A stretch of DNA of 64,000 nt from Actinomycetota bacterium (GTDB lineage: Bacteria; Actinomycetota; Geothermincolia; Geothermincolales; RBG-13-55-18), in assembly GCA_003598015.1 (NCBI GenBank), contig QZKE01000053.1, positions 1-64,000 of the forward strand, in the 5' to 3' direction. Shown piece after piece: positions 1 to 64,000 of this stretch (position 1 is its first letter; each line of letters opens with the position of its first letter). The translations under genes and the position numbers were made by a program. Below the pieces are notes generated by a model. That model worked only from the letters and a program-made list of their open reading frames with translations. It made no database searches and was not told the DNA's origin.

Positions 1-327
1 ACTTCCAGGCGCTGGACACCGTGCCACCGCTCCGCGGCGGCAATGGAAGGCATGTTCATAGCCCGCATGGTCAGAGCCTGAACGGACGCTGCTGGTGCCG
101 GGATGTATAAACCTCCTTACCCGAGGGCGCATGCCCGGTCTGGAGCCGGCGCCCGGACCCGAAGAACAGGCACGATACTGGACCTACCGTGGCGTCAAGC
201 CCGGGAGGGGTTTGTTGTCACTCCGCAGAAATATAATTGGAAACGTGAAGTATATAGTGACTTCGCGCGATCGGGGCGGTTGCCGGTCGTGGTCATATAG
301 TCTCGGATTACGCTTAGGAGGATCAAG
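1..327. other. region upstream of recA with no recognisable gene
   Basis: Short open frames run off the left edge (plus-strand frames stop at 81 and 110), so the 3-prime end of an upstream gene may be present, but the 26 to 35 residues visible are not recognisable. The stretch 211-260 is A+T-rich and has a TATAAT at 232-237, but the nearest -35-like hexamers are too close (11 to 14 nt) for a convincing promoter. I see no GAAC-N4-GTTC type LexA box. Confidence 0.4.
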
Positions 328-1407
328 GTGGAGAAAGACAAGGCTCTGGAGATGGCCCTGACTCAGATCGAACGCCAGTTCGGGAAGGGCTCTATTATGA
401 AACTCGGCCAGGACAACCATCGTTTTCAAATCGCCGCGATACCCACGGGCGCCCTCTCCCTCGACCTGGCGCTAGGCATAGGCGGGGTACCGCGGGGAAG
501 GGTGGTGGAGATCTTTGGCCCGGAATCCTCGGGGAAGACGACGCTGGCATTGCACATCATAGCGGAGGCGCAGAAAACGGGCGGCATAGCCGCGTTCATC
601 GATGCCGAACACGCGTTGGACCCCGGTTATTCCAGGGCACTGGGAGTAGACGTCGATGAGCTGCTCATATCTCAACCCGACACCGGCGAACAGGCATTGG
701 AGATAGCGGAGATGCTGGTGCGCAGCGGGGCATTGGACGTCGTGGTCATAGACTCCGTGGCCGCGCTGGTACCGCGCCTCGAGATAGAGGGGGAGATGGG
801 CGATGCCCATGTCGGCCTCCAGGCGAGGCTGATGTCACAGGCCTTACGCAAGCTGGCCGGAACCATAAACAAGTCTAATACCACGGCCATCTTCATCAAC
901 CAGCTACGGGAGAAGATAGGGGTGATGTTCGGCAGCCCGGAGACGACTCCGGGGGGGAGGGCGCTTAAATTCTATGCCTCCGTACGGCTTGATATCCGAA
1001 AGATCGACAGTATCAAGCAGGGTGCCGAGATCGTCGGCAACCAGGTGAGGGTGAAGGTGGTCAAGAACAAGATGGCGCCCCCCTTCAGAAAAGCGGAATT
1101 CGATATCATGTACGGAGAGGGCATATCCACGCAAGGCAACATCCTGGACCTCGCAGTAGAGAACGGCCTGGTGAAGAAGAGCGGCGCATGGTACACCTAC
1201 GGGGAAGACCAGCTCGGCCAGGGGAGGGAAAACGCCAAGCAGTATCTCATAGATAATCCGGCGATAAACAAGGAATTGGATTTGAAGTTGAGGGAGATGC
1301 TCAGCCTTCCCCGGGCGGAGGCCCAGATCATCCAGGCCGAAGGCGAGCCTCAGGAGGTAGGCAACGGAAAAGCCATTCAGGAGGTAGGCAACGGAAAAGC
1401 CATGTAA
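328..1407 (+). CDS. recA: recombinase RecA
   Basis: RecA binds single-stranded DNA, drives ATP-dependent homologous strand exchange and stimulates LexA self-cleavage. The 359-residue product has the normal family length: a short N-terminal helix ending GKGSIMKLG, Walker [10 protein letters not shown] near residue 66, the MAW-like EALDP region, Walker [11 protein letters not shown] near 140, and the L2/[11 protein letters not shown] region near 200. The GTG start is set by AGGAGG at 316-321, six bases upstream. recX follows 46 bp later, as in most bacteria. The C-terminal tail is odd: it ends in two perfect copies of QEVGNGKA encoded by a 27-bp tandem duplication. Identity is certain; only the tail is unusual. 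Confidence 0.98.
1351..1404 (+). repeat. 27-bp tandem duplication at the 3-prime end of recA
   Basis: Two direct copies of a 27-bp unit (1351-1377 and 1378-1404) differ only in the last base and end at the recA stop codon. Each copy encodes QEVGNGKA plus I or M and contains CAGGAGG, which resembles a Shine-Dalgarno core. The unit keeps frame, so it simply lengthens the flexible RecA tail. Confidence 0.9.
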
Positions 1408-1453
1408 GTATAGCGGTTCCGAACCAGCGAGAAGGCGTGTTGTCAACAAGGCA

Positions 1454-1933
1454 ATGAAACTGCTTTCCTACCGCGCTCACAGTATGCACGAACTCACATT
1501 CAAGCTGCGTAAGGGGGGCTTCTCCACAGCGGTTATCGAGGAAGCAGTTGCGGAACTCGAAGATAGAGGCCTGCTCGATGATACCCGCCTGGCCCGGGAT
1601 GCCGTTACGGGCGGCCAGAGGGCGGGCAGAAGCCGCGCGAGGATATACGCCGACCTGCGCAGGCGAGGCATAGCCAGGGAGGACGCCGAAGTTGCCTTGC
1701 AGGACTGCTTCGACCCCGAGGAAGAACTGAAAACCGTTGCAGGCTTCATGCGCAAGAGCCTGTCGGGATCACCCGCCACGGTCGGCAGCGAGGAAATCGA
1801 TAAAACCGCCCGCAGGTTGTTCAAAAGGGGCTTTTCGGCCTCTGCCATAGCCGGCGCACTCGAAGGCCTTCACCCTGGCGAGGGGGGCTGTCACGTGCCC
1901 CATTTTCTTGACAGTGATAATCAGCTCTCCTAG
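1454..1933 (+). CDS. recX: regulatory protein RecX
   Basis: RecX modulates RecA by binding within the filament groove. The 159-residue product has the three-helix repeats of the family: LSYRAHSMHELTFKLRKGGF and GLLDDTRLARDAV, then the second repeat SRARIYADLRRRGI, and a final KTARRLFKRGFSASAI repeat. In-frame codons back to a stop at 1385 contain no ATG, GTG or TTG, so ATG 1454 is the first possible start, although its ribosome-binding site is weak. It is probably co-transcribed with recA. A near-consensus promoter lies over its last codons (1908-1936), with the recX stop codon forming part of the -10 hexamer. Confidence 0.88.
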   Translation: MKLLSYRAHSMHELTFKLRKGGFSTAVIEEAVAELEDRGLLDDTRLARDAVTGGQRAGRSRARIYADLRRRGIAREDAEVALQDCFDPEEELKTVAGFMRKSLSGSPATVGSEEIDKTARRLFKRGFSASAIAGALEGLHPGEGGCHVPHFLDSDNQLS

Positions 1934-1936
1934 AAT
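1908..1936 (+). promoter_or_regulatory. near-consensus housekeeping promoter overlapping the recX stop codon
   Basis: TTGACA (1908-1913), exactly 17 bp, then TAGAAT (1931-1936). The predicted transcript starts near 1943 and would run through the structured leader into rny, or stop at the terminator at 2061-2086. Confidence 0.8.
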
Positions 1937-1942
1937 TGAATC

Positions 1943-2086
1943 AGGCCTAAGGATATTGATCGATATCCAAGCGTTTTATCGCTTGTTGGATATACCGTAA
2001 GGAGCGAGAAGAGCTGATTAAACGGTAATTACGGTATATATAAACTATCGATATAGCCTTAAGCCGAGCTGGATCTCGGCTTTTTT
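1943..2086 (+). ncRNA. candidate attenuator leader or small RNA upstream of rny
   Basis: About 144 nt lie between a near-consensus promoter and an intrinsic terminator. Visible pairings are: GGCCTAAGG (1944-1952) with CCTTAAGCC (2057-2065, one mismatch); ATATCCAA (1963-1970) with TTGGATAT (1986-1993), extended by GCG/CGC; and TACCGT (1993-1998) with ACGGTA (2031-2036), the last two sharing one base. The 3-prime strand of the long-range stem shares bases 2061-2065 with the terminator, so the two folds exclude each other, as in transcriptional attenuators and riboswitches. I do not recognise a known riboswitch core. It could be a leader of rny or a free-standing small RNA. Structure is seen in sequence; function is inference. 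Confidence 0.6.
2061..2086 (+). terminator. intrinsic terminator between recX and rny
   Basis: Perfect 8-bp stem AAGCCGAG/CTCGGCTT with a 6-nt loop, running directly into six T residues. It lies 57 bp before the rny start codon, so it would attenuate rny unless the upstream strand 1944-1952 captures its left arm. Confidence 0.88.
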
Positions 2087-2142
2087 ACGTTGTAGATCGG
2101 GGTCTCAACCCCGGGTTTATATATATGAAGGGAGGAATGGAA

Positions 2143-3678
2143 ATGTTAATCGCGATAATCGCAGGTATTGTGGCCCTGGTTATCGGAGTAATAGCGGGTT
2201 TCTTGGCTCGCAAGTATATGGCTGAAGCAAAGATATCGTCCGCGGAGGAAGAAGCAAAGCGGGTACTTCAAGATGCGGAGAAGTCTTCGGAGGCCAAGAA
2301 ACGTGAAGCTTTACTTGAGGCTAAAGATGAGATATTCACGATGCGCAACGACGCGGAACGCGATATCAAGAACCGCCGTAACGAACTGCAGCGTTTCGAG
2401 CGAAGGCTCCTGCAGAGAGAGGAGCAGATAGACAACCGCTCGGACAACCTCGAGAAGAAAGAGAAGTCGATCTCGGCAAAGGAGAACGAGGTCCAGGGGC
2501 TACGTTCCGAGGCGCAAAAGATCCTGGCGAAGGAGAAGGAACAGCTCGAGAAGGTGGCCGGTTTGTCCAAAGACGAAGCGAAACAGCTTCTCTTGAAGCA
2601 GGTGGAGGAGGAGACGAAGAGGGAAGCCGCCCAGGTCATCAAGAAGATCGAGAACCGCCTGCGCGATGAAGCCGAGAAAAAGGCGAAGAACATCATCGCC
2701 AATGCCATTCAGAGATGCGCATCCGACCATGTGGCCGAGACCACCGTCTCCGTGGTGCCGCTCCCCAGCGACGAGATGAAGGGGAGGATAATCGGGAGGG
2801 AAGGCCGTAACATCCGCACCTTCGAGACGCTGACCGGGATCAACCTGATCATCGACGACACGCCGGAGGCCGTTATTCTCTCGAGTTTCGACCCAGTCAG
2901 ACGCGAGGTAGCCCGCCTCACCCTGGAGAGGCTGATAACCGACGGACGTATCCAGCCGGCACGCATCGAGGAGATGTACGACAAGTCAAAGGCCGAGGTG
3001 GATGCGGAGATCAAAGAAGTAGGGGAACAGGCCGTATTCGATGTCGGCCTGCACGGCGTCAACCACGAGCTCATGAAGGTGCTAGGCCGCTTGAAGTACC
3101 GTACCAGCTACGGCCAGAACGTTTTGAAGCATTCCGTAGAGGTCGCCCACCTCGCGGGTCTCATGGCCGCGGAGCTGGGAACGGATATCAAGCTAGCCAA
3201 GCGAGCGGGACTCCTGCACGATATCGGCAAGGCCATCGACCACGAGGTAGAGGGTTCTCACGCCATAATCGGAGCGGAACTCGCCAAACGGCTCAAAGAA
3301 GGCGATCCGGTTATCCACGCCATCGAGGCGCACCATGAAGAGGTCGAGGCGAGGTCCATCGAGGCGGTGCTCGTGCAGGCGGCGGACGCAATAAGTGCCG
3401 CCAGGCCGGGAGCGCGCAGAGAGACCCTGGAGAGCTACATCAAGCGCCTGGAGAAGCTGGAGACCATCGCCGATTCCTTCGAGGGCGTTGACGGATCATA
3501 TGCCCTCCAGGCCGGTCGCGAGATACGGGTCATGGTCAAATCGGATATCATAGACGACCTCGGATGCGTGACCCTCTCCAGGGAGATCGCCAGGCAGATA
3601 GAGGACGAGCTCGAATACCCCGGACAGATAAAGATCACGGTGGTAAGAGAGAAGCGCGTGGTGGATTACGCCAAATAG
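2143..3678 (+). CDS. rny: ribonuclease Y
   Basis: RNase Y is the membrane-anchored endoribonuclease that initiates mRNA decay in many bacteria lacking RNase E-centred turnover. The product has an N-terminal transmembrane helix ([20 protein letters not shown]), a long charged coiled coil to about residue 190, a KH domain around [15 protein letters not shown], and an HD phosphohydrolase domain with H and HDIGK ([12 protein letters not shown]), giving the usual 510 or so residues. ATG 2143 is preferred because GGGAGG (2130-2135) sits seven bases upstream; in-frame ATGs at 2125 and 2137 are on or before that site. The attenuator-like leader upstream suggests regulated or autoregulated expression. 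Confidence 0.97.
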
Positions 3679-3692
3679 ACTTCAAAGACATG

Positions 3693-3713
3693 GGGCGGGC
3701 GCAATGCCCGCCC
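3693..3713 (+). terminator. GC-rich hairpin after rny
   Basis: A perfect 8-bp stem, GGGCGGGC/GCCCGCCC, with a 5-nt loop begins 15 nt after the rny stop. No T tract follows, so it is either a U-less terminator of the type common in high-GC genomes or an mRNA 3-prime stabiliser. Confidence 0.6.
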
Positions 3714-3815
3714 TGGCGTTGGCACTCGAATATATAACCGCGCGGCCGGAAGCAACACCCTTCCTCTCTTTGTGCATACCTCGACGGCAAGCGGACAAAG
3801 GTATGCGGAACCTTC

Positions 3816-3824
3816 TGATATAAT
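3816..3824 (+). promoter_or_regulatory. extended -10 promoter for the GHKL ATPase gene
   Basis: TGATATAAT is a perfect extended -10 (TGnTATAAT). There is no good -35, which is typical of this promoter class. It lies about 90 bp before the next gene. Confidence 0.55.
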
Positions 3825-3912
3825 CGTTCTACCCGTCAAAAACGTTCAGGTAAAAGGTCGGCTTGCCGAGATGGAGTATAAAGAGAACTAACGTCTAGAC
3901 GGGACGGGAAAA

Positions 3913-5028
3913 TTGACCACGGGGAATAACAGCGAAAAAGACGGACTCCTCGATTTCGTCCGCAGGTTTACGGACCACGACACCTTCACCGTTGAAGAAG
4001 AGCTGGGACACGGTTATGTAAGGCTGAAGGTAACCGAGGCCGAACGACGCCAGGCGCTGCAGGATATACGCTGCGTCGAGGACGTCGTCAAAGAGCTGGT
4101 GCGCAATGCGCGTGACGCGGGCGCCACCGGCGTTTATGTTACCTTCCAGAAGGAGAGAGGCCGCTGGCGGAATATCACCGTTCTGGATAACGGCAGGGGA
4201 ATACCACAAGGCCTGCACCGAAAGATATTCGAGGCCAGGGTAACCTCTAAGGTGCGGGACGTCGTGGAGGATCGCTTCGGCGTGCATGGCAGGGGAATGG
4301 CCCTTTTCTCCATCAAGCAGGTCGCCGACGACATCCAGCTGGTGCGTTCCGAGGAAAGCCGCGGTACCATAATCCACACGCGCATCGATACCACGAAGCT
4401 ACCTGAGAAAAAGGATCAATCCACCTTCCCCAGGCTGGAGAGCGACGATGAGGGCAAGATCGCCATCGCAGGCGGCCCGCACAACGTGCCGCGGGTCCTG
4501 ACGGAACTGGCGCTCAGCTCCGACGGGCTGAATATCTTCCTGGGATCCAACGCCGAGATACTGTCCACCCTCTACCATGATTCCGTGGAACTGCGCAAGA
4601 CTTGGGCCGCGGGAGAGGATGATGTCAGCCGGCCGGTATGGTTCGAGCTTGGAGGCATCAAGGAGGGGCGAATGCTGCACGGCTTCTGTGCGAACCAGCT
4701 CGGCCTTTGCGTCTCCGAGCGCAACGCCTTCCGCATACTCGAGCTGGAGATAAACCCCCTCATGAGCATCAACGAGCTCGTGCGCGAGGGTAGCATCGCC
4801 CTGCCGGCGAGACGGGCGGACCTGCACCGTCAACCGCGGGATAATTGGAGCGACCATCTAGCCCGCCGCCTGAACCAGGATGATATATCCCGTATCAGCG
4901 ATTCGCTGCAACTGGTCTTCGAGGACATAGGTGGGAAATATTACCTGCAGGCCGAGGCACCTGTGATCAAGAGACGCAAGAACCGCATTATCATCTCCCT
5001 GGGGCTGCACGAAAAGGAAGATGGCTGA
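3913..5028 (+). CDS. GHKL-fold ATPase of unknown function
   Basis: The N-terminal half is a Bergerat (GHKL) ATP-binding domain of the MutL/Hsp90/histidine-kinase superfamily: N-box VKELVRNARDAGAT near residue 60, G1 box LDNGRGI near 95, and G2 box GVHGRGMALFSIKQ near 120. There is no His-kinase dimerisation domain, no topoisomerase or MutL C-terminal domain and no membrane segment. The C-terminal 200 residues are not recognisable to me. The TTG start at 3913 has only a weak GGGA element before it. It sits between rny and spoVS, in the recA-rny-spoVS-miaB neighbourhood, so a role in nucleic-acid metabolism or development is possible but unproven. Confidence 0.75.
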   Translation: MTTGNNSEKDGLLDFVRRFTDHDTFTVEEELGHGYVRLKVTEAERRQALQDIRCVEDVVKELVRNARDAGATGVYVTFQKERGRWRNITVLDNGRGIPQGLHRKIFEARVTSKVRDVVEDRFGVHGRGMALFSIKQVADDIQLVRSEESRGTIIHTRIDTTKLPEKKDQSTFPRLESDDEGKIAIAGGPHNVPRVLTELALSSDGLNIFLGSNAEILSTLYHDSVELRKTWAAGEDDVSRPVWFELGGIKEGRMLHGFCANQLGLCVSERNAFRILELEINPLMSINELVREGSIALPARRADLHRQPRDNWSDHLARRLNQDDISRISDSLQLVFEDIGGKYYLQAEAPVIKRRKNRIIISLGLHEKEDG

Positions 5029-5208
5029 TAAGGGACGGCCCGGCCCGCAGGGATACCAGGTACCATGTCATGCCGGCAGAGAGTCTCCCGGACGAACCAT
5101 GCATGCAGCCGTTCGAGGCTTTAACAAAGGTTTCGGATAATATATCATTAATTCTTATCTGGGGATGTCGGTGTTGTAACAGAGAAAAAGCAAGGGGAGG
5201 AGCATTAG

Positions 5209-5472
5209 ATGATGGAAGTGCTTAAAGTATCCTCGAAGTCGAACCCCAATTCCGTTGCCGGAGCGCTGGCGGGAGTCCTGCGCGAAACCGGCAGCGCGGA
5301 GATCCAGGTCATCGGGGCGGGCGCTCTGAACCAGGCCGTAAAGGCGATCGCCATTGCCAGGGGATTCGTGGCGCCGAGCGGCATAGACCTGGTATGCATA
5401 CCCGCATTCACGGATATAATCATCGATGGCGAGGAGAGGACGGCCATCAAGCTTTCCGTCGAGTCGAGATAG
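5209..5472 (+). CDS. spoVS: stage V sporulation protein S (SpoVS, Alba-like)
   Basis: The 87-residue product matches the very conserved SpoVS family almost throughout: EVLKVSSKSNPNSVAGALAG, GALNQAVKAIAIARGFVAPSG and CIPAFTDI. SpoVS is a small dimeric Alba-fold protein needed for late sporulation steps in Bacillus but found in many non-sporeformers. Two ATGs (5209, 5212) are possible after GGGGAGGAG at 5194-5202; the family normally begins MEVLKV, which corresponds to 5212. Its position near rny and miaB repeats a conserved arrangement known from Firmicutes. A spore cycle cannot be deduced from this gene alone. Confidence 0.95.
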   Translation: MMEVLKVSSKSNPNSVAGALAGVLRETGSAEIQVIGAGALNQAVKAIAIARGFVAPSGIDLVCIPAFTDIIIDGEERTAIKLSVESR

Positions 5473-5538
5473 GACCCGCAACGGACAGCGACGAGACAGA
5501 CGCGGCACAGAGATGCGGTCCCGGGACGAGGAGGCACT

Positions 5539-5946
5539 ATGAGCGTGCTTAAAATCATTTTTCTGGTGATTGCCATTATCACCGTCCCGCTCTTGACCGT
5601 TTTCCTCATCCGCCTCGCCCTCAAGATCAGCCGTAGCGTCGAACGCATGAACCGCACGCTCGACGATGCCAGGCCTCAATTCATCATGTTGCTGGCCAAC
5701 CTCAACCAGACCGTCGAGGACGTGAACGACGAGCTGGAAAGGGTGGGGCAGATGACGGGAGAGGCTCAGGCGATGCTCGAACTCACCGAATCGAGCTTGC
5801 GTGCCGTGGATGAAGCCCTGCGCTCTCCGGTTGCACGCTTTGGGGGGATGCTCGCCGGGTTTGCCACTACCACCCTGCTTTTCCGCGGCATCTCACACCG
5901 CTTATCTCCACGAGGCAGGAAACCCCGGGGAGGGAGAGGAACATAG
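5539..5946 (+). CDS. DUF948-like single-pass membrane protein
   Basis: 135 residues begin with a transmembrane helix (LKIIFLVIAIITVPLLTVFLI), followed by an amphipathic helical stretch typical of DUF948 proteins (SVERMNRTLDDARPQF, LNQTVEDVNDELERV, LELTESSLRAVDEAL), then a second hydrophobic patch and a basic, glycine-rich tail. The cytoplasmic or periplasmic role of the family is unknown. The start follows GAGGAGG well. The stop codon TAG overlaps the ATA that appears to start the next gene, so the two are probably translationally coupled. Confidence 0.75.
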   Translation: MSVLKIIFLVIAIITVPLLTVFLIRLALKISRSVERMNRTLDDARPQFIMLLANLNQTVEDVNDELERVGQMTGEAQAMLELTESSLRAVDEALRSPVARFGGMLAGFATTTLLFRGISHRLSPRGRKPRGGRGT

Positions 5947-6719
5947 CCGAGTTCATCCTCTCCACCGCATCCCTTTACAATTTCGAACTGCGTGAAGCGT
6001 TCAGGCTGGCGTGCGATGCCGGATTCCATGGTGTCGAGCTGATGGTCACCAAGCGCGAGGAGAGCCAATCCATTCCCCTGGTGCAGGAGTTGGTCCAGGA
6101 GACCGGCATAAAGGTCAGGAGCATCCATGCCCCCTTTCTCCTGGCCGCAAAGAAAGTCTGGGGCGGTCCGCAGGAGAAGATTGCCGTTTCCATAGACATG
6201 GCGCACGCACTGCATGCAGACGTGGTCGTTATCCATCTTCCTTATTTCTGGCAATGGGGTTATGCGCGTTGGGCACGGCATCACCTCAACGACTATTCAC
6301 GCAGGAGCGATGTTATCGTGGCCATGGAAAACGCGATGCATGTCTACCTGTACCGTCCGTTCAACCTCAGCCTCTTCAACTCACTGCAGGATATCCGCTG
6401 TTTTGACAACCTGGTATTCGATACGAGCCACTTCGCGATCGCTGGCGTGAATATATTCCGGGCCTGGGAGGAACTGCGCGGCCACGTAAGGCACATACAC
6501 CTGTCGAACAACTACCTCAAGGGATTTGACGACCACGCTCTCCCCTTTGAAGGCCGGCTCCCCCTGGACCGCTTTCTCCAGATGCTGCATGCTGATGGAT
6601 TCGAGGGCAAGATCGCCCTGGAGCTTGGCCCTGGTCCCCTGGAAGCACGCCTGGGGAGAGAGCGCATCGTATACAACCTGCGCCGCAGCCTCGCTTACTG
6701 CCTCGACAATTACGCCTGA
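5943..6719 (+). CDS. sugar-phosphate isomerase/epimerase-like TIM-barrel protein (apparent ATA start)
   Basis: This is a xylose-isomerase-like/AP-endonuclease-2-like barrel: strand-helix pair ILSTASLYNFELREAFRLAC, then HAPF, VVIHLPYF, MENAM, VFDTSHFAIAG, HIHLSNN and ALELGPGPLEA, which supply the usual His, Glu and Asp metal ligands. The first ATG in frame (6042) would remove the first beta-alpha unit, so the true start must be upstream. In-frame codons contain no ATG, GTG or TTG; ATA at 5943 follows AGGGAGAGG by three bases and overlaps the upstream stop (ATAG). The substrate is unknown. Confidence 0.75.
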   Translation: MAEFILSTASLYNFELREAFRLACDAGFHGVELMVTKREESQSIPLVQELVQETGIKVRSIHAPFLLAAKKVWGGPQEKIAVSIDMAHALHADVVVIHLPYFWQWGYARWARHHLNDYSRRSDVIVAMENAMHVYLYRPFNLSLFNSLQDIRCFDNLVFDTSHFAIAGVNIFRAWEELRGHVRHIHLSNNYLKGFDDHALPFEGRLPLDRFLQMLHADGFEGKIALELGPGPLEARLGRERIVYNLRRSLAYCLDNYA

Positions 6720-6815
6720 AGCAAGGCGATCCAAGCCGGTTGCGATCCCTGGATTTCGCAGTGGCTGCAACCTCGGTGCGGCGATCGTTCACACCGGATG
6801 AAAACAGGTGATCTC

Positions 6816-6844
6816 CTTACAGGAGCCCCGCACTCTATTACAAT
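6816..6844 (+). promoter_or_regulatory. promoter giving a leaderless miaB transcript
   Basis: CTTACA (6816-6821; 4 of 6 match to TTGACA), 17 bp, then TACAAT (6839-6844). Initiation seven or eight bases downstream would fall at 6851-6852, on the ATG chosen for miaB, so the message would have no leader. Confidence 0.5.
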
Positions 6845-6851
6845 AGCTGGT

Positions 6852-8168
6852 ATGGAGAAGATGACATACGCTCTGATCACCTTCGGCTGCCAGATGAATC
6901 TGCACGATGCCGAGCGCATACGTGGAGCGCTGCATGCGCGGGGGTGGAGTGAATGCGAACCCCGATATGCCGAGGCCGTGATCTTGCTGACCTGCTGCGT
7001 TCGGGAAAGCGCCGAACGCAAGCTGTACGGCCGGCTTTCCTCGCTCAAGCCCCTCAAGGAGAAACGGGATACGATCATCGCCGTGGGCGGGTGCCTGGCG
7101 CAGAAGGAGGGGACACGCCTCATCGCGCAAGCCCCTTACGTGGACGTGGTGTTCGGCACTCACCAGTATCCGCACATCGCCGATCTCCTGGAACAGGCTG
7201 GCGGAGGAGCCGTTTGCTCTACCGCATTGAGCGGGGTGCGGATCTCGGGGATTCCTTGCAGTCGTCTTGAGGAATTTCGCGCCTGGATCACCATCACCCA
7301 CGGGTGCGACAACTTCTGCTCCTATTGTATCGTTCCATACGTGCGCGGCAGTGAGGTGAGCCGTCCCCTGGAGGATGTCGCGGAGGAAGTGGGCGCCCAT
7401 GTCGCCGAGGGCGTCAGGGAGATCAACCTGCTGGGGCAGAACGTGGACTCCTATCGACGCAAGGAGGAGGGGAAGAGCCGTTTCGCCGATCTTCTGAGGC
7501 TCCTGGGGAGCAGGTACCCGGAGGCGTGGATTCGCTTTACGACTTCCCATCCCCGCGATTTCGACCTTGCCATCGTGCGATCCATCGCCGAGACCGCGAA
7601 CGTCTGCGAGTACGTGCACCTGCCGCTGCAGGCCGGCTCCGACCGCATACTCGCCGCTATGAACCGCGGTTATCGCCGGGCCGAATATCAGGTCAAGGTG
7701 GACGAGCTGCGCAGATGCGTGCCGGGAGTATCGCTGACGACCGACGTGATCGTGGGGTTCCCGGGCGAGTCCGAGGAGGACTTCGCGGCAACGCTGGAGA
7801 TGCTGGAATTGTGCCGTTTCGATGGCGCTTTTACCTTTCTGTATAACCCCCGCGAGATGACGGCCGCCGCCGATCTTCCCGATGATGTCGACGCAAGGGT
7901 GAAACAGGACCGCTTGAGAAGGGTGATGGAGATCTCGCGCAGGCTGACCTCCGCAAGCCTGCGTGGCGAGGTGGGTTCCGAGCAGACCGTGTTGGTGCAC
8001 GGGCCCAGCCGCAAGGACCCGCGCCGCTGGTCTGCCCGCACCCGCAATAACAAACTGGTTCATTTCCAGCGTGGGGAGGTGAATCTCACCGGCGTTTTCG
8101 CGCGCGTGGAGATCACCGCTGCGGGCAGCTGGAGCCTGCATGGCGAGTTGAAGGAGATCCTCGGCTGA
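6852..8168 (+). CDS. miaB: tRNA-2-methylthio-N6-dimethylallyladenosine synthase MiaB
   Basis: MiaB adds the 2-methylthio group to i6A37 of tRNAs reading UNN codons, using two 4Fe-4S clusters and SAM. The N-terminal UPF0004 domain has the three auxiliary-cluster cysteines (TFGCQMN, LTCCVRE, GGCLAQ); the radical-SAM motif is CDNFCSYC in THGCDNFCSYCIVPYVRG; a C-terminal TRAM domain follows. The length suits MiaB rather than RimO or MtaB. A start at ATG 6852 (or 6861) matches the family start near KTFGCQMN; the track start at 6798 adds 18 residues not expected in the family. miaA, whose product makes the i6A substrate, lies three genes downstream. Confidence 0.93.
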   Translation: MEKMTYALITFGCQMNLHDAERIRGALHARGWSECEPRYAEAVILLTCCVRESAERKLYGRLSSLKPLKEKRDTIIAVGGCLAQKEGTRLIAQAPYVDVVFGTHQYPHIADLLEQAGGGAVCSTALSGVRISGIPCSRLEEFRAWITITHGCDNFCSYCIVPYVRGSEVSRPLEDVAEEVGAHVAEGVREINLLGQNVDSYRRKEEGKSRFADLLRLLGSRYPEAWIRFTTSHPRDFDLAIVRSIAETANVCEYVHLPLQAGSDRILAAMNRGYRRAEYQVKVDELRRCVPGVSLTTDVIVGFPGESEEDFAATLEMLELCRFDGAFTFLYNPREMTAAADLPDDVDARVKQDRLRRVMEISRRLTSASLRGEVGSEQTVLVHGPSRKDPRRWSARTRNNKLVHFQRGEVNLTGVFARVEITAAGSWSLHGELKEILG

Positions 8169-8287
8169 TGCATATACAAGGACGTGCGGGTTTTCCTCCA
8201 ACTGCAGCGGGGTATCCTATAAGCGTCGGGACGTTTATGTTTTAAAGGCGAGCCGGCACTTCGTGACGGCGCTACGGAGGTGATCGC

Positions 8288-9121
8288 GTGGGAATGGAAA
8301 GAGGGATAATCGCTGGCTGTATAGTACCCCATCCGCCGTTGCTCATTCCCGCAATCGGCGGAAAGGATCGCGAGACCGTACGGTCGACCTACCAGGCGAT
8401 GGAGGAACTAAGCCGCAAGCTGGCCGGCCTGGAGCCAGACGTCCTGGTGATGATCTCGCCCCATACCCCCCTGTACAGGGACGCGTTTACCGTCAAAGCG
8501 TCTCCCGCTCTCGAGGGGAGTTTCGCCTCCTTCGGGCAACCCCAGGTACGCATCTCCAAGAACAATGACAGCGAGCTCGTCGCCGCCATGGTCGAAGCCG
8601 CGGAAGCGGAAGGCCTGCCCCTCAGCGCACTGCAGGAAACCCCCTCTAGCTGGTCCTCGGGGGTAGAGGAACTCGACCACGGGCTCCTGGTACCCCTGTA
8701 TTACCTGGATCAGGTCTTCGAAACACCCATCGTCTGCCTCTCCATCTCCGGCCTCTCCTACCCGAGCCATTTCCTCCTGGGGCGCGTAGCGCGCAGGTCT
8801 TGCGAGAGTCTCGGACGCAAGGCGGTTTTCGTAGCCAGCGGGGACCTCTCCCACCGCCTCATCAAGGGAGCGCCCGCGGGTTTTAACCCACGCGGAGAGG
8901 AGTTCGACGAGATGATCGTGGATATAGTGCGCCGGGTAGATTTTGAAGCCCTGAACAGGATTCCCGAGGACCTCGTGGAGGCGGCGGGCGAGTGTGGATT
9001 TCGTTCCATCCATGCCATGTGGGGCGCCCTGAAGAACGGGCCGCTGGCAAGCTCCGTCCTCTCGTACGAGGGGCCCTTTGGTGTGGGCTATCTGGTATCG
9101 CTGACCCATGAGAGCGGCTGA
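8288..9121 (+). CDS. MEMO1-like class III extradiol dioxygenase family protein (AmmeMemoRadiSam protein B)
   Basis: The product resembles the MEMO/LigB fold: GCIVPHPPLLIPAIGG at the N-terminus, MISPHTP near residue 55, then FVASGDLSHRL and the C-terminal SYEGPFGVGY. Conserved His and Asp residues suit the metal site of this family, whose in vivo reaction is not settled. The GTG start follows GGAGGTGA (8276-8283). It is immediately followed by an AMMECR1 gene; the two families are often fused or adjacent, usually together with a radical-SAM protein that I do not see here. Confidence 0.85.
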   Translation: MGMERGIIAGCIVPHPPLLIPAIGGKDRETVRSTYQAMEELSRKLAGLEPDVLVMISPHTPLYRDAFTVKASPALEGSFASFGQPQVRISKNNDSELVAAMVEAAEAEGLPLSALQETPSSWSSGVEELDHGLLVPLYYLDQVFETPIVCLSISGLSYPSHFLLGRVARRSCESLGRKAVFVASGDLSHRLIKGAPAGFNPRGEEFDEMIVDIVRRVDFEALNRIPEDLVEAAGECGFRSIHAMWGALKNGPLASSVLSYEGPFGVGYLVSLTHESG

Positions 9122-9134
9122 GGAGGGCTGATCC

Positions 9135-9674
9135 ATGACCGAGAGCGGCGAATTCGAGAGCGGAAGCCCATATACCGCGCTGGCCAGAAAAGCAATAGAA
9201 GCATGGGTGAAGGAGAGAAGGGAACTGTCTACAGAGGAGATCAAAGAAGAGAAAAAGCTCTTGCCGGAGAAGGCCGCCGCCTTTGTCTGCCTGAAAAAAG
9301 AGGGAGGGCTGCGCGGGTGCATCGGCACCTTTCAGCCTACGCGAGAAGACCTGGCTGAAGAGATAGTCTCCAACGCCATAAGCGCAGCCTGCCGGGACCC
9401 GCGCTTCCCGCCGGTTTCAGAGGAGGAACTGGAAGACCTGGACATCAGCGTAGACGTGCTCGGTGAACCGGAGCGCGTGCGGGACGCCTCGCAACTTGAC
9501 CCTCGCCGTTATGGGGTGATCGTGAGGAGGGAGAACCGTACGGGCCTGCTGCTTCCGGATCTGGAGGGGGTCGACAGCGTCGAGGAACAGCTCGAGATAG
9601 CCCGCAATAAGGCGGGCATAAGCCCCCGCGAACCCATACAGGTCTACCGCTTCACCGTGGAAAGATATCACTGA
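9135..9674 (+). CDS. AMMECR1 domain protein (AmmeMemoRadiSam protein A)
   Basis: The 179-residue product is a full AMMECR1 domain, with the signature LRGCIGTF near residue 60, then DPRFPPV and the C-terminal YRFTVERY. The LRGCIG motif forms the conserved pocket; the biochemical activity is not firmly known, although a modification role with the MEMO and radical-SAM partners is proposed for the trio. It begins 13 bp after the MEMO-like gene and ends six bp before miaA, so it belongs to the same operon. Confidence 0.9.
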   Translation: MTESGEFESGSPYTALARKAIEAWVKERRELSTEEIKEEKKLLPEKAAAFVCLKKEGGLRGCIGTFQPTREDLAEEIVSNAISAACRDPRFPPVSEEELEDLDISVDVLGEPERVRDASQLDPRRYGVIVRRENRTGLLLPDLEGVDSVEEQLEIARNKAGISPREPIQVYRFTVERYH

Positions 9675-9680
9675 GGCCTC

Positions 9681-10685
9681 ATGCCCGCAAACTCCAGCCA
9701 TAAGAGGGTCGCGGCAATACTCGGTCCGACCGCCGTCGGTAAGAGCGCCATGGCGGTCGCGGTCGCACCGTCACTGCATGCCGAGATAATCTCCGTCGAT
9801 TCCATGCAGGTGTATCGCGGCATGGATATCGGTACGGCCAAACCCGGCCCGGAGACGAGGGGTCATGTGCCCCATCACATGCTGGACATCGTGGATACGT
9901 CATGCGACTTCTCGGCTGCCCGCTTTCAGGAAGAGGCGAGGCGTCACGTGGAAGATATCTCGACGCGTGGCGGTATCCCACTCCTGGTAGGAGGCACGGG
10001 TTTTTATTTCGAGGCGGTGGTATTCGATCTGCGTTTTCCTCCGGGCTCGATGGATGACGGCTTGAGACGCCGGTTGCGGGAGGACGCGGAATGGGATCCG
10101 GAAGCCCTGCGCAGGCGTCTGGCGGAAGTCGACCCTCGCTTCGCGGCGAGCGAAGGTTTTGCCAACATGCGGCGCGTGGTACGGGCCATGGAGGTATACG
10201 AGCGCACCGGGATGCCTTTCACGTCTTTTCAGGTCAAGCGGGGCGGGCAGACCGTCTATTACCCTTTCGCGGGAGTCGTCCTCGACGCACCCAGGCAGGC
10301 ATTGTATCCGGCCATAGAACGCCGCGTGGATGAGATGTTCGCCGCGGGCCTTGTGGAGGAAGTCGCACGCCTGTCCGGCGCGGGCGGGCTCTCCCGCACC
10401 GCCCGCCAGGCCCTCGGATACAAGGAGGTATTGGATCATCTTGACAGGGGTATACCCCTCGAGGAAACTATCTTTAAAATAAAACGGAGATCGCGGAATT
10501 ACGCCAAGCGCCAGCTGACGTGGTTCAGGCGCATCCCCGGGCTGCACTGGATCGAGCTCGATGAGAGTGAGCTGAAGGAGCCTTCGGAGCGGGTAATCGA
10601 GGAAGTCCGGGGCTACCTGGAAGGGGTGATACGGCGTCTTCCCCTCCCGCGAGCGGGGGACAAGCCCGACTCCCTGACCAAGTGA
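9681..10685 (+). CDS. miaA: tRNA dimethylallyltransferase MiaA
   Basis: MiaA transfers a dimethylallyl group to A37 of tRNAs that read UNN codons, the step before MiaB. The P-loop GPTAVGKSAMA lies at residue 15, followed by ISVDSMQVYRGMDIGTAKP, the GGTGFYFEAV motif, and ARQALGYKEV and RRSRNYAKRQLTWFR in the C-terminal half, as expected for the family at about 310-335 residues. The stop overlaps a GTG (GTGA) that could start dapF, but the dapF start is more likely 70 bp downstream. The TGA/GTG arrangement suggests one operon. Confidence 0.96.
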   Translation: MPANSSHKRVAAILGPTAVGKSAMAVAVAPSLHAEIISVDSMQVYRGMDIGTAKPGPETRGHVPHHMLDIVDTSCDFSAARFQEEARRHVEDISTRGGIPLLVGGTGFYFEAVVFDLRFPPGSMDDGLRRRLREDAEWDPEALRRRLAEVDPRFAASEGFANMRRVVRAMEVYERTGMPFTSFQVKRGGQTVYYPFAGVVLDAPRQALYPAIERRVDEMFAAGLVEEVARLSGAGGLSRTARQALGYKEVLDHLDRGIPLEETIFKIKRRSRNYAKRQLTWFRRIPGLHWIELDESELKEPSERVIEEVRGYLEGVIRRLPLPRAGDKPDSLTK

Positions 10686-10753
10686 CAAGGCTGGTAGTAT
10701 TAAGAAGCCGTATAGTGGCCGTCACGGAGAGGAAAGGCGAGGACAAGGACAGG

Positions 10754-11599
10754 ATGCGCTTCTACAAGTACCACGGAACCGGCAACGACTTCATCCTCCT
10801 GGACGGGATGAAAAAAGGTGTCTTTCTCGCCCCGCATGAGGTGGTGGCTATGTGCAGGCGTCACACCGGAATAGGCGCGGACGGGGTCATCTTCGCGTGC
10901 CCATCTGGAGGAGCGGATGCCGCCATGCGTATCTTCAATGCCGACGGGAGCGAGGCCGAGATGTGCGGGAACGGCATACGCTGCCTCGCCAAGTATCTCT
11001 ACGAGAGGCTGGGTATAGCCGGCGACGCCATGTTTATAGAGACGGGAGCCGGGGCCAGGTCATTGATGCTGTTGGTTGAAGAAGGCGAGGTAAGGGAAGT
11101 AGCCGTGGACATGGGCCTCCCGGAGTTAACGGCGCGAGATCTCCCGGCACCGGATGAACCTTCGCGCCCCGGCGAGGTAGACATATTCCTCGCCGATGAC
11201 GAGGTCTATCACGCCTTCTGCCTGTCTCTGGGCAATCCGCACTGCGTGCTCTTCGTCGACGACACGGCCTCGGCGCAGGTGTCGCGCATCGGCCCCCTGC
11301 TCGAGAGGCACGAGCTTTTCCCCAACCGTACGAACGTGGAGTTCGCCCAGGTAGTCGACGAACACCACATCGACCTCAGGGTATGGGAGCGCGGGGTGGG
11401 AGAGACGCAGGCTTGTGGAAGCGGCGCCTGTGCCGCCGCCGCCGCGGCCCTGCACCTGGGTAGATGCGCCGCTCCCATAGATGTACGCTTGCCCGGGGGA
11501 GTGCTGGGCATAGACGTGGACGAACACGGACACGTGCATCTGACCGGTCCGGCCATAGAGGTGTTCAGCGGGGAGTTGTCCCCGGGATGGCGGGTATGA
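10754..11599 (+). CDS. dapF: diaminopimelate epimerase
   Basis: DapF converts LL- to meso-diaminopimelate for lysine and peptidoglycan. The protein begins RFYKYHGTGNDF, the invariant N-terminus of the family, and has the two catalytic thiol regions MCGNGIRCLAKY and ETQACGSGACAAAA. ATG 10754 fits the conserved N-terminus and follows AGGACAAGGACAGG. The longer form from GTG 10682, overlapping the miaA stop, would add 24 residues not expected in the family. The next gene encodes an LL-diaminopimelate aminotransferase, its pathway predecessor. Confidence 0.96.
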   Translation: MRFYKYHGTGNDFILLDGMKKGVFLAPHEVVAMCRRHTGIGADGVIFACPSGGADAAMRIFNADGSEAEMCGNGIRCLAKYLYERLGIAGDAMFIETGAGARSLMLLVEEGEVREVAVDMGLPELTARDLPAPDEPSRPGEVDIFLADDEVYHAFCLSLGNPHCVLFVDDTASAQVSRIGPLLERHELFPNRTNVEFAQVVDEHHIDLRVWERGVGETQACGSGACAAAAAALHLGRCAAPIDVRLPGGVLGIDVDEHGHVHLTGPAIEVFSGELSPGWRV

Positions 11600-11636
11600 G
11601 ACCCGGTACATACGGCGAGATGGAGGAGGTGTGGCA

Positions 11637-12797
11637 TTGAGGATCTCCAGGCGCATCAGTGAACTGCCGCCCTATCCCTTCGCAGAGATAGACCGGCGCA
11701 TAGAGGAAAAGAAGCGCCAGGGAGTAGACGTCATCAACTTCGGTGTCGGCGATCCCGATCTACCCACTCCGGCGCATATCATAGCGGTGCTGTGCGAAGA
11801 GGCCTCCGATGCGGCGAATCACCGCTATCCCTCCTATCAGGGCATGCGGAGTTTCCGGGAGGCGGCCGCCGCTTGGGTCGCGGGCCGTTTCGGCTTCACC
11901 CTCGATCCGGACAGGGAAGTGCTCGCCCTTATCGGCTCCAAGGAGGGCATCGCCCACTTTCCCATGGCCGTACTGGATACGGGAGACATAGCCCTGGTCC
12001 CGAATCCATCCTATCCCGTATACCGCACCGCCACCCTGTTCTGCGGAGGGGTACCAGTCGAGATGCCCCTGCGCGAGGAGAGGGGATTTCTGCCCGACCT
12101 GGCGGCGGTGCCCGAGGAGACATGGCGCAAGGCGAGACTCCTCTTCGTCAACTACCCCAACAATCCCACGACTGCCATAGCGGACCACGCTTTCTTCGAG
12201 GAACTGGTCTACTACGCCCGCAAGCACGAGGTCGTCCTGGCGCACGATCTCGCTTATTCCGAGATCACTTTCGACGGTTACGTCGCCCCTTCACTCCTGG
12301 AGATACCGGGGGCCAAGGGGGTAGCGATCGAGTTCCACTCTCTCTCCAAGACATATAACATGACCGGATGGCGGATAGGTTTCGCCGTAGGCGGCGAGGA
12401 TATCATCGCTCCCTTCGCGAAGGTGAAGGAAAACATCGACTCCGGGGTGTTCAATGCGGTGCAGCTGGCGGCGGTGGCGGCATTGCGGGGGCCACAGGAT
12501 TGCGTTCGCGATAACTGTGGGGTCTACGCACGCCGCCGGGATATCCTCCTGGAAGGCCTCCGCTCCATCGGTTGGGAGGTGGCCGCCCCCATGGCTACCC
12601 TGTATATCTGGATGAGAGTACCACGTGGCCATGATTCCCGTAGCTTCACGACGGAACTCCTGGAGAAGGCCGGGATCGTCGTCGCTCCCGGATCCGCCTA
12701 CGGCTCCCGCGGGGAGGGATACGTCCGTTTTTCACTGACCTTGTCCGATCAGCTCCTGTTGGAGGGAGTGGATCGTATCGGGAAGGCTTTCTCCTGA
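11637..12797 (+). CDS. dapL: LL-diaminopimelate aminotransferase (DapL-type class I/II aminotransferase)
   Basis: A fold-type I PLP enzyme that in the DapL route makes LL-DAP from tetrahydrodipicolinate in one step. Motifs: INFGVGDPDLPTP near the N-terminus, GSKEGIAHFPMAVL, NPSYPVYRT, NYPNNPTTA, HDLAYSEITFDGY, and the PLP lysine in SLSKTYNMTGWRIGF. GSKEGI and the adjacent dapF favour DapL over other aminotransferases. TTG 11637 is preferred: GGAGGAGG (11622-11629) is seven bases upstream, whereas GTG 11631 is only one base away. Confidence 0.88.
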   Translation: MRISRRISELPPYPFAEIDRRIEEKKRQGVDVINFGVGDPDLPTPAHIIAVLCEEASDAANHRYPSYQGMRSFREAAAAWVAGRFGFTLDPDREVLALIGSKEGIAHFPMAVLDTGDIALVPNPSYPVYRTATLFCGGVPVEMPLREERGFLPDLAAVPEETWRKARLLFVNYPNNPTTAIADHAFFEELVYYARKHEVVLAHDLAYSEITFDGYVAPSLLEIPGAKGVAIEFHSLSKTYNMTGWRIGFAVGGEDIIAPFAKVKENIDSGVFNAVQLAAVAALRGPQDCVRDNCGVYARRRDILLEGLRSIGWEVAAPMATLYIWMRVPRGHDSRSFTTELLEKAGIVVAPGSAYGSRGEGYVRFSLTLSDQLLLEGVDRIGKAFS

Positions 12798-12870
12798 ATC
12801 ATGAGACCGCCACGATCGGCTCGACCATGTCTTCAGCAATGCGGCCGCAGGTCCAGGGCTGTGAAGTGAG

Positions 12871-14169
12871 ATGGAAGAACGGCTAGGCGAAGGAGCGAGC
12901 GAGGACAGAGAGAAGGCGGTCCTGGTCAGCGTGCGTTGGGGAGAGACATCTCCGGGCGTTGCCGAGAACAGCCTGCAGGAATTACGCTCCCTGGCGGAGA
13001 CCGCGGGTGCAGAGGTCGTGGGAGAACTGCTCCAGGCACGCCACAAGCCCGATCCCGCCACCTTCCTGGGCAAGGGCAAGACGGCCGAGCTGGGCGAGTT
13101 GGTTGACTCCAGAGCCGCTGACCTGGTCATCTTCGACCAGGATCTCACCCCGTCCCAGCAGCGCAACCTGGAAAGGGAGCTCGATATCAAAGTGCTCGAT
13201 CGCACCGCCCTCATCCTCGATATTTTCGCGCTGCACGCCCACTCCAAAGAAGGCAAAGCGCAGGTAGAGATGGCACAGCTCCGTTACGGCCTCACGCGCC
13301 TGACCGGAAGGGGCGTAGAGCTCAGCCGCCTGGGTGGCGGTATCGGAACCAGGGGGCCGGGTGAGACCAAGCTCGAGGTCGACCGCAGGCGAATAAATAC
13401 GCGCATCAAGACCCTGGACCGCGAGTTGAACAGCCTGTCGCGCGTAAGGAAGACCAAGCGCAAGCGCCGCGAGCGCCGCGACGTCTCCACCTTTGCCCTG
13501 GTCGGGTACACCAACGCGGGCAAATCCTCGCTCCTCAACGCCCTCACCGATGCCGGAGTGCTCGTGGAAGACCAGCTTTTTTCGACCCTGGACCCCATAA
13601 CACGCAGCATCGACCTTCCCGGCAACCGCCGCGCCGTGGTAACGGATACCGTTGGTTTCATCAACCACCTGCCCCATCAGCTCATAGAGGCGTTCAAGTC
13701 GACCCTGGAGGAAGTAAGGGAAGCTGATGTGCTAATGCACGTGATAGACGTCTCTTCCCCCGCTATGCGGCGCAGGATCGATGCGGTCGAAGATGTCCTG
13801 GAGGAGTTAGGCGCCAGCGAGATACCCACAATATACATCCTGAACAAATGCGACCTGCTGGGAGAGGAGGGGGTAGAGGACGCGGACGACCTGCCCGGCG
13901 GCGTGCTGACTTCGACCGTTACGGGTGAAGGCCTGGCAAGGCTGCTCGAGAGGATGTCCGCGATAATGGCGACTTCCGTCATGGTAAGTGCGACCATACC
14001 TCATGAGGAGGGGGAACTGCTCTCCCTGGCATATCGTAGAGGCCAGGTATTGGAGCTCCACACGGACGAAAGGGGCTACCATGTTATAGCGGAGATCCCA
14101 CGCGAACTCCTGCACCGCTTCGAGATCTTCATGAAGGAAGGCGGGGATGGCCTCGAGAACGGGTCGTGA
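12871..14169 (+). CDS. hflX: GTPase HflX
   Basis: HflX is a ribosome-associated Obg-class GTPase that splits stalled or heat-damaged 70S ribosomes. The product has the HflX N-terminal domain (ARHKPDPATFLGKGKTAEL, FDQDLTPSQQRNLE), the GGxGTRGPGET linker, a basic coiled coil, and the G domain: G1 GYTNAGKSSLLN, G2 region DQLFSTLDPITR, G3 DTVGFI and G4 NKCD. Length of 432 is normal. It lies 73 bp after dapL and is the last gene of the leftward block; a gene-free stretch of about 330 bp follows. Confidence 0.96.
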   Translation: MEERLGEGASEDREKAVLVSVRWGETSPGVAENSLQELRSLAETAGAEVVGELLQARHKPDPATFLGKGKTAELGELVDSRAADLVIFDQDLTPSQQRNLERELDIKVLDRTALILDIFALHAHSKEGKAQVEMAQLRYGLTRLTGRGVELSRLGGGIGTRGPGETKLEVDRRRINTRIKTLDRELNSLSRVRKTKRKRRERRDVSTFALVGYTNAGKSSLLNALTDAGVLVEDQLFSTLDPITRSIDLPGNRRAVVTDTVGFINHLPHQLIEAFKSTLEEVREADVLMHVIDVSSPAMRRRIDAVEDVLEELGASEIPTIYILNKCDLLGEEGVEDADDLPGGVLTSTVTGEGLARLLERMSAIMATSVMVSATIPHEEGELLSLAYRRGQVLELHTDERGYHVIAEIPRELLHRFEIFMKEGGDGLENGS

Positions 14170-14498
14170 TCCCTGGGGCGGCGGATGCGTGGCAACGACC
14201 GCCGCATGGATGGCAAGGGAGATAAAGGAGGCCGCCGGGCAGCGCTCGTAGCGGAGAGGCCGATGATATCATGACCTTCCCGGCCACACCTGTTGTCCGG
14301 CACGGAACGACAGGCGTGGCCCATCCAGGCGATATTGTATATTGCATGGGTCTCGATGACCCTGGCGGATGATAAGATGGGGTAGCAAGCCCGGCTTCAA
14401 GCAAGGTGCGGGCAGAAGACCGTCAGCAAGCTGTGAGCCCCGGCACGGCAGAGACATGCGGCCGGCTCTCAGATCACGCGCAAGGTAGGCATTTGAAG
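14170..14498. other. gene-free stretch between hflX and the diguanylate cyclase gene
   Basis: No convincing gene. It contains a small hairpin, GGGTC-TCGAT-GACCC, near 14347-14361 and a GC-rich, partly symmetrical tract around 14280-14320. The track ORF starting at 14406 is an upstream extension of the next gene. I see no clean promoter. Confidence 0.4.
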
Positions 14499-16673
14499 AT
14501 GTATGAAAATGGCTATGGGGCTGCCGGTATGTACTATCCCCGCAGGAGGGAGTTCCTGTTTCGCGTGGTCTTTGCGCTGACCTTGCTGGCTATCGTCCAG
14601 TTGGACCATTTCAACGTGAACCTGGGAGGAGAGATCGCGTTCACCTCCCTGTATATCCTGGCCGGCGCATATCTCGCATTTTCCGTTCTGACCTATTTCT
14701 TCTACGAGACGCTGAGCCTCAAAGGATCTCTGGCGTGGGCGGTGGCGATGGTAGACGTCTTCAGTCTATGCGCGGCCGTATATCTCTGCGGGGGCATCGA
14801 GAGCTACCTCTTCCTCTTCTTCGGAATATTGCCGCTCATCGGGGGTATATACGGCGGCTACAAGGGCGCGATATATGCCTGCGTTCTCTGCCTCATCGGC
14901 TTTACCGCCATCGTGATCTTCGATACACAGCAACCATCCGCATATAACTACTCCCAGGCGATCGCCGTGCGCTACGCCTATATAGCCGGCTCCACTCTTC
15001 TGAACATATTCATCGTCGACCTAGTGCTCAAAGACAGGAACCGGCTCAAGATCTTTTACGAGATCAGCCAGAGCTCCAGCAAGAGCCCCGCCCTCTACAA
15101 CGTGCTCAAGGAGATCACCCAGCGCATGGCCGAGATCCTCAAGGCGGAAGTCGCCCTGGTGTTCCTCCATAACGAGGAGGCCGGAACCCTGGAGGCACAA
15201 CAGCCTTCTCTGGGACTAGATTTCATGAGCACGGCCAGACTCCGTCTCGACGCTGTTGCGCCCGGGGTGCTGTCCAACAGCTTCCGCAATGCCAAACCCG
15301 TACTCGTGTCCCGCCGCCTTTCCAAGGAAGTGGAGATACTGCCCTTCGCGCCCGATTACAACGTCTTCGACATGGTGGCCTGCCCGCTGGTGGCAAGGGG
15401 AAAGAGCATCGGCCTGATTGTACTCGCCAACAAGTTGAACCGCCGTGGTTTCAGGCGGCATAACCTCACGCTGACCAGACTCCTCGCTCCTCACATCTCG
15501 GTCTTTCTGGACAACGCCCTGCTCTACCGCGGCAGCGAGGAAAAGGTCGCCCAGCTGACCAGCCTTATTCGCGTGGTCGATGCGATCAACACCGTCTCCA
15601 ACCTCGATCAACTCTACAACCTCGCCCTGGATGTGATCCGGGGCTTGTTCGCCGTGGAGAAGGCCTTGATAAACATCATCAACTACCAGAACGGGCTCAT
15701 GGAGACGGTACGCAGCTTCGGGTACAGCGAGGAATATGTCTCCCGCCACCTCACCCAGCCGTTCGAGTCCGTGAACGAGTGTTATGTTCTGCGGCACGAC
15801 GATACTTTCGTCAGCATGGACGTAGCTACGGATGTCCGCTGTCCCAATATGCTCGTGGATCCGGAGACACGCTCGGTGCTCTGCGTGCCTATCCGCTCGG
15901 GCAAGAAGATCTACGGCATCCTGCATATGGCCAGCAGATATCAGAACGCCTTCGACGAAGAGGACGCCACGCTCGCAAACGCCATAGGCGAGCAGATAGG
16001 TATGGCGGTGGAAAGCGCCCAGCTCTTCGAGGAAATCAGCCGCTTGGCGATCACCGACGAGCTGACCGGCCTGTACAATATCCGCCACCTCAAGCGCGTT
16101 CTGGGCGAAGAGGTGAAGCGTTCCATTCGTTACAGCCGCCCCCTTTCCTTCATCATGCTCGACATAGACTGGTTCAAGATATACAACGATCAGCATGGCC
16201 ATCCCCGGGGCGACGAGGTCCTGCGCATCCTCTCCGGATTGCTGCAGCAGAATACGCGCGACGTAGACACCGTGTTCCGCTATGGAGGAGAAGAGTTCTC
16301 GGTTATCATCCCCGAAGTCGGCAAGCAGGAAGCGCACGCCATGGCAGAGCGCATAAGGCGCGTCATCCAGGAGCACGTCTTTCCCTACGAGGACGATCAA
16401 CCCGGTGGCAATCTCACCGTGAGCATGGGTGTCGCCAATCTTCCTGATGACGCCGAGGAAGGGGATGATCTCGTGGAGAAAGCCGACGAGGCGCTCTACC
16501 GTGCCAAACAGACAGGTCGCAACCGGGTGTGCACGTACAGCCCGGGTGAAGACACCCCCGGACTGCACCCCGGCCACCCGTCACTGTTATGGGAAGAGCG
16601 TGATGCCGACTCGCCCGGATACCCACCCGAGTCCGGTAATGGCCTGGGGGACGGTGGGAGGCGAACGGGGTGA
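14499..16673 (+). CDS. membrane diguanylate cyclase with two GAF domains
   Basis: The protein has about six transmembrane helices over roughly the first 200 residues, two GAF-type sensor modules, and a C-terminal GGDEF domain beginning near ITDELTGLYNIRH. The active site is RYGGEEF, and a product-inhibition I-site RDVD sits at the canonical distance before it, so cyclic-di-GMP synthesis with feedback control is expected. A proline- and glycine-rich tail follows. ATG 14499 lies nine bases after AAGGTAGG (14482-14489); the longer form from GTG 14406 has no hydrophobic or conserved extra sequence. An RsiG-like c-di-GMP receptor lies 6 kb downstream, which may be functionally linked. Confidence 0.92.
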   Translation: MYENGYGAAGMYYPRRREFLFRVVFALTLLAIVQLDHFNVNLGGEIAFTSLYILAGAYLAFSVLTYFFYETLSLKGSLAWAVAMVDVFSLCAAVYLCGGIESYLFLFFGILPLIGGIYGGYKGAIYACVLCLIGFTAIVIFDTQQPSAYNYSQAIAVRYAYIAGSTLLNIFIVDLVLKDRNRLKIFYEISQSSSKSPALYNVLKEITQRMAEILKAEVALVFLHNEEAGTLEAQQPSLGLDFMSTARLRLDAVAPGVLSNSFRNAKPVLVSRRLSKEVEILPFAPDYNVFDMVACPLVARGKSIGLIVLANKLNRRGFRRHNLTLTRLLAPHISVFLDNALLYRGSEEKVAQLTSLIRVVDAINTVSNLDQLYNLALDVIRGLFAVEKALINIINYQNGLMETVRSFGYSEEYVSRHLTQPFESVNECYVLRHDDTFVSMDVATDVRCPNMLVDPETRSVLCVPIRSGKKIYGILHMASRYQNAFDEEDATLANAIGEQIGMAVESAQLFEEISRLAITDELTGLYNIRHLKRVLGEEVKRSIRYSRPLSFIMLDIDWFKIYNDQHGHPRGDEVLRILSGLLQQNTRDVDTVFRYGGEEFSVIIPEVGKQEAHAMAERIRRVIQEHVFPYEDDQPGGNLTVSMGVANLPDDAEEGDDLVEKADEALYRAKQTGRNRVCTYSPGEDTPGLHPGHPSLLWEERDADSPGYPPESGNGLGDGGRRTG

Positions 16674-16692
16674 GAGCGGGCGGCAGGGGGCG

Positions 16693-16721
16693 TTGCAATG
16701 GGGAAGTACTGCCGATAAAAT
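16693..16721 (+). promoter_or_regulatory. promoter of the tRNA-Pro gene
   Basis: TTGCAA (16693-16698), 17 bp, TAAAAT (16716-16721), with initiation expected about 20 bases before the tRNA. The sequence GCCGATAA at 16713-16720 also matches a FliA/WhiG -10, but no TAAA lies 15 bases upstream. Confidence 0.7.
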
Positions 16722-16745
16722 ATATGGGCCGGATAGAGAGATTAT

Positions 16746-16823
16746 CGGGATGTGGCGCAGCTTGGTTAGCGCGCTTGACTGGGGGTCAAGAGGTCGCCGG
16801 TTCAAATCCGGCCATCCCGACCA
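16746..16823 (+). tRNA. tRNA-Pro (anticodon GGG)
   Basis: Cloverleaf by eye: acceptor CGGGATG pairs with CATCCCG; D arm GCGC/GCGC around AGCTTGGTTA; anticodon stem CTTGA/TCAAG with loop CTGGGGG, giving anticodon GGG; T arm GCCGG/CCGGC around TTCAAAT; discriminator A and encoded CCA. It reads CCC and CCU proline codons. It stands alone between the diguanylate cyclase and a CDP-alcohol phosphatidyltransferase gene, with its own promoter and terminator. Confidence 0.96.
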
Positions 16824-16831
16824 GCCAAGAC

Positions 16832-16857
16832 GGGCGGGATACGTCTTCCGCCCTTTT
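16832..16857 (+). terminator. terminator of the tRNA-Pro gene
   Basis: GGGCGG pairs with CCGCCC around a 10-nt loop, followed by TTTTT. It starts nine bases after the CCA end. Confidence 0.8.
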
Positions 16858-16887
16858 TCGTTAAACGTCATATCGAGGGAGGTGCCC

Positions 16888-17508
16888 ATGATCAGGAGGA
16901 ATATCGCCAACTTCTTCACTTGCCTGCGCATAATCCTCATCCCCGTGGTTTTATGGTTGATATCCATCATGTCCAAGGAGAGCGTGGATGCAGCGCATTA
17001 TTGGGCACTGGGCGTATTCATGTTCGCGGCTGCCACCGATTTCATCGATGGACAGATCGCACGGCGCACGAACACCATCTCGGAATTTGGTAAGCTCGTA
17101 GACCCTCTCGCCGACCGCCTCCTGGTCATCTCCGTCCTCATCGCCTTGATGTGGCGGGAGTTCTTGCCCATCTGGATGGGGGTCCTTATCGTCAGCCGGG
17201 ATGTGCTGATGCTCATAGGAGCGCCCATCATAGGCATCAACGACAAGGAGGTGCGCGAGAAGCTGGCGGTGCATTGGACCGGCAAGGCCGCCACCGCGCT
17301 GCTCTTCGTGTCCATCTGTCTCTTCATCCTCTTCAACCTTCCAGCCAAGCTGGATGCCGGATTCTTCGGCAGGATAAACCCGGTCGGCTTCGTCATTTTC
17401 TGTGTAGGGATAGTCTTCTCCTACGTGAGCGGTTTTATCTATGTCCGAAGGGGTATAAAGTTGATAGGCGCTACGAGCTCGCAGAATGGGGACATCACGC
17501 CCGCATGA
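16888..17508 (+). CDS. CDP-alcohol phosphatidyltransferase (PgsA-like)
   Basis: An integral membrane enzyme that exchanges the CMP of CDP-diacylglycerol for an alcohol phosphate. The family signature DG-AR-G-D-D is complete: DFIDGQIARRTNTISEFGKLVDPLAD, near residue 50. There are about five to six hydrophobic helices in 206 residues. Phosphatidylglycerophosphate synthase is the simplest reading, but cardiolipin or inositol-phosphate synthases share the motif. ATG 16888 follows GGGAGG; the track ORF start at 16429 is an artefact that runs back through the tRNA. It is followed 82 bp later by the metallo-beta-lactamase-fold gene. Confidence 0.85.
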   Translation: MIRRNIANFFTCLRIILIPVVLWLISIMSKESVDAAHYWALGVFMFAAATDFIDGQIARRTNTISEFGKLVDPLADRLLVISVLIALMWREFLPIWMGVLIVSRDVLMLIGAPIIGINDKEVREKLAVHWTGKAATALLFVSICLFILFNLPAKLDAGFFGRINPVGFVIFCVGIVFSYVSGFIYVRRGIKLIGATSSQNGDITPA

Positions 17509-17590
17509 TGGCGTTACGCGAATGGGATAAGGACATCGCGGCCCGGGACGTATTCAGGGCGATCGCCGTCGGACTACAGGAGGTGACACC

Positions 17591-18274
17591 ATGGCTTCTC
17601 CCTATACAGGGGAAAAGGACCTCGCGGAAGCGGTGCGCATAAGCTGGCTGGGGCATGCCATGTTCCTGCTCGAAGACGGGGCGGGGCATCGCCTGGTCAC
17701 CGATCCCTATAACGACTACGTAGGCTACCGGCTTCCGGATGTCGCAGCCGATATCGTTCTGATCAGCCACGACCATGCCGATCACTCCAACTCGTCCGTG
17801 GTCAAAGGCGAGCCGGTAGTGGTACGCGACCCATCGCCCCGGGATATCGCGGGGGTGAAGATCTCCGGTTTCCCCACCTATCACGATGCGAGCGGTGGCT
17901 CGGAACGAGGGCCCAATATCGTATATCGCTGGGAGATGCAGGGGCTGGTCTTTATCCACTTGGGGGATCTGGGCCATCCACTCGACGCGGATACGCTAAG
18001 AGACCTGGGCAAGATAGACGTGCTTTTCGTGCCTGTGGGTGGGTTTTTTACCATCGCACCCGCTGGAGCCGCGCAGGTGGTCGAGGCGCTCAACCCGCAT
18101 ATCGCCATACCCATGCACTTCCGCAACGAGGCTTGTGGCTTTCCCATCGACACCGAGGAGCCATTCGTCTCACACTTCTCCGTCGTGGAGAGAACGGGGA
18201 AGATGCCCGCTTATATCTCCCGGGATGACCTTCCCGAACCCGTCCTTGTCCTGATAATGGATTATCTGACCTGA
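17591..18274 (+). CDS. metallo-beta-lactamase-fold hydrolase (UPF0173-like)
   Basis: The metal-binding signature HxHxDH is present as SHDHADH near residue 57; further ligands are likely in PTYHDASGG, LGDLGH and PMHFRNE. The layout (early WLGHAMFLLE, short 227-residue domain, no RNase J or glyoxalase extensions) fits the UPF0173/UlaG-like group, whose members act on varied or unknown substrates. It starts after AGGAGGTGA and ends 26 bp before the nucleotidyltransferase fusion gene, suggesting co-transcription, but the context does not reveal its substrate. Confidence 0.82.
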   Translation: MASPYTGEKDLAEAVRISWLGHAMFLLEDGAGHRLVTDPYNDYVGYRLPDVAADIVLISHDHADHSNSSVVKGEPVVVRDPSPRDIAGVKISGFPTYHDASGGSERGPNIVYRWEMQGLVFIHLGDLGHPLDADTLRDLGKIDVLFVPVGGFFTIAPAGAAQVVEALNPHIAIPMHFRNEACGFPIDTEEPFVSHFSVVERTGKMPAYISRDDLPEPVLVLIMDYLT

Positions 18275-18300
18275 GAGAACCGCTGACGGAGGTAGCCTGG

Positions 18301-20799
18301 ATGAAAGCAGTGATCATGGCGGGCGGCCAGGGTACCCGCCTGCGCCCCCTTACGAGCAACCAGCCCAAACCGATGTTGCCGGTTGTCAATCGCCCCATGA
18401 TGGAGCATATCGTCAAGCTACTGATCCGTTACGGATTCAAGGACATGATCGCCACCCTGCAGTTTCTGCCCTCATTGATCAGCAATTACTTCGGCGACGG
18501 TAGCGAGTGGGGGGCTTCCATGCATTACTCCACCGAGTTCATCCCCCTCGGTACGGCGGGCAGCGTTAAAAACAGCTCCCAGCTCCTCGACGAAACCTTC
18601 CTGGTGATCAGCGGAGATGCCCTTACCGATATCGACTTGACCAGTGTCGTCGATTTTCATCGCCGTAACCGAGCCATGGCCACCCTGACCCTAATCCGCG
18701 TGGAAAATCCGCTGGAGTTCGGCATCGTCGTTACCGATGCTGCCGGACGCATCGAACGTTTCCTGGAAAAGCCGAATTGGGGCCAGGTCTTCAGCGATAC
18801 CATCAATACGGGTATCTACGTGCTGGAACCGGAAGTACTCGAACATATCCCCGAGGGACAGTCGTTCGATTTTTCGAAGGACCTCTTTCCGTTCCTGCTG
18901 AGCGAGGGATATCCCCTGTATGGATTCGTCGCGGATGGATACTGGTGCGACATCGGCAATTTCGAACAGTATACGGCCGCCCACAAGGATATACTCGATC
19001 GCAAAGTGCGTATCGATCCCCCCGGCTTTCGCATGGCGCAGAACGTATGGGTGGGGGAGGGTGTGGACATCGAGGACGGAGTTGAGCTGCGTGGGCCTCT
19101 GGTCATCGGCGACCACTGCAAGATAGAGAGGGGATCGGTGATACGCGAATATAGCGTCCTGGGCCATAACGTGGTGGTCAAACAGGATACCTTCGTCCAC
19201 CGTGCTCTTATCTACGACAATTCGTACATCGGCACGGGCTGCCATGTGAGGGGCTGTGTTGTCGGTAAGAACTGTGACCTGAAGGGCAACGTCCGGCTCG
19301 AAGAGGGAGTCGTGGTGGGGGATGAATGCCTTATTGGGGAGAACGTCCTGGTGAACCATGACGTGAAGATCTATCCCTTCAAGACGGTGGAAACCGGAGC
19401 AACGGTGAACACGAGCATCATCTGGGAGTCCAAGGGGCTGCGCACGCTCTTCGGCAAGAAAGCCGTTTCGGGCATCATGAACATCGATATAACCCCCGAG
19501 CAGGCTCTGAGAATCGCCATGGCTTACGGCTCAAGCTTGCCCATGGGGTCCACCGTCGTCACGTCTCGCGACGCCTCGCGCTCGGCGCGTACCTTGAAAA
19601 GGGCCATCATCACCGGCCTCAACGCCTCTGGGATCAACGTTTCCGACCTCGAGGTATCCCCGTCACCGGTCAACCGCTTTGCCATCGGCACTGAGAGGGC
19701 AATGGGTGGGGTTGACGTGCGCATCTCCGCCTTCGACCCTCAGTCGATCGAGATCCGTTTCTTCGACGAGCAGGGGGTAGATATCGACGAGGGAGGCCAG
19801 AGGGATATAGAAAAAGTCTTCTACCAGGCTAATTTCAGGAGGGCGTTCGTGGAGGAGATAGGCGCTATCCTCTTCCCCCCCCGCCTGCTCGAGATGTATT
19901 CCAACTCTCTGCTGGCGGAGATCGACATCGATCGCTTGCGCAAGAAGCGTTTCCGCGTAGCCGTGGATTACGCGTTCAGCAGCGCCAGCATGGTTATGCC
20001 CTCCATTTTTGGAAGAATAGGATGCGACGCCTTGAGCCTCAACAACTTCACCGATGAAAAAAAGGTGACCTTGAGCCAGGAGGAGCTGGCCTCGGCGCTG
20101 AAGAACCTGTCGCAACTGGTCAAGAGCTCCGAAGCCGAAGTAGGGGTGCTCATGGACAATGCCGGGGAAAGGCTTTACCTCCTGGACGACCATGGACGGC
20201 AGATCCATCCCCAGGCTACCCTGATACTCTTCGTGAAACTTCTATGTGAAACGGGGCGTCGGGGAAAAATAGCCGTGCCGGTCAGCATCTCCTCACATGT
20301 CGAAAGGATAGCCGGGGAGTACGGCAACGAAGTCATCCGCACCAAGGTGAGCCGCAGCGACCTGATGAGGGCTTCACTTGACAAGGACGTGATCTTCGCG
20401 GGAGCAGGCAGCGGAGGTTACATCTTCCCTTCCTTCCTGCCCACCTACGATGCCATGGCCAGTACGGTGATGCTGCTGGACAGCCTGAGCGTTGTCGGCA
20501 GGCCGATCTCCGAGCTCGTGGACGAGCTGCCCCGCATCCATCTGCTCTCCGAGGAAATACCGGCATCCTGGGATCACAAGGGATTGATCATGCGCAGGCT
20601 TGTGGAGGAGGTAGGCGAGGGCAGGCTGGAACTCATCGACGGGGTAAAGGTCTATGTGGATGGCACCGCATGGGTGCTGGTCCTGCCGGATCCCGACGAG
20701 CCCACCCTGCATCTCATCTGCGAGGCGGAAGATGACACCCGGGCCGCGCTCATCATAGGAGAGTACACGAAGAAGATCGTGGATATAGTCGGCGGTTGA
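18301..20799 (+). CDS. NDP-sugar pyrophosphorylase fused to a degenerate phosphomannomutase-like domain
   Basis: Residues 1 to about 235 form a nucleotidyltransferase of the mannose-1-phosphate guanylyltransferase type (MKAVIMAGGQGTRLRPLT, NQPKPMLPV, GDALTDID, EKPNW). Residues about 250-370 are a left-handed beta-helix of hexapeptide repeats. The last 450 residues have the fold of alpha-D-phosphohexomutases, but the phosphoserine loop normally TASHNP reads ISAFDPQ and the metal loop normally DGDADR reads DNAGER, so mutase activity is doubtful. Similar fusions occur in cyanobacteria and actinobacteria. It probably makes GDP-mannose or a related nucleotide sugar, with the second domain regulatory or structural. 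Confidence 0.85.
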   Translation: MKAVIMAGGQGTRLRPLTSNQPKPMLPVVNRPMMEHIVKLLIRYGFKDMIATLQFLPSLISNYFGDGSEWGASMHYSTEFIPLGTAGSVKNSSQLLDETFLVISGDALTDIDLTSVVDFHRRNRAMATLTLIRVENPLEFGIVVTDAAGRIERFLEKPNWGQVFSDTINTGIYVLEPEVLEHIPEGQSFDFSKDLFPFLLSEGYPLYGFVADGYWCDIGNFEQYTAAHKDILDRKVRIDPPGFRMAQNVWVGEGVDIEDGVELRGPLVIGDHCKIERGSVIREYSVLGHNVVVKQDTFVHRALIYDNSYIGTGCHVRGCVVGKNCDLKGNVRLEEGVVVGDECLIGENVLVNHDVKIYPFKTVETGATVNTSIIWESKGLRTLFGKKAVSGIMNIDITPEQALRIAMAYGSSLPMGSTVVTSRDASRSARTLKRAIITGLNASGINVSDLEVSPSPVNRFAIGTERAMGGVDVRISAFDPQSIEIRFFDEQGVDIDEGGQRDIEKVFYQANFRRAFVEEIGAILFPPRLLEMYSNSLLAEIDIDRLRKKRFRVAVDYAFSSASMVMPSIFGRIGCDALSLNNFTDEKKVTLSQEELASALKNLSQLVKSSEAEVGVLMDNAGERLYLLDDHGRQIHPQATLILFVKLLCETGRRGKIAVPVSISSHVERIAGEYGNEVIRTKVSRSDLMRASLDKDVIFAGAGSGGYIFPSFLPTYDAMASTVMLLDSLSVVGRPISELVDELPRIHLLSEEIPASWDHKGLIMRRLVEEVGEGRLELIDGVKVYVDGTAWVLVLPDPDEPTLHLICEAEDDTRAALIIGEYTKKIVDIVGG

Positions 20800-20810
20800 G
20801 AGGGCTTTTT

Positions 20811-20851
20811 CGGCTGTCAGGTTCCAGGGTTGTTGTTTCCCCTGGCAGCCG
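20811..20851 (+). terminator. long hairpin after the nucleotidyltransferase gene
   Basis: CGGCTGTCAGG pairs with CCTGGCAGCCG (11 bp with one G-U pair) around a 19-nt loop, starting 12 bp after the stop. No T tract follows, so termination is likely but not certain. Confidence 0.55.
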
Positions 20852-20914
20852 TATCAGCGTTGACGTGACGGCAAGTGAAAAGAGCAATACCCGTTGGGAA
20901 GGTGGTGCGATAAG

Positions 20915-21448
20915 TTGGGGATAGAATTTGAACCGGGCAGCGCTTTGCTCGTGATCGACATGCTCAACGATTTCATCGAGGATGAAGGGGCCCTGTTGGT
21001 TCCGGGAGCCGCGAGGATCGTGCCTCGCATCGCAAGGATACTGGAAGACGCAAGGCGGCAGGGCATCCCCGTCATCTACGTGACGGACAGTCATCGCGAG
21101 GATGATCACGAATTCCGCTTCTGGCCGGCGCACGCGGTCTCCGATACCTGGGGCGGAGAGATCATCCGGGAATTGCAGCCGGAACCCGGAGACTACATTA
21201 TCCCCAAGCGCAGGTATAGTGCCTTCTTCGGAACCGACCTGGACAACTATCTCAGGGAATTGGGGATAAGGAAGGTCTACCTCACCGGAGTCCTTACCAA
21301 CATCTGCGTTTATGTCACTGCCTTGGACGCTGCGATGCGTAACTACGGCGTGGCGGTCTTCAAGGACGCCGTGGCATCGCTGAGCGAGGATACCGATCGT
21401 TTCGTCTTTCAACAGCTAGAAGACGTCGTGCAGGCGGAGCTGCTCTGA
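20915..21448 (+). CDS. isochorismatase-family cysteine hydrolase
   Basis: A small alpha/beta hydrolase of the isochorismatase/nicotinamidase family. The catalytic triad is visible as Asp in LLVIDMLNDF, Lys in IIPKRRYSAFFGTDL and Cys in TGVLTNICVYVTALDAAM. The Asp-x-x-x-Asp and His positions used for metal by nicotinamidases are not clear, so nicotinamidase is only one option. TTG 20915 is chosen because GGAAGGTGG ends about nine bases upstream; the track start TTG 20894 precedes that site. Confidence 0.85.
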   Translation: MGIEFEPGSALLVIDMLNDFIEDEGALLVPGAARIVPRIARILEDARRQGIPVIYVTDSHREDDHEFRFWPAHAVSDTWGGEIIRELQPEPGDYIIPKRRYSAFFGTDLDNYLRELGIRKVYLTGVLTNICVYVTALDAAMRNYGVAVFKDAVASLSEDTDRFVFQQLEDVVQAELL

Positions 21449-21571
21449 GCGGGGTCGGGGCCGGGATGGCCCGAACGCGGGAAACTCGCTCATACGCAGG
21501 GGGGCGGGAGCCCGCAACGAGACCAGCAGCGCGGATACCGATACCCGTTTTGCTTGGGAGGAAATCCCCAG

Positions 21572-22459
21572 TTGACCACCGATAACTATAACGCTGCCGC
21601 CGGCTGGCGGCTGATACATACCGAGCCGGCGAGCGGCGCCAGCAATATGGCGCTGGATCAGGCTCTACTGGAAGCGGCATGCGGCGACCGCTTCGCCTCC
21701 ACGCTGCGTTTTTACCGCTGGTCACCACCGGCCCTGTCCATAGGGCGTTTTCAGCCGCTGAGCGAAATAGACCTCGATGCCTGTGCTGCGGCGAACGTCG
21801 AGGTCGTACGCCGCCCAACCGGCGGTAAAAGCATACTGCACCTGGATGATTTCACCTACAGCATCGTTCTGGCGCGTGGATTCCCCCTGCCGGACAATGT
21901 CGTTGACACATACAGGCTTATCAGCAGGGGTATCCTGCGTGCGCTGCGAAACCTCGGCCTCGAGGCGGTATTGCAGTCGCGCGAAAACGAGGATTACCGT
22001 GCGGCGGGAGGCGCCTGCTTCGCGGCGGCGACGCAAGCGGACCTTGCATGCACGGGACGTAAACTGTGCGGCAGTGCGCAAGTGCGCCGCGGGGGGGCGG
22101 TTCTGCAACATGGGTCTATCATGCTTGAAGACCATTCCGACCTGCTCTTCGATCTGCTGCGCTGCGGCGGCGAAGAGGCGAGAGCCCTGGGCATGGAACA
22201 ATATCGTTTGCGTTGCATCGCCCTCAACCAGACCGGAAGGCACTATTCGTGGGATGATCTTGCGGCCTCTTTCGTACAGGGATTCCACGAGGCCTTTGGC
22301 GTAGACATCACGCGGGGGGGTCTCTGCGAGAGGGAGAATGCGCGCTGGCAGTCCCTGACACGTATTTACACATCACCGCGATGGCTTGAAAACGCGGGTC
22401 TCGCATGCCTTCCCGGATTGTCCGTACGGGATACGGGCATTGCGCCAGCCTCGCCGTAG
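21572..22459 (+). CDS. octanoyltransferase/lipoate-protein ligase family (LipM-like)
   Basis: A biotin/lipoate A/B ligase-fold protein that attaches octanoate or lipoate to lipoyl domains. Motifs: ALSIGRFQ, RRPTGGKSILH, the GGACFAA segment carrying a cysteine where LipM has its catalytic residue, and GRKLCGSAQVRRGGAVLQHGSIML. The cysteine favours LipM-type octanoyl transfer over ATP-dependent LplA ligation. TTG 21572 is ten bases after GGGAGG (21556-21561); the track start TTG 21554 precedes that site. No lipoyl-bearing complex is encoded in the window. Confidence 0.85.
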   Translation: MTTDNYNAAAGWRLIHTEPASGASNMALDQALLEAACGDRFASTLRFYRWSPPALSIGRFQPLSEIDLDACAAANVEVVRRPTGGKSILHLDDFTYSIVLARGFPLPDNVVDTYRLISRGILRALRNLGLEAVLQSRENEDYRAAGGACFAAATQADLACTGRKLCGSAQVRRGGAVLQHGSIMLEDHSDLLFDLLRCGGEEARALGMEQYRLRCIALNQTGRHYSWDDLAASFVQGFHEAFGVDITRGGLCERENARWQSLTRIYTSPRWLENAGLACLPGLSVRDTGIAPASP

Positions 22460-22571
22460 CGACCGGGTTCTCTCGCACCATGCGTACGGAGATGTCCCGA
22501 CAGTCCACCGCCCGTCTCGATAATTAGGGCTTATGGAAGTGCTGATATTCTGCTAAAATCTAATGTAATCG

Positions 22572-22595
22572 GGTTCTTTTTCGAGAAATGCGGGT
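22572..22595 (+). repeat. GTTC-GGGT dispersed element, copy 1
   Basis: GGTTCTT, a CGAGAAATGC core and GGGT. It is one of about six copies in the window (see also 22656-22674, 30814, 47386, 47471, 47517). GTTCTT-N13-GGGTGA resembles a SigB/SigF-type promoter. Confidence 0.6.
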
Positions 22596-22652
22596 GAATC
22601 GATGATGGGAAATATCTGGTCAGGCTCGGCCCCTAGGCCTGGCGGTCACCAT

Positions 22653-22679
22653 TAACGCTTCTCGGACAAGAACCGATAA
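22653..22679 (+). promoter_or_regulatory. WhiG/FliA-type promoter of the RsiG-like gene
   Basis: TAAC (22653-22656), exactly 15 bp, then ACCGATAA (22672-22679), against the WhiG/FliA consensus TAAA-N15-GCCGATAA (10 of 12). An A+T-rich stretch and a strong ribosome-binding site for the RsiG-like gene follow 17 to 30 bases later. If real, the regulator of a WhiG-type sigma factor would be transcribed by that sigma factor. Confidence 0.6.
22656..22674 (-). repeat. GTTC-GGGT dispersed element, copy 2 (inverted)
   Basis: On the minus strand this reads GGTTCTTGTCCGAGAAGCG. Together with copy 1 it forms a 100-bp inverted arrangement, so the intervening RNA could also close into a long stem. It overlaps the WhiG-type promoter spacer and the start of its -10. 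Confidence 0.55.
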
Positions 22680-22709
22680 TATAAATACCTGCTTAAAGGA
22701 GGGTTGCTG

Positions 22710-23018
22710 ATGGGCGAGGAGGAGAAGCAGGCACAAGCCGTTCCTCCACATGAGGTATACATTGACTACAGCAGCAAGACCGATGAGGAACTGCGCAGTA
22801 TCCTCGAAAATCTGCTGAAGGAGGAGAGCAAGGTCTCCTACCAGCGGCGCGTACTGCATGGCAAGATCGATATACTCCGTGCCGAGCTCGTGAGAAGAAA
22901 AAAGAGCAGCTTGAAGGATGGCAAGTCCATCATAAGCGACGAAGACATCGGCAGGCTGAGCGAGATCCTGGCCGGCGAAGCACTGGGCATAAGCCGCAAC
23001 GACCCCACCAGCGACTGA
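22710..23018 (+). CDS. RsiG-like c-di-GMP-binding anti-sigma factor
   Basis: The 102-residue helical protein carries E-x3-S-x2-R-x3-H-x3-D (in EESKVSYQRRVLHGKID), matching the c-di-GMP-binding signature E-x3-S-x2-R-x3-Q-x3-D of RsiG except for His in place of Gln. Only one copy of the motif is present, as in the Rubrobacter-type RsiG that works as a homodimer. RsiG holds the WhiG sigma factor inactive when loaded with c-di-GMP. ATG 22710 is six bases after AAAGGAGGG. No WhiG-like sigma factor is encoded in this window; a diguanylate cyclase is at 14.5 kb. Confidence 0.78.
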   Translation: MGEEEKQAQAVPPHEVYIDYSSKTDEELRSILENLLKEESKVSYQRRVLHGKIDILRAELVRRKKSSLKDGKSIISDEDIGRLSEILAGEALGISRNDPTSD

Positions 23019-23048
23019 CCTTTTCCTCAAACCCTAACCGTAAGGCTT

Positions 23049-23077
23049 TTGTTTAAATTCTGCCGGATTCATATTAT
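23049..23077 (+). promoter_or_regulatory. promoter of the FHA gene
   Basis: TTGTTT (23049-23054), 17 bp, TATTAT (23072-23077), about 75 bp before the FHA gene start. Confidence 0.5.
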
Positions 23078-23153
23078 TATGTAAGTCGGATACCGGGCAT
23101 TCGCGATGGCCGGACCGTTTCCGCGCAAATGCTGCCGAAAGGAGGAGTGGCCA

Positions 23154-23630
23154 ATGTTCTGCACAAAATGCGGTCATTACAATCCCGAGAGCAGTATATT
23201 CTGTGCACGCTGTGGACTCCGTTTCGATCAGGAAGACACATCCCACAGCGATTCCACCGTAGGCCTCCCCGCCGTTGAGGCCGAGTCGGAGGAGGAAATA
23301 GAGGTTTCACTGCCCACGGAACCCCTGGAGGCAGGCAGTGCTCTCCTCGTCATCAGGAAGGGCCCCGATGCGGGCATGAGTTTTACCATCAATCGTGATG
23401 TAATCGTTGTCGGGCGACATCCCGAGAGCGATATCTTTCTCGACGACATCACCGTATCGCGCAGGCACGCCGAGATAAGGCGCGAGGGATTCACGTTCAA
23501 CCTCCTGGATACGGGTTCGCTCAACGGCACCTATCTTAATCGGGAGCGTATAGAGGCTTCGCCTCTTGAAAACGGAGATGAGGTACAGATAGGCAAGTTC
23601 CGGCTTCTCTTTTTTGCCGGGCCGGGATGA
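23154..23630 (+). CDS. zinc-ribbon FHA-domain protein (GarA-like)
   Basis: Residues 1-25 are a zinc ribbon (MFCTKCGHYNPESSIFCARCG), residues about 25-60 an acidic Ser/Thr-containing linker, and residues 65-158 an FHA phosphothreonine-binding domain (GRHPESDIFLDDITVSRRHAEI, DTGSLNGTYLNRERI). In mycobacteria GarA (FHA) controls 2-oxoglutarate metabolism under Ser/Thr kinases, and its gene lies next to ftsR, exactly as here. Linker threonines could be kinase targets, but the mycobacterial ETTS motif is not evident. ATG 23154 follows AAAGGAGGAG. Its stop overlaps the next start (ATGA). Confidence 0.85.
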   Translation: MFCTKCGHYNPESSIFCARCGLRFDQEDTSHSDSTVGLPAVEAESEEEIEVSLPTEPLEAGSALLVIRKGPDAGMSFTINRDVIVVGRHPESDIFLDDITVSRRHAEIRREGFTFNLLDTGSLNGTYLNRERIEASPLENGDEVQIGKFRLLFFAGPG

Positions 23631-24376
23631 GGACGGTAATACTGATGGAGAAACAGAAAGACAAGATGAGCATAGGCGATCTTCTCAAATCAATGAAAGA
23701 CGAGTTCCCGGACCTCACCATCTCGAAGATAAGGTTTCTGGAAAGCGAGGGTCTTATAGAACCCGAGAGGACGCCCTCCGGATACCGCAAGTTCAGCCAG
23801 GCGGACGCCCAGCGCCTGCGCTTCATCCTGAAGCTGCAACGGGAGAAGTATTTGCCCCTTAAAGTTATCCGGGAGAAGATCGACGAGCTCGAGAGCGGTA
23901 AGGTGAGGGCTGGAGATCTTGTTCCGGGTATGATGGGCTCCCTGGAGGTGGGGGAGGACCTGGTCGCCTATGATGATGCTACGTTGCTGCTCGAGCACGC
24001 TCCCCAGGTCCTGGACATAGACCCCCTTTTCCTGTCCACCCTGGAGGAGTTCGGCCTGATCTGCCCGCACGAAGGGGACGATGGGCCATATTACGACAAG
24101 GAAGACGTAAAGATATTGCGTATCGCCAGGGAGTTCTCGCGCTACGGCCTCGAGCCTCGTCACATGCGCATGTACGAGAATCTCACTGACCGTGAAGCCC
24201 TGGCTTTCGAGCAGATCATCCTGCCCGCCCTGAAGTCCAAGGACCCGGAAGCCAAGCGCAGGGCACTGGACAATCTGCTCCAATTGGTCAATCTCTCGCG
24301 GGAGCTCAAGGACCTCCTTCTCAAGAACCGGGTCAAGGAATACTTCCAGAAATCCAATCAACCCATCCCGTTTTGA
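23627..24376 (+). CDS. ftsR: MerR-family regulator FtsR
   Basis: The N-terminal winged-helix region (MSIGDLLKSMKDEFPDLTISKIRFLESEGLIEPERTPSGYRKF) and REKYLPLKVIREKIDEL match the actinobacterial FtsR group, known in Corynebacterium to activate ftsZ and to belong to the garA neighbourhood in mycobacteria. The C-terminal 150 residues are the group-specific effector part and have no obvious ligand-binding cysteines. The start overlaps the FHA stop by four bases, so the two are translationally coupled; ATG 23645 is an alternative start. A role in cell-division gene control is inferred from the family. Confidence 0.88.
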   Translation: MRTVILMEKQKDKMSIGDLLKSMKDEFPDLTISKIRFLESEGLIEPERTPSGYRKFSQADAQRLRFILKLQREKYLPLKVIREKIDELESGKVRAGDLVPGMMGSLEVGEDLVAYDDATLLLEHAPQVLDIDPLFLSTLEEFGLICPHEGDDGPYYDKEDVKILRIAREFSRYGLEPRHMRMYENLTDREALAFEQIILPALKSKDPEAKRRALDNLLQLVNLSRELKDLLLKNRVKEYFQKSNQPIPF

Positions 24377-24385
24377 AAGGTGAGG

Positions 24386-24865
24386 GTGACCTCGTCCGAG
24401 CCGTGTTTCATCGCCGACCGCATGCTGGGAAGACTGGCACGTTACCTGCGCCTCATGGGCTATGACGTCTCCTACCCGCCATCGACGTCCGACGCCCACC
24501 TCATCGCCATGGCGCGGGCGGAGGGAAGGGTGCTCTTGACCAGGGACCACGGCATTTCTCTCCGCGAAGGGCCCCGCGCGGGCGCCCCGGTCGTTATCGA
24601 GATACGATCATCGCAGATCCTGCACCAACTGCGCCAGCTGGTACAGGAAGGCTGGGTGACTCGTTTTCTCGAACCACGTTGCCCGGTATGCAACGCGCGC
24701 CTGAAGGCCATGGAGGAATGGGAGGCGAGGCATCTCCTCCCGCCCTACACCCTGGCCACACAGGAATCATTCAACTTCTGCCGCTCCTGCAATTGCGTCC
24801 TTTGGGAGGGCAGCCACTGGAAGGACTTCCGCGCCAGGATTGCGCATGCCCTCAACCCACGTTGA
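24386..24865 (+). CDS. Mut7-C RNase-domain protein (PIN-like, zinc ribbon)
   Basis: The protein starts FIADRMLGRLARYLRLMGYDV and continues with VLLTRDHGIS, the acidic and Arg motifs of the Mut7-C (DUF82) PIN-like fold, then a C-terminal zinc ribbon CPVCNARL...CRSCNCVLWEGSHW. Family members are proposed RNases; no substrate is known. Two GTG codons are available; 24386 has AAAGG five bases upstream, while 24380 lies inside that element. It starts ten bases after the ftsR stop, so it is probably in the same operon. Confidence 0.85.
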   Translation: MTSSEPCFIADRMLGRLARYLRLMGYDVSYPPSTSDAHLIAMARAEGRVLLTRDHGISLREGPRAGAPVVIEIRSSQILHQLRQLVQEGWVTRFLEPRCPVCNARLKAMEEWEARHLLPPYTLATQESFNFCRSCNCVLWEGSHWKDFRARIAHALNPR

Positions 24866-24929
24866 CGGGCGACTCCTCCACGCAAAGCGGTGTCTTCCAT
24901 AAAACGTCAGGTTGCCTGACGGATACGGT

Positions 24930-24959
24930 TTGAATTATCCGTACAGGTTACTATAGAAT
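24930..24959 (+). promoter_or_regulatory. promoter upstream of mgtE
   Basis: TTGAAT (24930-24935) with TATAGA at a 16-bp or TAGAAT at an 18-bp spacing. A hairpin CGTCAGG-TTG-CCTGACG (24905-24921) lies just upstream and may end the previous transcript. Confidence 0.55.
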
Positions 24960-25042
24960 TGCCCTGGGTGATCGATGCCGGCTCAACATGGCCGAAAGAA
25001 GCTGCGAGATCGATCCCCAAACCCATTCCCGGGAGGTGTGAA

Positions 25043-26839
25043 GTGCTCTTCTTCTCCGATCTCCAGGAAAGCAAGGTCATGGACAGTGCAGGCCGGTTTG
25101 TAGGCAAACTGCACGATATCGGCATGGGGCTGCAGGGAAACCTTCCCCAGAGCGAATTCCTGGTTATCTCGCGTATGCGCCGTGGGCGCAGGGAGATGGT
25201 CACCATACCATGGGAGTGGGTATCTTCCCTGCAGTCATCCCAGTTGAAGCTGGACCGCGAAAGAGAAGAGGTATGGCAGAGCGAATACTCGCCCGCGGGT
25301 ATATTGCTCGGCCGCAACCTGCTTGACAGGCAGATCGTCGATCTGTATGGGAACAAGGTGGTGCGCGTAAACGATCTCAGACTGGCGGAATTCGACTCCG
25401 TTCTGCGCCTTACCGGAGTAGACGTCAGCCAGAAAGCCTTGCTGCGCAGATTGAGCCTGGAGAAAACGGTAACCAGGATCCTGCGTCTCGTAGGTGGTGA
25501 CCTTCCAGAAAAGACCATTCCGTGGGATTACGTAGCGCCACTCGAAGTGCAACAACCAGACCTCAAGCTGACCGTGACCGCATCTCAACTGGGTGAACTG
25601 CATCCCACCGATATCGCCGACATCATAGAGCAGCTGGACCCTTACTATCGTGAAAGGCTGTTCGACCTCCTGGGAGCGCTGACCGCCGCGGAGTCCCTCT
25701 CCGAAGTCGAGCCGGGTAAACAGGCGGACGTCATCGAAAACCTTGCGGAAACCAAGGTCTCAAACCTGCTGGAAATCATGCCGCCCGACGAGGCTACCGA
25801 CATACTCGCGCTCCTGCCGCGGGATAAAGCGGAGCGTCTCTTGAACATCATGGGCGTGCGGGAGGCCGGTATTATCAGGGAGCTGCTGGGTTACGGCGAA
25901 GATACCGCGGGAGGACGTATGACACCGGAATTTCTCTCGGTTCCCAGCTCATACACCGCCCTGGACACCCTGGTCTATCTGCGCAAGAATGCCCCGGACG
26001 CGGAGACTCTCTACTATGTCTACGTCAAGGATAACGAGGACCGCCTGAAAGGCGTGGTCTCACTGCGCGATCTCCTCACATCCCCGCAGGAAGAAAGGGT
26101 TGAGGATTTTATGTATCGCGATGTGATATCCGTAAACATCTCCGAGGATCAGGAGGCTGTCGCCGATACCATGAGCCGGTATAACTTTCTGGCGCTTCCC
26201 GTTGTAGACGATTCCAACAATATCAAGGGCATAATCACCGTGGACGATATGATCGACGTAATCCGCGAGGAGGCTATCGAGGATCTCTCCCACCTGGGAG
26301 GCCTCGAGCTGGCCGAAACGGGAGCGGCGCCATCCCTGCGTACCAGGCTTCCTTCAATACTCATCACCCTGTTGGGCGGATTGGCGGCGGCCCTGCTCGT
26401 CTCGGCCTTCGAAGACCGCATCGTCCCCCTCATCTCCCTGGTCTTCTTTATCCCCCTGGTCCTCAGGGCGGCACAGGATATCAGTATCGTCTCCCAGGCG
26501 GTAGTCCTGGAAGAGATAGGGGGGAAGGATCCCGGATGGAGAGAGATCCTCGTGCTGGTGTGGAAGGAGATGCGGGTGGTGCTCATTATCTCCCTGGGCC
26601 TCTCTATCCTGGGAGGAGTGGTTGCGGCGCTGTGGGAGGACTACGCACGCTTCGGGATCACCATAGGCCTGACTCTGTTCATCACCGTCGTCCTGGGAAC
26701 CGTCGTAGGGATATGCATTCCTCTCGTTTCCCGCCGCATCAAGGGCGAGCTTCGTTACACCCAGGCGCGGTTTTCATCCCTTTTCATCGGCATCACCACC
26801 CTCGCGATCTACCTCGGGATATCCACGGCGCTGCTGTAG
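25043..26839 (+). CDS. mgtE: MgtE-type magnesium transporter with PRC-barrel N-terminus
   Basis: Order of domains: two PRC-barrel-like segments (about residues 1-170), the MgtE N domain (HPTDIADIIEQLDPYYRERLFDLL, MPPDEATDILALLPRDKAERLL), a CBS pair (MTPEFLSV..., DFMYRDVISV...LALPVVDDSNNIKGIITVDDMID), and a C-terminal membrane domain of about five helices. The CBS and N domains gate the pore by Mg2+ binding. The PRC-MgtE fusion is common in Actinobacteria. GTG 25043 is six bases after GGGAGG and begins the first PRC segment (LFFSDLQESKVMD); the track start at 24959 overlaps the promoter region. Confidence 0.92.
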   Translation: MLFFSDLQESKVMDSAGRFVGKLHDIGMGLQGNLPQSEFLVISRMRRGRREMVTIPWEWVSSLQSSQLKLDREREEVWQSEYSPAGILLGRNLLDRQIVDLYGNKVVRVNDLRLAEFDSVLRLTGVDVSQKALLRRLSLEKTVTRILRLVGGDLPEKTIPWDYVAPLEVQQPDLKLTVTASQLGELHPTDIADIIEQLDPYYRERLFDLLGALTAAESLSEVEPGKQADVIENLAETKVSNLLEIMPPDEATDILALLPRDKAERLLNIMGVREAGIIRELLGYGEDTAGGRMTPEFLSVPSSYTALDTLVYLRKNAPDAETLYYVYVKDNEDRLKGVVSLRDLLTSPQEERVEDFMYRDVISVNISEDQEAVADTMSRYNFLALPVVDDSNNIKGIITVDDMIDVIREEAIEDLSHLGGLELAETGAAPSLRTRLPSILITLLGGLAAALLVSAFEDRIVPLISLVFFIPLVLRAAQDISIVSQAVVLEEIGGKDPGWREILVLVWKEMRVVLIISLGLSILGGVVAALWEDYARFGITIGLTLFITVVLGTVVGICIPLVSRRIKGELRYTQARFSSLFIGITTLAIYLGISTALL

Positions 26840-26903
26840 GGACGCCGCCGCAACCGTCTCGGTACCTGGTCCACGTACATCCTCGTACGATGCGTAAGCT
26901 GAT

Positions 26904-26932
26904 GACCGTATACGCCATCATCTGCTACACTC
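26904..26932 (+). promoter_or_regulatory. promoter giving a leaderless dacF-like transcript
   Basis: A -10 TACACT (26927-26932), with a poor -35 (TGACCG) 17 bp upstream, places initiation at about 26939-26940, on the ATG of the carboxypeptidase gene. Confidence 0.4.
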
Positions 26933-26939
26933 CTCTTTG

Positions 26940-28349
26940 ATGAGGGATATAGACCAATTCGAACGACCGCCATCTGAGAGGCCGCGCGAGGAGCTCACGG
27001 AAGCCGAACGGCGCGACCTCCTCGCAAAGAGGATCAAGGAGCTGCGCAAGAGGAAACGCGCGCAGAAGCGGAAGGCAAACAGGCCTTTCCGTATCGGCGC
27101 GACCATCCTTATCGCGGCTTTCTTGCTGCTGTTTCTTTTCTCGAGCATATATGTCCTGGCTTCCAGCGGTGAGGACGAGCGATACCAGTCCATGGAGCTG
27201 CCCGCCTCGAACCTGGAGGAACTTGAAGGCATGGCGCTGGCGCCGGATGTGGTATCCGCACCAGGCATAACCGCGGCAGCGGCCATACTCGTGGACCCGC
27301 TTACCGGAGACGTGCTGTACGAGAAAAACGCCGACCAGTCCCTGCCCATGGCTTCCACGACCAAGATCATGACGGCCATCTTGAGCCTGGAAAACGCGAC
27401 CCTCGCAGAGACCACGACCATCAGCGACCATGCCAGTACGGTGGGAGAGTCATCGGCATGGCTGGAAAAAGGTGAAGTCCTTTCGGTCGAGCAACTCCTC
27501 TATGCGCTCATGCTGCAATCGGCCAATGATGCCTCGGTCGCGCTGGCGGAACACGTAGGAGGCTCGGAGGACGCCTTCGTGGAGATGATGAACGCCAAAG
27601 CGGCCGAACTCGGCCTCGCCCATACTTCCTTCAGCAACCCCCATGGACTGGACGAAGAGGGACACTATACCTCCGCCCGGGATCTCGCGGCGATCGCTGC
27701 CTACGCCATGAGTATCCCTGAATTCAGAGAGATCGTGGCCACGGATGAATACCAGATACCCTGGCCCGGTAATCCTTACCCGCGCGTGATGCAGAACCAC
27801 AACAAGCTCTTGGAGATGTACCCCTATGCCATCGGGATAAAGACCGGATACACCCTGGGAGCAGGCAAGTGCCTGGTGGCAGCGGCCGCAAAGGAGGGGA
27901 GCGAGCTTATCTCGGTCATCCTCAATGGGGGTGACACCTACTGGGATCAGACCATATCGCTCCTGGAATACGGTTTCAACGACTTTGCGCACGTCGAGTT
28001 CGCCTATTCCGGGCAGCCCCTCGCGGAGATCGAGGTGGGGGATTTTCCGCGCCGCAAGGTGAACGTCGTAGGCGCGCAAGACCTGGTATTCACCGTGCGC
28101 AGAGACCGTCTCGACAGCTACCGGAGCGCCGGCCTCCATTACCTCGTGTGGGTTCCCTATCCGGTTGACGCCGGCCAGGAACTGGGCTATATGATCGTCG
28201 CCGAGGGGACGCCGCATGAATCCAGCGAGAAACTGATAAGCGACGGGAACCGCCATACCCCCAACCTGCTCATCCGCTTTTTCGCCTTCATCGGGGCGGT
28301 TTTCGGGCTATGGTGGAAGGGGATACTATGGCTCATACCGGGACTATAA
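26940..28349 (+). CDS. D-alanyl-D-alanine carboxypeptidase (peptidase S11)
   Basis: A low-molecular-weight penicillin-binding protein that trims the terminal D-Ala of peptidoglycan stems. A basic cytoplasmic N-terminus (KRIKELRKRKRAQKRKA) precedes one transmembrane helix, after which the S11 domain shows SxxK as ASTTKIM, SxN as QSAND and KTG as GIKTGYT. A beta-rich C-terminal domain and a second hydrophobic helix at the end (FFAFIGAVFGLWWKGILWLI) suggest anchoring at both ends. ATG 26940 has no ribosome-binding site and sits at the predicted transcription start; TTG 26937 is the alternative. Confidence 0.92.
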   Translation: MRDIDQFERPPSERPREELTEAERRDLLAKRIKELRKRKRAQKRKANRPFRIGATILIAAFLLLFLFSSIYVLASSGEDERYQSMELPASNLEELEGMALAPDVVSAPGITAAAAILVDPLTGDVLYEKNADQSLPMASTTKIMTAILSLENATLAETTTISDHASTVGESSAWLEKGEVLSVEQLLYALMLQSANDASVALAEHVGGSEDAFVEMMNAKAAELGLAHTSFSNPHGLDEEGHYTSARDLAAIAAYAMSIPEFREIVATDEYQIPWPGNPYPRVMQNHNKLLEMYPYAIGIKTGYTLGAGKCLVAAAAKEGSELISVILNGGDTYWDQTISLLEYGFNDFAHVEFAYSGQPLAEIEVGDFPRRKVNVVGAQDLVFTVRRDRLDSYRSAGLHYLVWVPYPVDAGQELGYMIVAEGTPHESSEKLISDGNRHTPNLLIRFFAFIGAVFGLWWKGILWLIPGL

Positions 28350-28379
28350 CATGTGCCCTGAGGGCGGGGGTGTCCTGAA

Positions 28380-28925
28380 GTGCATCCCGAATTCCATAAA
28401 CGCGTCATCTTCACCGAGGAGGATATATCGCGGCGCGTGCGTGAGCTCGGTGCGGAGATAACCGCCGGTTGCGGGCATGGATCCGGACCGCTGGCGGTGG
28501 TGAGTATCCTCAAGGGAGGGTTTATCTTTCTGGCCGACCTCATACGCGCCATAGATCTCGATCTCACGGTGGACTTCATGGCTATCTCCAGCTACAGGGA
28601 ATCGAGCCTGCATTCCAGTGGCGTACGCATAGTAAAAGACCTTTCCGATAGCATTTTCGACCGCGACGTGCTGGTAGTCGAGGACATCGTCGATACCGGC
28701 CTGACTCTGAGTTATATCCTACGCAATCTGCAGGAGCGTGGTCCAAGGGATCTCCGGGTATGCACGCTCCTGGACCGCACCGGAAGCCGGATAGCGCCGG
28801 TGCGCGTCGACTACCATGGCTTCGAGGTGGGCGAGGAGTTCCTGGTAGGGTACGGCCTCGACTATATGCAGAAGTGGCGAAACCTCCGTTTCATCTGCGC
28901 CCTGGCGGAGAAAGGTCAAGGTTGA
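28380..28925 (+). CDS. hpt: hypoxanthine phosphoribosyltransferase
   Basis: Purine salvage enzyme that makes IMP or GMP from hypoxanthine or guanine and PRPP. The PRPP-binding motif is VLVVEDIVDTGLTL near residue 100, with SILKGGFIFLADL upstream (first PRPP-contact loop) and the flexible loop MAISSYRES. The C-terminal FLVGYGLDYMQKWRNLRFI is typical of Hpt. Length of 181 is normal. The GTG start follows GGGGGTG. It lies 30 bp after the carboxypeptidase gene. Confidence 0.95.
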   Translation: MHPEFHKRVIFTEEDISRRVRELGAEITAGCGHGSGPLAVVSILKGGFIFLADLIRAIDLDLTVDFMAISSYRESSLHSSGVRIVKDLSDSIFDRDVLVVEDIVDTGLTLSYILRNLQERGPRDLRVCTLLDRTGSRIAPVRVDYHGFEVGEEFLVGYGLDYMQKWRNLRFICALAEKGQG

Positions 28926-29009
28926 ACGGAGGAGTCCCAGTTGAGAGTATGTGTCACGGACGATCCGTGAACTTGGGACGAGCCTTGGGTAGAATATTAT
29001 ATAGGCTGA

Positions 29010-29036
29010 TTGACAGGCGAGTAAGGGTACTATAGT
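29010..29036 (+). promoter_or_regulatory. possible promoter for the BFN gene
   Basis: TTGACA (29010-29015) is perfect, but TATAGT (29031-29036) is only 15 bp away, shorter than optimal. Confidence 0.4.
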
Positions 29037-29063
29037 TTAGCCTTGATACCACAGGAGGATGTG

Positions 29064-29540
29064 ATGGCAATGGTTGAGTTGACACTGATAGGCGTAAGGG
29101 TTGAGCTGCCCGCCAACCAGCCTATAGTGTTGCTCAAAGAGAGGTCGGGAGATCGCTTCCTGCCCATCTGGATCGGTGCCTTCGAGGCCACGGCCATCGC
29201 CTTTGCCCTGCAGGGAATAGAGACCGCCCGGCCTATGACCCACGACCTCATGAAGAACATCATGGATCAACTGGGCATCACCATGAAGAAGGTGGTGATA
29301 TCCGACTTGAGGGAAGGGACCTTCTACGCCGATATAACCCTCGACTATGACGGCAAGCCTTTCAAGATTGACGCCAGGCCCAGCGATGCCATCGCCCTCG
29401 CGGTACGCACCGGCGTTACCATCTTCTCCGACGAGCATGTCCTCAACGAGGCCAGCGTCTTCATCGAGACCGAGGACGAGGACGAGATAGAGCGCTTCCG
29501 CGACTTCCTCAAAGACGTCAAACCAGAGGATTTCATGTAA
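29064..29540 (+). CDS. bifunctional nuclease family protein (BFN/DUF151)
   Basis: The BFN domain is recognisable in LKERSGDRFLPIWIGAFEATAIAFALQGIETARPMTHDL and ARPSDAIALAVRTGVTIF. Plant members have nuclease activity; bacterial roles are unclear. In mycobacteria this gene follows garA and ftsR directly; here the same three families occur within 7 kb, separated by Mut7-C, mgtE, carboxypeptidase and hpt genes. ATG 29064 lies five bases after AGGAGG. A run of acidic residues (ETEDEDEIERF) precedes the C-terminus. Confidence 0.9.
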   Translation: MAMVELTLIGVRVELPANQPIVLLKERSGDRFLPIWIGAFEATAIAFALQGIETARPMTHDLMKNIMDQLGITMKKVVISDLREGTFYADITLDYDGKPFKIDARPSDAIALAVRTGVTIFSDEHVLNEASVFIETEDEDEIERFRDFLKDVKPEDFM

Positions 29541-29678
29541 GGTCGGCGAACCGTGGTCTGACCCTATCCATCCTTCCCTGCGCCTGCCAGCCGAAGATTA
29601 TAGCTAGCGCCTGTCAAGTACGATACTATTCTTGATGTATGCTTATCGTGTCGGCCCGAAGAAAGGTCAGGTTGAGGA

Positions 29679-30728
29679 TTGGACCGGCGTAGAGCCCTGT
29701 TGAAGGCCGTATTGCTTCTCCTCGCCATAATAATAATCGGTGTATTCGGTTATATGCTGATCGAGGGAGCCAACTTCCTGGACTCGCTGTATATGGTGAT
29801 CATTACCGTCACCACCATCGGATACGGGGAGGTCTTCCCCCTGGGAACGGGAGGGGAGATCTTCACTATCTTCCTGATCATCGCGGGAGTCGGTACCGTA
29901 GGATATACACTCGTCAGCGCAGTAGAGTTTATGATAGAGAATAGCCTTTCCGGATTGATGGGGAGGAGAAAGATGCGTAAAGAGATAGAGGGCATGATAG
30001 GCCATTACATACTCTGCGGCTATGGCAGGGTCGGCCAGCACATCGCTGATGACCTCAAACGTGCCGGCGCCGATTTCGTGATCATAGAAAATGATGCTGC
30101 GGCGTCCGAAAGGGCATCGGGGCTGGGCTTCCTGGTCATCAAGGCCGATGCTACCAGCGACGAGACCCTGAAGGAAGCGGGGATAGAGAACGCCAAGGGC
30201 CTGGTATCCGCACTGTCCAGCGATGCCGAGAACCTCTATATAACCTTGACGGCCCGCGAGCTCTGCCCCCACCTTTTCATCGTAAGCCGCTGCGACGCCG
30301 AGGAATCGGAGCCTAAACTGAGGCGCGCCGGGGCGGACAGGGTGATATCGCCGCATTCCATCGGGGGCAGGCGCATGGCCGCCATGATGCTCAAACCCAT
30401 GGTCTGGGATTACCTGGACCTGGTGACCAGGGGCCAGTACATAGAGTTCAACGTCGAGAACCTGGAATGGCGTATCGACGACGTAGAGATCCAACCCAAC
30501 TCCTACCTGGACGGGAAGTCCATCGACGAAGCCAAGATATATTCCATATCGGGCGCACTCGTTCTCGCGGTCAAGAAACGCGGCCTGGGCTTCAATACCA
30601 AGCCGGCCAAGGACACGCGGCTTGACCCCGGAGACTACATCATCGCCATCGGCACCGTCGACCAGCTCGCCAAGCTGGAAGAGGTGGCCACCTCCAAGGT
30701 ATGGTCCCAGGGAGGGCGCTATACCTGA
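29679..30728 (+). CDS. two-transmembrane potassium channel with RCK (TrkA-N/TrkA-C) domains
   Basis: Two hydrophobic helices flank a pore with the K+ selectivity filter TTIGYGE near residue 48. The cytoplasmic part has an NAD-type Rossmann fold (YILCGYGRVGQHIADDL, VIIENDA, KADATSDETL) and a TrkA-C domain near the end. This is the MthK/Kch-like layout of ligand-gated K+ channels. The TTG start is preceded by AAAGGTCAGG. The start has no ATG alternative in the helix, so TTG is accepted. Confidence 0.92.
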   Translation: MDRRRALLKAVLLLLAIIIIGVFGYMLIEGANFLDSLYMVIITVTTIGYGEVFPLGTGGEIFTIFLIIAGVGTVGYTLVSAVEFMIENSLSGLMGRRKMRKEIEGMIGHYILCGYGRVGQHIADDLKRAGADFVIIENDAAASERASGLGFLVIKADATSDETLKEAGIENAKGLVSALSSDAENLYITLTARELCPHLFIVSRCDAEESEPKLRRAGADRVISPHSIGGRRMAAMMLKPMVWDYLDLVTRGQYIEFNVENLEWRIDDVEIQPNSYLDGKSIDEAKIYSISGALVLAVKKRGLGFNTKPAKDTRLDPGDYIIAIGTVDQLAKLEEVATSKVWSQGGRYT

Positions 30729-30813
30729 TCCCATATCTATCCTTCCACTTCACATCTACCATTCATTGGTAAACCTGTTCTTCAAGTACAGAGATTTTGC
30801 TATTATTATGGTT

Positions 30814-30837
30814 GGTTCTTCTCCGAGAAGTGCGGGT
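30814..30837 (+). repeat. GTTC-GGGT dispersed element, copy 3 (possible SigF-type promoter)
   Basis: GGTTCTT, then a near-palindromic core TTCTCCGAGAA, then TGCGGGTA. GTTC-N15-GGGTA fits SigB/SigF-type promoters. The next gene starts 75 bp downstream. Confidence 0.6.
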
Positions 30838-30911
30838 AGAGTATAGAGTATAGTGAGAAATATCGTCATGGTTGAACGGAAGACGCGCCCATTTCGAATC
30901 GTGGTGAGAGT

Positions 30912-31928
30912 ATGCGTGTTCTGAACCCTAGATATAAGGCGTTGCTCGCCGTTTCCACGGTGGTTCTAATCACCTTGTGCGCCGCGCCATTGGTAAACGC
31001 CGCGGGGGAGAGGGATTCCCTGGAGGCCGAGGCTGACCGCCTGACCTACGCTATCCTCGAGCTGAAAACGCGCCTGCGCACCGCGCAGGGAGAGCGCGAT
31101 GCCCTCCTCGCCGAGCTGGTGGAACTCGATGGAGGCATAGCATCCACGGAGGGGGAGATAGAGGCCCTGAGGCTGGAGTTAGATGCCTGCCAGGAAGCAT
31201 ACGAGCAATCCCTGCGCTCCCTGTACAAACGCGGCGAGATCAGCGAGCTCGAAGTGTTGCTCGAGGCGCGGGAACTGGAGGAGGTCTGGGAGGATACGGC
31301 CTATTTCGAGCGCATCTTACAGTCTGAAACGGATACCCTCGACAGCCTCAAAGCAAAGATAACGGAGCTGGAACTCACCGAGCGGGTACTGAGGGATAAA
31401 CGCGCGAAAAGACAGCGCATTACCGAGACCCTTGATAGCGCGCTGATAAACGGGAGAATAGGCGAGCTCGAAGCGCAACTGAGCGAGGTCAACACGCGCC
31501 TGCGCGCGTTGGGTAACGGTGGTGGAGGGCAGCTCCAGCCGGCTCCCGACCCGCCGGCATGGACCGTCCCCGCGCCGGGAAAACTCCTGGACCGTGTCCC
31601 CTCGCAACCTCCCTTAGACGATTTTGAACGCACGGGGATGACCTACGCCGGATATACCACCTGTTATGGAGAGGAGTTCCACGGCAAATCTACGGCAAGC
31701 GGGGTCATATTCAATATGTATGACTTTACTTGCGCCCATCGGACCTTGCCCTTCGGCACCTGGCTTCTGGTCACTTTCCGGGGCGGGCAGACGATCGTGC
31801 AGGTAAACGACCGTGGCCCCTTCGTGCCGGGGCGCGTGCTCGATCTGTCCTACGGGTCAGCGCGGAGCATAGGCCTGGACGGAGTGCAGTGGACGGAGTT
31901 CGAGATACTGGTACCGAAGGGTGTTTGA
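30912..31928 (+). CDS. secreted coiled-coil protein with RlpA-like double-psi beta-barrel
   Basis: A signal peptide (LLAVSTVVLITLCAAPLVNAA) leads a coiled coil of about 170 residues (ELKTRLRTAQGERDALLAEL...), a proline-rich linker, and a C-terminal RlpA-like barrel (TTCYGEEFHGKSTASGVIFNMYDFTCAHRTLPFGTWLLVT, VNDRGPFVPGRVLDLSYGSARSIGL). The barrel keeps the aspartate of NDRGPF found in RlpA lytic enzymes. CwlO/RipA-like coiled coil plus DPBB suggests a peptidoglycan remodelling enzyme regulated through its coiled coil. The dispersed element at 30814 may be its promoter. Confidence 0.88.
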   Translation: MRVLNPRYKALLAVSTVVLITLCAAPLVNAAGERDSLEAEADRLTYAILELKTRLRTAQGERDALLAELVELDGGIASTEGEIEALRLELDACQEAYEQSLRSLYKRGEISELEVLLEARELEEVWEDTAYFERILQSETDTLDSLKAKITELELTERVLRDKRAKRQRITETLDSALINGRIGELEAQLSEVNTRLRALGNGGGGQLQPAPDPPAWTVPAPGKLLDRVPSQPPLDDFERTGMTYAGYTTCYGEEFHGKSTASGVIFNMYDFTCAHRTLPFGTWLLVTFRGGQTIVQVNDRGPFVPGRVLDLSYGSARSIGLDGVQWTEFEILVPKGV

Positions 31929-31951
31929 GCAGCGGCGATGCGGGGTGAGCA

Positions 31952-32329
31952 TTGACGGCTGAAAGCGGTGCATCATTCGTCGAGGGCAGGGAGTACAGAC
32001 GTTGGGACGAGGTACGCTTCGCCCATCGCAGCGAGCAGGAGTTCGCCCGCTTGCTCGATTTCTACGATATCAAGTGGCTTTTTGAGCCGTTTAGCTTCGA
32101 TATAGAGTGGGACAAGAAGGGCAACGCCGTTTCCAAGTTCACCCCCGATTTCTACCTTCCCGAATACGGTCTCTTCATAGAGATAACCACCCTGAACCAG
32201 AAGCTGGTGACCAGAAAGAACCGCAAGATAAGACGGCTGAAGGAGCTCTACCCCGAGGTAAAGTGCAAGATTTTCTATCGCAAGGACTATCAACATCTAT
32301 TATTCAAATACAATATCAGTCTGGAATGA
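31952..32329 (+). CDS. small PD-(D/E)xK-like nuclease-fold protein
   Basis: 125 residues with an early SEQEFARLLDFYDIKWLFEP helix-strand pair, then TPDFYLPEYGLFIEITTLNQKL, which looks like the PD...ExT/ExK core of restriction-endonuclease-like folds: Glu in SEQEF, Asp in TPDF, Glu in IEIT. Similar short proteins are widespread in Actinobacteria and Firmicutes without known function. The TTG start at 31952 has a modest GGGGTGAG upstream. It begins 23 bp after the RlpA-like gene and is probably co-transcribed. Confidence 0.65.
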   Translation: MTAESGASFVEGREYRRWDEVRFAHRSEQEFARLLDFYDIKWLFEPFSFDIEWDKKGNAVSKFTPDFYLPEYGLFIEITTLNQKLVTRKNRKIRRLKELYPEVKCKIFYRKDYQHLLFKYNISLE

Positions 32330-32354
32330 CGCCCCTGGCCCCAACCGAGAACGC

Positions 32355-33065
32355 CTATTTCTGTTGCCGCCGTTCCTCCCGGGCTGCACTCAGAACAAAG
32401 ACACAGCTCAGGTCTGAAGCTTCCAGTTTGCACCCGCCCGCCAGGCTCAAGTAACCTTCCTCGAGGCAGCGGTGTACCTCGCAGACCAGGCCAGGGTGGC
32501 TGCGGGAGAACTCCCCGAAGGGGCAGGTCGCAAAGGTCACCTCGACCCGGCTTTCTCCGCATTCCCTCATGCTTGCCTTGTGACCCCTGCGCATGATCTC
32601 CTCCGACCAGGCTTCCTTTATCTCCGTCAAGCTCGCCCCCTGGGGCAGATAGGCGAGTGGGGAGGAACTGGCGATCGCTTCCTCGCGGCCGCGTTTGAAC
32701 GCTTCCCGTCCTATGCGGGGGCTTACGCCTTTTCCCGCGCTCGCAACGCCGCTCGCCAGGACCTCCGCCAGCAGCTTGTATTTGCGTGGAGGCAGGCTGA
32801 GTTCCAGGTCCTCATCGCTCGCGCCGTAGAGATTAGCGGGGCGGCCTCCTCGTTCGCCACGGCGGCGTATAACCTGCAACAACCCTCCCTTTACCAGTTT
32901 ATCCAGGTGTATGCGTGCCGCATTGGCATGCAAACCGAAGTTTTCCGCCACCTCTCTTACGGAGAGCGGGGAGTCCGCATGTACCACGTACTCCATTATC
33001 TCCCGCCGTGTGGGGTCGGCGAGGGCGGTTGATACACGTGCTATATGCTCGCTGTAGGTCCTCAT
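32355..33065 (-). CDS. ArsR/SufR-like winged-helix regulator with a cysteine cluster
   Basis: An N-terminal helix-turn-helix (ALADPTRREIMEYVV...SVREVAENFGLHANAARIHLDKLVKGGLLQV) is followed by a C-terminal domain with CPFGEF...VCEVHRCLEEGYLSLAGGCKLE. The spaced cysteines resemble Fe-S-binding regulators of the SufR/COG2345 group, with one extra Cys in HRC. It is divergent from the small zinc-ribbon gene at 33156, across an A+T-rich region carrying a palindrome; it may repress that gene and itself. An iron-sulfur role is inference. Confidence 0.78.
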   Translation of the reverse strand: MRTYSEHIARVSTALADPTRREIMEYVVHADSPLSVREVAENFGLHANAARIHLDKLVKGGLLQVIRRRGERGGRPANLYGASDEDLELSLPPRKYKLLAEVLASGVASAGKGVSPRIGREAFKRGREEAIASSSPLAYLPQGASLTEIKEAWSEEIMRRGHKASMRECGESRVEVTFATCPFGEFSRSHPGLVCEVHRCLEEGYLSLAGGCKLEASDLSCVFVLSAAREERRQQK

Positions 33066-33086
33066 ATTTCACCCGATCAATGGAGC

Positions 33087-33120
33087 TTGACGTGGTTATT
33101 ATAACATAGTATATTAATAC
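33087..33120 (+). promoter_or_regulatory. promoter and possible operator between the divergent SufR-like and zinc-ribbon genes
   Basis: TTGACG (33087-33092), 17 bp, TATATT (33110-33115). GTATATTAATAC (33109-33120) overlaps the -10 and is an imperfect palindrome with GTAT/ATAC arms, a plausible operator for the adjacent winged-helix protein. Confidence 0.6.
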
Positions 33121-33155
33121 AGTAAATATATTATAAAGTGTATAAAGGAGGCGTG

Positions 33156-33452
33156 ATGTTACGGGTAAAATCTCGCTGCTGGAAATGCGGAGAAGTGGCC
33201 CTCTCTCTTGAAGACATCCTCCTGGTCGAGCATGGGGACGGCGAAGGCACCTACTATACCTTTGTCTGCAGTACTTGCGACGTAGCGCAGGCCTATCCGG
33301 CCGACAGCCGTTTCATAGACTTCATGCGCATGAACGGATGCGAGCCCGTCGTCCTGGCATCGCCGATCGAGTTCAAGGAAGCGGAGGAAAATCCTCCATT
33401 AACCTGGGACGATCTCCTCGATCTTCATCTATTGCTCCAGGAAGAATCCTGA
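33156..33452 (+). CDS. small zinc-ribbon-like protein
   Basis: About 98 residues with two CxxC pairs (CWKCGEVALSLEDI...FVCSTCDVAQAYPADS), which could bind zinc. The rest is acidic with no recognisable domain. ATG 33156 is four bases after AAAGGAGG; GTG 33138 precedes that site. It is divergently transcribed from the SufR-like regulator and may be its target. Function unknown. Confidence 0.6.
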   Translation: MLRVKSRCWKCGEVALSLEDILLVEHGDGEGTYYTFVCSTCDVAQAYPADSRFIDFMRMNGCEPVVLASPIEFKEAEENPPLTWDDLLDLHLLLQEES

Positions 33453-33547
33453 CCTGGCTCATATGCCTGGCGTAAAAAACTCTGGCCTCAGCCCTCGTTT
33501 AAGCTTAGACTACACGCATGGAAGCATGACAAAGGGGAGGTGAGAAC

Positions 33548-33754
33548 ATGGCTATTACGAAGGATATGACCATACAGGAAGTGGTCGAGAACAATCCGGA
33601 GACCATCAGGGTTTTTCTGGAGCACGGTCTGCATTGTATAGGATGCGCCGTTGCCCGTTTCGAGAATATCGAGCAGGGTGCATTGGCCCATGGCATAGAT
33701 GTCGATGCGCTCATCGAAGACCTGAACGGCAAGGCCGCAGACAACGAAAACTGA
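33548..33754 (+). CDS. DUF1858 (ScdA-N-like) protein with CxxC motif
   Basis: The 68-residue product is a complete DUF1858 domain: DMTIQEVVENNPETIRVFLEHGLHCIGCAVARFENIEQGALAHGID. The HCIGC motif is where the family is proposed to bind a metal or act as a disulfide redox centre, as in the N-terminus of the iron-sulfur repair protein ScdA/YtfE. It starts after AGGGGAGGTGAG. Its 3-prime end is four bp from the inverted-repeat structure at 33758. Confidence 0.85.
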   Translation: MAITKDMTIQEVVENNPETIRVFLEHGLHCIGCAVARFENIEQGALAHGIDVDALIEDLNGKAADNEN

Positions 33755-33757
33755 GAT

Positions 33758-33882
33758 GCGCGCGTAAGGGTCCTCTACCATAGAACAAGGGGAGATGGCG
33801 GCGCAGCAGCCAGCTCTGTAAACCTTGTTTCAGTGATCGGTATTTCTAGCCGACGAATATGGTAGAGGATTTTTTTACGCGC
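33758..33882 (+). ncRNA. candidate structured RNA formed by a 125-bp branched inverted repeat
   Basis: Outer arms GCGCGTAA (33760-33767) and TTACGCGC (33875-33882) enclose a perfect 12-bp stem TCCTCTACCATA (33771-33782)/TATGGTAGAGGA (33858-33869). The 3-prime arm is followed by seven T residues, as in a terminator. Inside are ACAAGG/CCTTGT containing GAGATGGC/GCCAGCTC, and a small TCGG/CCGA hairpin, giving a three-way junction. I do not recognise a known riboswitch class. It might be a small RNA, a riboswitch that ends transcription before the signal peptidase gene, or a MITE-like palindrome. Confidence 0.55.
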
Positions 33883-33979
33883 GAAGAATGGCTTGAGAGC
33901 GCGCCACGACAAAAACCGCCCACAAAAGGATACGCACACGACAGCCCGCGCAAAGCACGAAAAAACGGAGGTAGCAAAC

Positions 33980-34534
33980 ATGCGCTCTCTCGATCGCATC
34001 CTGTCGAAGACACTTTTTATGGCCGTCATCCTTCTCATCGTTTTCGCTATCGTCTCTAATTTCGTTATCATCGCGCAGGCTTTATTCTCCCCTTTGAGCA
34101 TAGTCAAAGGGGACTCCATGAACCCGACCATCAATGATGACGACGCCGTGGTCATCACGTCAGCCGATCCATCCCAACTCGACATAGGAGACGTGGTGGC
34201 TTTCAAGGACCCCGAGGTCAGCGGAGAGACCATTATTCACAGGATCGTGGGCATGGAAGATAGCGGCTCGGGACTGATCATCGAGACCAAGGGCGACGCC
34301 AACGCCTCCTCCGATCCATACCCTACGTCTGAAAGCGGGATAATAGGGAAGGTGAGCGTGGTCCTGCCCCGTGCCGGTCTCTTCCTTACCTTCCTCCGCA
34401 CACCGCCTGGCTTCATAATCTGCGTTATCTGCCCCTTCTGCCTGCTCCTGTTGTATCTCATTGCCCACTGGTACCTGGAGAAAACAGGGCCAGGAGGGGG
34501 GCTCTTCGCACGTGAGATAATCGGCCTGCGCTGA
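33980..34534 (+). CDS. SipW-type (ER/archaeal-like) signal peptidase I
   Basis: An N-terminal transmembrane helix (LFMAVILLIVFAIVSNFVIIAQALF) leads into GDSMNPTIND, which carries the nucleophile Ser, then IIHRIVGMED, where His replaces the Lys of the bacterial Ser-Lys type, and KGDAN; a C-terminal transmembrane helix follows (FIICVICPFCLLLLYLIAHWYL). This is the Ser-His signal peptidase class found in archaea and in SipW of Bacillus. ATG 33980 follows CGGAGGT; the track start at 33893 lies just after the preceding T tract. Substrates are unknown. Confidence 0.88.
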   Translation: MRSLDRILSKTLFMAVILLIVFAIVSNFVIIAQALFSPLSIVKGDSMNPTINDDDAVVITSADPSQLDIGDVVAFKDPEVSGETIIHRIVGMEDSGSGLIIETKGDANASSDPYPTSESGIIGKVSVVLPRAGLFLTFLRTPPGFIICVICPFCLLLLYLIAHWYLEKTGPGGGLFAREIIGLR

Positions 34535-34681
34535 AGCTGGATCATCTGCAGGTCAGGCCTCAAGGCAGGCCTGCTCCAGGGCTCGAGAAGGCAAGTGCCT
34601 CTCCCGTGATATCACGCCCTCCCGGCAATCGTTATTAATAGAATACCGCCATATGCCGAACTACAGAGCAGGGGTGAGGTA

Positions 34682-35443
34682 ATGCTCATTAAGGTATGTA
34701 ACGACGGCGGTGCGGAGAGCAGGGAACTGGCCCTGATCAGTCACAGGGGAGGTAAGGGTTTTGGGCCGGAGAACACGCTACAGTCATTGCGGGGCGCACT
34801 GGACTTCGGAGTCGAAATGGTTGAGACCGATGTCCGTATGTCGGACGACGGCGTTCCGATTATCCACCACGGTCCCTTTCTTGGCATTCATCTCATTGGA
34901 CGTATGCCCATGACGGAGATACGGGAGAAGGCTCCGGACATCCCCTCCTTGCAGGAATACCTCGACCTCGCGGGCAACCGGTGCGCGATGAACCTGGAGA
35001 TCAAGCGGTGTGATGCCGGTGTTCTCGCAGAGGTCGTTGCCGCTGCCAGTCCTTCCTCTCCCATCCTGGTGAGCTCTTTCGACGCGGACTTCCTGGAGCT
35101 CTTCCGGGACACGGGAAGTCCGGCGGCGCTCGGCCTGCTCAGCCAATATGAGCGCTCCTGCGAGCGCATATTGTCGGAGGCCGCACGCTGTGGCGCCACC
35201 ACCATCCTGCCGGCCAGCTTTGTCGTGAGCGAGGACCTGGTGGATGCAGCGCATGAAACGGGGATAAAGGTGATCGCCTGGACGGTGAACTCCATAACAG
35301 AGCTGCGGGAGAGCGTGGAAGCGGGCGTGGATGGCGTGATAACCGACGCGTATCCCAAACTCAAGACCTCCCTGGAAAGCGGTCTGACGAGCTCGACAGG
35401 CGAGATCATGGCGTGGCCGGTATACAGCGGCAGTACGCCATAA
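34682..35443 (+). CDS. glycerophosphodiester phosphodiesterase family protein
   Basis: A TIM-barrel GDPD: ISHRGGKGFGPENTLQSLRGALDFGVEMVETDVRMSDDGVPIIHHGP gives the catalytic His pair and metal-binding Glu-x-Asp; AMNLEIKR and the end KVIAWTVNSITELRESVEAGVDGVITDAYP complete the fold. It would hydrolyse deacylated phospholipid headgroup diesters to glycerol-3-phosphate, but the absence of a signal peptide suggests a cytoplasmic location. ATG 34682 follows AGGGGTGAGG. The next gene starts 17 bp after the stop. Confidence 0.92.
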   Translation: MLIKVCNDGGAESRELALISHRGGKGFGPENTLQSLRGALDFGVEMVETDVRMSDDGVPIIHHGPFLGIHLIGRMPMTEIREKAPDIPSLQEYLDLAGNRCAMNLEIKRCDAGVLAEVVAAASPSSPILVSSFDADFLELFRDTGSPAALGLLSQYERSCERILSEAARCGATTILPASFVVSEDLVDAAHETGIKVIAWTVNSITELRESVEAGVDGVITDAYPKLKTSLESGLTSSTGEIMAWPVYSGSTP

Positions 35444-35460
35444 GGAGGAAGTGGATTCTA

Positions 35461-36564
35461 ATGGACAGAGGTAGGGTCGAAAGGGATCACAAGCCGGTAA
35501 GCATATTTTCGCTCATCCTTTTGATCCTGATGATTATTGTCATACTCTTTCTGGTGCTGGTGCAGAACGTGGACCGCTTTTCCAGTTTTTTCGGCAGTAC
35601 CACCTTCAAGATCATCTTCGATGTGGCCCTGGTGATCGGATTGGGCCTGTTTATCGCCTATATATTCACACGCAGCGCCGAATACAACAAGAAGCTGGAG
35701 GCCATGGTAGATCGACTTCAGAAATCCAATATGCTCCTCCAGGTATTGAACGATATCCAGTCCAGCGCCAACGCCAACCTCGACGCACAGGGACTCCTGG
35801 AGGCCTCGCTCGAGGCGGCGATGCCTCTTACCTCCTCCCTGGGGACAATATATATTCTGGACGAGGATTCGGGGCGGCTGGAGCCACGCGCCCGTTATGG
35901 CACTGAAACACCCCTGCAGGAGCTGCCGGACTTCGGGGTGGGGGAGGGGATAGTCGGTATGGTCGCTCGCAACGGAGAACCCATCGAGGACAGTGGAGGC
36001 GAGGGGGTTGCGCATGGAGCGGGTATGGTGCGTTACGCCCTGCCCATCAAAGCGGGAAGCAGAGTGATGGGGGTAATGGTGGCCGGGACCACCAAGGGCC
36101 AGTACTCGCATGAGGAGAAGACCCTGCTGCAGGCGGTTTCGGAAGTCCTGGGCAACTCTCTCACCAACGCCAAGCTCTATAACCTCACCAGGCGCGCACT
36201 GGATACCACGAAAAAAACCCAGGGATATCTGGAGAGTTTCATCCACGAGGCGCGCATGGGCGTCATGGTCCTCGACGAACGTGGCACGGTGATGATCATC
36301 AACCAGGAAGCCGAGCGCTTTCTCGGGGCTCAACAGAAAGACCTCCTGGGCCACAGCGCCATAGAGGTGCTGCGCGGTATGGATACAAGGGGACAGCAGC
36401 TGGCCCAGGGGTTCCAGGGATGCTTCCGCGAAAAGCAGGGATACCAATACACCCAGCCCGTATACGATGACCCCGCGACACAGACCGTCCTTGTCAACGT
36501 CTTCCCTCTGTTCAGGGAGGGGGGCGAGCTCATCGGGGCCGCGGCTACCATCAACAGGTCTTAG
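35461..36564 (+). CDS. membrane GAF-PAS sensor protein without an output domain
   Basis: Two transmembrane helices (ILLILMIIVILFLVLVQN and IIFDVALVIGLGLFIAYIF) are followed by a short coiled coil, a GAF domain (about residues 85-235) and a PAS domain (VMVLDERGTVMIINQEAERFLGAQQKDLLG). The protein then ends, 367 residues in all, with no kinase, GGDEF, EAL or HD-GYP domain. ATG 35461 is 12 bases after AAGGAGG. It may regulate a partner kinase or cyclase in trans, or be a truncated sensor; the diguanylate cyclase at 14.5 kb has the same membrane-plus-GAF style. Confidence 0.78.
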   Translation: MDRGRVERDHKPVSIFSLILLILMIIVILFLVLVQNVDRFSSFFGSTTFKIIFDVALVIGLGLFIAYIFTRSAEYNKKLEAMVDRLQKSNMLLQVLNDIQSSANANLDAQGLLEASLEAAMPLTSSLGTIYILDEDSGRLEPRARYGTETPLQELPDFGVGEGIVGMVARNGEPIEDSGGEGVAHGAGMVRYALPIKAGSRVMGVMVAGTTKGQYSHEEKTLLQAVSEVLGNSLTNAKLYNLTRRALDTTKKTQGYLESFIHEARMGVMVLDERGTVMIINQEAERFLGAQQKDLLGHSAIEVLRGMDTRGQQLAQGFQGCFREKQGYQYTQPVYDDPATQTVLVNVFPLFREGGELIGAAATINRS

Positions 36565-37151
36565 CGCCCCGACCGCAAGAACAACCGTATACGAAACCGG
36601 GGACCGCCATCTGTTACCTTACATATACTTGATAATCCTGCTCAAATGGAAGCAGCCGACCTGTGGGGCCAGCTGCTTTCCGGGTGGGGCGTTGGACTTT
36701 AAAAAAGTCCTATACATATTCTCGGCCATATTCCACCTTCTTGGTATCGGCCTTTGGTATTAGAAAACCAGGGACTTTACGATAATTACACCATTTTGGT
36801 AGTATTGCTTAAGCTTACAAAGCCGATCGTGGCTTTTTGTTAACAGTAATTCTCCCGTCAAGCGGTCCCGGCCATGAGCGGGGTAGCGGCGCGGCCTGGG
36901 CCCGGTAACGAGGTGGAAAGGGCAGGATGGTATAGGTTATTATACGTTTAACCGCACATGACAAAACCGGTATGAGGGTACGCGCACATGGGCTGCGGCT
37001 GGAGCGGATGCAAGGGGATCGCGGCTTGGAGAATCACCGCTTCGGCAACCGGTTTCGGCATCATTCATGGGCTGGATTCCGGCTTGATAGCCGGGTTTGA
37101 ACGGATAGCACGGTCGAACATTCAAGATCAGTCCAGAGGGGGAGGGAGAGC
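36565..37151. other. 587-bp gene-free region with several hairpins
   Basis: No gene. Visible structures: GGAAGCAGC (36648-36656) with GCTGCTTTCC (36672-36681); a near-perfect palindrome GGACTTTAAAAAAGTCC (36694-36710); ACCA-TTT-TGGT near 36790-36800; and a terminator at 36819-36838. Further right, GTATA-GGTTAT-TATAC (36930-36945) lies before the acyl-CoA synthetase gene. The chain of hairpins ending in a terminator could be a small RNA of about 200 nt. Confidence 0.45.
36819..36838 (+). terminator. small intrinsic terminator in the gene-free region
   Basis: AAAGCC-GATCGT-GGCTTT continuing into five T residues in total. It lies 255 bp after the nearest gene, so it more likely ends a separate transcript than the GAF-PAS mRNA. 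Confidence 0.6.
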
Positions 37152-38873
37152 ATGGAAAAGAACTTCAAGTGCTGGCCTGAGGGTGTTTTCAAGAACCTCA
37201 CTTACCCGGAGGTGCCCATCCAACAGATCCTGCGCTCCGCGGCCCTGCAGTGGCCGTGGCGCAACGCTATCATCTTCGGGGGGATGGAGATAACCTTCCA
37301 GGAGCTGGACACTCTTTCGGATCGTTTCGCCACCGCTCTGGCTTCCATGGGGGTAAAGAAGGGAGACCGGGTGGGTATACACCTGCCCAACTGTCCCCAG
37401 TTCGCCATCGCCTACTATGGGCTGCTCAAGGCCGGCGCTGTCTTCGTGCCCATGAGCCCCCTGCTGGCGGAAAGGGAAATCGACTTCGAGCTGAACGATG
37501 CGGATGTCGAGACCTTTATCGGTCTTGATATGCTCTTCGCCGTTCCCCAGCAGGTGATCCCCAACAGCCCCGTGAAAAGGACCATCATCGTAAGCCTGGC
37601 GGATTGTTACCCGCCCCTGTCGGCTCCCGTGAAGATGTTGCAGAAACAACCAGTGCCCGAGGGTACCATCGATTTCGTGTCCATGGTCACCGATTACCCC
37701 GCGGAGCCGCCCCAGGTGGAGTTCAACGTCAAGGAGGATCTGGCGCACATCGCCTATACGGGCGGTACCACCGGGACCCCCAAGGGTGTCATGGTAACCC
37801 ACTACAACGGCGTGGCGAACTGCTGCCAGTTCGCTTACTGGTTCGGCGGTGGCGATATCGTCTTCGAAGACGGCATGTTCAAGGTCAAACGCATGGAGGG
37901 CGACAGGGACGAAGACCATGCTGTCGGACAAGGCAAGGAGATCTCGCTCATCGTAGTGCCCTGGTTCCATGCCATGGGCGCCATCGGCTATCTCTCCATG
38001 CAGCTCCTGGGGGGCAACACGCTGGTGGTCTTCCCGCGTTTCGACCCCACCGAGTACCTGCAGGCCATCCCCAAGTACCGCGCCACCGTCTTCGGGGGAG
38101 CCCCCCAGCTCTTCATTCCCCTGGTGGAGAACCCACTATTCCAGGATACCGACCTTTCCGGCATCAGGATGGTGGCCTCGGGCGCGGCCCCCATACCTCA
38201 CCATCTCCTGGAGACCCTGACGGATAAGATACCCGGCGTCATATGCGAGGCCTACGGCCTCTCGGAATGCACCATGGGCTGCTGCGCCAACCCCCCCAGT
38301 CGCGAGGGATTCCGCCTGGGATCGGTGGGCCTGCCCATCCAGGATACCGAGATAAGGATTATGGAGGCCGAGGAGGGCAAAGAAGAGGTGCCGGTGGGGG
38401 AGATAGGGGAGATCTGTATCAAGGGACCCCAGGTAATGCAGGGTTACTGGAACAAGCCCGAGGAGACCGCGCAGGTGCTGCGCGGCGGCTGGCTCTATAC
38501 GGGTGATATCGGCAGGTTCGACGAGGACGGCTACCTGTATATCGTCGACCGCAAGAAGGATATGCTCATCTACAAGGGTTACAACGTGTATCCCCGCGAC
38601 CTGGAGGACGTCATCAACGAACATCCGATGGTGGCCCAGTCCGCGGTGGTGGGAAAGTATGACGAGAGCAAGGGCGATATCCCCATCGCCTTCGTGGAAC
38701 TGGTTCCCGGCGGCAGTATCAGCGAGGAGGAGCTGCTTGAATACGCTAACGGCAGGCTCGCCGCGTACAAGAAGATCCGCGTGGTGAAGATAGTCGAAGC
38801 ACTGCCGGCCAGCGGCGCCGGCAAGATCCTCAGGCGGGAGCTGCGGGACCAGGCCCAGGATTTCGAGCTCTGA
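37152..38873 (+). CDS. acyl-CoA synthetase (AMP-forming, FadD-like)
   Basis: An ANL-superfamily ligase of 573 residues. The phosphate loop is YTGGTTGTPKGVMVTH near residue 205; others are GYGLSE-like EAYGLSECTMG, GGWLYTGDIGRFDEDGYLYIVDRKKDMLIYKGYNVYPRDLE, and the C-terminal catalytic lysine in SGAGKILRREL. It activates a fatty or other carboxylic acid to its CoA thioester. It converges on the minus-strand operon (39465-45884) of acyl-CoA catabolic enzymes and probably feeds that pathway. The start follows GGGAGGGAGAG. Confidence 0.92.
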   Translation: MEKNFKCWPEGVFKNLTYPEVPIQQILRSAALQWPWRNAIIFGGMEITFQELDTLSDRFATALASMGVKKGDRVGIHLPNCPQFAIAYYGLLKAGAVFVPMSPLLAEREIDFELNDADVETFIGLDMLFAVPQQVIPNSPVKRTIIVSLADCYPPLSAPVKMLQKQPVPEGTIDFVSMVTDYPAEPPQVEFNVKEDLAHIAYTGGTTGTPKGVMVTHYNGVANCCQFAYWFGGGDIVFEDGMFKVKRMEGDRDEDHAVGQGKEISLIVVPWFHAMGAIGYLSMQLLGGNTLVVFPRFDPTEYLQAIPKYRATVFGGAPQLFIPLVENPLFQDTDLSGIRMVASGAAPIPHHLLETLTDKIPGVICEAYGLSECTMGCCANPPSREGFRLGSVGLPIQDTEIRIMEAEEGKEEVPVGEIGEICIKGPQVMQGYWNKPEETAQVLRGGWLYTGDIGRFDEDGYLYIVDRKKDMLIYKGYNVYPRDLEDVINEHPMVAQSAVVGKYDESKGDIPIAFVELVPGGSISEEELLEYANGRLAAYKKIRVVKIVEALPASGAGKILRRELRDQAQDFEL

Positions 38874-39464
38874 GCGCATCGCACAGGACATACTAGGGAG
38901 TAGCGCTCCAGGCATCCCACACGATGCCATGCGGTAGCGAGGGCCCATGCAGAGGCCAACGAGGGCAGGCCTTAAAGCACCGTAAGAGAGGCTGGGATAT
39001 CTACTTTACATAAGACATATTATCGGCGTTTTTGGTTATTACGGCCTCTGTCCATGAAAACGGGCCGGCGCCAGCCTACGCGCCATCTTTACCCCGCTTT
39101 GCCGCTCCGTATCGGGAAGATCGCCTGTTCTCTCCCGGGGATACCGCGCTTCTCCCGGGACAACTTGCCCGGCTGGCCATGTGTCGACAGGCGTTTCCCT
39201 CGCATAAAACCGAGAAACCCCCCTCGAAGGCACAATGGCGCACGGATCGCGCCCAATGATATATGCAAATCTCACATGCATGAGCATTTTCCATTCCGTA
39301 TGCATCACACATGATATCAGGGGTTCCACGAACGCCGGACTCACTCATTCAACTCGCGCAGGGGCGGACCGTTTACTATATAGTGAACATAATATAGATA
39401 TATGTATACTATTGTGGCCTTAGCCTCATATGGACGGTCCTGCGCCACTCTCGCCCATCCGGCG
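38874..39464. other. 591-bp gene-free region between convergent genes, containing an operator-like palindrome
   Basis: No coding frame looks real on either strand. The right end is A+T-rich (39370-39420) and carries the palindrome at 39371-39388. The rest is GC-rich without clear hairpin terminators for either converging gene. Confidence 0.45.
39371..39388. promoter_or_regulatory. orphan 18-bp palindrome (operator-like)
   Basis: GTTTACTATATAGTGAAC pairs in 8 of 9 positions about its centre and is followed by A+T-rich promoter-like DNA (TATAGA, TATACT). It resembles a TetR- or MarR-type operator, but no gene start lies near it on either strand. Confidence 0.4.
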
Positions 39465-39881
39465 TCAGCTGGGTCTGAACGCCAGGAAGGTCTTGGCTTT
39501 CTCCCCTTCCCCGCGATGCAGGAACTCCACGGTCATGGGCGTGCCGATCTTGATCGCTTCGGGATCACTGGCGTCCACACCCTCTATACGGGCCACGATC
39601 CTGGGCCCCTCCGCCAGGGTGACAACGCCGGTGCAATAGGGGTTCTTCCTGTCGTATCCCTCCTCGATCATGAAAGCGGGCCCGATGGAGATGCAGGTAT
39701 AGGCGGCGAGTTCGCCCTCACCCTTCATCTCGTACCACTCCATGTCCTCACTGCGGCACTCGAGACAGAAATGGCGCGGCGGGACGTACAACTGCCCGCA
39801 CTTTCTGCACTTCGAGCCCATGAACTTATCCTCGTCCAGATACAGGCGGTACGAAATATCGCTGAAAGGCCGTTCTTCCAT
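39465..39881 (-). CDS. DUF35/OB-fold zinc-ribbon acyl-CoA-binding protein, thiolase partner
   Basis: The N-terminal rubredoxin-like zinc ribbon CRKCGQLYVPPRHFCLEC is followed by an OB-fold (ELAAYTCISIGPAFM...YCTGVVTLAEGPRIVARIEG). Proteins of this type form complexes with SCP2-like thiolases, or with acyl-CoA enzymes, and channel CoA intermediates. It starts four bases after the stop of the thiolase gene, after GGAGGTAGGG, so the partners are translated together. It is the last gene of the operon. Confidence 0.9.
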   Translation of the reverse strand: MEERPFSDISYRLYLDEDKFMGSKCRKCGQLYVPPRHFCLECRSEDMEWYEMKGEGELAAYTCISIGPAFMIEEGYDRKNPYCTGVVTLAEGPRIVARIEGVDASDPEAIKIGTPMTVEFLHRGEGEKAKTFLAFRPS

Positions 39882-39885
39882 CGCC

Positions 39886-41151
39886 CTACCTCCTCTCGAA
39901 GATGGTGAAGGTGCAGGTGCCGCCGGTGCCGCCCAGGTTCTGGGTGGCCCCTATGTAGAGGTCCCTTCCCGGGATCTGCCGCTCGCCCGCCTCCCCCCGC
40001 AACTGTTTCCATATCTCGAACATCTGGGCAGTCCCCGTGGCGCCCACGGGATGCCCCTTGCACTTGAGGCCGCCCGAGGTGTTGATGGGCATGCGCCCCT
40101 CGCGCCTCGTTTCGCCATTGGCGATGGCCTTATAGCCCTCCCCTGCCTCGAAAAACCCCAGGTCCTCGATGTGTATGAGCTCCGCTATGCTGAAACAGTC
40201 ATGCACCTCCGCGAACTGGATGTCCTTGGGGCTCAGCCCCGACGTGCCGTAGGCCTCGACCGCCGCCTGCTTGTTGGCCTCGAACGAGGTGAGGCTGGGA
40301 CAGGCGTGCAGGCCCCTGCCGCTCCCCTGTCCGAATCCCACTATATGGATGGGGTTATCGGTGAAATTCTTGGCCAGATCCTCGGCCACCATCAGGATGC
40401 AACTGGCCCCGTCGCTGATAGGGCAGCAGTCGTAGAGATGCATGGGCCACGCCACCGCAGGGTTGAAGCCGGGGTCCCACAATGCCGCTTTTTCGTCGGC
40501 CCAGTCGGGCACGGGCTGCCCCTTCTTCTCCAACCGCGCCTTCCTGGCCTCCATGAGATCCCTTATGGTCTGCTTGAACTGGCCCTTGGGGTTCAGGGGG
40601 GCGTTCTCGTGGCTCTTGATGGTGATGTTCATGAGATCTTCCCGCCCCGCCCCGTATTTATGGAAGTAGGCAGTGGCCAGGGCTCCGAACACCCCGGGGA
40701 AGGTGTAGCCGGCCGCTCCCTCGTAAGGCGATGTGGCCAGCGCCAGCCCCTCGGTCACCTCCTCCGTGGAGCACTTGGACATCTCCTCCACCCCGCCCGC
40801 CAGCACGATATCGTACATGCCGGAGGCGATGGCCATGAGGCCGTCCCGCATGGCCAGCGTGCTGGAGGCGCAGGCACCCTCCGTCCTCGTCACCGCTTTC
40901 GGCGCCAATCCGGCCAGGTCGGCGATGATAGGTCCCCAGTGCGCCTGGTGCACGAAGAAATCGTTGCTGAAATTGCCGATCCACGCGGCCTGGATATCCG
41001 CGGGGTCGCATCCCTTGTCCACGTTCGCGAGCATCTCGCTGAAGGCCTCGGCGAACACGTCCTTGGAGTCCTTGTCCGGGAACATACCGAAGTTGGACAT
41101 TCCCGCCCCCACGATGGCCACTCCCCTGCCTAATTTTCTCTTCTTTGACAT
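39886..41151 (-). CDS. thiolase-family protein (SCP2-type acetyl-CoA acetyltransferase)
   Basis: The 421-residue protein has the nucleophile Cys in TEGACASSTLAMRDG near residue 90, the HDCFS motif near 310 and the final CKGHPVGATGTAQ, the catalytic His/Cys arrangement of thiolases. The shape (EEVTEGLALATSPYEG, NTSGGLKCKGHP) is that of the non-decarboxylating SCP2-like group that works with DUF35 proteins. It would cleave a 3-ketoacyl-CoA, or condense one, in the pathway of this operon. Start after GGAGGTCGGGGG. Confidence 0.9.
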   Translation of the reverse strand: MSKKRKLGRGVAIVGAGMSNFGMFPDKDSKDVFAEAFSEMLANVDKGCDPADIQAAWIGNFSNDFFVHQAHWGPIIADLAGLAPKAVTRTEGACASSTLAMRDGLMAIASGMYDIVLAGGVEEMSKCSTEEVTEGLALATSPYEGAAGYTFPGVFGALATAYFHKYGAGREDLMNITIKSHENAPLNPKGQFKQTIRDLMEARKARLEKKGQPVPDWADEKAALWDPGFNPAVAWPMHLYDCCPISDGASCILMVAEDLAKNFTDNPIHIVGFGQGSGRGLHACPSLTSFEANKQAAVEAYGTSGLSPKDIQFAEVHDCFSIAELIHIEDLGFFEAGEGYKAIANGETRREGRMPINTSGGLKCKGHPVGATGTAQMFEIWKQLRGEAGERQIPGRDLYIGATQNLGGTGGTCTFTIFERR

Positions 41152-41256
41152 CCCCCGACCTCCTTAATCTGGTACCGGGACAGGACGGTCATCCTCTCCG
41201 CGATCCTTCATCATGAGCGCGCCCGCCAACCCGCGGGCGCCTCCGGGCCACCACCT

Positions 41257-41664
41257 CTATTCTACCTTCATGCTCTTCAGGTTCTCCCTGATGAATGTGA
41301 CGATGTCCGCCGTTACCGTGCCGGGGCCGAAAACGCCGTCCATGCCTATCTCCTTCAGCTCGTCGTGATCCTGTTCAGGAAAGACCCCACCGACGATGAG
41401 GAGGAAATCATCGCGCGCGCCCTGCGCCTTCAGCTCGTCGATCAGCTCGCCGGCCCACTCCAGGTGGGCTCCGGAATGTACGGAGAAGCCCAAGACGTCC
41501 ACGTCCTCCTGGATGGCCGCCTCGACCACGCCCGCGACGGTCTTGAAGCCGAAGAAAATCGTCTCCATGCTCGCCTCGGAGAGCGCCTTGGAGACGGTCA
41601 TGATCCCCCGCCAGTGCCCGTCCAGTCCCGGCTTGAAGAGGAGCACCCTTATCTTCTTGTCCAT
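41257..41664 (-). CDS. B12-binding subunit of an acyl-CoA mutase
   Basis: A 135-residue cobalamin-binding domain: the DxHxxG signature is GLDGHWRGI, followed by GFSVHSGAHLEWAGELI and LLIVGGVFPEQD, the base-off/His-on Rossmann fold of the methylmalonyl-CoA mutase C-terminus. It is encoded as a separate polypeptide 15 bp after the large subunit, as in isobutyryl- and 2-hydroxyisobutyryl-CoA mutases. It needs adenosylcobalamin; no B12 gene or riboswitch is in the window. Confidence 0.93.
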   Translation of the reverse strand: MDKKIRVLLFKPGLDGHWRGIMTVSKALSEASMETIFFGFKTVAGVVEAAIQEDVDVLGFSVHSGAHLEWAGELIDELKAQGARDDFLLIVGGVFPEQDHDELKEIGMDGVFGPGTVTADIVTFIRENLKSMKVE

Positions 41665-41679
41665 CTCACCCTCCCCTCC

Positions 41680-43359
41680 TCAGGCCACGAAGGGCAACTG
41701 CCAGATACCCCAGATCTCCCGGTACACTCCGGTGATCTCACCCAGGGTGGCGCCCGCCGCGGTGAGTTCGCTCACCACCGGCAGCACATTCTCGCGTTTC
41801 TCGCATACCTCGCGCAACTGGTTGAGGAGAGCGGCGACCTTGGACTCGTCTCTTTCCCTGCGCAGATCGGCCAGGCGGTCCTTCTCGACCTCCGCCGCCC
41901 GGGGATTGGTGCGGAAGGGCGGAGTAGCCTCTTCGTCTTCCATAACGTAGCAGTTGACGCCGATTATCCTCTCGTCTCCTGACTCCTGGTCGCGGCGCCG
42001 CTTGTTGAAGGCCTTGCTCATCTCGTTGAAGAGCCAGCCCGTGTTGAGGGCCTCCACCACGCCTCCCATCTCCTCGATACGCATGAAATAATCCCAGATG
42101 CGTTCCTCCAGCTCGCGCGTGAGCGCCTCCACGTAGTAGGATCCCGCCAGGGGGTCGACCACGCTGGTCACTCCGGTCTCCTCCTGGATGAGCTCCTGGG
42201 TGCGCACCGCCAGGCGCACCGACTCCTCGGAGGGCAGGCAGATGGCCTCGTCATAGGAGTTGGTATGCAGGGACTGCGTGCCCCCGAGCACGGCCTCCAG
42301 CGCCTGGTAGGCGGTGCGGACGATATTCACCATGGGCTGCTGGGCGGTGAGGGAACAACCCGCGGTCTGCACGTGGAAGCGGAAGCGGTAGGCGTCGGGG
42401 TTCTCGGGATGGTAGCGCTCCTTCATCAGGCGGTACCATAGCTTGCGCGCGGCGCGGTACTTGGCGATCTCTTCGAAGAAATCCCGGTGGGCCGAGAGGT
42501 GGAAAGCGAGGCGGTGCACAAAATCGTCGATCTTCCACCCGCGCCTGAGCAGTTCCTCGATATGGGCGACGGCGTTGGCCAGTCCCATGCCGATCTCCTG
42601 CACCGCGTCTATGCCCCCCTCGCGATAGTTATAGGTGGTGAAATTGATGGGGTTCCAGCGCGGCGCCTCGCCCATGGCGGTACAGTACTCGATGAGGTCG
42701 CAGGCGAGTTTGAGCAGGTCGGCTGGTTTCAGGGATCCCCATGGGATGTAGCCTATGGTCATGGTGAGGATATCGTTCTGTGTGGTTCCGGCGAGCTGCT
42801 CCTTGCGCATGCCGCGCTCCCTGGCCACGTTGAAGTACATGGAGGTGATGGCGGCGGAGGTCATGGGCTCGACTACCAGGGCCACGCTCATCTTCTCGAT
42901 GGGAAGGTTGTCCACCAGGGCCTCTACGCCGCGGATGGAATACAGCGGCACTCCTTCCTTCCCCACCTCGTGAGCGGCGCCGTGCACCTCCTGGTCGGGG
43001 TCGACCCCCGAGAAGGTGAGGGAATCCACGGCCGCCGAAAAGCCCGTCTCTCCCTCGTCGTAGAGCATCCTCCAGCGGTCGTTGGTCTCCTCCGGGGTGC
43101 CGTGGCCGCTGAACATGCGTATGGTCCAGTGCCTCCCGCGGTACATGGTGGGGTAAACGCCCCGGGTATAGGGCGGTTGTCCGGGAAAGCCGATATCCCG
43201 GACGTAGTCGATATTCTCGGTATCCAGCGGCGTGTAGAGGTCCTTTACCGGGATGCCGGCATCGCTGGTAAACTCCGGTTTGCGCTCCTCCCAACCATCC
43301 TTCTCCTTGTTCCAACCCTCCAGTCCTTGTGTGATCTCCTCGCTGTCTGCCATCTTCAT
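41680..43359 (-). CDS. acyl-CoA mutase large subunit, atypical active site
   Basis: The 559-residue TIM-barrel subunit is clearly of the methylmalonyl-CoA mutase family ([76 protein letters not shown]). By-eye alignment suggests that residues which define methylmalonyl-CoA binding differ: Phe for the active-site Tyr (MFSG), no Arg in the NDIL segment, and Asn where the family has the near-invariant His (TTYNYREGG for SGYHMQEAG). The substrate is therefore probably not methylmalonyl-CoA. ATG 43359 or 43353 can be the start. Confidence 0.85.
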
Positions 43360-43399
43360 CAACCCCTCTTATCGAGTATTCTCCGCTTTCCGCCCGCCA

Positions 43400-44536
43400 T
43401 CACTTGAGCATCGCCCGGGAGATCACCAGCCTCTGCACCTGGTTGGTGCCCTCGTAGATCTGGGTGACCTTGGCGTCGCGCATCATGCGCTCCACAGGAT
43501 GGTCCCGCATGTAACCGTAACCCCCCATCACCTGCACGGCATCGGTGGTCACCTGCATGGCCGTATCCGACGCCTTCATCTTGGACATGGCCGAGAAGAT
43601 GGAGAGGTCGGGATCCTTGCGGTCGGCCATGCTGGCTGCCTTGTACACCAGCAGGCGCGCCGCCTCCACCTCGGTGGCCATGTCGGCCAGCATGAAGCCC
43701 ACGCCCTGCAGCGTCCCTATGGGCCGGCCGAAGGCCTGGCGCTCCCGCGCCCAGTCCACGGCGCATTCCAGGGCGCCCTGGGCGATGCCCAGGGCCTGTG
43801 CCCCCACCAGCGGCCGGGAGTTGTCCAGGGTCTTCATGGCGGTCACGAAGCCGCTGCCCTCCTCTCCCAGGCGGTTCTCCACGGGTACGCGGCAATCGTC
43901 GAAAACCAGCTCCGCTACCTGGGCGGCGCGCAACCCCATCTTATCCTCGATCTTTCCGACCGATAGTCCCTCCACCTCACCCACGCAGAAGGCGCTTATC
44001 CCCCGGTATCCCTTGTCCGGGTCGGTCATGCAGAAGACGGAATGCAACTTCGCCAGTCCCCCGTTGGTGATGAAACACTTCTGGCCGTTTATTACATATA
44101 CGTCGCCGGCCCGGCGCGCCATGGTACGGGTGGCCCCGGCATCGGATCCGGACTCCCGCTCGGTGAGGCAGAACGCCGCCAGGATCTCTCCGCGCGCTGC
44201 GGCGGGGAGGTACTCGTGTTTGGTCTCCTCCGAGCCGGCGATGACGATGGGATATACGGCCAGCTTCTGCACCACGAAGATGAGGGAGGTCGTGGCACAT
44301 ATGCGCGCAAGCTCCTCGCCCACCACGCAGCAGGAAAGCAGGTCGGCTCCCGAACCGCCGTATTCCTCGGGGATGGCGTAGCCGAGCAGACCCTGTGAGG
44401 CGAGCAGCTTCTGGATATCCCAGGGGTACTCTCCGGAGCGGTCGATATCCGCCGCGCGCGGGGCGACCTTCTCCTCGGCCAGTTTGCGTATCTCCTTGCG
44501 CAGCGCCTCCTGTTCGGGCGTCAAGTAGAATCCCAT
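43400..44536 (-). CDS. acyl-CoA dehydrogenase
   Basis: A 378-residue flavoprotein that makes a 2,3-double bond in an acyl-CoA. Family markers: FCLTERESGSDAGATRT near residue 135, NGQKCFITNGG, ERQAFGRPIGTLQ, VQVMGGYGYMRDHPVERMMRDAKVTQIYEGTNQVQRLVISR, where Glu of YEGT is the usual catalytic base. It resembles short- and branched-chain dehydrogenases. An electron-transfer flavoprotein is not encoded nearby. Start after GGAGGGGGAGAG. Confidence 0.94.
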   Translation of the reverse strand: MGFYLTPEQEALRKEIRKLAEEKVAPRAADIDRSGEYPWDIQKLLASQGLLGYAIPEEYGGSGADLLSCCVVGEELARICATTSLIFVVQKLAVYPIVIAGSEETKHEYLPAAARGEILAAFCLTERESGSDAGATRTMARRAGDVYVINGQKCFITNGGLAKLHSVFCMTDPDKGYRGISAFCVGEVEGLSVGKIEDKMGLRAAQVAELVFDDCRVPVENRLGEEGSGFVTAMKTLDNSRPLVGAQALGIAQGALECAVDWARERQAFGRPIGTLQGVGFMLADMATEVEAARLLVYKAASMADRKDPDLSIFSAMSKMKASDTAMQVTTDAVQVMGGYGYMRDHPVERMMRDAKVTQIYEGTNQVQRLVISRAMLK

Positions 44537-44657
44537 CTCTCCCCCTCCATTGTTATGTATCTTGCTCTCATCCCATGCTCCATTCCGGTCCGCTCCCGAG
44601 GGTGCGTGTCGCGTCTTCTCCTCTGCATGCCCTGCTTCCAGGTTTCCGCCATATGCG

Positions 44658-45416
44658 CTAGAACGTGAACAGGCTTATTCCTCCGCTGACCTCAATCGCC
44701 TCGCCGGTGACAAAGCTCGATTCCTCGGAGGCCAGAAACGCTATGACCTCCGAGAGCTCCCTGGGGTCGCCGGAGCGGCGCATGGCCACCCTCTTGATGA
44801 TACGCTCGCGGAAGGGCTCGGCGACCTCGTAAAAACTCCCGGCGTCGAAAACCCCCAGCACCACGGCGTTGCAGGTGATGTTCTTGCGCGCTCCTTCCAG
44901 TGCCACCGTCTTGGTCAGCCCGATTAAACCCGCCTTGGTGGCGGCATAGCTGCATTGTCCGAATCCGCCCATGGTACCGGTCACCGAGGAGACGTTGATT
45001 ATCCTCCCCCAGCCCTTCTGTGCCATGTCCGGAAAGACCGTCTTGATGAGCAGGAACGGCCCGGTGAGGTTGACGCCTATGTCCGCGTCCCAGTCCTCCT
45101 TGGTCATATCGGTGATGGTAATGGCCCTGACGATGCCCTGGGCGGCGTTGTTAACCAGTATGTCAACGGGCCCCAGTTCTCCATGAACCCTCTCGACTCC
45201 CTGCTGCACGCTCGTCTCGTCCGAGAGGTCTATCTTCACGGCCATGGCCTTGCGACCCTTCTCCTCTACCTCCTTCACCACCTCCAGCGCCTTCGCCTCG
45301 CTGCGGTTGTATACCAGTGCTACATCGGCACCATGCTCGGCAAGCACCAGGCCGTGTACCCTCCCGAGCCCTCCGGACCCACCGGTTACGAGAGCCACCT
45401 TTCCTTCCAGAGTCAT
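44658..45416 (-). CDS. short-chain dehydrogenase/reductase (FabG-like)
   Basis: Rossmann-fold SDR: GKVALVTGGSGGLGRVHG, DILVNNAAQG, catalytic Ser in NVSSVTGTMGG and YAATK (Tyr and Lys). NAD(P)-dependent oxidation of a 3-hydroxyacyl-CoA is the likely role in this operon. ATG 45416 is seven bases after AGGAGG; the upstream track start at 45449 and ATG 45422 precede or crowd that site. Confidence 0.88.
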   Translation of the reverse strand: MTLEGKVALVTGGSGGLGRVHGLVLAEHGADVALVYNRSEAKALEVVKEVEEKGRKAMAVKIDLSDETSVQQGVERVHGELGPVDILVNNAAQGIVRAITITDMTKEDWDADIGVNLTGPFLLIKTVFPDMAQKGWGRIINVSSVTGTMGGFGQCSYAATKAGLIGLTKTVALEGARKNITCNAVVLGVFDAGSFYEVAEPFRERIIKRVAMRRSGDPRELSEVIAFLASEESSFVTGEAIEVSGGISLFTF

Positions 45417-45470
45417 AGCCATCCCTCCTGTTGGTCTTATCCCCCGCATTCCCCTGTATTTCCGCTCAAA

Positions 45471-45884
45471 CTACTCCAGTGGTTTGCCTGTGTGATAGGC
45501 CCAGCCGTGACATTGCGCTATCATCTTCCCGCTCGAGTCCGTTACCTGCATGCGGTAGAATCCCATCTTCCCCGCCCTCGTAACCAGCTCCACCTCGCCG
45601 TTCAGCACGTCCGACACATCCGCGGCGGCCAGGAAGTCTATTCCCACCGACAACGCCATGGCCTTGGTCCCGAAAGAGTTCGCAGCCGCCCCGAAAGCAA
45701 CGTCGGCAAGGGAGAATATCACCCCGCCGTGAATCATGCCCATGAAATTTACATGTCCCTGGTCGAGGCGCATGGTTACCCTGGCCCATCCCGGTCTTAT
45801 CTCGATTAATTCGGCGCCGATGCGCTCGGCATAGGGGTCCCTGGCGATTATCTCGCGTGTTTCACTGGAGACTTTTTCTTCCAC
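45471..45884 (-). CDS. PaaI-type hotdog thioesterase
   Basis: A 137-residue hotdog-fold protein with GHVNFMGMIHGGVIFSLADVAFGAAANSFGTKAMALSVGIDF, the PaaI/4-hydroxybenzoyl-CoA thioesterase signature, where HGG and the following Asp are catalytic. It probably releases CoA from dead-end or toxic acyl-CoAs of the pathway. It is the first gene of the catabolic operon, 175 bp downstream of the TetR operator. The GTG start has GGGGAG eight bases before it. Confidence 0.88.
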   Translation of the reverse strand: MEEKVSSETREIIARDPYAERIGAELIEIRPGWARVTMRLDQGHVNFMGMIHGGVIFSLADVAFGAAANSFGTKAMALSVGIDFLAAADVSDVLNGEVELVTRAGKMGFYRMQVTDSSGKMIAQCHGWAYHTGKPLE

Positions 45885-46058
45885 CTGTACTCCCCTTCCC
45901 CAGCATACATTTCCTTATCGGTTCCTCATACCCGCGGGGTAAGTCCGGGTCTGCCTTAATCCCGCGTATTCATTAACCCGAAAACCGCAGACGAAACGCT
46001 TCTTTGCCGTTCCTCTTGCTCCGATAGCAAAAGGGACAGGCTACCGGCAGGAAACTTA

Positions 46059-46084
46059 TAAACTCATTAACGTTTATTAGTTTA
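46059..46084. promoter_or_regulatory. 26-bp palindromic operator before the catabolic operon
   Basis: TAAACTCATTAAC is followed directly by GTTTATTAGTTTA; 11 of 13 positions pair. It sits immediately downstream of the -10 of the minus-strand promoter at 46089-46117, so a bound TetR dimer would block initiation. The adjacent TetR-family gene is the obvious candidate. Confidence 0.75.
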
Positions 46085-46088
46085 TGCT

Positions 46089-46117
46089 ATTCAAGCATCC
46101 CCTTTTCTTCCTGTCAA
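46089..46117 (-). promoter_or_regulatory. minus-strand promoter of the acyl-CoA catabolic operon
   Basis: TTGACA (46117-46112) with 17 bp to TTGAAT (46094-46089). The TGA of the -35 hexamer is the stop codon of the upstream tetR gene. Initiation falls inside the palindrome at 46059-46084. Confidence 0.6.
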
Positions 46118-46767
46118 GATAGTGGTAATTCACCTGGAAGTGCCGCTTTCCTGCCGTCCTTTTCCACGATCCCCTCCATGAGGATCTTCATGAAATCAGA
46201 ATATACCTCTTCGAGGCTGAGGCCGCTTTCGATGAGCAGGTAAGGACTGCTGGACAGGTCGACGATGCCCTGCACCATATAGGCGAAGACCACCGGGTTG
46301 ACGTCGCAGCGGAACTCGCTTTCTCGCGCCCCTTCCTCGATAATGCGCGTAAGAGCGTCTACGATTTTGCGGTAGAAATCACCATAAACGCCGAATACCT
46401 CGGGAAAGAAAGTCTCCACCTCTTTCACCAGGGATGGCTTGATGTGAGAGACCTCATCGACCACGTGTTTGCTCATAAGGTAGAGCTTGGTCATGGCATC
46501 CGCGTTCAGATCCAGGATCTCCTGCATACGCCGGAGTATCTTGGACGCCCTGCGGTTGAGGGCCGTCGTAAAGAGCTCGTCCTTGGAGGAGAAGGATTCG
46601 TAGATGGTCTTCTTGCTCATACGCAGTCTCTGCGACAGCTCGTCCATGTTGAAGCGGCGGTAGCCGACCTCGAAGGCATACTGCTCAGCCTCTTCCAGGA
46701 TCTTCCGCGACCTCTCGTCTCCCGTCACCGCATACCCCTCAGGCTCCGTCTTAGGCTCCGCCTTCAT
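46114..46767 (-). CDS. TetR-family transcriptional regulator
   Basis: The N-terminal TetR helix-turn-helix (ILEEAEQYAFEVGYRRFNMDELSQRLRMSKKTIYESFSSKDELF) is followed by a ligand-binding helical domain. It most likely represses the downstream thioesterase-to-DUF35 operon by binding the palindrome at 46059-46084, with an acyl-CoA as inducer, as for FadR/PsrA-type TetR regulators; the ligand is inference. It overlaps the end of the PadR-type gene by 17 bp, so they share a transcript. Confidence 0.9.
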   Translation of the reverse strand: MKAEPKTEPEGYAVTGDERSRKILEEAEQYAFEVGYRRFNMDELSQRLRMSKKTIYESFSSKDELFTTALNRRASKILRRMQEILDLNADAMTKLYLMSKHVVDEVSHIKPSLVKEVETFFPEVFGVYGDFYRKIVDALTRIIEEGARESEFRCDVNPVVFAYMVQGIVDLSSSPYLLIESGLSLEEVYSDFMKILMEGIVEKDGRKAALPGELPLS

Positions 46768-47290
46768 CCCCTATTCTATCAACAATCCTGCGCAACCAGC
46801 GCATCTCCCCCCGGTACGCGGATTGTTCGTAATTCAGGATATCCAAGAATATATCATCCACGAGTCCCCTCAGGACATCCCTTTCTTTACGCAATCGCCT
46901 GGCCTGCTTTTCCAGGAAAACCATGCGCGCCTCCAGCGCATCCTTCGCTTCATCCTTTTCGAGACAGGCAATGAAAGCAAGCCCTACCGGCATGTCGAAA
47001 CGCAGGGATTCCTGGCTCGCGCACAGTGAATACACCAAGTCCTTCAGCCTCTCGCGGCCATGTGAGGTAAGGGCATAAACGCGTTTCTCGGGCAGGTTCC
47101 CCTCCTTTTCCGTCCAGGATGTCAGGCATCCTTCATCCTCCAGGCGTGCGAGCGCCTTGTAGACCGCGACTCTGCTCACACGCGTCCATCGCAACATGCC
47201 TCTCTCGTCCATATCCCGCAGAAGGTCATAACCATGCCTCTCCCCCTCCGCGAGCAATCCCAGGACCATGGTCGCCACCCGTGATACCAT
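46751..47290 (-). CDS. PadR-family transcriptional regulator
   Basis: A winged-helix domain with the PadR signature (VLGLLAEGERHGYDLLRDMDERGMLRWTRVSRVAVYKALARLEDEGCLTSW, EKRVYALTSHGRERL) and a C-terminal coiled-coil dimerisation helix. It would bind the 32-bp palindrome just upstream (47307-47338) and so control itself and the co-transcribed TetR gene. ATG 47290 is eight bases after AAGGAGG; GTG 47299 lies within that site. Confidence 0.88.
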   Translation of the reverse strand: MVSRVATMVLGLLAEGERHGYDLLRDMDERGMLRWTRVSRVAVYKALARLEDEGCLTSWTEKEGNLPEKRVYALTSHGRERLKDLVYSLCASQESLRFDMPVGLAFIACLEKDEAKDALEARMVFLEKQARRLRKERDVLRGLVDDIFLDILNYEQSAYRGEMRWLRRIVDRIGDEGGA

Positions 47291-47306
47291 GCCACCCACC
47301 TCCTTA

Positions 47307-47338
47307 TAGTTAACTATTATATAATATAATGTTAACTA
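47307..47338. promoter_or_regulatory. 32-bp palindrome at the PadR gene promoter
   Basis: TAGTTAAC and GTTAACTA flank an A+T-rich 16-bp centre that contains TATATAATA, providing a -10 for the minus strand. The arms match perfectly over 8 bp and most of the centre pairs too. Autoregulatory site for PadR is the simplest reading. Confidence 0.75.
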
Positions 47339-47385
47339 CTTGAACGTGCGGGCTCATGCGTGCCGCAGGCAGGTTCATGCCACTT

Positions 47386-47409
47386 CGTTCCTATCCGGGG
47401 AGTGCGGGT
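47386..47409 (+). repeat. GTTC-GGGT dispersed element, copy 4
   Basis: CGTTCCTATCCGGGGAGTGC followed by GGGT. The next 85 bp lead to an identical copy. No plus-strand gene lies downstream. Confidence 0.65.
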
Positions 47410-47470
47410 GGGACTTCCCGGCCGGGCACAGGGCGAAGAGTTACCAGGCTGCCGCCACATCGATATACCG

Positions 47471-47494
47471 GGTTCCTATCCGGGGAGTGCGGGT
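47471..47494 (+). repeat. GTTC-GGGT dispersed element, copy 5
   Basis: 26 bp identical to copy 4, 85 bp after it. Copy 6 lies inverted 22 bp further on, so a stem of about 24 bp could form between copies 5 and 6. Confidence 0.65.
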
Positions 47495-47516
47495 GGGCTC
47501 CTGAGCCTCTATCTCA

Positions 47517-47540
47517 CCACCCACCTCTCGCATAAGAACC
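47517..47540 (-). repeat. GTTC-GGGT dispersed element, copy 6 (inverted, diverged)
   Basis: On the minus strand GGTTCTTATGCGAGAGGTG then GGTGG. It matches copy 5 at most positions with one base deleted before GGGT. Confidence 0.45.
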
Positions 47541-47625
47541 ATCGATCAAAGGCTAATGCTACCGTCTGCGTATTGCTCCCTGCTTCCGGAGCTTCCCGTC
47601 CGGTAATGCGCCCGCGACAGCGGCA

Positions 47626-48258
47626 TCAAGGCGGGGGGACTTCCAGCTTGCCATCGGCGATGCGGATAAGGCGGTTCACGACCTCCCCGCAGAGCATGCG
47701 CAACTCGAAGGCATTAAGATAATCCGTAGCCGATACATCGAACAGAATACGGGCATTGGGCGGGAACTCCTCGTCACCCCGCCAGATGATGAAAAGGAGC
47801 GGGAGGCGCGGGAACGTCTTTATCACCATGCCCAGGTCCCCCTGGTCGACTTCCCTTCCGCCCAATGCTTCGCAAGCTGCCCGCATGCCTGCGAAGTCAT
47901 CTCCAAACCTCCGGCACACCCTCTCCTCCACCGTATCCGCGAAACTCTTGGTATAGAACATGCCGTCTCTCAACTCGCGGTACGGTACCCATTGATTGGC
48001 TAGAGGCGTCGCCCGGGCATTGGCCATATAGAGTATCGCAAGCAGTTTTACCACATAAGTAGCGAGGAATTCCGGAGCCTGGAAGGACAGTTCCGGAAAG
48101 CTGATGCGCATCTCCCATCGCATGAAAGCCAGCTTGAACTCACCGTTTTCATATGGCAGGCCCGATCTCTCGGCTATCTCGTCGGGCCGGCTCTTCATGA
48201 GTATCTGGCTCGGTTCCGCAAAAGGGTCCTGCGGCCTGCCCTGGTCTTTCTCCGTCAT
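47626..48258 (-). CDS. DUF3786 domain protein
   Basis: A soluble 210-residue protein with the DUF3786 layout: an early CysLess strand region FKLAFMRWEMRISFPELSFQ, the helical segment LATYVVKLLAILYMANARATPLANQWVPYRELRDGMFYTKSF, and the end LPLLFIIWRGDEEFPPNARILFDVSATDYLNAFELRMLCGEVVNRL. The family is typical of anaerobes with corrinoid and C1 metabolism, but the activity is unknown. ATG 48258 has GGAGGGATAGGGAG before it; the track start at 48507 is too long. Confidence 0.78.
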   Translation of the reverse strand: MTEKDQGRPQDPFAEPSQILMKSRPDEIAERSGLPYENGEFKLAFMRWEMRISFPELSFQAPEFLATYVVKLLAILYMANARATPLANQWVPYRELRDGMFYTKSFADTVEERVCRRFGDDFAGMRAACEALGGREVDQGDLGMVIKTFPRLPLLFIIWRGDEEFPPNARILFDVSATDYLNAFELRMLCGEVVNRLIRIADGKLEVPPP

Positions 48259-48278
48259 ACTCCCTATCCCTCCGGGGA

Positions 48279-48617
48279 TCACCCGGGAAACGCGCCACCG
48301 CCGGCAAATCCGCGGCGGCAGGAGCGGGTCGCGGGCTCGCCCGGCGTCATGGGCGATGCGGGATCCAGCTCGCGCAGATCCACGAACTCTTTCCCCGCCA
48401 TCCTCACATCGCTCAAATGCCTCGCTGCTCCACCCGTCCCGATGCCGTGGTATACAAGGTTCATGCTGTGCCGGGAACCGTGCGGAAATATCGTCTCGCT
48501 CACGCACAGCAGTTTTCCAGCCTGCGCGGCCGGCGCTATTTCCTCGCCCGTATCTCCCGTCAACGCTTCATCCATGCTGCCTCCATGCTTGGTTGCCGCC
48601 GCACGTAAACACTCAGT
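48279..48617 (-). pseudogene. N-terminally truncated Nudix hydrolase remnant
   Basis: Read on the minus strand from just after a TAA at 48620, the frame gives TECLRAAATKHGG then EALTGDTGEEI and GKLLCVSETIFPHGSRHSMNLVYHG...KEFVDLRELDP. The second half matches the region downstream of a Nudix box; the box itself (GGx5EX7REUXEEXGU) is broken and the first beta sheet is absent. It directly follows nrdG. A short functional protein from ATG 48575 is possible but unlikely. Confidence 0.5.
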
Positions 48618-48628
48618 TTATGGCGATC

Positions 48629-49348
48629 TCAGCGCGATGTACCCACCAATCCCCTGACTTGCGTAGGCACCAGCCGGCCAAGCCGCTCCGCCCATTCCAG
48701 CAAGGTCTCCTCCGGGTATCCCCTTGCGCCGGAGTAGGCGGGGTCAAGGGTATTCTCCGAGCGGAACTGCTGCAGCACGAACACCCTCGCATCCGCCGCC
48801 CTCTCCGCCAGGGACTCCAGATCCTCCAGCCCTACGAGCCCCGGCACCATCGTGCAGCGGAACTCGTGCTCCACGCCGCTGCCTATGATCGCGTCGATGG
48901 ACTCCCCTATGGAGAGCGGGTCCACCGGCCTTCTCGCCACCTCGGGGTATCTCGTCAGGGATGTCTTCAGGTCCATGGCCACGAAATCCAGCAGCCCCCG
49001 TGCCAGCATCTCCGCCAGCAGCCGCGGCCGCGATCCGTTGGTGTCCAGCTTCACCTCCATACCCAGATCCCGCAGCCTCTCGCACAGGTGCGGCAGGTCA
49101 TCGTGGATGGTTGGCTCCCCCCCGGTGATGGACACCCCGTCTATCCATCCCTTCCGCTCGCTCAGGTAGATAGCGAGATCGTCCCAGACGATGGCATCGC
49201 CAATCCCTCCCGCTTCGAGAAGCTCGGGATTATGGCAATACGGGCAACGAAAATTGCACCCGGCAATGAAGATTACGGAACATATCTTGCCCGGCCAGTC
49301 CAGCATACTGGACGGCAGAACGGCCACCATCTTTTCCAGGCAGGACAT
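48629..49348 (-). CDS. nrdG: anaerobic ribonucleoside-triphosphate reductase activating protein
   Basis: A radical-SAM activase that installs the glycyl radical in NrdD. The cluster motif is CNFRCPYC near residue 32, followed by VSITGGEPTIHDDL and DTNGSRP. The 239-residue length and the position directly after nrdD and a glutaredoxin-like gene fit NrdG of the pyruvate-formate-lyase-activase-like subgroup rather than the shorter E. coli form. The start lies next to the glutaredoxin stop codon. Confidence 0.92.
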   Translation of the reverse strand: MSCLEKMVAVLPSSMLDWPGKICSVIFIAGCNFRCPYCHNPELLEAGGIGDAIVWDDLAIYLSERKGWIDGVSITGGEPTIHDDLPHLCERLRDLGMEVKLDTNGSRPRLLAEMLARGLLDFVAMDLKTSLTRYPEVARRPVDPLSIGESIDAIIGSGVEHEFRCTMVPGLVGLEDLESLAERAADARVFVLQQFRSENTLDPAYSGARGYPEETLLEWAERLGRLVPTQVRGLVGTSR

Positions 49349-49349
49349 G

Positions 49350-49595
49350 TCAGTTTATGTGCTCGGAGATATCCCCGGGAGTAGGTACGCTACAGCGCCA
49401 TGCAAAGACCTCGCTCCCGCCTTCATCCACCACGACAATGGACGGCGTACACATGACGCTGTAATAGGCTGCCTCCGCCAGACCGTCCGCCTGCTCGACG
49501 TCGTATATCTCCGTTGCGGGGAAACGGCTGGCGACCTCCTTAGCAGCTGGGCACTTTTGACAGTCCTGCTTCACGAAGACCTTCAAATGCTGCAC
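49350..49595 (-). CDS. glutaredoxin-like thiol-redox protein (NrdH-type)
   Basis: An 81-residue thioredoxin-fold protein with the CxxC centre DCQKCPAAKEV near residue 12 and cis-proline segment CTPSIVVVDEGG. In class III systems a small redoxin can deliver electrons to NrdD, which otherwise uses formate. The first 56 bp, including the CxxC codons, overlap the 3-prime end of nrdD in another frame. Translational coupling with nrdD is likely. Confidence 0.82.
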   Translation of the reverse strand: MQHLKVFVKQDCQKCPAAKEVASRFPATEIYDVEQADGLAEAAYYSVMCTPSIVVVDEGGSEVFAWRCSVPTPGDISEHIN

Positions 49596-52380
49596 GGTCC
49601 AGTCCCCCTTCCAAATCCGTCCGTACGCGACCCTTCAGCTCTCCCACCTTCCCCTTGTTCCAGGTAGTAACCTTGGAGAAATAACCAACGATGCGGGTGA
49701 TGCCATAGATGTTTTCCGAATCGCAGTTCGGGCATTTTTCGTGCAGGCCGCGGTAGGTACGCCTGCAGTCGTTGCACACCGTGAACTCGGGGGAGAACGC
49801 GATCTGTGACGACTGGGTGTTGCGGAAGGTCTTGATCACGAAATTCCTGATGGATTCCGGATCCGGCTGGTTCTCCCCCAGCCAGACATGGCATATGGCA
49901 CCCGCCTCGATGAGGGGGTGAAAGAGGCTCTGTTTCTGTACCCTCTCTATATAGTCGATATCCGCCTCGACGTTGAGGTGCACGCTGTTGGTATAATAGA
50001 ACTCGCTGTTTTCCAGGTCGCCCTTGAGCACCAGCGCCGCCTGATTGGGATAGTACTTCGTATCCAGCTTGGCCAGGCGATAGCCGCTGGATTCCGCGGG
50101 TGATTCCTCCAGCACCAGGTTGATCCCATACTGCTCGGACAGGCGTTTGCAGGTAAGGTTCATGTTGGCGACCACCTTGAGGCCGAACTTCAGAGCCTCC
50201 TGGGACTGGTGAAGCTCCATTCCGGTATGGTACTGCACCATCTCGTTGAGTCCGAGCAGACCCGCCAGATAGGTGAGCCTTTCCAGCCTCAAATAGGGCT
50301 CACCGTCCTTGGCGTCGCAGAGCACGGAGAGCGGTCCGCCCACGCCCTGTTCGAGCAAGCTGGCGATGAACTGTTTCTTCTGCATGTGTGCCTTCGCCAC
50401 CATCTGCAGGGCGTTTTCCAGTTCGTGGAAGAGGACCTCGTTGGAGCCGTTGGCTTTGTAGGCGATGCGCGGCAGGTTGATGGTGATATTCTGCAGCGCC
50501 GAGAAACGCATCCTCTCCGGCGTCATCACCTCCTGCAGGTCCTGCTCCTTGAGCTTAAGTTTCAACCTGCAGCATTGCGAGACGGTTATCTCGTCGCCGC
50601 GGTCGAACACGAAATAGGTTATGCCCTGCCGCGACGCCACCTTGCAGGCCAGGTCCAGGAACTCCTCGTGTCCCTCGGTACGGAAGAAGTCCTCGTTTAT
50701 ATGGAGCAGGGGCTTGGGAAAGACGAAGGTCTTTCCCATGGCGTCGCCTTCCATGTACACCTCGAATAGCGCCTTGAGGAATTCCTGCGCTTCCCTCTGG
50801 TAATCTTTATAAGTCTTTCCGGTGTACACTCCCCCCGGACCGATCGCCGGGGCGTCCCGGAAATGTCGCGGGATGTTCCAGTAGAGGTTGAAATCGGTGA
50901 AAACGACCTGGCTCCCCCTTGCCCCCGCCAGTTGGTTGAACTCGTAGATGAGCATCTGCGCGAGCTGCCTGATGCGATCGTAGTCCACTCCGACGAGGTA
51001 GGGCGCGAAGAACATGTTCACTGCCTCCCAGCCGATGGCGCCCGCATAATGTGATTGCAGGGTCGAGGCCATCTTCACCATGTGGCCGATGAGTACCTCG
51101 GGGTGCTTTGCCGGACTCGAGGTGCTGGTGATATTCGGCAGCGAGATGCCGTATTTCTTTATATAGTCCAGGCTGTGCCCCCCGCAGTTATGTGAATATA
51201 TGCCGTTGGCGATAAGGGTGCCGCTCTCCGTGGTGACGTCGTATATGTAGACATCCAGCACCTCTACGGGCTCCGCCATGACCACCTGTGCACGATGCGC
51301 CGCCGGGGATGATGCCCCCTTTCTCCTCTCGCGGCTGCGGCGCGCGCGCGCTCCGGATGACGCCTGCGATGCCTGGGACACGAGCTCCTGCAGCCTCTGG
51401 TGGGCTACAAACACGTCCTCGGCGTTGAAGCGCAGTTTGAAGGAGGTGGCGTTGGCCTCGAGCAGGTGGGTGATGTTCACCTCCTCGAGTCCGCGTAACT
51501 TCCCTTCCTCTACGTCGAGAGTCTCCAGCTCCTCACCCACCCGCACCAGCGAGGCGGGTTTGATGTCATCTGCTGTTATCACCGGGTGGTCGTGGGTCAC
51601 CACGCAGTATCTGCCGTCGGAGGTCGCCAGGAATACCATCCCTTTCCCCAGGCGGTCCTTCTTCACCACCCTCTTGATCTCCGTCCAGTTCCCTCCGCGG
51701 TCAAGCATCTCCAGCGCAGCGGGGTACTTCACCCGCACCGTCGGCTCAGGCCTGTTCTCACCCGGGAGGAGGTGATAGAGCTGCTCCATGGTGGTCGTAA
51801 AGACCAGGTGCGCTCCCTTGACCCTCCAGTGCACCACCGTATCCCCGAGGTAGGAGTAAGGACGGATGATGAAACCCAGGTCATGGAGGTGTATGTCTCC
51901 CACCATGTGAGCGCGGGCGATATCGTCGGAGAAGACGTTGCGCAGGGCGAACTCCTTCAGGATGGCCTCCGCCAGGGTCAGGTTGATCGATTCCGGATTG
52001 TGGGTGGTATTCGAGTTCTCCTTGTTCGCGCTGGTGATGATCTGCTCCACGTCATACATGGGCAGGCCGACATGCGAATGCTTCTTGTGCATGGTGCCCA
52101 GTCCGCGCTCCAGGAGTTCCAGGTCCACGAGCTCGCGGATTATCGAGGTGGTCACGGTGTTCATGCGCCCCTGGATTATCCGTTCCTCAACCCTGTCGGC
52201 TATCTCCTGGGCCAGATCCGGGCTGGCCTCCGTCTCCAGGACGAGCGAGTTGACTATCTTGCTCTTTTCCCAGAGGTTTATCTCCTCTTTGGAAGACGTG
52301 CTCACGAGAAGCGCTATGTCGGTGGCGTCTTCCGCCCTCTCCTTCCTTTTCAATACCCTTATATTGCTGGCAGCCGACAC
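49540..52380 (-). CDS. nrdD: anaerobic ribonucleoside-triphosphate reductase with an embedded mini-intein
   Basis: NrdD makes dNTPs without oxygen by glycyl-radical chemistry. Residues 4-95 are the ATP-cone allosteric domain. An intein interrupts the protein at residues 176-398; removing it restores HDLGFIIRPY joined to CGGHSLDYIKKYG, a continuous NrdD sequence. The C-terminus has a Cys4 zinc site (CNDCRRTY...CPNC) and the glycyl-radical motif RIVGYF with Gly899. Without the intein the length is about 723 residues, normal for the family. The GTG start follows AGGGGGG. It lies 30 bp after nrdR in the order nrdR-nrdD-grx-nrdG. Confidence 0.95.
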   Translation of the reverse strand: MSAASNIRVLKRKERAEDATDIALLVSTSSKEEINLWEKSKIVNSLVLETEASPDLAQEIADRVEERIIQGRMNTVTTSIIRELVDLELLERGLGTMHKKHSHVGLPMYDVEQIITSANKENSNTTHNPESINLTLAEAILKEFALRNVFSDDIARAHMVGDIHLHDLGFIIRPYSYLGDTVVHWRVKGAHLVFTTTMEQLYHLLPGENRPEPTVRVKYPAALEMLDRGGNWTEIKRVVKKDRLGKGMVFLATSDGRYCVVTHDHPVITADDIKPASLVRVGEELETLDVEEGKLRGLEEVNITHLLEANATSFKLRFNAEDVFVAHQRLQELVSQASQASSGARARRSRERRKGASSPAAHRAQVVMAEPVEVLDVYIYDVTTESGTLIANGIYSHNCGGHSLDYIKKYGISLPNITSTSSPAKHPEVLIGHMVKMASTLQSHYAGAIGWEAVNMFFAPYLVGVDYDRIRQLAQMLIYEFNQLAGARGSQVVFTDFNLYWNIPRHFRDAPAIGPGGVYTGKTYKDYQREAQEFLKALFEVYMEGDAMGKTFVFPKPLLHINEDFFRTEGHEEFLDLACKVASRQGITYFVFDRGDEITVSQCCRLKLKLKEQDLQEVMTPERMRFSALQNITINLPRIAYKANGSNEVLFHELENALQMVAKAHMQKKQFIASLLEQGVGGPLSVLCDAKDGEPYLRLERLTYLAGLLGLNEMVQYHTGMELHQSQEALKFGLKVVANMNLTCKRLSEQYGINLVLEESPAESSGYRLAKLDTKYYPNQAALVLKGDLENSEFYYTNSVHLNVEADIDYIERVQKQSLFHPLIEAGAICHVWLGENQPDPESIRNFVIKTFRNTQSSQIAFSPEFTVCNDCRRTYRGLHEKCPNCDSENIYGITRIVGYFSKVTTWNKGKVGELKGRVRTDLEGGLDRAAFEGLREAGLSKVPSC
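51187..51855 (-). mobile_element. mini-intein in NrdD (223 residues, no homing endonuclease)
   Basis: Block A is SYLGDTVV (N-terminal Ser176), block B is GRYCVVTHDHPVI with the conserved His, block F is VYIYDVTTESGTLIANGIYSHN and block G ends in His397-Asn398, with Cys399 as the first C-extein residue. No LAGLIDADG or HNH motif is present; instead a low-complexity Arg/Ser-rich linker (about residues 336-365) lies where an endonuclease would be. It should therefore splice but not home. Ser rather than Cys at position 1 is less common. Boundaries were set by motif and by continuity of the host protein. Confidence 0.88.
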
Positions 52381-52410
52381 GTTGTTCCCCCCTCTCCCTT
52401 GCGAAACAGC

Positions 52411-52875
52411 CTAGGCGTCTTCTTTCTTCTCTAACAGCTGTCCCAGCTCGCTCTGGAATTCGGTAATATCTTTGAAGTCCTTGTAGACCGATGCGAATCT
52501 GAGGTAGGCGACCTCGTCTACCCCCTTCAGTTTCTTGAGTACGGCCATACCGATCTGGCTGGCGGGTATCTCTTTCTTCCCCTCTGCCCTGAGCTCTGCC
52601 TCGATCTCTCTGGTCAGGTCCTCTACCTGCTGGCTGGTAACCGGCCTCTTCTCAAAGGCCTTGCGCAGTCCAAGAAGTATCTTCTCCCGCTTGTACGGTT
52701 CCTTGTCTCCGTTTCTCTTGATCACCGTTACCGGGAACTGCTCGAACCTCTCGAAGGTCGTGAACCTTCTTCTGCAGCCCTTGCATTCCCTCCTGCGTCT
52801 GATAACCTGCCCGTTTTCCGCGCTTCGCGAGTCAATCACTTTGCTGTCCGGGTTTCCGCAAAAGGGGCATCTCAT
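52411..52875 (-). CDS. nrdR: transcriptional repressor NrdR
   Basis: NrdR senses ATP/dATP and represses ribonucleotide reductase genes. An N-terminal zinc ribbon (MRCPFCGNPDSKVIDSR...CKGCRRRFTTFE) is followed by an ATP cone (VIKRNGDKEPYKREKILLGLRKAFEKRPV). Length of about 154 residues is normal. ATG 52875 gives the canonical MRCPFCG start; 52878 is also possible after GGGGAGGGG. Its own promoter region carries NrdR boxes, so autoregulation of the whole nrdR-nrdD-grx-nrdG operon is likely. Confidence 0.96.
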   Translation of the reverse strand: MRCPFCGNPDSKVIDSRSAENGQVIRRRRECKGCRRRFTTFERFEQFPVTVIKRNGDKEPYKREKILLGLRKAFEKRPVTSQQVEDLTREIEAELRAEGKKEIPASQIGMAVLKKLKGVDEVAYLRFASVYKDFKDITEFQSELGQLLEKKEDA

Positions 52876-52902
52876 CATGTATCCCCTCCCCAAACAGTAT
52901 AT

Positions 52903-52955
52903 CCCATATATTGTGCTTTACATGGACTATAAAACACTAAATGTTGAGTTGTCAA
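52903..52955 (-). promoter_or_regulatory. nrdR operon promoter with NrdR boxes
   Basis: Minus strand TTGACA (52955-52950), 18 bp, TATAGT (52931-52926). Within the spacer lies CAACATTTAGTGT (52946-52934), a perfect match to the NrdR-box core CWAYATYTWGTGT. A second, half-conserved box GCACAATATATGGG (52916-52903) lies 33 bp away, close to the usual three-turn spacing of paired boxes. Confidence 0.72.
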
Positions 52956-53076
52956 GGGTTTTTGCGAAAATACTACCATTTTTTAACTATCTTTTTACCT
53001 TATGTTTACACTTCAAGGCTAAACCTTTTATCAACATTAACTTTAGGGTTTATTCTTTGAGTACTGCTTAAGAGAA

Positions 53077-53754
53077 TCACAGATAACCCTCCCACATCGG
53101 TATAGAGATCTCCAAAACGACCCTATCCCCGTCTACGCTGGCCAGATCGATGCAAGATCTCATGGGGAGACCGTAGAAAAGTATTGTCTCGACCTGATAT
53201 AGATCGTTTGCGGATGAACCTTCAGCTGTCGTAGATACCGCGACGGGCACGAAGGAAAGGGTGTCCTCATCGATGACCTTGACCTTGTATTGAACTTTTT
53301 CACCATCGCTCAGCATATATAACCTCTCATCCTCCACGAAAAACCCTTCATCCGGCATGCCGAGTGCCTGGTTGATATCTCCGATAGCGAGGGAGATAGA
53401 CGACTTCAGGCGGGAGATGTCTCTTATCTCCAGCTTGCCGGAGAGAAGCGAGGGCATATTAAGCTCGACGTCGTACAGGTTCACGCGGCCCGCATAGGGT
53501 ATCTGCGCAGCTGCCCCCTCTTCTACCCCGTACTGCAGTTCTCCCTCCCAGGTGAGCTGCAGCTCGCCCAGGTGGTTTCTGGCCAGGCTGATGAGGTAGG
53601 GAAAGGAGTTGATGCTCACCTCCAAACCGGAGGGTAGCCCGTATTGCGAGCTCAGGGCCCTCTCCATGCCATGCTGGCTCAACAACGTTATCCCCACCTC
53701 CGCGGCGAGGAGAAGGGCCAGCAGCACTATCACTCCGAAAAGTATCTTGCGCAC
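53077..53754 (-). CDS. DUF2993/LmeA-like phospholipid-binding membrane protein
   Basis: An N-terminal transmembrane or signal-anchor helix (ILFGVIVLLALLLAAEVGITLL) is followed by an extracytoplasmic beta-rich domain of the DUF2993 type (GLEVSINSFPYLISLARNHLGELQLTW, RVNLYDVELNMPSLLSG). Mycobacterial LmeA binds phospholipids and supports lipomannan maturation and drug tolerance; other members are uncharacterised. No operon partner is obvious; nrdR lies 200 bp downstream on the same strand. Confidence 0.82.
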   Translation of the reverse strand: MRKILFGVIVLLALLLAAEVGITLLSQHGMERALSSQYGLPSGLEVSINSFPYLISLARNHLGELQLTWEGELQYGVEEGAAAQIPYAGRVNLYDVELNMPSLLSGKLEIRDISRLKSSISLAIGDINQALGMPDEGFFVEDERLYMLSDGEKVQYKVKVIDEDTLSFVPVAVSTTAEGSSANDLYQVETILFYGLPMRSCIDLASVDGDRVVLEISIPMWEGYL

Positions 53755-53937
53755 GGATATCCCTCCTCATCGGGTAATGCAATTCTATCCGGGGATAATG
53801 ACATCGGGCGGGATACGGCATGACGTATTGTATGAAGCGGCCCATACGGTCCGGCGGCGCGCCGTATGCGTCTGCACGATCAATGCGCGAAGAACGAAGG
53901 GCTGGACTCTGGAGCGGATTACGAAGAGTTGGCCCCG

Positions 53938-54969
53938 CTATTTCAGGAGGAAATCACGGTATAACGATTCCTCCGTCTCCTCCTTCAGCCGCCGGGTCAT
54001 GAGCTTCTCGACCATTTCCGCGGGTGATGCTGCCTCATCCAGAACGGCCTTGACGCCTTTCGCTATGGGAATTTCGACATCCAATCCGCGCGCGATCTCC
54101 ACCACTGCACGCGTGGCGAATACGCCCTCCACCACCATCCTGGTCTCCTCGAGAACCGCCGCGGGAGAGCCGCCCGCTCCCAGCCTCTCGCCAAAACCGC
54201 GGTTGCGGGAATGCCTGCTGATACAGGTGACGATAAGGTCCCCCATCCCGCTCAGCCCCGAGAAGGTGATGGGATTAGCCCCCAGGGCGCTGCCGAAACG
54301 CGCCATCTCCGCGAGCCCGCGGGTTATCAGGCTGGCCTTCGTATTATCTCCCAGGCCCAGCCCATCGAGCATTCCGGCTGCCAGGGCGATAACGTTCTTG
54401 TAGGCGCCCCCCACCTCCACCCCGATGACATCGCTGTTGGTATAGATGCGGAAATAGGACGAGCTGAAGGAGGCCTGCAGGTCGCGGGATAGCGCGGGAT
54501 CGCCGCATGCGATGACGGTGGCGCTGGGTATCCCCCTTGCCACTTCCTCCGCATGGTTGGGGCCGGAGAGTACCGCCACCCCGGTAGCGGCATCCCTTTT
54601 CAACTCCTCGGAGATGGTCTCGGACAGCCGTCGGTTCGTCCCGTAATCGAAGCCCTTGGCGAGATTGAGAATGGCGGTCTCGCGCGGGATATATCCGGCC
54701 GCTTCACGCGCTACTTCCCGGGTCCAGCGAGAGGGGACGGCCATCACTACGACCTGCTTCTCGCGCAGGGCCCGCGAGAGTTCAGCGCATGCTTCTATAC
54801 CCGATGGGAGTTGTATGTCCTTGAGAAAGAGGGGATTTCTCCCCTCGCCGTTTATGCCCTCCGCCACTTCCGGTTCCCTGGCCCATATGCCGACCTGGTG
54901 GCCCGACAGCGCCAGGTGTGCGGCCATCGCCGTTCCCCAACTGCCCGCGCCGACTACGCCCACCTTCAT
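53938..54969 (-). CDS. gpsA: glycerol-3-phosphate dehydrogenase [NAD(P)+]
   Basis: GpsA reduces dihydroxyacetone phosphate to sn-glycerol-3-phosphate for phospholipid synthesis. Motifs: GVVGAGSWGTAMAAHLA dinucleotide fold, NLAKGFDYG, SGPNHAEEVARG, VGGAYKNVIALAAGMLDGLGLGDNTKASLITRGL with the catalytic Lys, and SGMGDLIVTC. ATG 54969 is seven bases after GGGAG; the stop of plsY (TGA) overlaps this region, so the pair is translationally coupled, and GpsA supplies the substrate for PlsY. Confidence 0.96.
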   Translation of the reverse strand: MKVGVVGAGSWGTAMAAHLALSGHQVGIWAREPEVAEGINGEGRNPLFLKDIQLPSGIEACAELSRALREKQVVVMAVPSRWTREVAREAAGYIPRETAILNLAKGFDYGTNRRLSETISEELKRDAATGVAVLSGPNHAEEVARGIPSATVIACGDPALSRDLQASFSSSYFRIYTNSDVIGVEVGGAYKNVIALAAGMLDGLGLGDNTKASLITRGLAEMARFGSALGANPITFSGLSGMGDLIVTCISRHSRNRGFGERLGAGGSPAAVLEETRMVVEGVFATRAVVEIARGLDVEIPIAKGVKAVLDEAASPAEMVEKLMTRRLKEETEESLYRDFLLK

Positions 54970-54971
54970 CT

Positions 54972-55604
54972 TCATACTCCCTCGGGAGCCGCCTTCCGCG
55001 ACTTTATCTTCGGCTCCTCGCCTTTCATCAGGCGCTTGATGTTCTCCCTGTGTTTGTAGATGGCGAAGACGCAGGTCAGTATGGCGATGATAATATACGC
55101 CCAGTAGTCCCGCATGTCTCCCCACAGAAATACCAATGCGGCAACGGGGAAAGCCACCGCAGCCGCGATGGAGCCCACGGACATGATCCGTGTGACCAGG
55201 ACCAGCAGCACGAAGACTCCGATCACCACCACTATCACCTGCCAGGGGTAGGCGGCTATGATCACTCCGCCGCTCGTTGCGATTCCTTTCCCCCCTTTGA
55301 AACCCAGGAAAACGCTCCAGTTATGTCCGATAATGGATGCCATACCGGCCACGAGCGACAGGGTGGGGCCCAATCCCAGGGCTCTCCCGATGGCCACCGC
55401 GGCGATCCCTTTCGCCATGTCCAGGAGCATGACGGCGATGAAGGGCTGCACCCCGAAGTTGCGCAATACATTGGTGGCTCCGATATTGCCCGAACCGAGC
55501 TTGCGCAGGTCCTGTTTGAAGAGGAGTTTGGAGACCACCAACCCGAATGGTATGGAGCCGATGACGTAGCTGGCGAGTATCCATGCAGCAGCCTTGAGGG
55601 CCAA
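54972..55604 (-). CDS. plsY: acyl-phosphate:glycerol-3-phosphate acyltransferase PlsY
   Basis: An integral membrane acyltransferase that transfers acyl from acyl-phosphate to sn-glycerol-3-phosphate. Signature segments: SIPFGLVVSK, GSGNIGATNVLRNFG, LDMAKG, GHNWSVFLGFKGGKGIATSGG. About five transmembrane helices in 210 residues. TTG 55604 follows AAAGGTGG. It lies upstream of and overlaps gpsA. Confidence 0.95.
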   Translation of the reverse strand: MALKAAAWILASYVIGSIPFGLVVSKLLFKQDLRKLGSGNIGATNVLRNFGVQPFIAVMLLDMAKGIAAVAIGRALGLGPTLSLVAGMASIIGHNWSVFLGFKGGKGIATSGGVIIAAYPWQVIVVVIGVFVLLVLVTRIMSVGSIAAAVAFPVAALVFLWGDMRDYWAYIIIAILTCVFAIYKHRENIKRLMKGEEPKIKSRKAAPEGV

Positions 55605-55713
55605 ATCCCGACCACCTTTCCACTACAGGCGGCGCTTCCCCGCTCCAACTGGATCTCGTTGAATATAACACATCCGCGTGCGCCGGGGTTTCACGCTCAC
55701 GGTTGCGCCGGCA

Positions 55714-57054
55714 TCAGCGCCCCCGTTTCTCCATCGCCCGGCGTGAACGCAGCACGATGCGTATGGGGGTTCCCTCGAACGCGAAGGATTCCCGGATCTT
55801 TCTCTCCAGGAAACGCTCGAACGCCGGTTTCGCCAATTCGGGGCGGTTAACGAAGAAGACGAATTGCGGGGGAGCCGTCCTCGCCTGGGTAAGATAGTAT
55901 ATCTGCAGGCGTTTGCCCCGGAGCGATGGTGGTGTCGTCTGCGAGAGTACGCGATGCAGCAGGTCGTTGAGGCGAGCCGTCTGTATCCTGGATTCCCAGG
56001 TGTACCTGATACGGTCCACTACCGGCAGCAGGCGCGATACTCCCAGCCCGGTCAGTGCGCTTACGCGCAGGAAGGGGGCGTAAGCGATGAAGTGGAGTTT
56101 TTCCACGGCATCTTCGTAGGTCGTCTGCGCGTTTCCCGCCGCTTTCACCTCGTCCCATTTATTCAAGATCACGGCACATGCGCGGCCGTCATCTTTGACG
56201 CGCGCCGCTATCCTCTGATCGTGCTCGGTGACGCCTTGGGCCGCATCGACAACCAGCAGCACCACCTGGGCGCGGTCAATAGCCTTCCACACCCTGACCT
56301 GGCTGTAGAACTCAACCCCCTCCTTGATCTTGGTGCGCTTGCGCCAGCCGGCGGTGTCTATGAAGCGATAGGTCTTGTCTCCCGCCTCCAATACCGTGTC
56401 CACTGCATCCCGGGTGGTGCCGGGGATGTCGCTGATAATGGAGCGCTCCTCTCTGAGCAGGCGGTTGAAGAGCGTTGACTTGCCCACGTTGGGTCTTCCC
56501 ACAATGGCCACTACGGTTTCAGCCGTCTCTTCCTCTGATTCCTCCACCTGTTCCGGCAGGCTCTCCACCAGCATGTCCAGAAGGTCCCCGATGTTGCGAC
56601 CGTGCATGGCCGAAACCGGCCATGGTTCGCCCATTCCCAGGGAATACCATTCCACCGCTTCATCCTCCTGGCGTTGATTGTCGACCTTGTTCGCCGCCAG
56701 GATCACCGCCTTACCCGTGCGCCGCAACGCCTGGGCGACCTCCTCGTCCGCAGCGGTTATTCCCTCTGACGCGTCCACCATCATCAGCACCAGGTCGGAC
56801 TCGTCCACGGCCAGCATGGCCTGTCTCCCGATGGCCTGCGTCAGCTTTTCCTCAGCCACCGGATCCATACCGCCGGTATCCACGATAACGAAATCCCGGC
56901 CCCCCCAGGAAGCGGTAAAATAGTTGCGGTCGCGGGTGACGCCCGGATCCTTCTCGACGATGGCGTCCCCCTTGGCCACGATACGGTTGACCATGGTCGA
57001 TTTGCCCACGTTGGGTCTTCCCACTACGGCCACCAGGGGCAGGTTGGATGCCAT
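55714..57054 (-). CDS. der: ribosome biogenesis GTPase Der
   Basis: Two tandem Era-like GTPase domains: GRPNVGKSTMVNR with DTGGMD and NKVD, then GRPNVGKSTLFNRLL with DTAGWR and NKWD, followed by a KH-like domain. Der is needed for maturation of the 50S subunit. The ATG overlaps the DUF512 stop by one base (TGATG), showing translational coupling. A typical 446-residue length. Confidence 0.97.
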   Translation of the reverse strand: MASNLPLVAVVGRPNVGKSTMVNRIVAKGDAIVEKDPGVTRDRNYFTASWGGRDFVIVDTGGMDPVAEEKLTQAIGRQAMLAVDESDLVLMMVDASEGITAADEEVAQALRRTGKAVILAANKVDNQRQEDEAVEWYSLGMGEPWPVSAMHGRNIGDLLDMLVESLPEQVEESEEETAETVVAIVGRPNVGKSTLFNRLLREERSIISDIPGTTRDAVDTVLEAGDKTYRFIDTAGWRKRTKIKEGVEFYSQVRVWKAIDRAQVVLLVVDAAQGVTEHDQRIAARVKDDGRACAVILNKWDEVKAAGNAQTTYEDAVEKLHFIAYAPFLRVSALTGLGVSRLLPVVDRIRYTWESRIQTARLNDLLHRVLSQTTPPSLRGKRLQIYYLTQARTAPPQFVFFVNRPELAKPAFERFLERKIRESFAFEGTPIRIVLRSRRAMEKRGR

Positions 57055-58379
57055 CAGTCCGTCCTCCCTTTTTCATATAATGCACGCACGAACCCGGCTC
57101 CGTTCACTTCCACGGGCAGGAGGCGGTAACCGGTATCGCGCTCGACATCGCGAGGTGTGAGGTCGTCTACGAACGATCCGTCCCTGAGCATGCTCTCGGG
57201 CATGAGCAGTTCGCGCGCAGCCGGCTTCCTCTCCCTCAACGCGGCAATGATATCCGCTCCCCCCAACAGGGCGGTCACCGTCACCGTCCCTCCCATGAGA
57301 AGGTTGGGAACAGCCAGCACCTCCACCCCTCCGGGGCAGGCTTCATCCATCACCCTGCACAGCACCTTCTCGCCCGCCATGCCGGTAATCACGCCGCGAT
57401 ACGGTACGGCCTGACCTGTTGCGCCATATTCCCCCAGCGCCTCGTCGATGAACTTCCTCGCCATCCCAACGCCGTTCTCAAGTTGGGGGAATTCCTCGTA
57501 CTCCTCGCCCGCGGGGAAATCCCTGCCCGCGAGGATGTAGAATTCGTCCGAGGCGTAGAAGATACGCCTGCCATATTTCCCCAGGGCATAGCCCTGGTAC
57601 TCCTCGACCAGCTCCAGAACCCGCTGCGCCGAGGTGCCGTCGCAGGGCGACAGGTCGTGCGGCAGTCCGTCACGAGCAGTCAGGCCAACCGGAACCACCC
57701 CCAGGGAAGCCGCGGGATATGTGGTCATTACATCCTGGAACGTGCGGCGCAGCTCCTCACCGTCGTTGATGCCCGGGCAGATCACTACTTGCAGGTGTAT
57801 CTCGAAGCGATCGTGCAGCAGTCTTTCCAGCATGGAGAGCCCTTTGCCTCCCTCGCCGCCCATAAGCCGAGAGCGCAGGAAGGGGTCGGTGGAATGGAGC
57901 GATACATAAAGGGGCATGAGGCGCAGTCTCATTATCCTTTCCTCGTCCGCGCGGGAGAGGTTGTTGAGGGTGACGAAATTGCCATAGTAGAAAGAGAGGC
58001 GGTAGTCGTCGTCTTTCTCGTACAGGGTCGATCTCAGGCCCGCCGGCAACTGGTCGACGAAACAGAAGATGCACCGGTTACGGCAGGTATGTACCCCGTC
58101 GAAAACCGCTTCCTCAAAGACCAGCCCCAGGGGTATCTCCGCATGCTTGCGTACCCTGCGGGCTACCTCTCTCCCGTTCCGCGACAATCGCAGCGATATG
58201 CGCCTCTCCCCGCAGGCCTCCAGGTAGTCCAGTATATCCAGGGGTCGTGTGCCCGCCAGTTCCAGGAGGAGGTCTCCCGGCTTCACGATCCCGTCGCAGG
58301 GAGAGCCGTCGCGGACTTCCGCTATCCGAGGTGGGATCCAGTTATCCGGCGCGCCAGGCCGGCCGCGGCGCATGGTCAC
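57054..58379 (-). CDS. DUF512 radical-SAM protein with PDZ-like N-terminus
   Basis: A PDZ-like beginning (IAEVRDGSPCDGIVKPGDLLLELAGTRPLDILDYLEA) is followed by a radical-SAM core with CRNRCIFCFVDQLPAGLRSTLYEKDDDYRLSFYYGNFVTLNNL and C-terminal DUF512 (FIDEALGEYG...GMAGEKVL). The family is strongly associated with der in Clostridia and related bacteria; its substrate is unknown. It overlaps the cmk stop by four bases (GTGA) and der by one, so all three are made together. Confidence 0.9.
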   Translation of the reverse strand: MTMRRGRPGAPDNWIPPRIAEVRDGSPCDGIVKPGDLLLELAGTRPLDILDYLEACGERRISLRLSRNGREVARRVRKHAEIPLGLVFEEAVFDGVHTCRNRCIFCFVDQLPAGLRSTLYEKDDDYRLSFYYGNFVTLNNLSRADEERIMRLRLMPLYVSLHSTDPFLRSRLMGGEGGKGLSMLERLLHDRFEIHLQVVICPGINDGEELRRTFQDVMTTYPAASLGVVPVGLTARDGLPHDLSPCDGTSAQRVLELVEEYQGYALGKYGRRIFYASDEFYILAGRDFPAGEEYEEFPQLENGVGMARKFIDEALGEYGATGQAVPYRGVITGMAGEKVLCRVMDEACPGGVEVLAVPNLLMGGTVTVTALLGGADIIAALRERKPAARELLMPESMLRDGSFVDDLTPRDVERDTGYRLLPVEVNGAGFVRALYEKGRTD

Positions 58380-59065
58380 CCTGCTTCACCTGCCTCCTTC
58401 GCCCGTTCCGTGACCAGGCTGAGCAGCTTCCCCACTACCTGGGATACGTTCTCGCCCGTGGTATCGACGAGCTCGGCATCCGGCGCGCGCTTAAGGGGGT
58501 TGTATTTTCGGGTGGAATCGAAGTTGTCCCTGCGTATCATCTCCTGCTGGATGGTATGTAACGAGACGTCGTAACCATCCTTCTTCATCTCCCGATGTCG
58601 CCTGCGCGCCCTTTCCTTAACGGACGCGGTGATATAGAACTTCATATCGGCCTGTGGGAACACCACCGTACCCACGTCCCTTCCCTCAACGATCATCCCT
58701 CCCCCCGCGGCAAGGCTGCGCTGCTTCCTCACCATCTCCTTGCGCACGCAGGGAAGGGAAGAGACCCGGGAGACATGGGCCGATACCTCCCGGGAGCGGA
58801 TGGCCGCCGTGACGTCCTCACCTTCCATGAGCACGCGGTAGGGCGGTATCCTGCGGTACGCATATTCCATGTGCAGGTCCATGTCCGCCGCCATAGAGGC
58901 CAGCTTGTCCTCGTCATCGAGATCCAGATGGGAGCGCAAGGCCTTCAGGGTCAATGCACGGTACATGGCCCCCGTATCCAGGTAACGCAGGTCCAGGCGT
59001 CGGGCAAGCTTCTGCGCCACCGTACTCTTTCCAGCTCCGGCGGGCCCGTCTATGGCGATGATCAT
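58376..59065 (-). CDS. cmk: cytidylate kinase
   Basis: Cmk phosphorylates CMP and dCMP. P-loop AIDGPAGAGKSTVAQKLARR near the start, LRYLDTGAMYRALTL, EGRDVGTVVFPQADMKFYITASVKERARRR and the final Asn/Arg contact region match the family of about 220 residues. ATG 59065 (MIIAIDGP) has AGGA about five bases upstream and is the usual start; ATG 59122 in the track is 19 codons longer. Upstream on the minus strand the expected aroA end is 4.8 kb away, displaced by the gad cassette. Confidence 0.93.
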   Translation of the reverse strand: MIIAIDGPAGAGKSTVAQKLARRLDLRYLDTGAMYRALTLKALRSHLDLDDEDKLASMAADMDLHMEYAYRRIPPYRVLMEGEDVTAAIRSREVSAHVSRVSSLPCVRKEMVRKQRSLAAGGGMIVEGRDVGTVVFPQADMKFYITASVKERARRRHREMKKDGYDVSLHTIQQEMIRRDNFDSTRKYNPLKRAPDAELVDTTGENVSQVVGKLLSLVTERAKEAGEAG

Positions 59066-59217
59066 ATTTCCTATATGCGGTACGTTCTTAACGGCCATGA
59101 GAATATCATAGAGCCTTATCACACACCTTGAAAGAGCCCGGCTCTGCGATCCTGCCGCCAGCTCGATAATATAATCTTGCGTGCCGTTTCTCTTCTCAAA
59201 ACACGGGAGGTGCGGAT

Positions 59218-60027
59218 ATGAAGGAGTTGCGAGGTAAGAACGTTCTCATCACGGGGGGGGCCTTGGGCATGGGCAGGTCCCTCGCTCGCCTCCTGCTCGA
59301 GGAGGGTTGCAGGGTGGCCATCGTGGACATCCGGGAAGCAGAACTCGAGGAAGCCCGGGAAGAACTCTCACGCCTCGGAGAGATCGCTTCCTTCTTGTGT
59401 GATGTCTCCAAGAAAGAGGATGTCTACGCCCTGGAAAATAGAGTACGGGCCGCGTTCGGGACCATCAATATCCTCGTCAACAACGCCGGTATCGTGAAAT
59501 CCAACCCCTTCGTGGAAAAGCCGGATGAAGTAATAGAGCACACCGTGGCGGTGAACCTGCTGGCTTGTTTCTGGACCATGAAAGCCTTCCTCCCCGGTAT
59601 GGTGGAAAGGGAAGAAGGCCACGTGGTGAACATGGCCTCGGCTGGAGGGCTGTTGGGGGTACCCTACATCAGCGATTACTGCGCCACCAAGTTCGCGGTG
59701 ATAGGTCTGACCGAATCCCTGCGCCAGGAATTCAAGCTGCGGGGACTGCGCAAGATCCGCTTCACCTATGTCTGTCCCAACACCGTGGGGACGGGCATGT
59801 TCGCGGGCGCCAGCCCGGTCAAAGGCACCAGGCTGCTCAGCGCTGAGGATGTGACGACCAAGATCGTTCAGGGTATTAAGAAGAATCGTTCCTTTATCGG
59901 GGTGCCGCTGTCCGTATACCTCGTCCCCCTGACCAAGGCGATAACCCCCATCCCCATGCTCGACCTCTTCAACCGCGTCATGGGCATCGCGACCTCTTCC
60001 GAGACCACGGTGGGAAGGCCGGATTGA
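59218..60027 (+). CDS. short-chain dehydrogenase of unknown substrate
   Basis: NAD(P)-binding GKNVLITGGALGMGRSLARLL, NILVNNAGIV, catalytic Ser in NMASAGGLLGVPY and YCATK, then IRFTYVCPNTVGTGMFAG. The unusual C-terminal half (GIKKNRSFIGVPLSVYLVPLTKAITPIPMLDLFNRVMGI) resembles membrane-associated retinol/hydroxysteroid dehydrogenase-like SDRs. It runs opposite to cmk and starts after GGGAGGTG. No pathway can be assigned. Confidence 0.8.
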   Translation: MKELRGKNVLITGGALGMGRSLARLLLEEGCRVAIVDIREAELEEAREELSRLGEIASFLCDVSKKEDVYALENRVRAAFGTINILVNNAGIVKSNPFVEKPDEVIEHTVAVNLLACFWTMKAFLPGMVEREEGHVVNMASAGGLLGVPYISDYCATKFAVIGLTESLRQEFKLRGLRKIRFTYVCPNTVGTGMFAGASPVKGTRLLSAEDVTTKIVQGIKKNRSFIGVPLSVYLVPLTKAITPIPMLDLFNRVMGIATSSETTVGRPD

Positions 60028-60309
60028 CCTGGGGGTCGCCGGCCATGATTTCCGCAGCGGGGGTTGCCACGATCGGCATTGCGCCATACTCTGGATGTAT
60101 CGACGCTCTATCGGCTTAATCGCCCCATACCGTGGCATCGCGGACGCGAGACTAGACCTTCACCGGGGGGCTCAGGGGAACCGGGCTCAACCTTGTTCCC
60201 GGACCTGTCGAGACTATAGACCATAGGTGCACGATCGTGAGCGCAAGGGTTGTAAACCATGAGATTACATATACGGAAACGTTGAGCGTTCCATATTCCC
60301 GTCCAGACC

Positions 60310-61788
60310 ATGAAAGCGGAGAGTAAGCGAGCGCCGGCCGGAGAAAGAGCCGCCAGGATATCCTGGGTGACCATGGCTCTGCTGATCACCACCGCGGTGG
60401 CCGGAATACGCGGTCTCTCGGCTATGGCGCCTTTCGGTATGGCGTCTATCCTACTCTTCCTGATCCCCGCCATCGTCTTTCTCATCCCCACCGCCCTCGT
60501 CTCGGCCGAGCTGGCCAGCGGGTGGACGGGTGGCGTCTTCAGGTGGATCCAGGCGGCCTACGGCGACCGGGCCGGTTTCGTAGCCATCTGGCAACAGTGG
60601 ATGCAGAACGTGGTGTGGTATCCGGCACAACTGGCCTTCTTCGCCGCAGCACTAGCCTATATCTTCTCCCCGTCTCTTGCCAACAACGGCCTTTTCGTGG
60701 GCATCACCATCCTCGTAGTCTACTGGATCGCCACCCTGCTCGCCCTCAAAGGCCTCAGCACCGCGGCGTGGGTCGGCAGCAAGGGCCTGATCGTGGGCGT
60801 CCTCATACCGGCGCTGGTGCTGGTCGTCCTAGCCATCGTCTTCGTCTTGACGGGTGGTCATTCCAACCTGGCCGCCGCCAAGGCTACGGATTGGTTTCCA
60901 GCCTGGGCCGGCTTCTCGAGTATCGTGCTCATCGTGAGCAATTTCCTGGCCTATGCCGGCATGGAGATGAACGCGGTACACGTTGGCGATATGAAGAAAC
61001 CCGCCAAGGGTTACCCCAAGGCTACCCTTCTGGCCAGCGGGCTCATCCTGCTCATCTTCATCCCGCCGACACTGGCCATAGCCGTGGCCGTCCCGGCCAA
61101 GGGCATCGATCTTACCACCGGAGTTATGCAGGCTTTCGATGTTTTCTTCGGACATCTGCACATGGTATGGTTTACGAAAGTTCTCTGCATCCTCATCGTC
61201 ATAGGCATCCTCGCCAGCGTCGTCAACTGGATCGCGGGTCCGAGCCGGGGACTTCTCATGGTGGGGGAAGACGGTTTCCTGCCCCGCTGGCTCCAGAAGA
61301 CGAACAAGAACAGTATCCAGGTCCACATACTCGTCGTTCAGGGTGGGATCGTCACCATACTCGCGTTGTTATTCGCGTTCCTCCCCAGCGTGCAATCGGC
61401 GTTCTGGCTTATTGTGACCATGGCGATACAGCTCTACCTCATCATGTATATGCTCATGTTCCTGGCCGCCATGCGCCTGCGCAAGAAGGCGCCGGAAGTC
61501 AAGCGAGGGTATCGCGTACCCGCCATGCGCCTGGTGGCGTGGACCGGACTGCTGGCCAGCGTCCTTGCCTTCCTCCTCGGGTTCGTGGTCCCGTCGGGCC
61601 AGAAGATAAACCAGCTCCTCTACGTTGTCGCTCTCTTCATCGGCATACTTGTACTGGGTTGCGGTCCCTTTATCTTTTACAGGTTCCGCAAGCCGGCCTG
61701 GAAGACAGACCAGAGCACGGAATCCCAGATGAAGCCGGTCGCGGCCGCATCGCCGGCGACTCCCGAGCATAGAGGGGAGGTGGAGTGA
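60310..61788 (+). CDS. gadC: glutamate/GABA antiporter (APC family, GadC-like)
   Basis: An APC-superfamily transporter with about 12 transmembrane helices and 492 residues (WVTMALLITTAVAGIRGLSAMAPFG, ELASGWTGGVFRWIQAAYGDR, NFLAYAGMEMNAVHVGDMKKPAKGYPKATLLA, GPSRGLLMVGEDGFLPRWLQK). The position two genes before gadB supports exchange of glutamate for gamma-aminobutyrate. The C-terminus (KTDQSTESQMKPVAA...) is short, unlike the long plug of E. coli GadC. ATG 60310 has no visible ribosome-binding site. Confidence 0.85.
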   Translation: MKAESKRAPAGERAARISWVTMALLITTAVAGIRGLSAMAPFGMASILLFLIPAIVFLIPTALVSAELASGWTGGVFRWIQAAYGDRAGFVAIWQQWMQNVVWYPAQLAFFAAALAYIFSPSLANNGLFVGITILVVYWIATLLALKGLSTAAWVGSKGLIVGVLIPALVLVVLAIVFVLTGGHSNLAAAKATDWFPAWAGFSSIVLIVSNFLAYAGMEMNAVHVGDMKKPAKGYPKATLLASGLILLIFIPPTLAIAVAVPAKGIDLTTGVMQAFDVFFGHLHMVWFTKVLCILIVIGILASVVNWIAGPSRGLLMVGEDGFLPRWLQKTNKNSIQVHILVVQGGIVTILALLFAFLPSVQSAFWLIVTMAIQLYLIMYMLMFLAAMRLRKKAPEVKRGYRVPAMRLVAWTGLLASVLAFLLGFVVPSGQKINQLLYVVALFIGILVLGCGPFIFYRFRKPAWKTDQSTESQMKPVAAASPATPEHRGEVE

Positions 61789-61789
61789 G

Positions 61790-62218
61790 ATAGCGCGCAA
61801 TTCGCATCCGTACCGGCCCGCTGTTCCGCTGATCCTGCTCACGCTGGTCCTGGCCGCCACGCTCAGCGGATGCCAGGGCAGCCCGGCCAGGGACCCGGAC
61901 AGCCCCGAGGCGCTGGAGAAAGCGCTGCAACTCCAGGAAAAGCTGGAGGATGCGGGTCTGCCGGTACCCGATACCGCTACCCTGACCAGGCTCTACGGCA
62001 CCAACGGTGGTGTAGTAAGCTCGTATTCGGATTCGGATTTTCAGATCTACTTCAACCTGGTTCATTTCGGCAATACCGGCTACCGGCCCTCGTTCCTGGA
62101 CCCCAGCGTCGTCGCTTATGACGAGGCGGTAATCGAGGTGTACTGCCCTGAAAACCTCGATACCTTCCGGGAGGCGCTTGAGGGATGGGATACAGAGCGG
62201 GTGATACCGGGCCGCTAG
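61790..62218 (+). CDS. small lipoprotein between gadC and gadB (apparent ATA start)
   Basis: An open frame of about 142 codons absent from the ORF track because it has no ATG, GTG or TTG. It starts with a basic stretch, then LILLTLVLAATLSGCQGS, a lipobox with Cys, followed by a hydrophilic domain ending VIEVYCPENLDTFREALEGWDTERVIPGR. ATA 61790 lies nine bases after the GGAGG that ends at 61780. gadC ends two bases before it. The soluble part is unrecognised; extracytoplasmic anchoring is inferred from the lipobox. Confidence 0.65.
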   Translation: MARNSHPYRPAVPLILLTLVLAATLSGCQGSPARDPDSPEALEKALQLQEKLEDAGLPVPDTATLTRLYGTNGGVVSSYSDSDFQIYFNLVHFGNTGYRPSFLDPSVVAYDEAVIEVYCPENLDTFREALEGWDTERVIPGR

Positions 62219-62409
62219 AGAACACTGCCGGCTGTAGTGGTATCCATGGTGTGCTTTCTCCGGGTTGAAGCTCGTGATCCCTCGCGCCGCCTTCGCGCTC
62301 GGGGGCACTTGCAGTCAGGTGGCGCCGTTTAAGACGTTTAGCTAGCTGTTTGGTAATAACTGGTTATCGGCTCAGGTCCTTGGCATAAGACAGGAAAGGG
62401 TGAATCGCC

Positions 62410-63807
62410 ATGCTGCACTCGAACAAAGACAAGGAGGAGCTGGACGAGCTCCTGGCTCCGGCCTACGCAGTCGCTTTCGCGTTCAAGGAAGTGCCCAAGT
62501 ACAAACTGCCGGATGGTGAGATGGCTCCGCGTGTCGCCTATCACATCATCGCCGACGAACTGATGATGGACGGCAACTCACGCCAGAACCTGGCAACCTT
62601 CTGCACTACCTGGGTGCCGAAGGAGGTCAGGGAACTCATGGCTTCCTCCATCGACAAGAACATGATCGACAAAGACGAATACCCGCAGACGGCCGAGATC
62701 GAATGCCGCTGCGTCAACATCCTCGCCGACCTATGGAATTCCCCCCAGGCCGCCAAGACCATAGGCTGCTCCACTACGGGGTCCAGCGAGGCGGCTATGC
62801 TTGGCGGCATGGCCCTGAAATGGCGGTGGAGAAAGAAGATGAGCGCCCAGGGTAAACCCACGGACAAGCCGAACATGGTGACCGGCCCGGTGCAGATATG
62901 CTGGCACAAGTTCGCCCGTTACTGGGATATAGAGCTGCGCGAGATACCCATGCAGCCAGACCGCTTCCTCATGAACGGGGAGGAGGCGGTCAAGCGTTGT
63001 GACGAGAACACCATCGCCGTGGTCCCGACCCTTGGAGTGACCTTTACGGGCCAGTACGAGCCGGTCAAGGAAATCAGCGACGCCCTCGACCGCTTGCAGG
63101 AAGAGAAAGGCCTGGACATACCCATCCACGTCGACGCCGCCAGCGGAGGCTTCCTCGCTCCTTTCCTCCATCCCGACCTCGTATGGGACTTCCGCCTGCC
63201 GCGGGTGAAATCGATAAATACCTCTGGACACAAGTTCGGCCTGGCGCCCCTGGGCGTCGGCTGGGTCGTATGGCGCGACAAGGAAGACCTTCCCGGGGAG
63301 CTCGTATTCAACGTCAACTACCTCGGAGGCGAGATGCCGACATTCGCCCTGAATTTCTCCCGGCCGGGCGGCGAGGTCATAGCCCAGTACTATAATTTCC
63401 TGCGTTTGGGCAGGGAGGGATACTATAAGATTCAGAAGACCTGCCGGGACGTGGCCGTCTATCTCGCCGAGCAGATCGCCAAGATGGGACCGTTCAGCAT
63501 CATCTACAATGGTGACGGGGGTATACCCGCTCTGTGCTGGAGAATGCAGGAAGGTGCGGATCCGGGTTTCACCCTCTTCGACCTGGCGGAAAAGCTGCGC
63601 TCCCGGGGATGGCAGGTCCCGGCATATACCCTGCCACCCGATTGCCGGGATATCGCCGTGCAGAGGATTCTGGTGCGCCACGGCGTCAGTTTCGACATGG
63701 CCAGCCTCCTCCTCGAGGACATGAGGCGTTGTCTCGAATTCTTCGCGAAGCACCCGGTCGCGTCGCCGATACAGCCGCAGGAAGGAAGCAGTTTCAACCA
63801 TTCCTGA
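62410..63807 (+). CDS. gadB: glutamate decarboxylase
   Basis: A PLP enzyme that converts glutamate to GABA and consumes a proton. Length 465 and motifs match Gad[65 protein letters not shown] with the PLP lysine, and [26 protein letters not shown]. With the antiporter two genes upstream it forms an acid-resistance or GABA-producing system. The start follows AGGAAAGGG. The intervening 190 bp hold no gene. Confidence 0.97.
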
Positions 63808-63868
63808 AGGGGAGATTCTCCGCATCCGCCTGCGCGCATGGATATCCTGCGGGCTTTGAGCATACGCC

Positions 63869-64000
63869 TTATCTCAAGTCGTGGAGGGTTCGTGCAAAGC
63901 CGGGGAAGGATATGTTCACGCATTCCCAGCCGGAGATGACCGTCTCGCCTTCTGCGCACAGGGCCGCTACCGCCAGGGCCATGGCGATGCGATGGTCGCC
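63869..64000 (-). CDS. aroA: 3-phosphoshikimate 1-carboxyvinyltransferase, C-terminal end (partial)
   Basis: The minus-strand frame running in from the right edge reads [43 protein letters not shown] and stops. DHRIAMA and the SFPGF ending are diagnostic of the EPSP synthase C-terminus. The first 90 percent of the gene is beyond the window. In many genomes aroA lies immediately upstream of cmk on the same strand; here 4.8 kb of plus-strand genes separate them. Confidence 0.9.

Follow-up and report, generated by a model that had tools for sequence, protein, structure and literature searches.

The DNA analysed here, called the window below, is a stretch of 64,000 nucleotides from an Actinomycetota MAG, and the relatives closest in rny include Candidatus Solincola daggyaiensis. 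Genes in the window are arranged in the order recA, recX, a leader region and rny, the gene for RNase Y, an enzyme that initiates mRNA decay in many bacteria (Table 1). The rny product carries the Pfam domains RNase_Y_N (2.3e-63), HD (8.2e-20) and KH_1 (4.5e-5), and its start is most probably at 2143, behind the Shine-Dalgarno sequence AAGGGAGG and 57 bp past position 2086. An RNase E/G homologue is also encoded in this genome. At the end of recA (328-1407), a short repeat encodes QEVGNGKA twice in the RecA C-terminus. Downstream of rny, a gene for a HATPase-domain protein (3913-5028) sits between rny and spoVS (5209-5472; Pfam E 2.8e-39).

Table 1. Features of the recA-recX-rny region, in positions of the window.
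Feature	Position	Strand	Description	Support
recA	328-1407			Pfam RecA 9.7e-144
recX	1454..1933	+	upstream gene, 159 aa	Pfam RecX_HTH1 2.3e-15, RecX_HTH2 5.9e-8
Leader promoter	1908..1936	+	sigma-70/A-type; TTGACA 1908-1913, spacer of 17 nt, TAGAAT 1931-1936	11/12 consensus
Structured leader RNA	1943..2086	+	about 144 nt, predicted +1 to end of U-tract	fold z -3.3; layout conserved
Antiterminator 5' strand	1944..1952	+	GGCCUAAGG	P 0.99 in nascent fold; cross-family covariation
Internal hairpin	1968..1985	+	AAGCG-UUUUAU-CGCUU	MFE fold; same-place hairpin in f1 relatives
Long internal helix	1990..2040	+	UAUACCGUAA ... UUACGGUAUA, large loop	MFE fold
Antiterminator 3' strand	2057..2065	+	CCUUAAGCC	2061-2065 common to terminator
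Intrinsic terminator	2061..2086	+	GCCGAG/CUCGGC stem; stem-loop AAGCCGAG-CTGGAT-CTCGGCTT at 2061-2082, U-tract to 2086	sequence pattern
Second GC-rich hairpin	2097..2114	+	in the terminator-to-Shine-Dalgarno interval	sequence
Shine-Dalgarno of rny	2128..2135	+	AAGGGAGG	sequence; conserved in relatives
rny	2143..3678	+	putatively regulated gene, RNase Y, 511 aa	Pfam domains (see text)

The earlier note on this DNA had described a near-consensus promoter whose -10 element holds the recX stop codon, and a structured segment of 144 nt that ends in a terminator 57 bp before rny. Coordinates of both, which are predictions from the sequence, proved exact, and the TAG inside the -10 is indeed the stop codon of the recX reading frame. 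The RNA from 1943 to 2090 folds at z = -3.3, better than all of 200 shuffles, and the portion of the leader before the terminator 3' arm reaches z = -3.9. In the long internal helix, the CCGU and ACGGU strands are invariant within the family of the window (f1). A promoter of at least 10/12 with a terminator at +80 to +190 occurs once in the 64-kb window, and the same combination is found in none of 60 windows simulated by a first-order Markov model. A GC-rich hairpin like that at 2097-2114 is kept in f1 and is absent from the other families.

Furthermore, the RNA can take two folds that exclude each other. The stem between 1944-1952 and 2057-2065, noticed earlier for sharing five bases with the terminator, does share 2061-2065 with it, and the GGCCUAAGG:CCUUAAGCC duplex consists of eight pairs and one C-A mismatch. 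The proposal of two exclusive folds is also borne out in related genomes, where the long-range pairing and the terminator overlap co-vary across recX-rny spacers that are cis-linked to rny. The best duplex between the 5' and 3' parts of 41 leaders almost always starts at GGC (or GCG/GGU) near the transcript start and ends inside the GCC of the terminator 5' arm, while its sequence differs from family to family. For example, the helix is GGCyUAAGG:CCUUAUGCC in the family of the window, GGCAC:GUGCC in f5, GGCGUAG:CUACGCC in f7, GGCAUA:UAUGCC in f3, GGCGCU:AGCGCC in part of f4, and GGCAAAAA:UUUUUGCC in f24.

Among 28 representatives, some of which were mis-segmented in a way that acts against the signal, the duplex of a leader's own 5' end with its own terminator arm has a mean energy of -12.6 kcal/mol, compared with -8.1±0.5 kcal/mol for re-dealt 3' strands, and none of 20,000 permutations reaches the observed mean. 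In 29 of 38 leaders, the duplex beats 95% of dinucleotide shuffles of the leader's own 5' end. When the helices of 29 sequences are aligned, 86.2% of cells are paired against 72.0±1.8 after shuffling (0/500), and the cross-family covariation score is 0.438 against 0.193±0.026 (0/500), with at most 0.187 in slid registers; this alignment is anchored on the predicted GGC:GCC, so that the first three pairs are to be discounted and the signal lies in pairs 4-9. Pair counts within f24 alone are uninformative, since the helix is nearly invariant there. Since the 5' ends were misaligned by MAFFT, RNAalifold recovered no more than the terminator in diverse groups, with local helices in addition in f1, and strand-based tests took its place. 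A blind search of the upstream 130 nt was significant in 19 of 41 leaders of the families for which the switch is claimed.

Folding of the nascent RNA predicts, for 37 of 38 leaders, that the terminator arm pairs with the 5' end (P>0.5). Once the leader is complete, the predicted energies of the two folds differ in most cases by -6 to +4 kcal/mol, the terminator being slightly favoured, and such a balance is what an attenuator would be expected to show. For leaders of f4 and f6, the prediction mostly prefers the terminator, by 8-16 kcal/mol, and arm pairing is less certain. As in attenuation leaders in general, an intrinsic terminator lies between the promoter and rny, and an exclusive, covarying alternative helix is present.

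Similarity of the locus at the DNA level is confined to the family of the window, and the leader sequence diverges fast between families; leaders of relatives were therefore found by locating rny in each genome and inspecting the DNA upstream. In the class of the window, sampled by 27 genomes with enough upstream sequence, a near-consensus promoter at the end of recX is present in 26 of the 27 (the exception is G008), and a terminator with its U-tract just before rny likewise in 26 (the exception, G013, has a degenerate tail). The same layout of promoter, leader, terminator and rny is also found in the sister families f24, f37, f50, f55, f63, f64, f69, f9, f10 and f65. The claim of a switch is limited to the class of the window together with f24, f37, f50, f55, f63, f64 and f69; it is weaker for f9, f10 and f65.

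There are less clear cases. In the blind test, an overlapping antiterminator is not supported for f11, f12, f23, f26, f27, f29, f32, f42, f45, f49 and f54 as a group (5/41), and in f11, f26, f27, f29 and f32 a terminator usually precedes rny while the overlap is not detected. In the high-GC families f8, f17, f20 and f48, a recognisable terminator is mostly absent. Of 69 Bacillota rny loci (genome_contigs loci), scanned with a slightly stricter cut-off for the U-tract, 9 have a terminator within 330 nt, and in about 2 it lies no more than 80 bp from the start of the match. Some Bacillota recX-rny spacers (L103, L118 and others) also have a strong promoter, TTGACA..TACAAT, after recX, with a long untranslated leader that lacks a terminator.

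The terminator might simply end recA-recX transcription, with an ordinary 5' UTR behind it, a level of rny set by constitutive partial read-through, and a stem that does not switch. The preservation of a terminator before rny even in families with no detectable antiterminator would suit this explanation, as would the energies in f4 and f6. However, the strong promoter is located before the terminator and not after it, and covariation extends into the region of the terminator arm itself, so that we regard this explanation as quite unlikely.

The leader is linked to rny in cis. A covariance model, R1, built from seven leaders of f24 and run against 150 genomes of the phylum, has matches in 10 of them, one copy each and including two families outside the model, and all 10 are directly upstream of rny by coordinates. 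In most leaders of f4, f5 and f24, the gap between the end of the terminator stem and the Shine-Dalgarno sequence is only 9-19 nt. Additional weak promoter-like matches (9/12) turn up in just two of 43 leaders, in both cases before the end of the terminator stem, and none of the 43 has one behind the terminator. Because of the short gap and the lack of a promoter behind the terminator, transcription of rny must cross the terminator.

The same linkage bears on the suggestion in the earlier note that the RNA may act alone. An independent gene for a trans-acting sRNA with its own promoter and terminator, rny being expressed by leaky read-through, would go well with the strong promoter, the strong terminator, the stable fold and the conserved single copy. 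The matches of the model are nevertheless linked exclusively to rny, sequences diverge fast between families, and a covarying overlap of the 5' end with the terminator arm would serve no evident function in a mature sRNA. A solitary RNA is thus less likely than a leader of rny, and we consider it unlikely.

Taken with these results, the region is best read as the 5' leader of rny working as a transcription attenuator, to which we give a probability of roughly 70%. The layout, the mutual exclusion of the folds, the covariation, the single-copy linkage to rny and, in many relatives, the lack of space for a promoter behind the terminator are computed; from them we infer termination in vivo and a signal that governs it, and conservation of the bistable leader suggests that it is regulated. 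In the proposed mechanism, RNA polymerase would start at about 1943 and make about 120 nt of structured RNA, whose first nucleotides (GGC...) would form the antiterminator helix with part of the terminator 5' arm and the segment immediately ahead of it; this helix and the terminator hairpin are mutually exclusive. With the antiterminator intact, polymerase would read through into rny; with the antiterminator disrupted, the terminator would form and the short RNA alone would be made. Probably, the cell controls RNase Y by an early stop of its message.

Attenuation coupled to ribosomes through a translated leader peptide would predict a conserved short ORF. Short ORFs with a Shine-Dalgarno-like sequence do occur in some leaders, but only in 10 of 41 and with differing positions and lengths, so that no conserved ORF position was found and an attenuator of this type was rejected as highly improbable.

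No family of Rfam 15, which includes riboswitches and protein-binding leaders, matches the leader at the gathering threshold in the covariance-model search that the earlier note had suggested as a check, and nothing credible appears at lax thresholds, where the best match has 20.8 bits against the 51 required. 6S RNA (RF00013) is alike in its similar size and in being closed by pairing of its ends; the sole RF00013 match of the genome is on another contig (G000:C76) with none at this locus, and this candidate was rejected. A distant blastn search against plasmids gave no match. The author of the earlier note knew of no such leader for rny, which agrees with Rfam and with the literature found: no attenuator leader of rny is described in the literature searched, a coverage that leaves most subscription literature outside. 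The best reading is an orphan attenuator family, outside Rfam, with the mode of terminator/antiterminator attenuators.

Comparable systems are known. In B. subtilis, trp (TRAP) and rplJL (L10(L12)4) leaders also have exclusive terminator and antiterminator helices before the gene, and the rplJL leader responds to an autoregulatory protein (PMC3913778, PMC4538822). The rny leader differs from them in sequence and in having no known ligand or protein, and the 5' end of its transcript is itself the antiterminator strand. The B. subtilis rny gene is similar in encoding RNase Y and in having a sigma-A promoter, a long 5' UTR (164 nt, compared with about 200 nt here) and control in the leader region; it differs in that RNase Y reduces the level of its own mRNA through cleavage in the ORF and the 5' UTR, followed by RNase J1, and the text of that paper does not mention a terminator (PMC10303841). 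The E. coli rne 5' UTR is likewise a leader of a major endoribonuclease that mediates feedback, whereas it works by expediting cleavage of the rne transcript and not by termination (PMC10303841). As an RNA it is unrelated to the rny leader, which has no Rfam match.

A plausible signal for the rny attenuator, by analogy, is negative feedback in which RNase Y or its partners would act on the nascent leader; this is favoured because B. subtilis RNase Y lowers its own mRNA. RNase Y or its complex might act on the nascent leader and free the antiterminator strand, so that polymerase terminates and an endoribonuclease would tune its own transcription via a switch; this specific scenario is offered tentatively, as a possibility with the odds against it. 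The site of action could be, for instance, the conserved AU-rich ACAUAGAUUG-like loop in leaders of the sister class, in which UUUACAUAGAUUG is conserved in the predicted apical loop. The sites of RNase Y have only a weak definition: GA within unpaired, AU-rich RNA that is followed by structure (PMC11780869). The apical-loop motif fits this weak preference by its sequence, a likeness that is no evidence of cleavage. Since RNase Y is anchored in the membrane (PMC11313650), it would be genuinely hard for the enzyme to act on nascent RNA in time, and the signal may therefore be another protein or a condition. A sensor domain shared by all families was not identified, and a small-molecule riboswitch is not indicated. 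The motif UUUA(C/U)AUAGAUU, which resembles the weak site preference of RNase Y, is conserved in L051, L052, L056, L059, L061, L089 and L170-L172, and in the sister class it falls in the predicted apical loop.

To our knowledge, the only feedback on the level of RNase Y described for B. subtilis acts on mRNA stability. If the present reading is true, a conserved attenuator of rny would be a second, independent tuning of a global decay enzyme, exerted at transcription termination; it would span several Actinomycetota lineages and provide an orphan RNA family whose signal can be tested.

Other structured segments are also found before rny. In f26 (L089, L209, L214, L215 and L216), the conserved segment comprises GCUUGAGU, a hairpin of GUACCU..AGGUAC type with UAUAGA or AUAUAC after it, GCUCAUGCCCGG and a terminator that is short; antiterminator overlap was not detected in this segment. 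In f41, a different segment has no clear terminator overlap, and the one tested against Rfam (L088) has no match. This segment, GUCAUUUG..GUGAUAUGCGCUCAUCGnCGAUGAG..GGGUGACCAU..CAAAUGUC, is strongly conserved upstream of rny in L088, L205, L207, L212 and L217.
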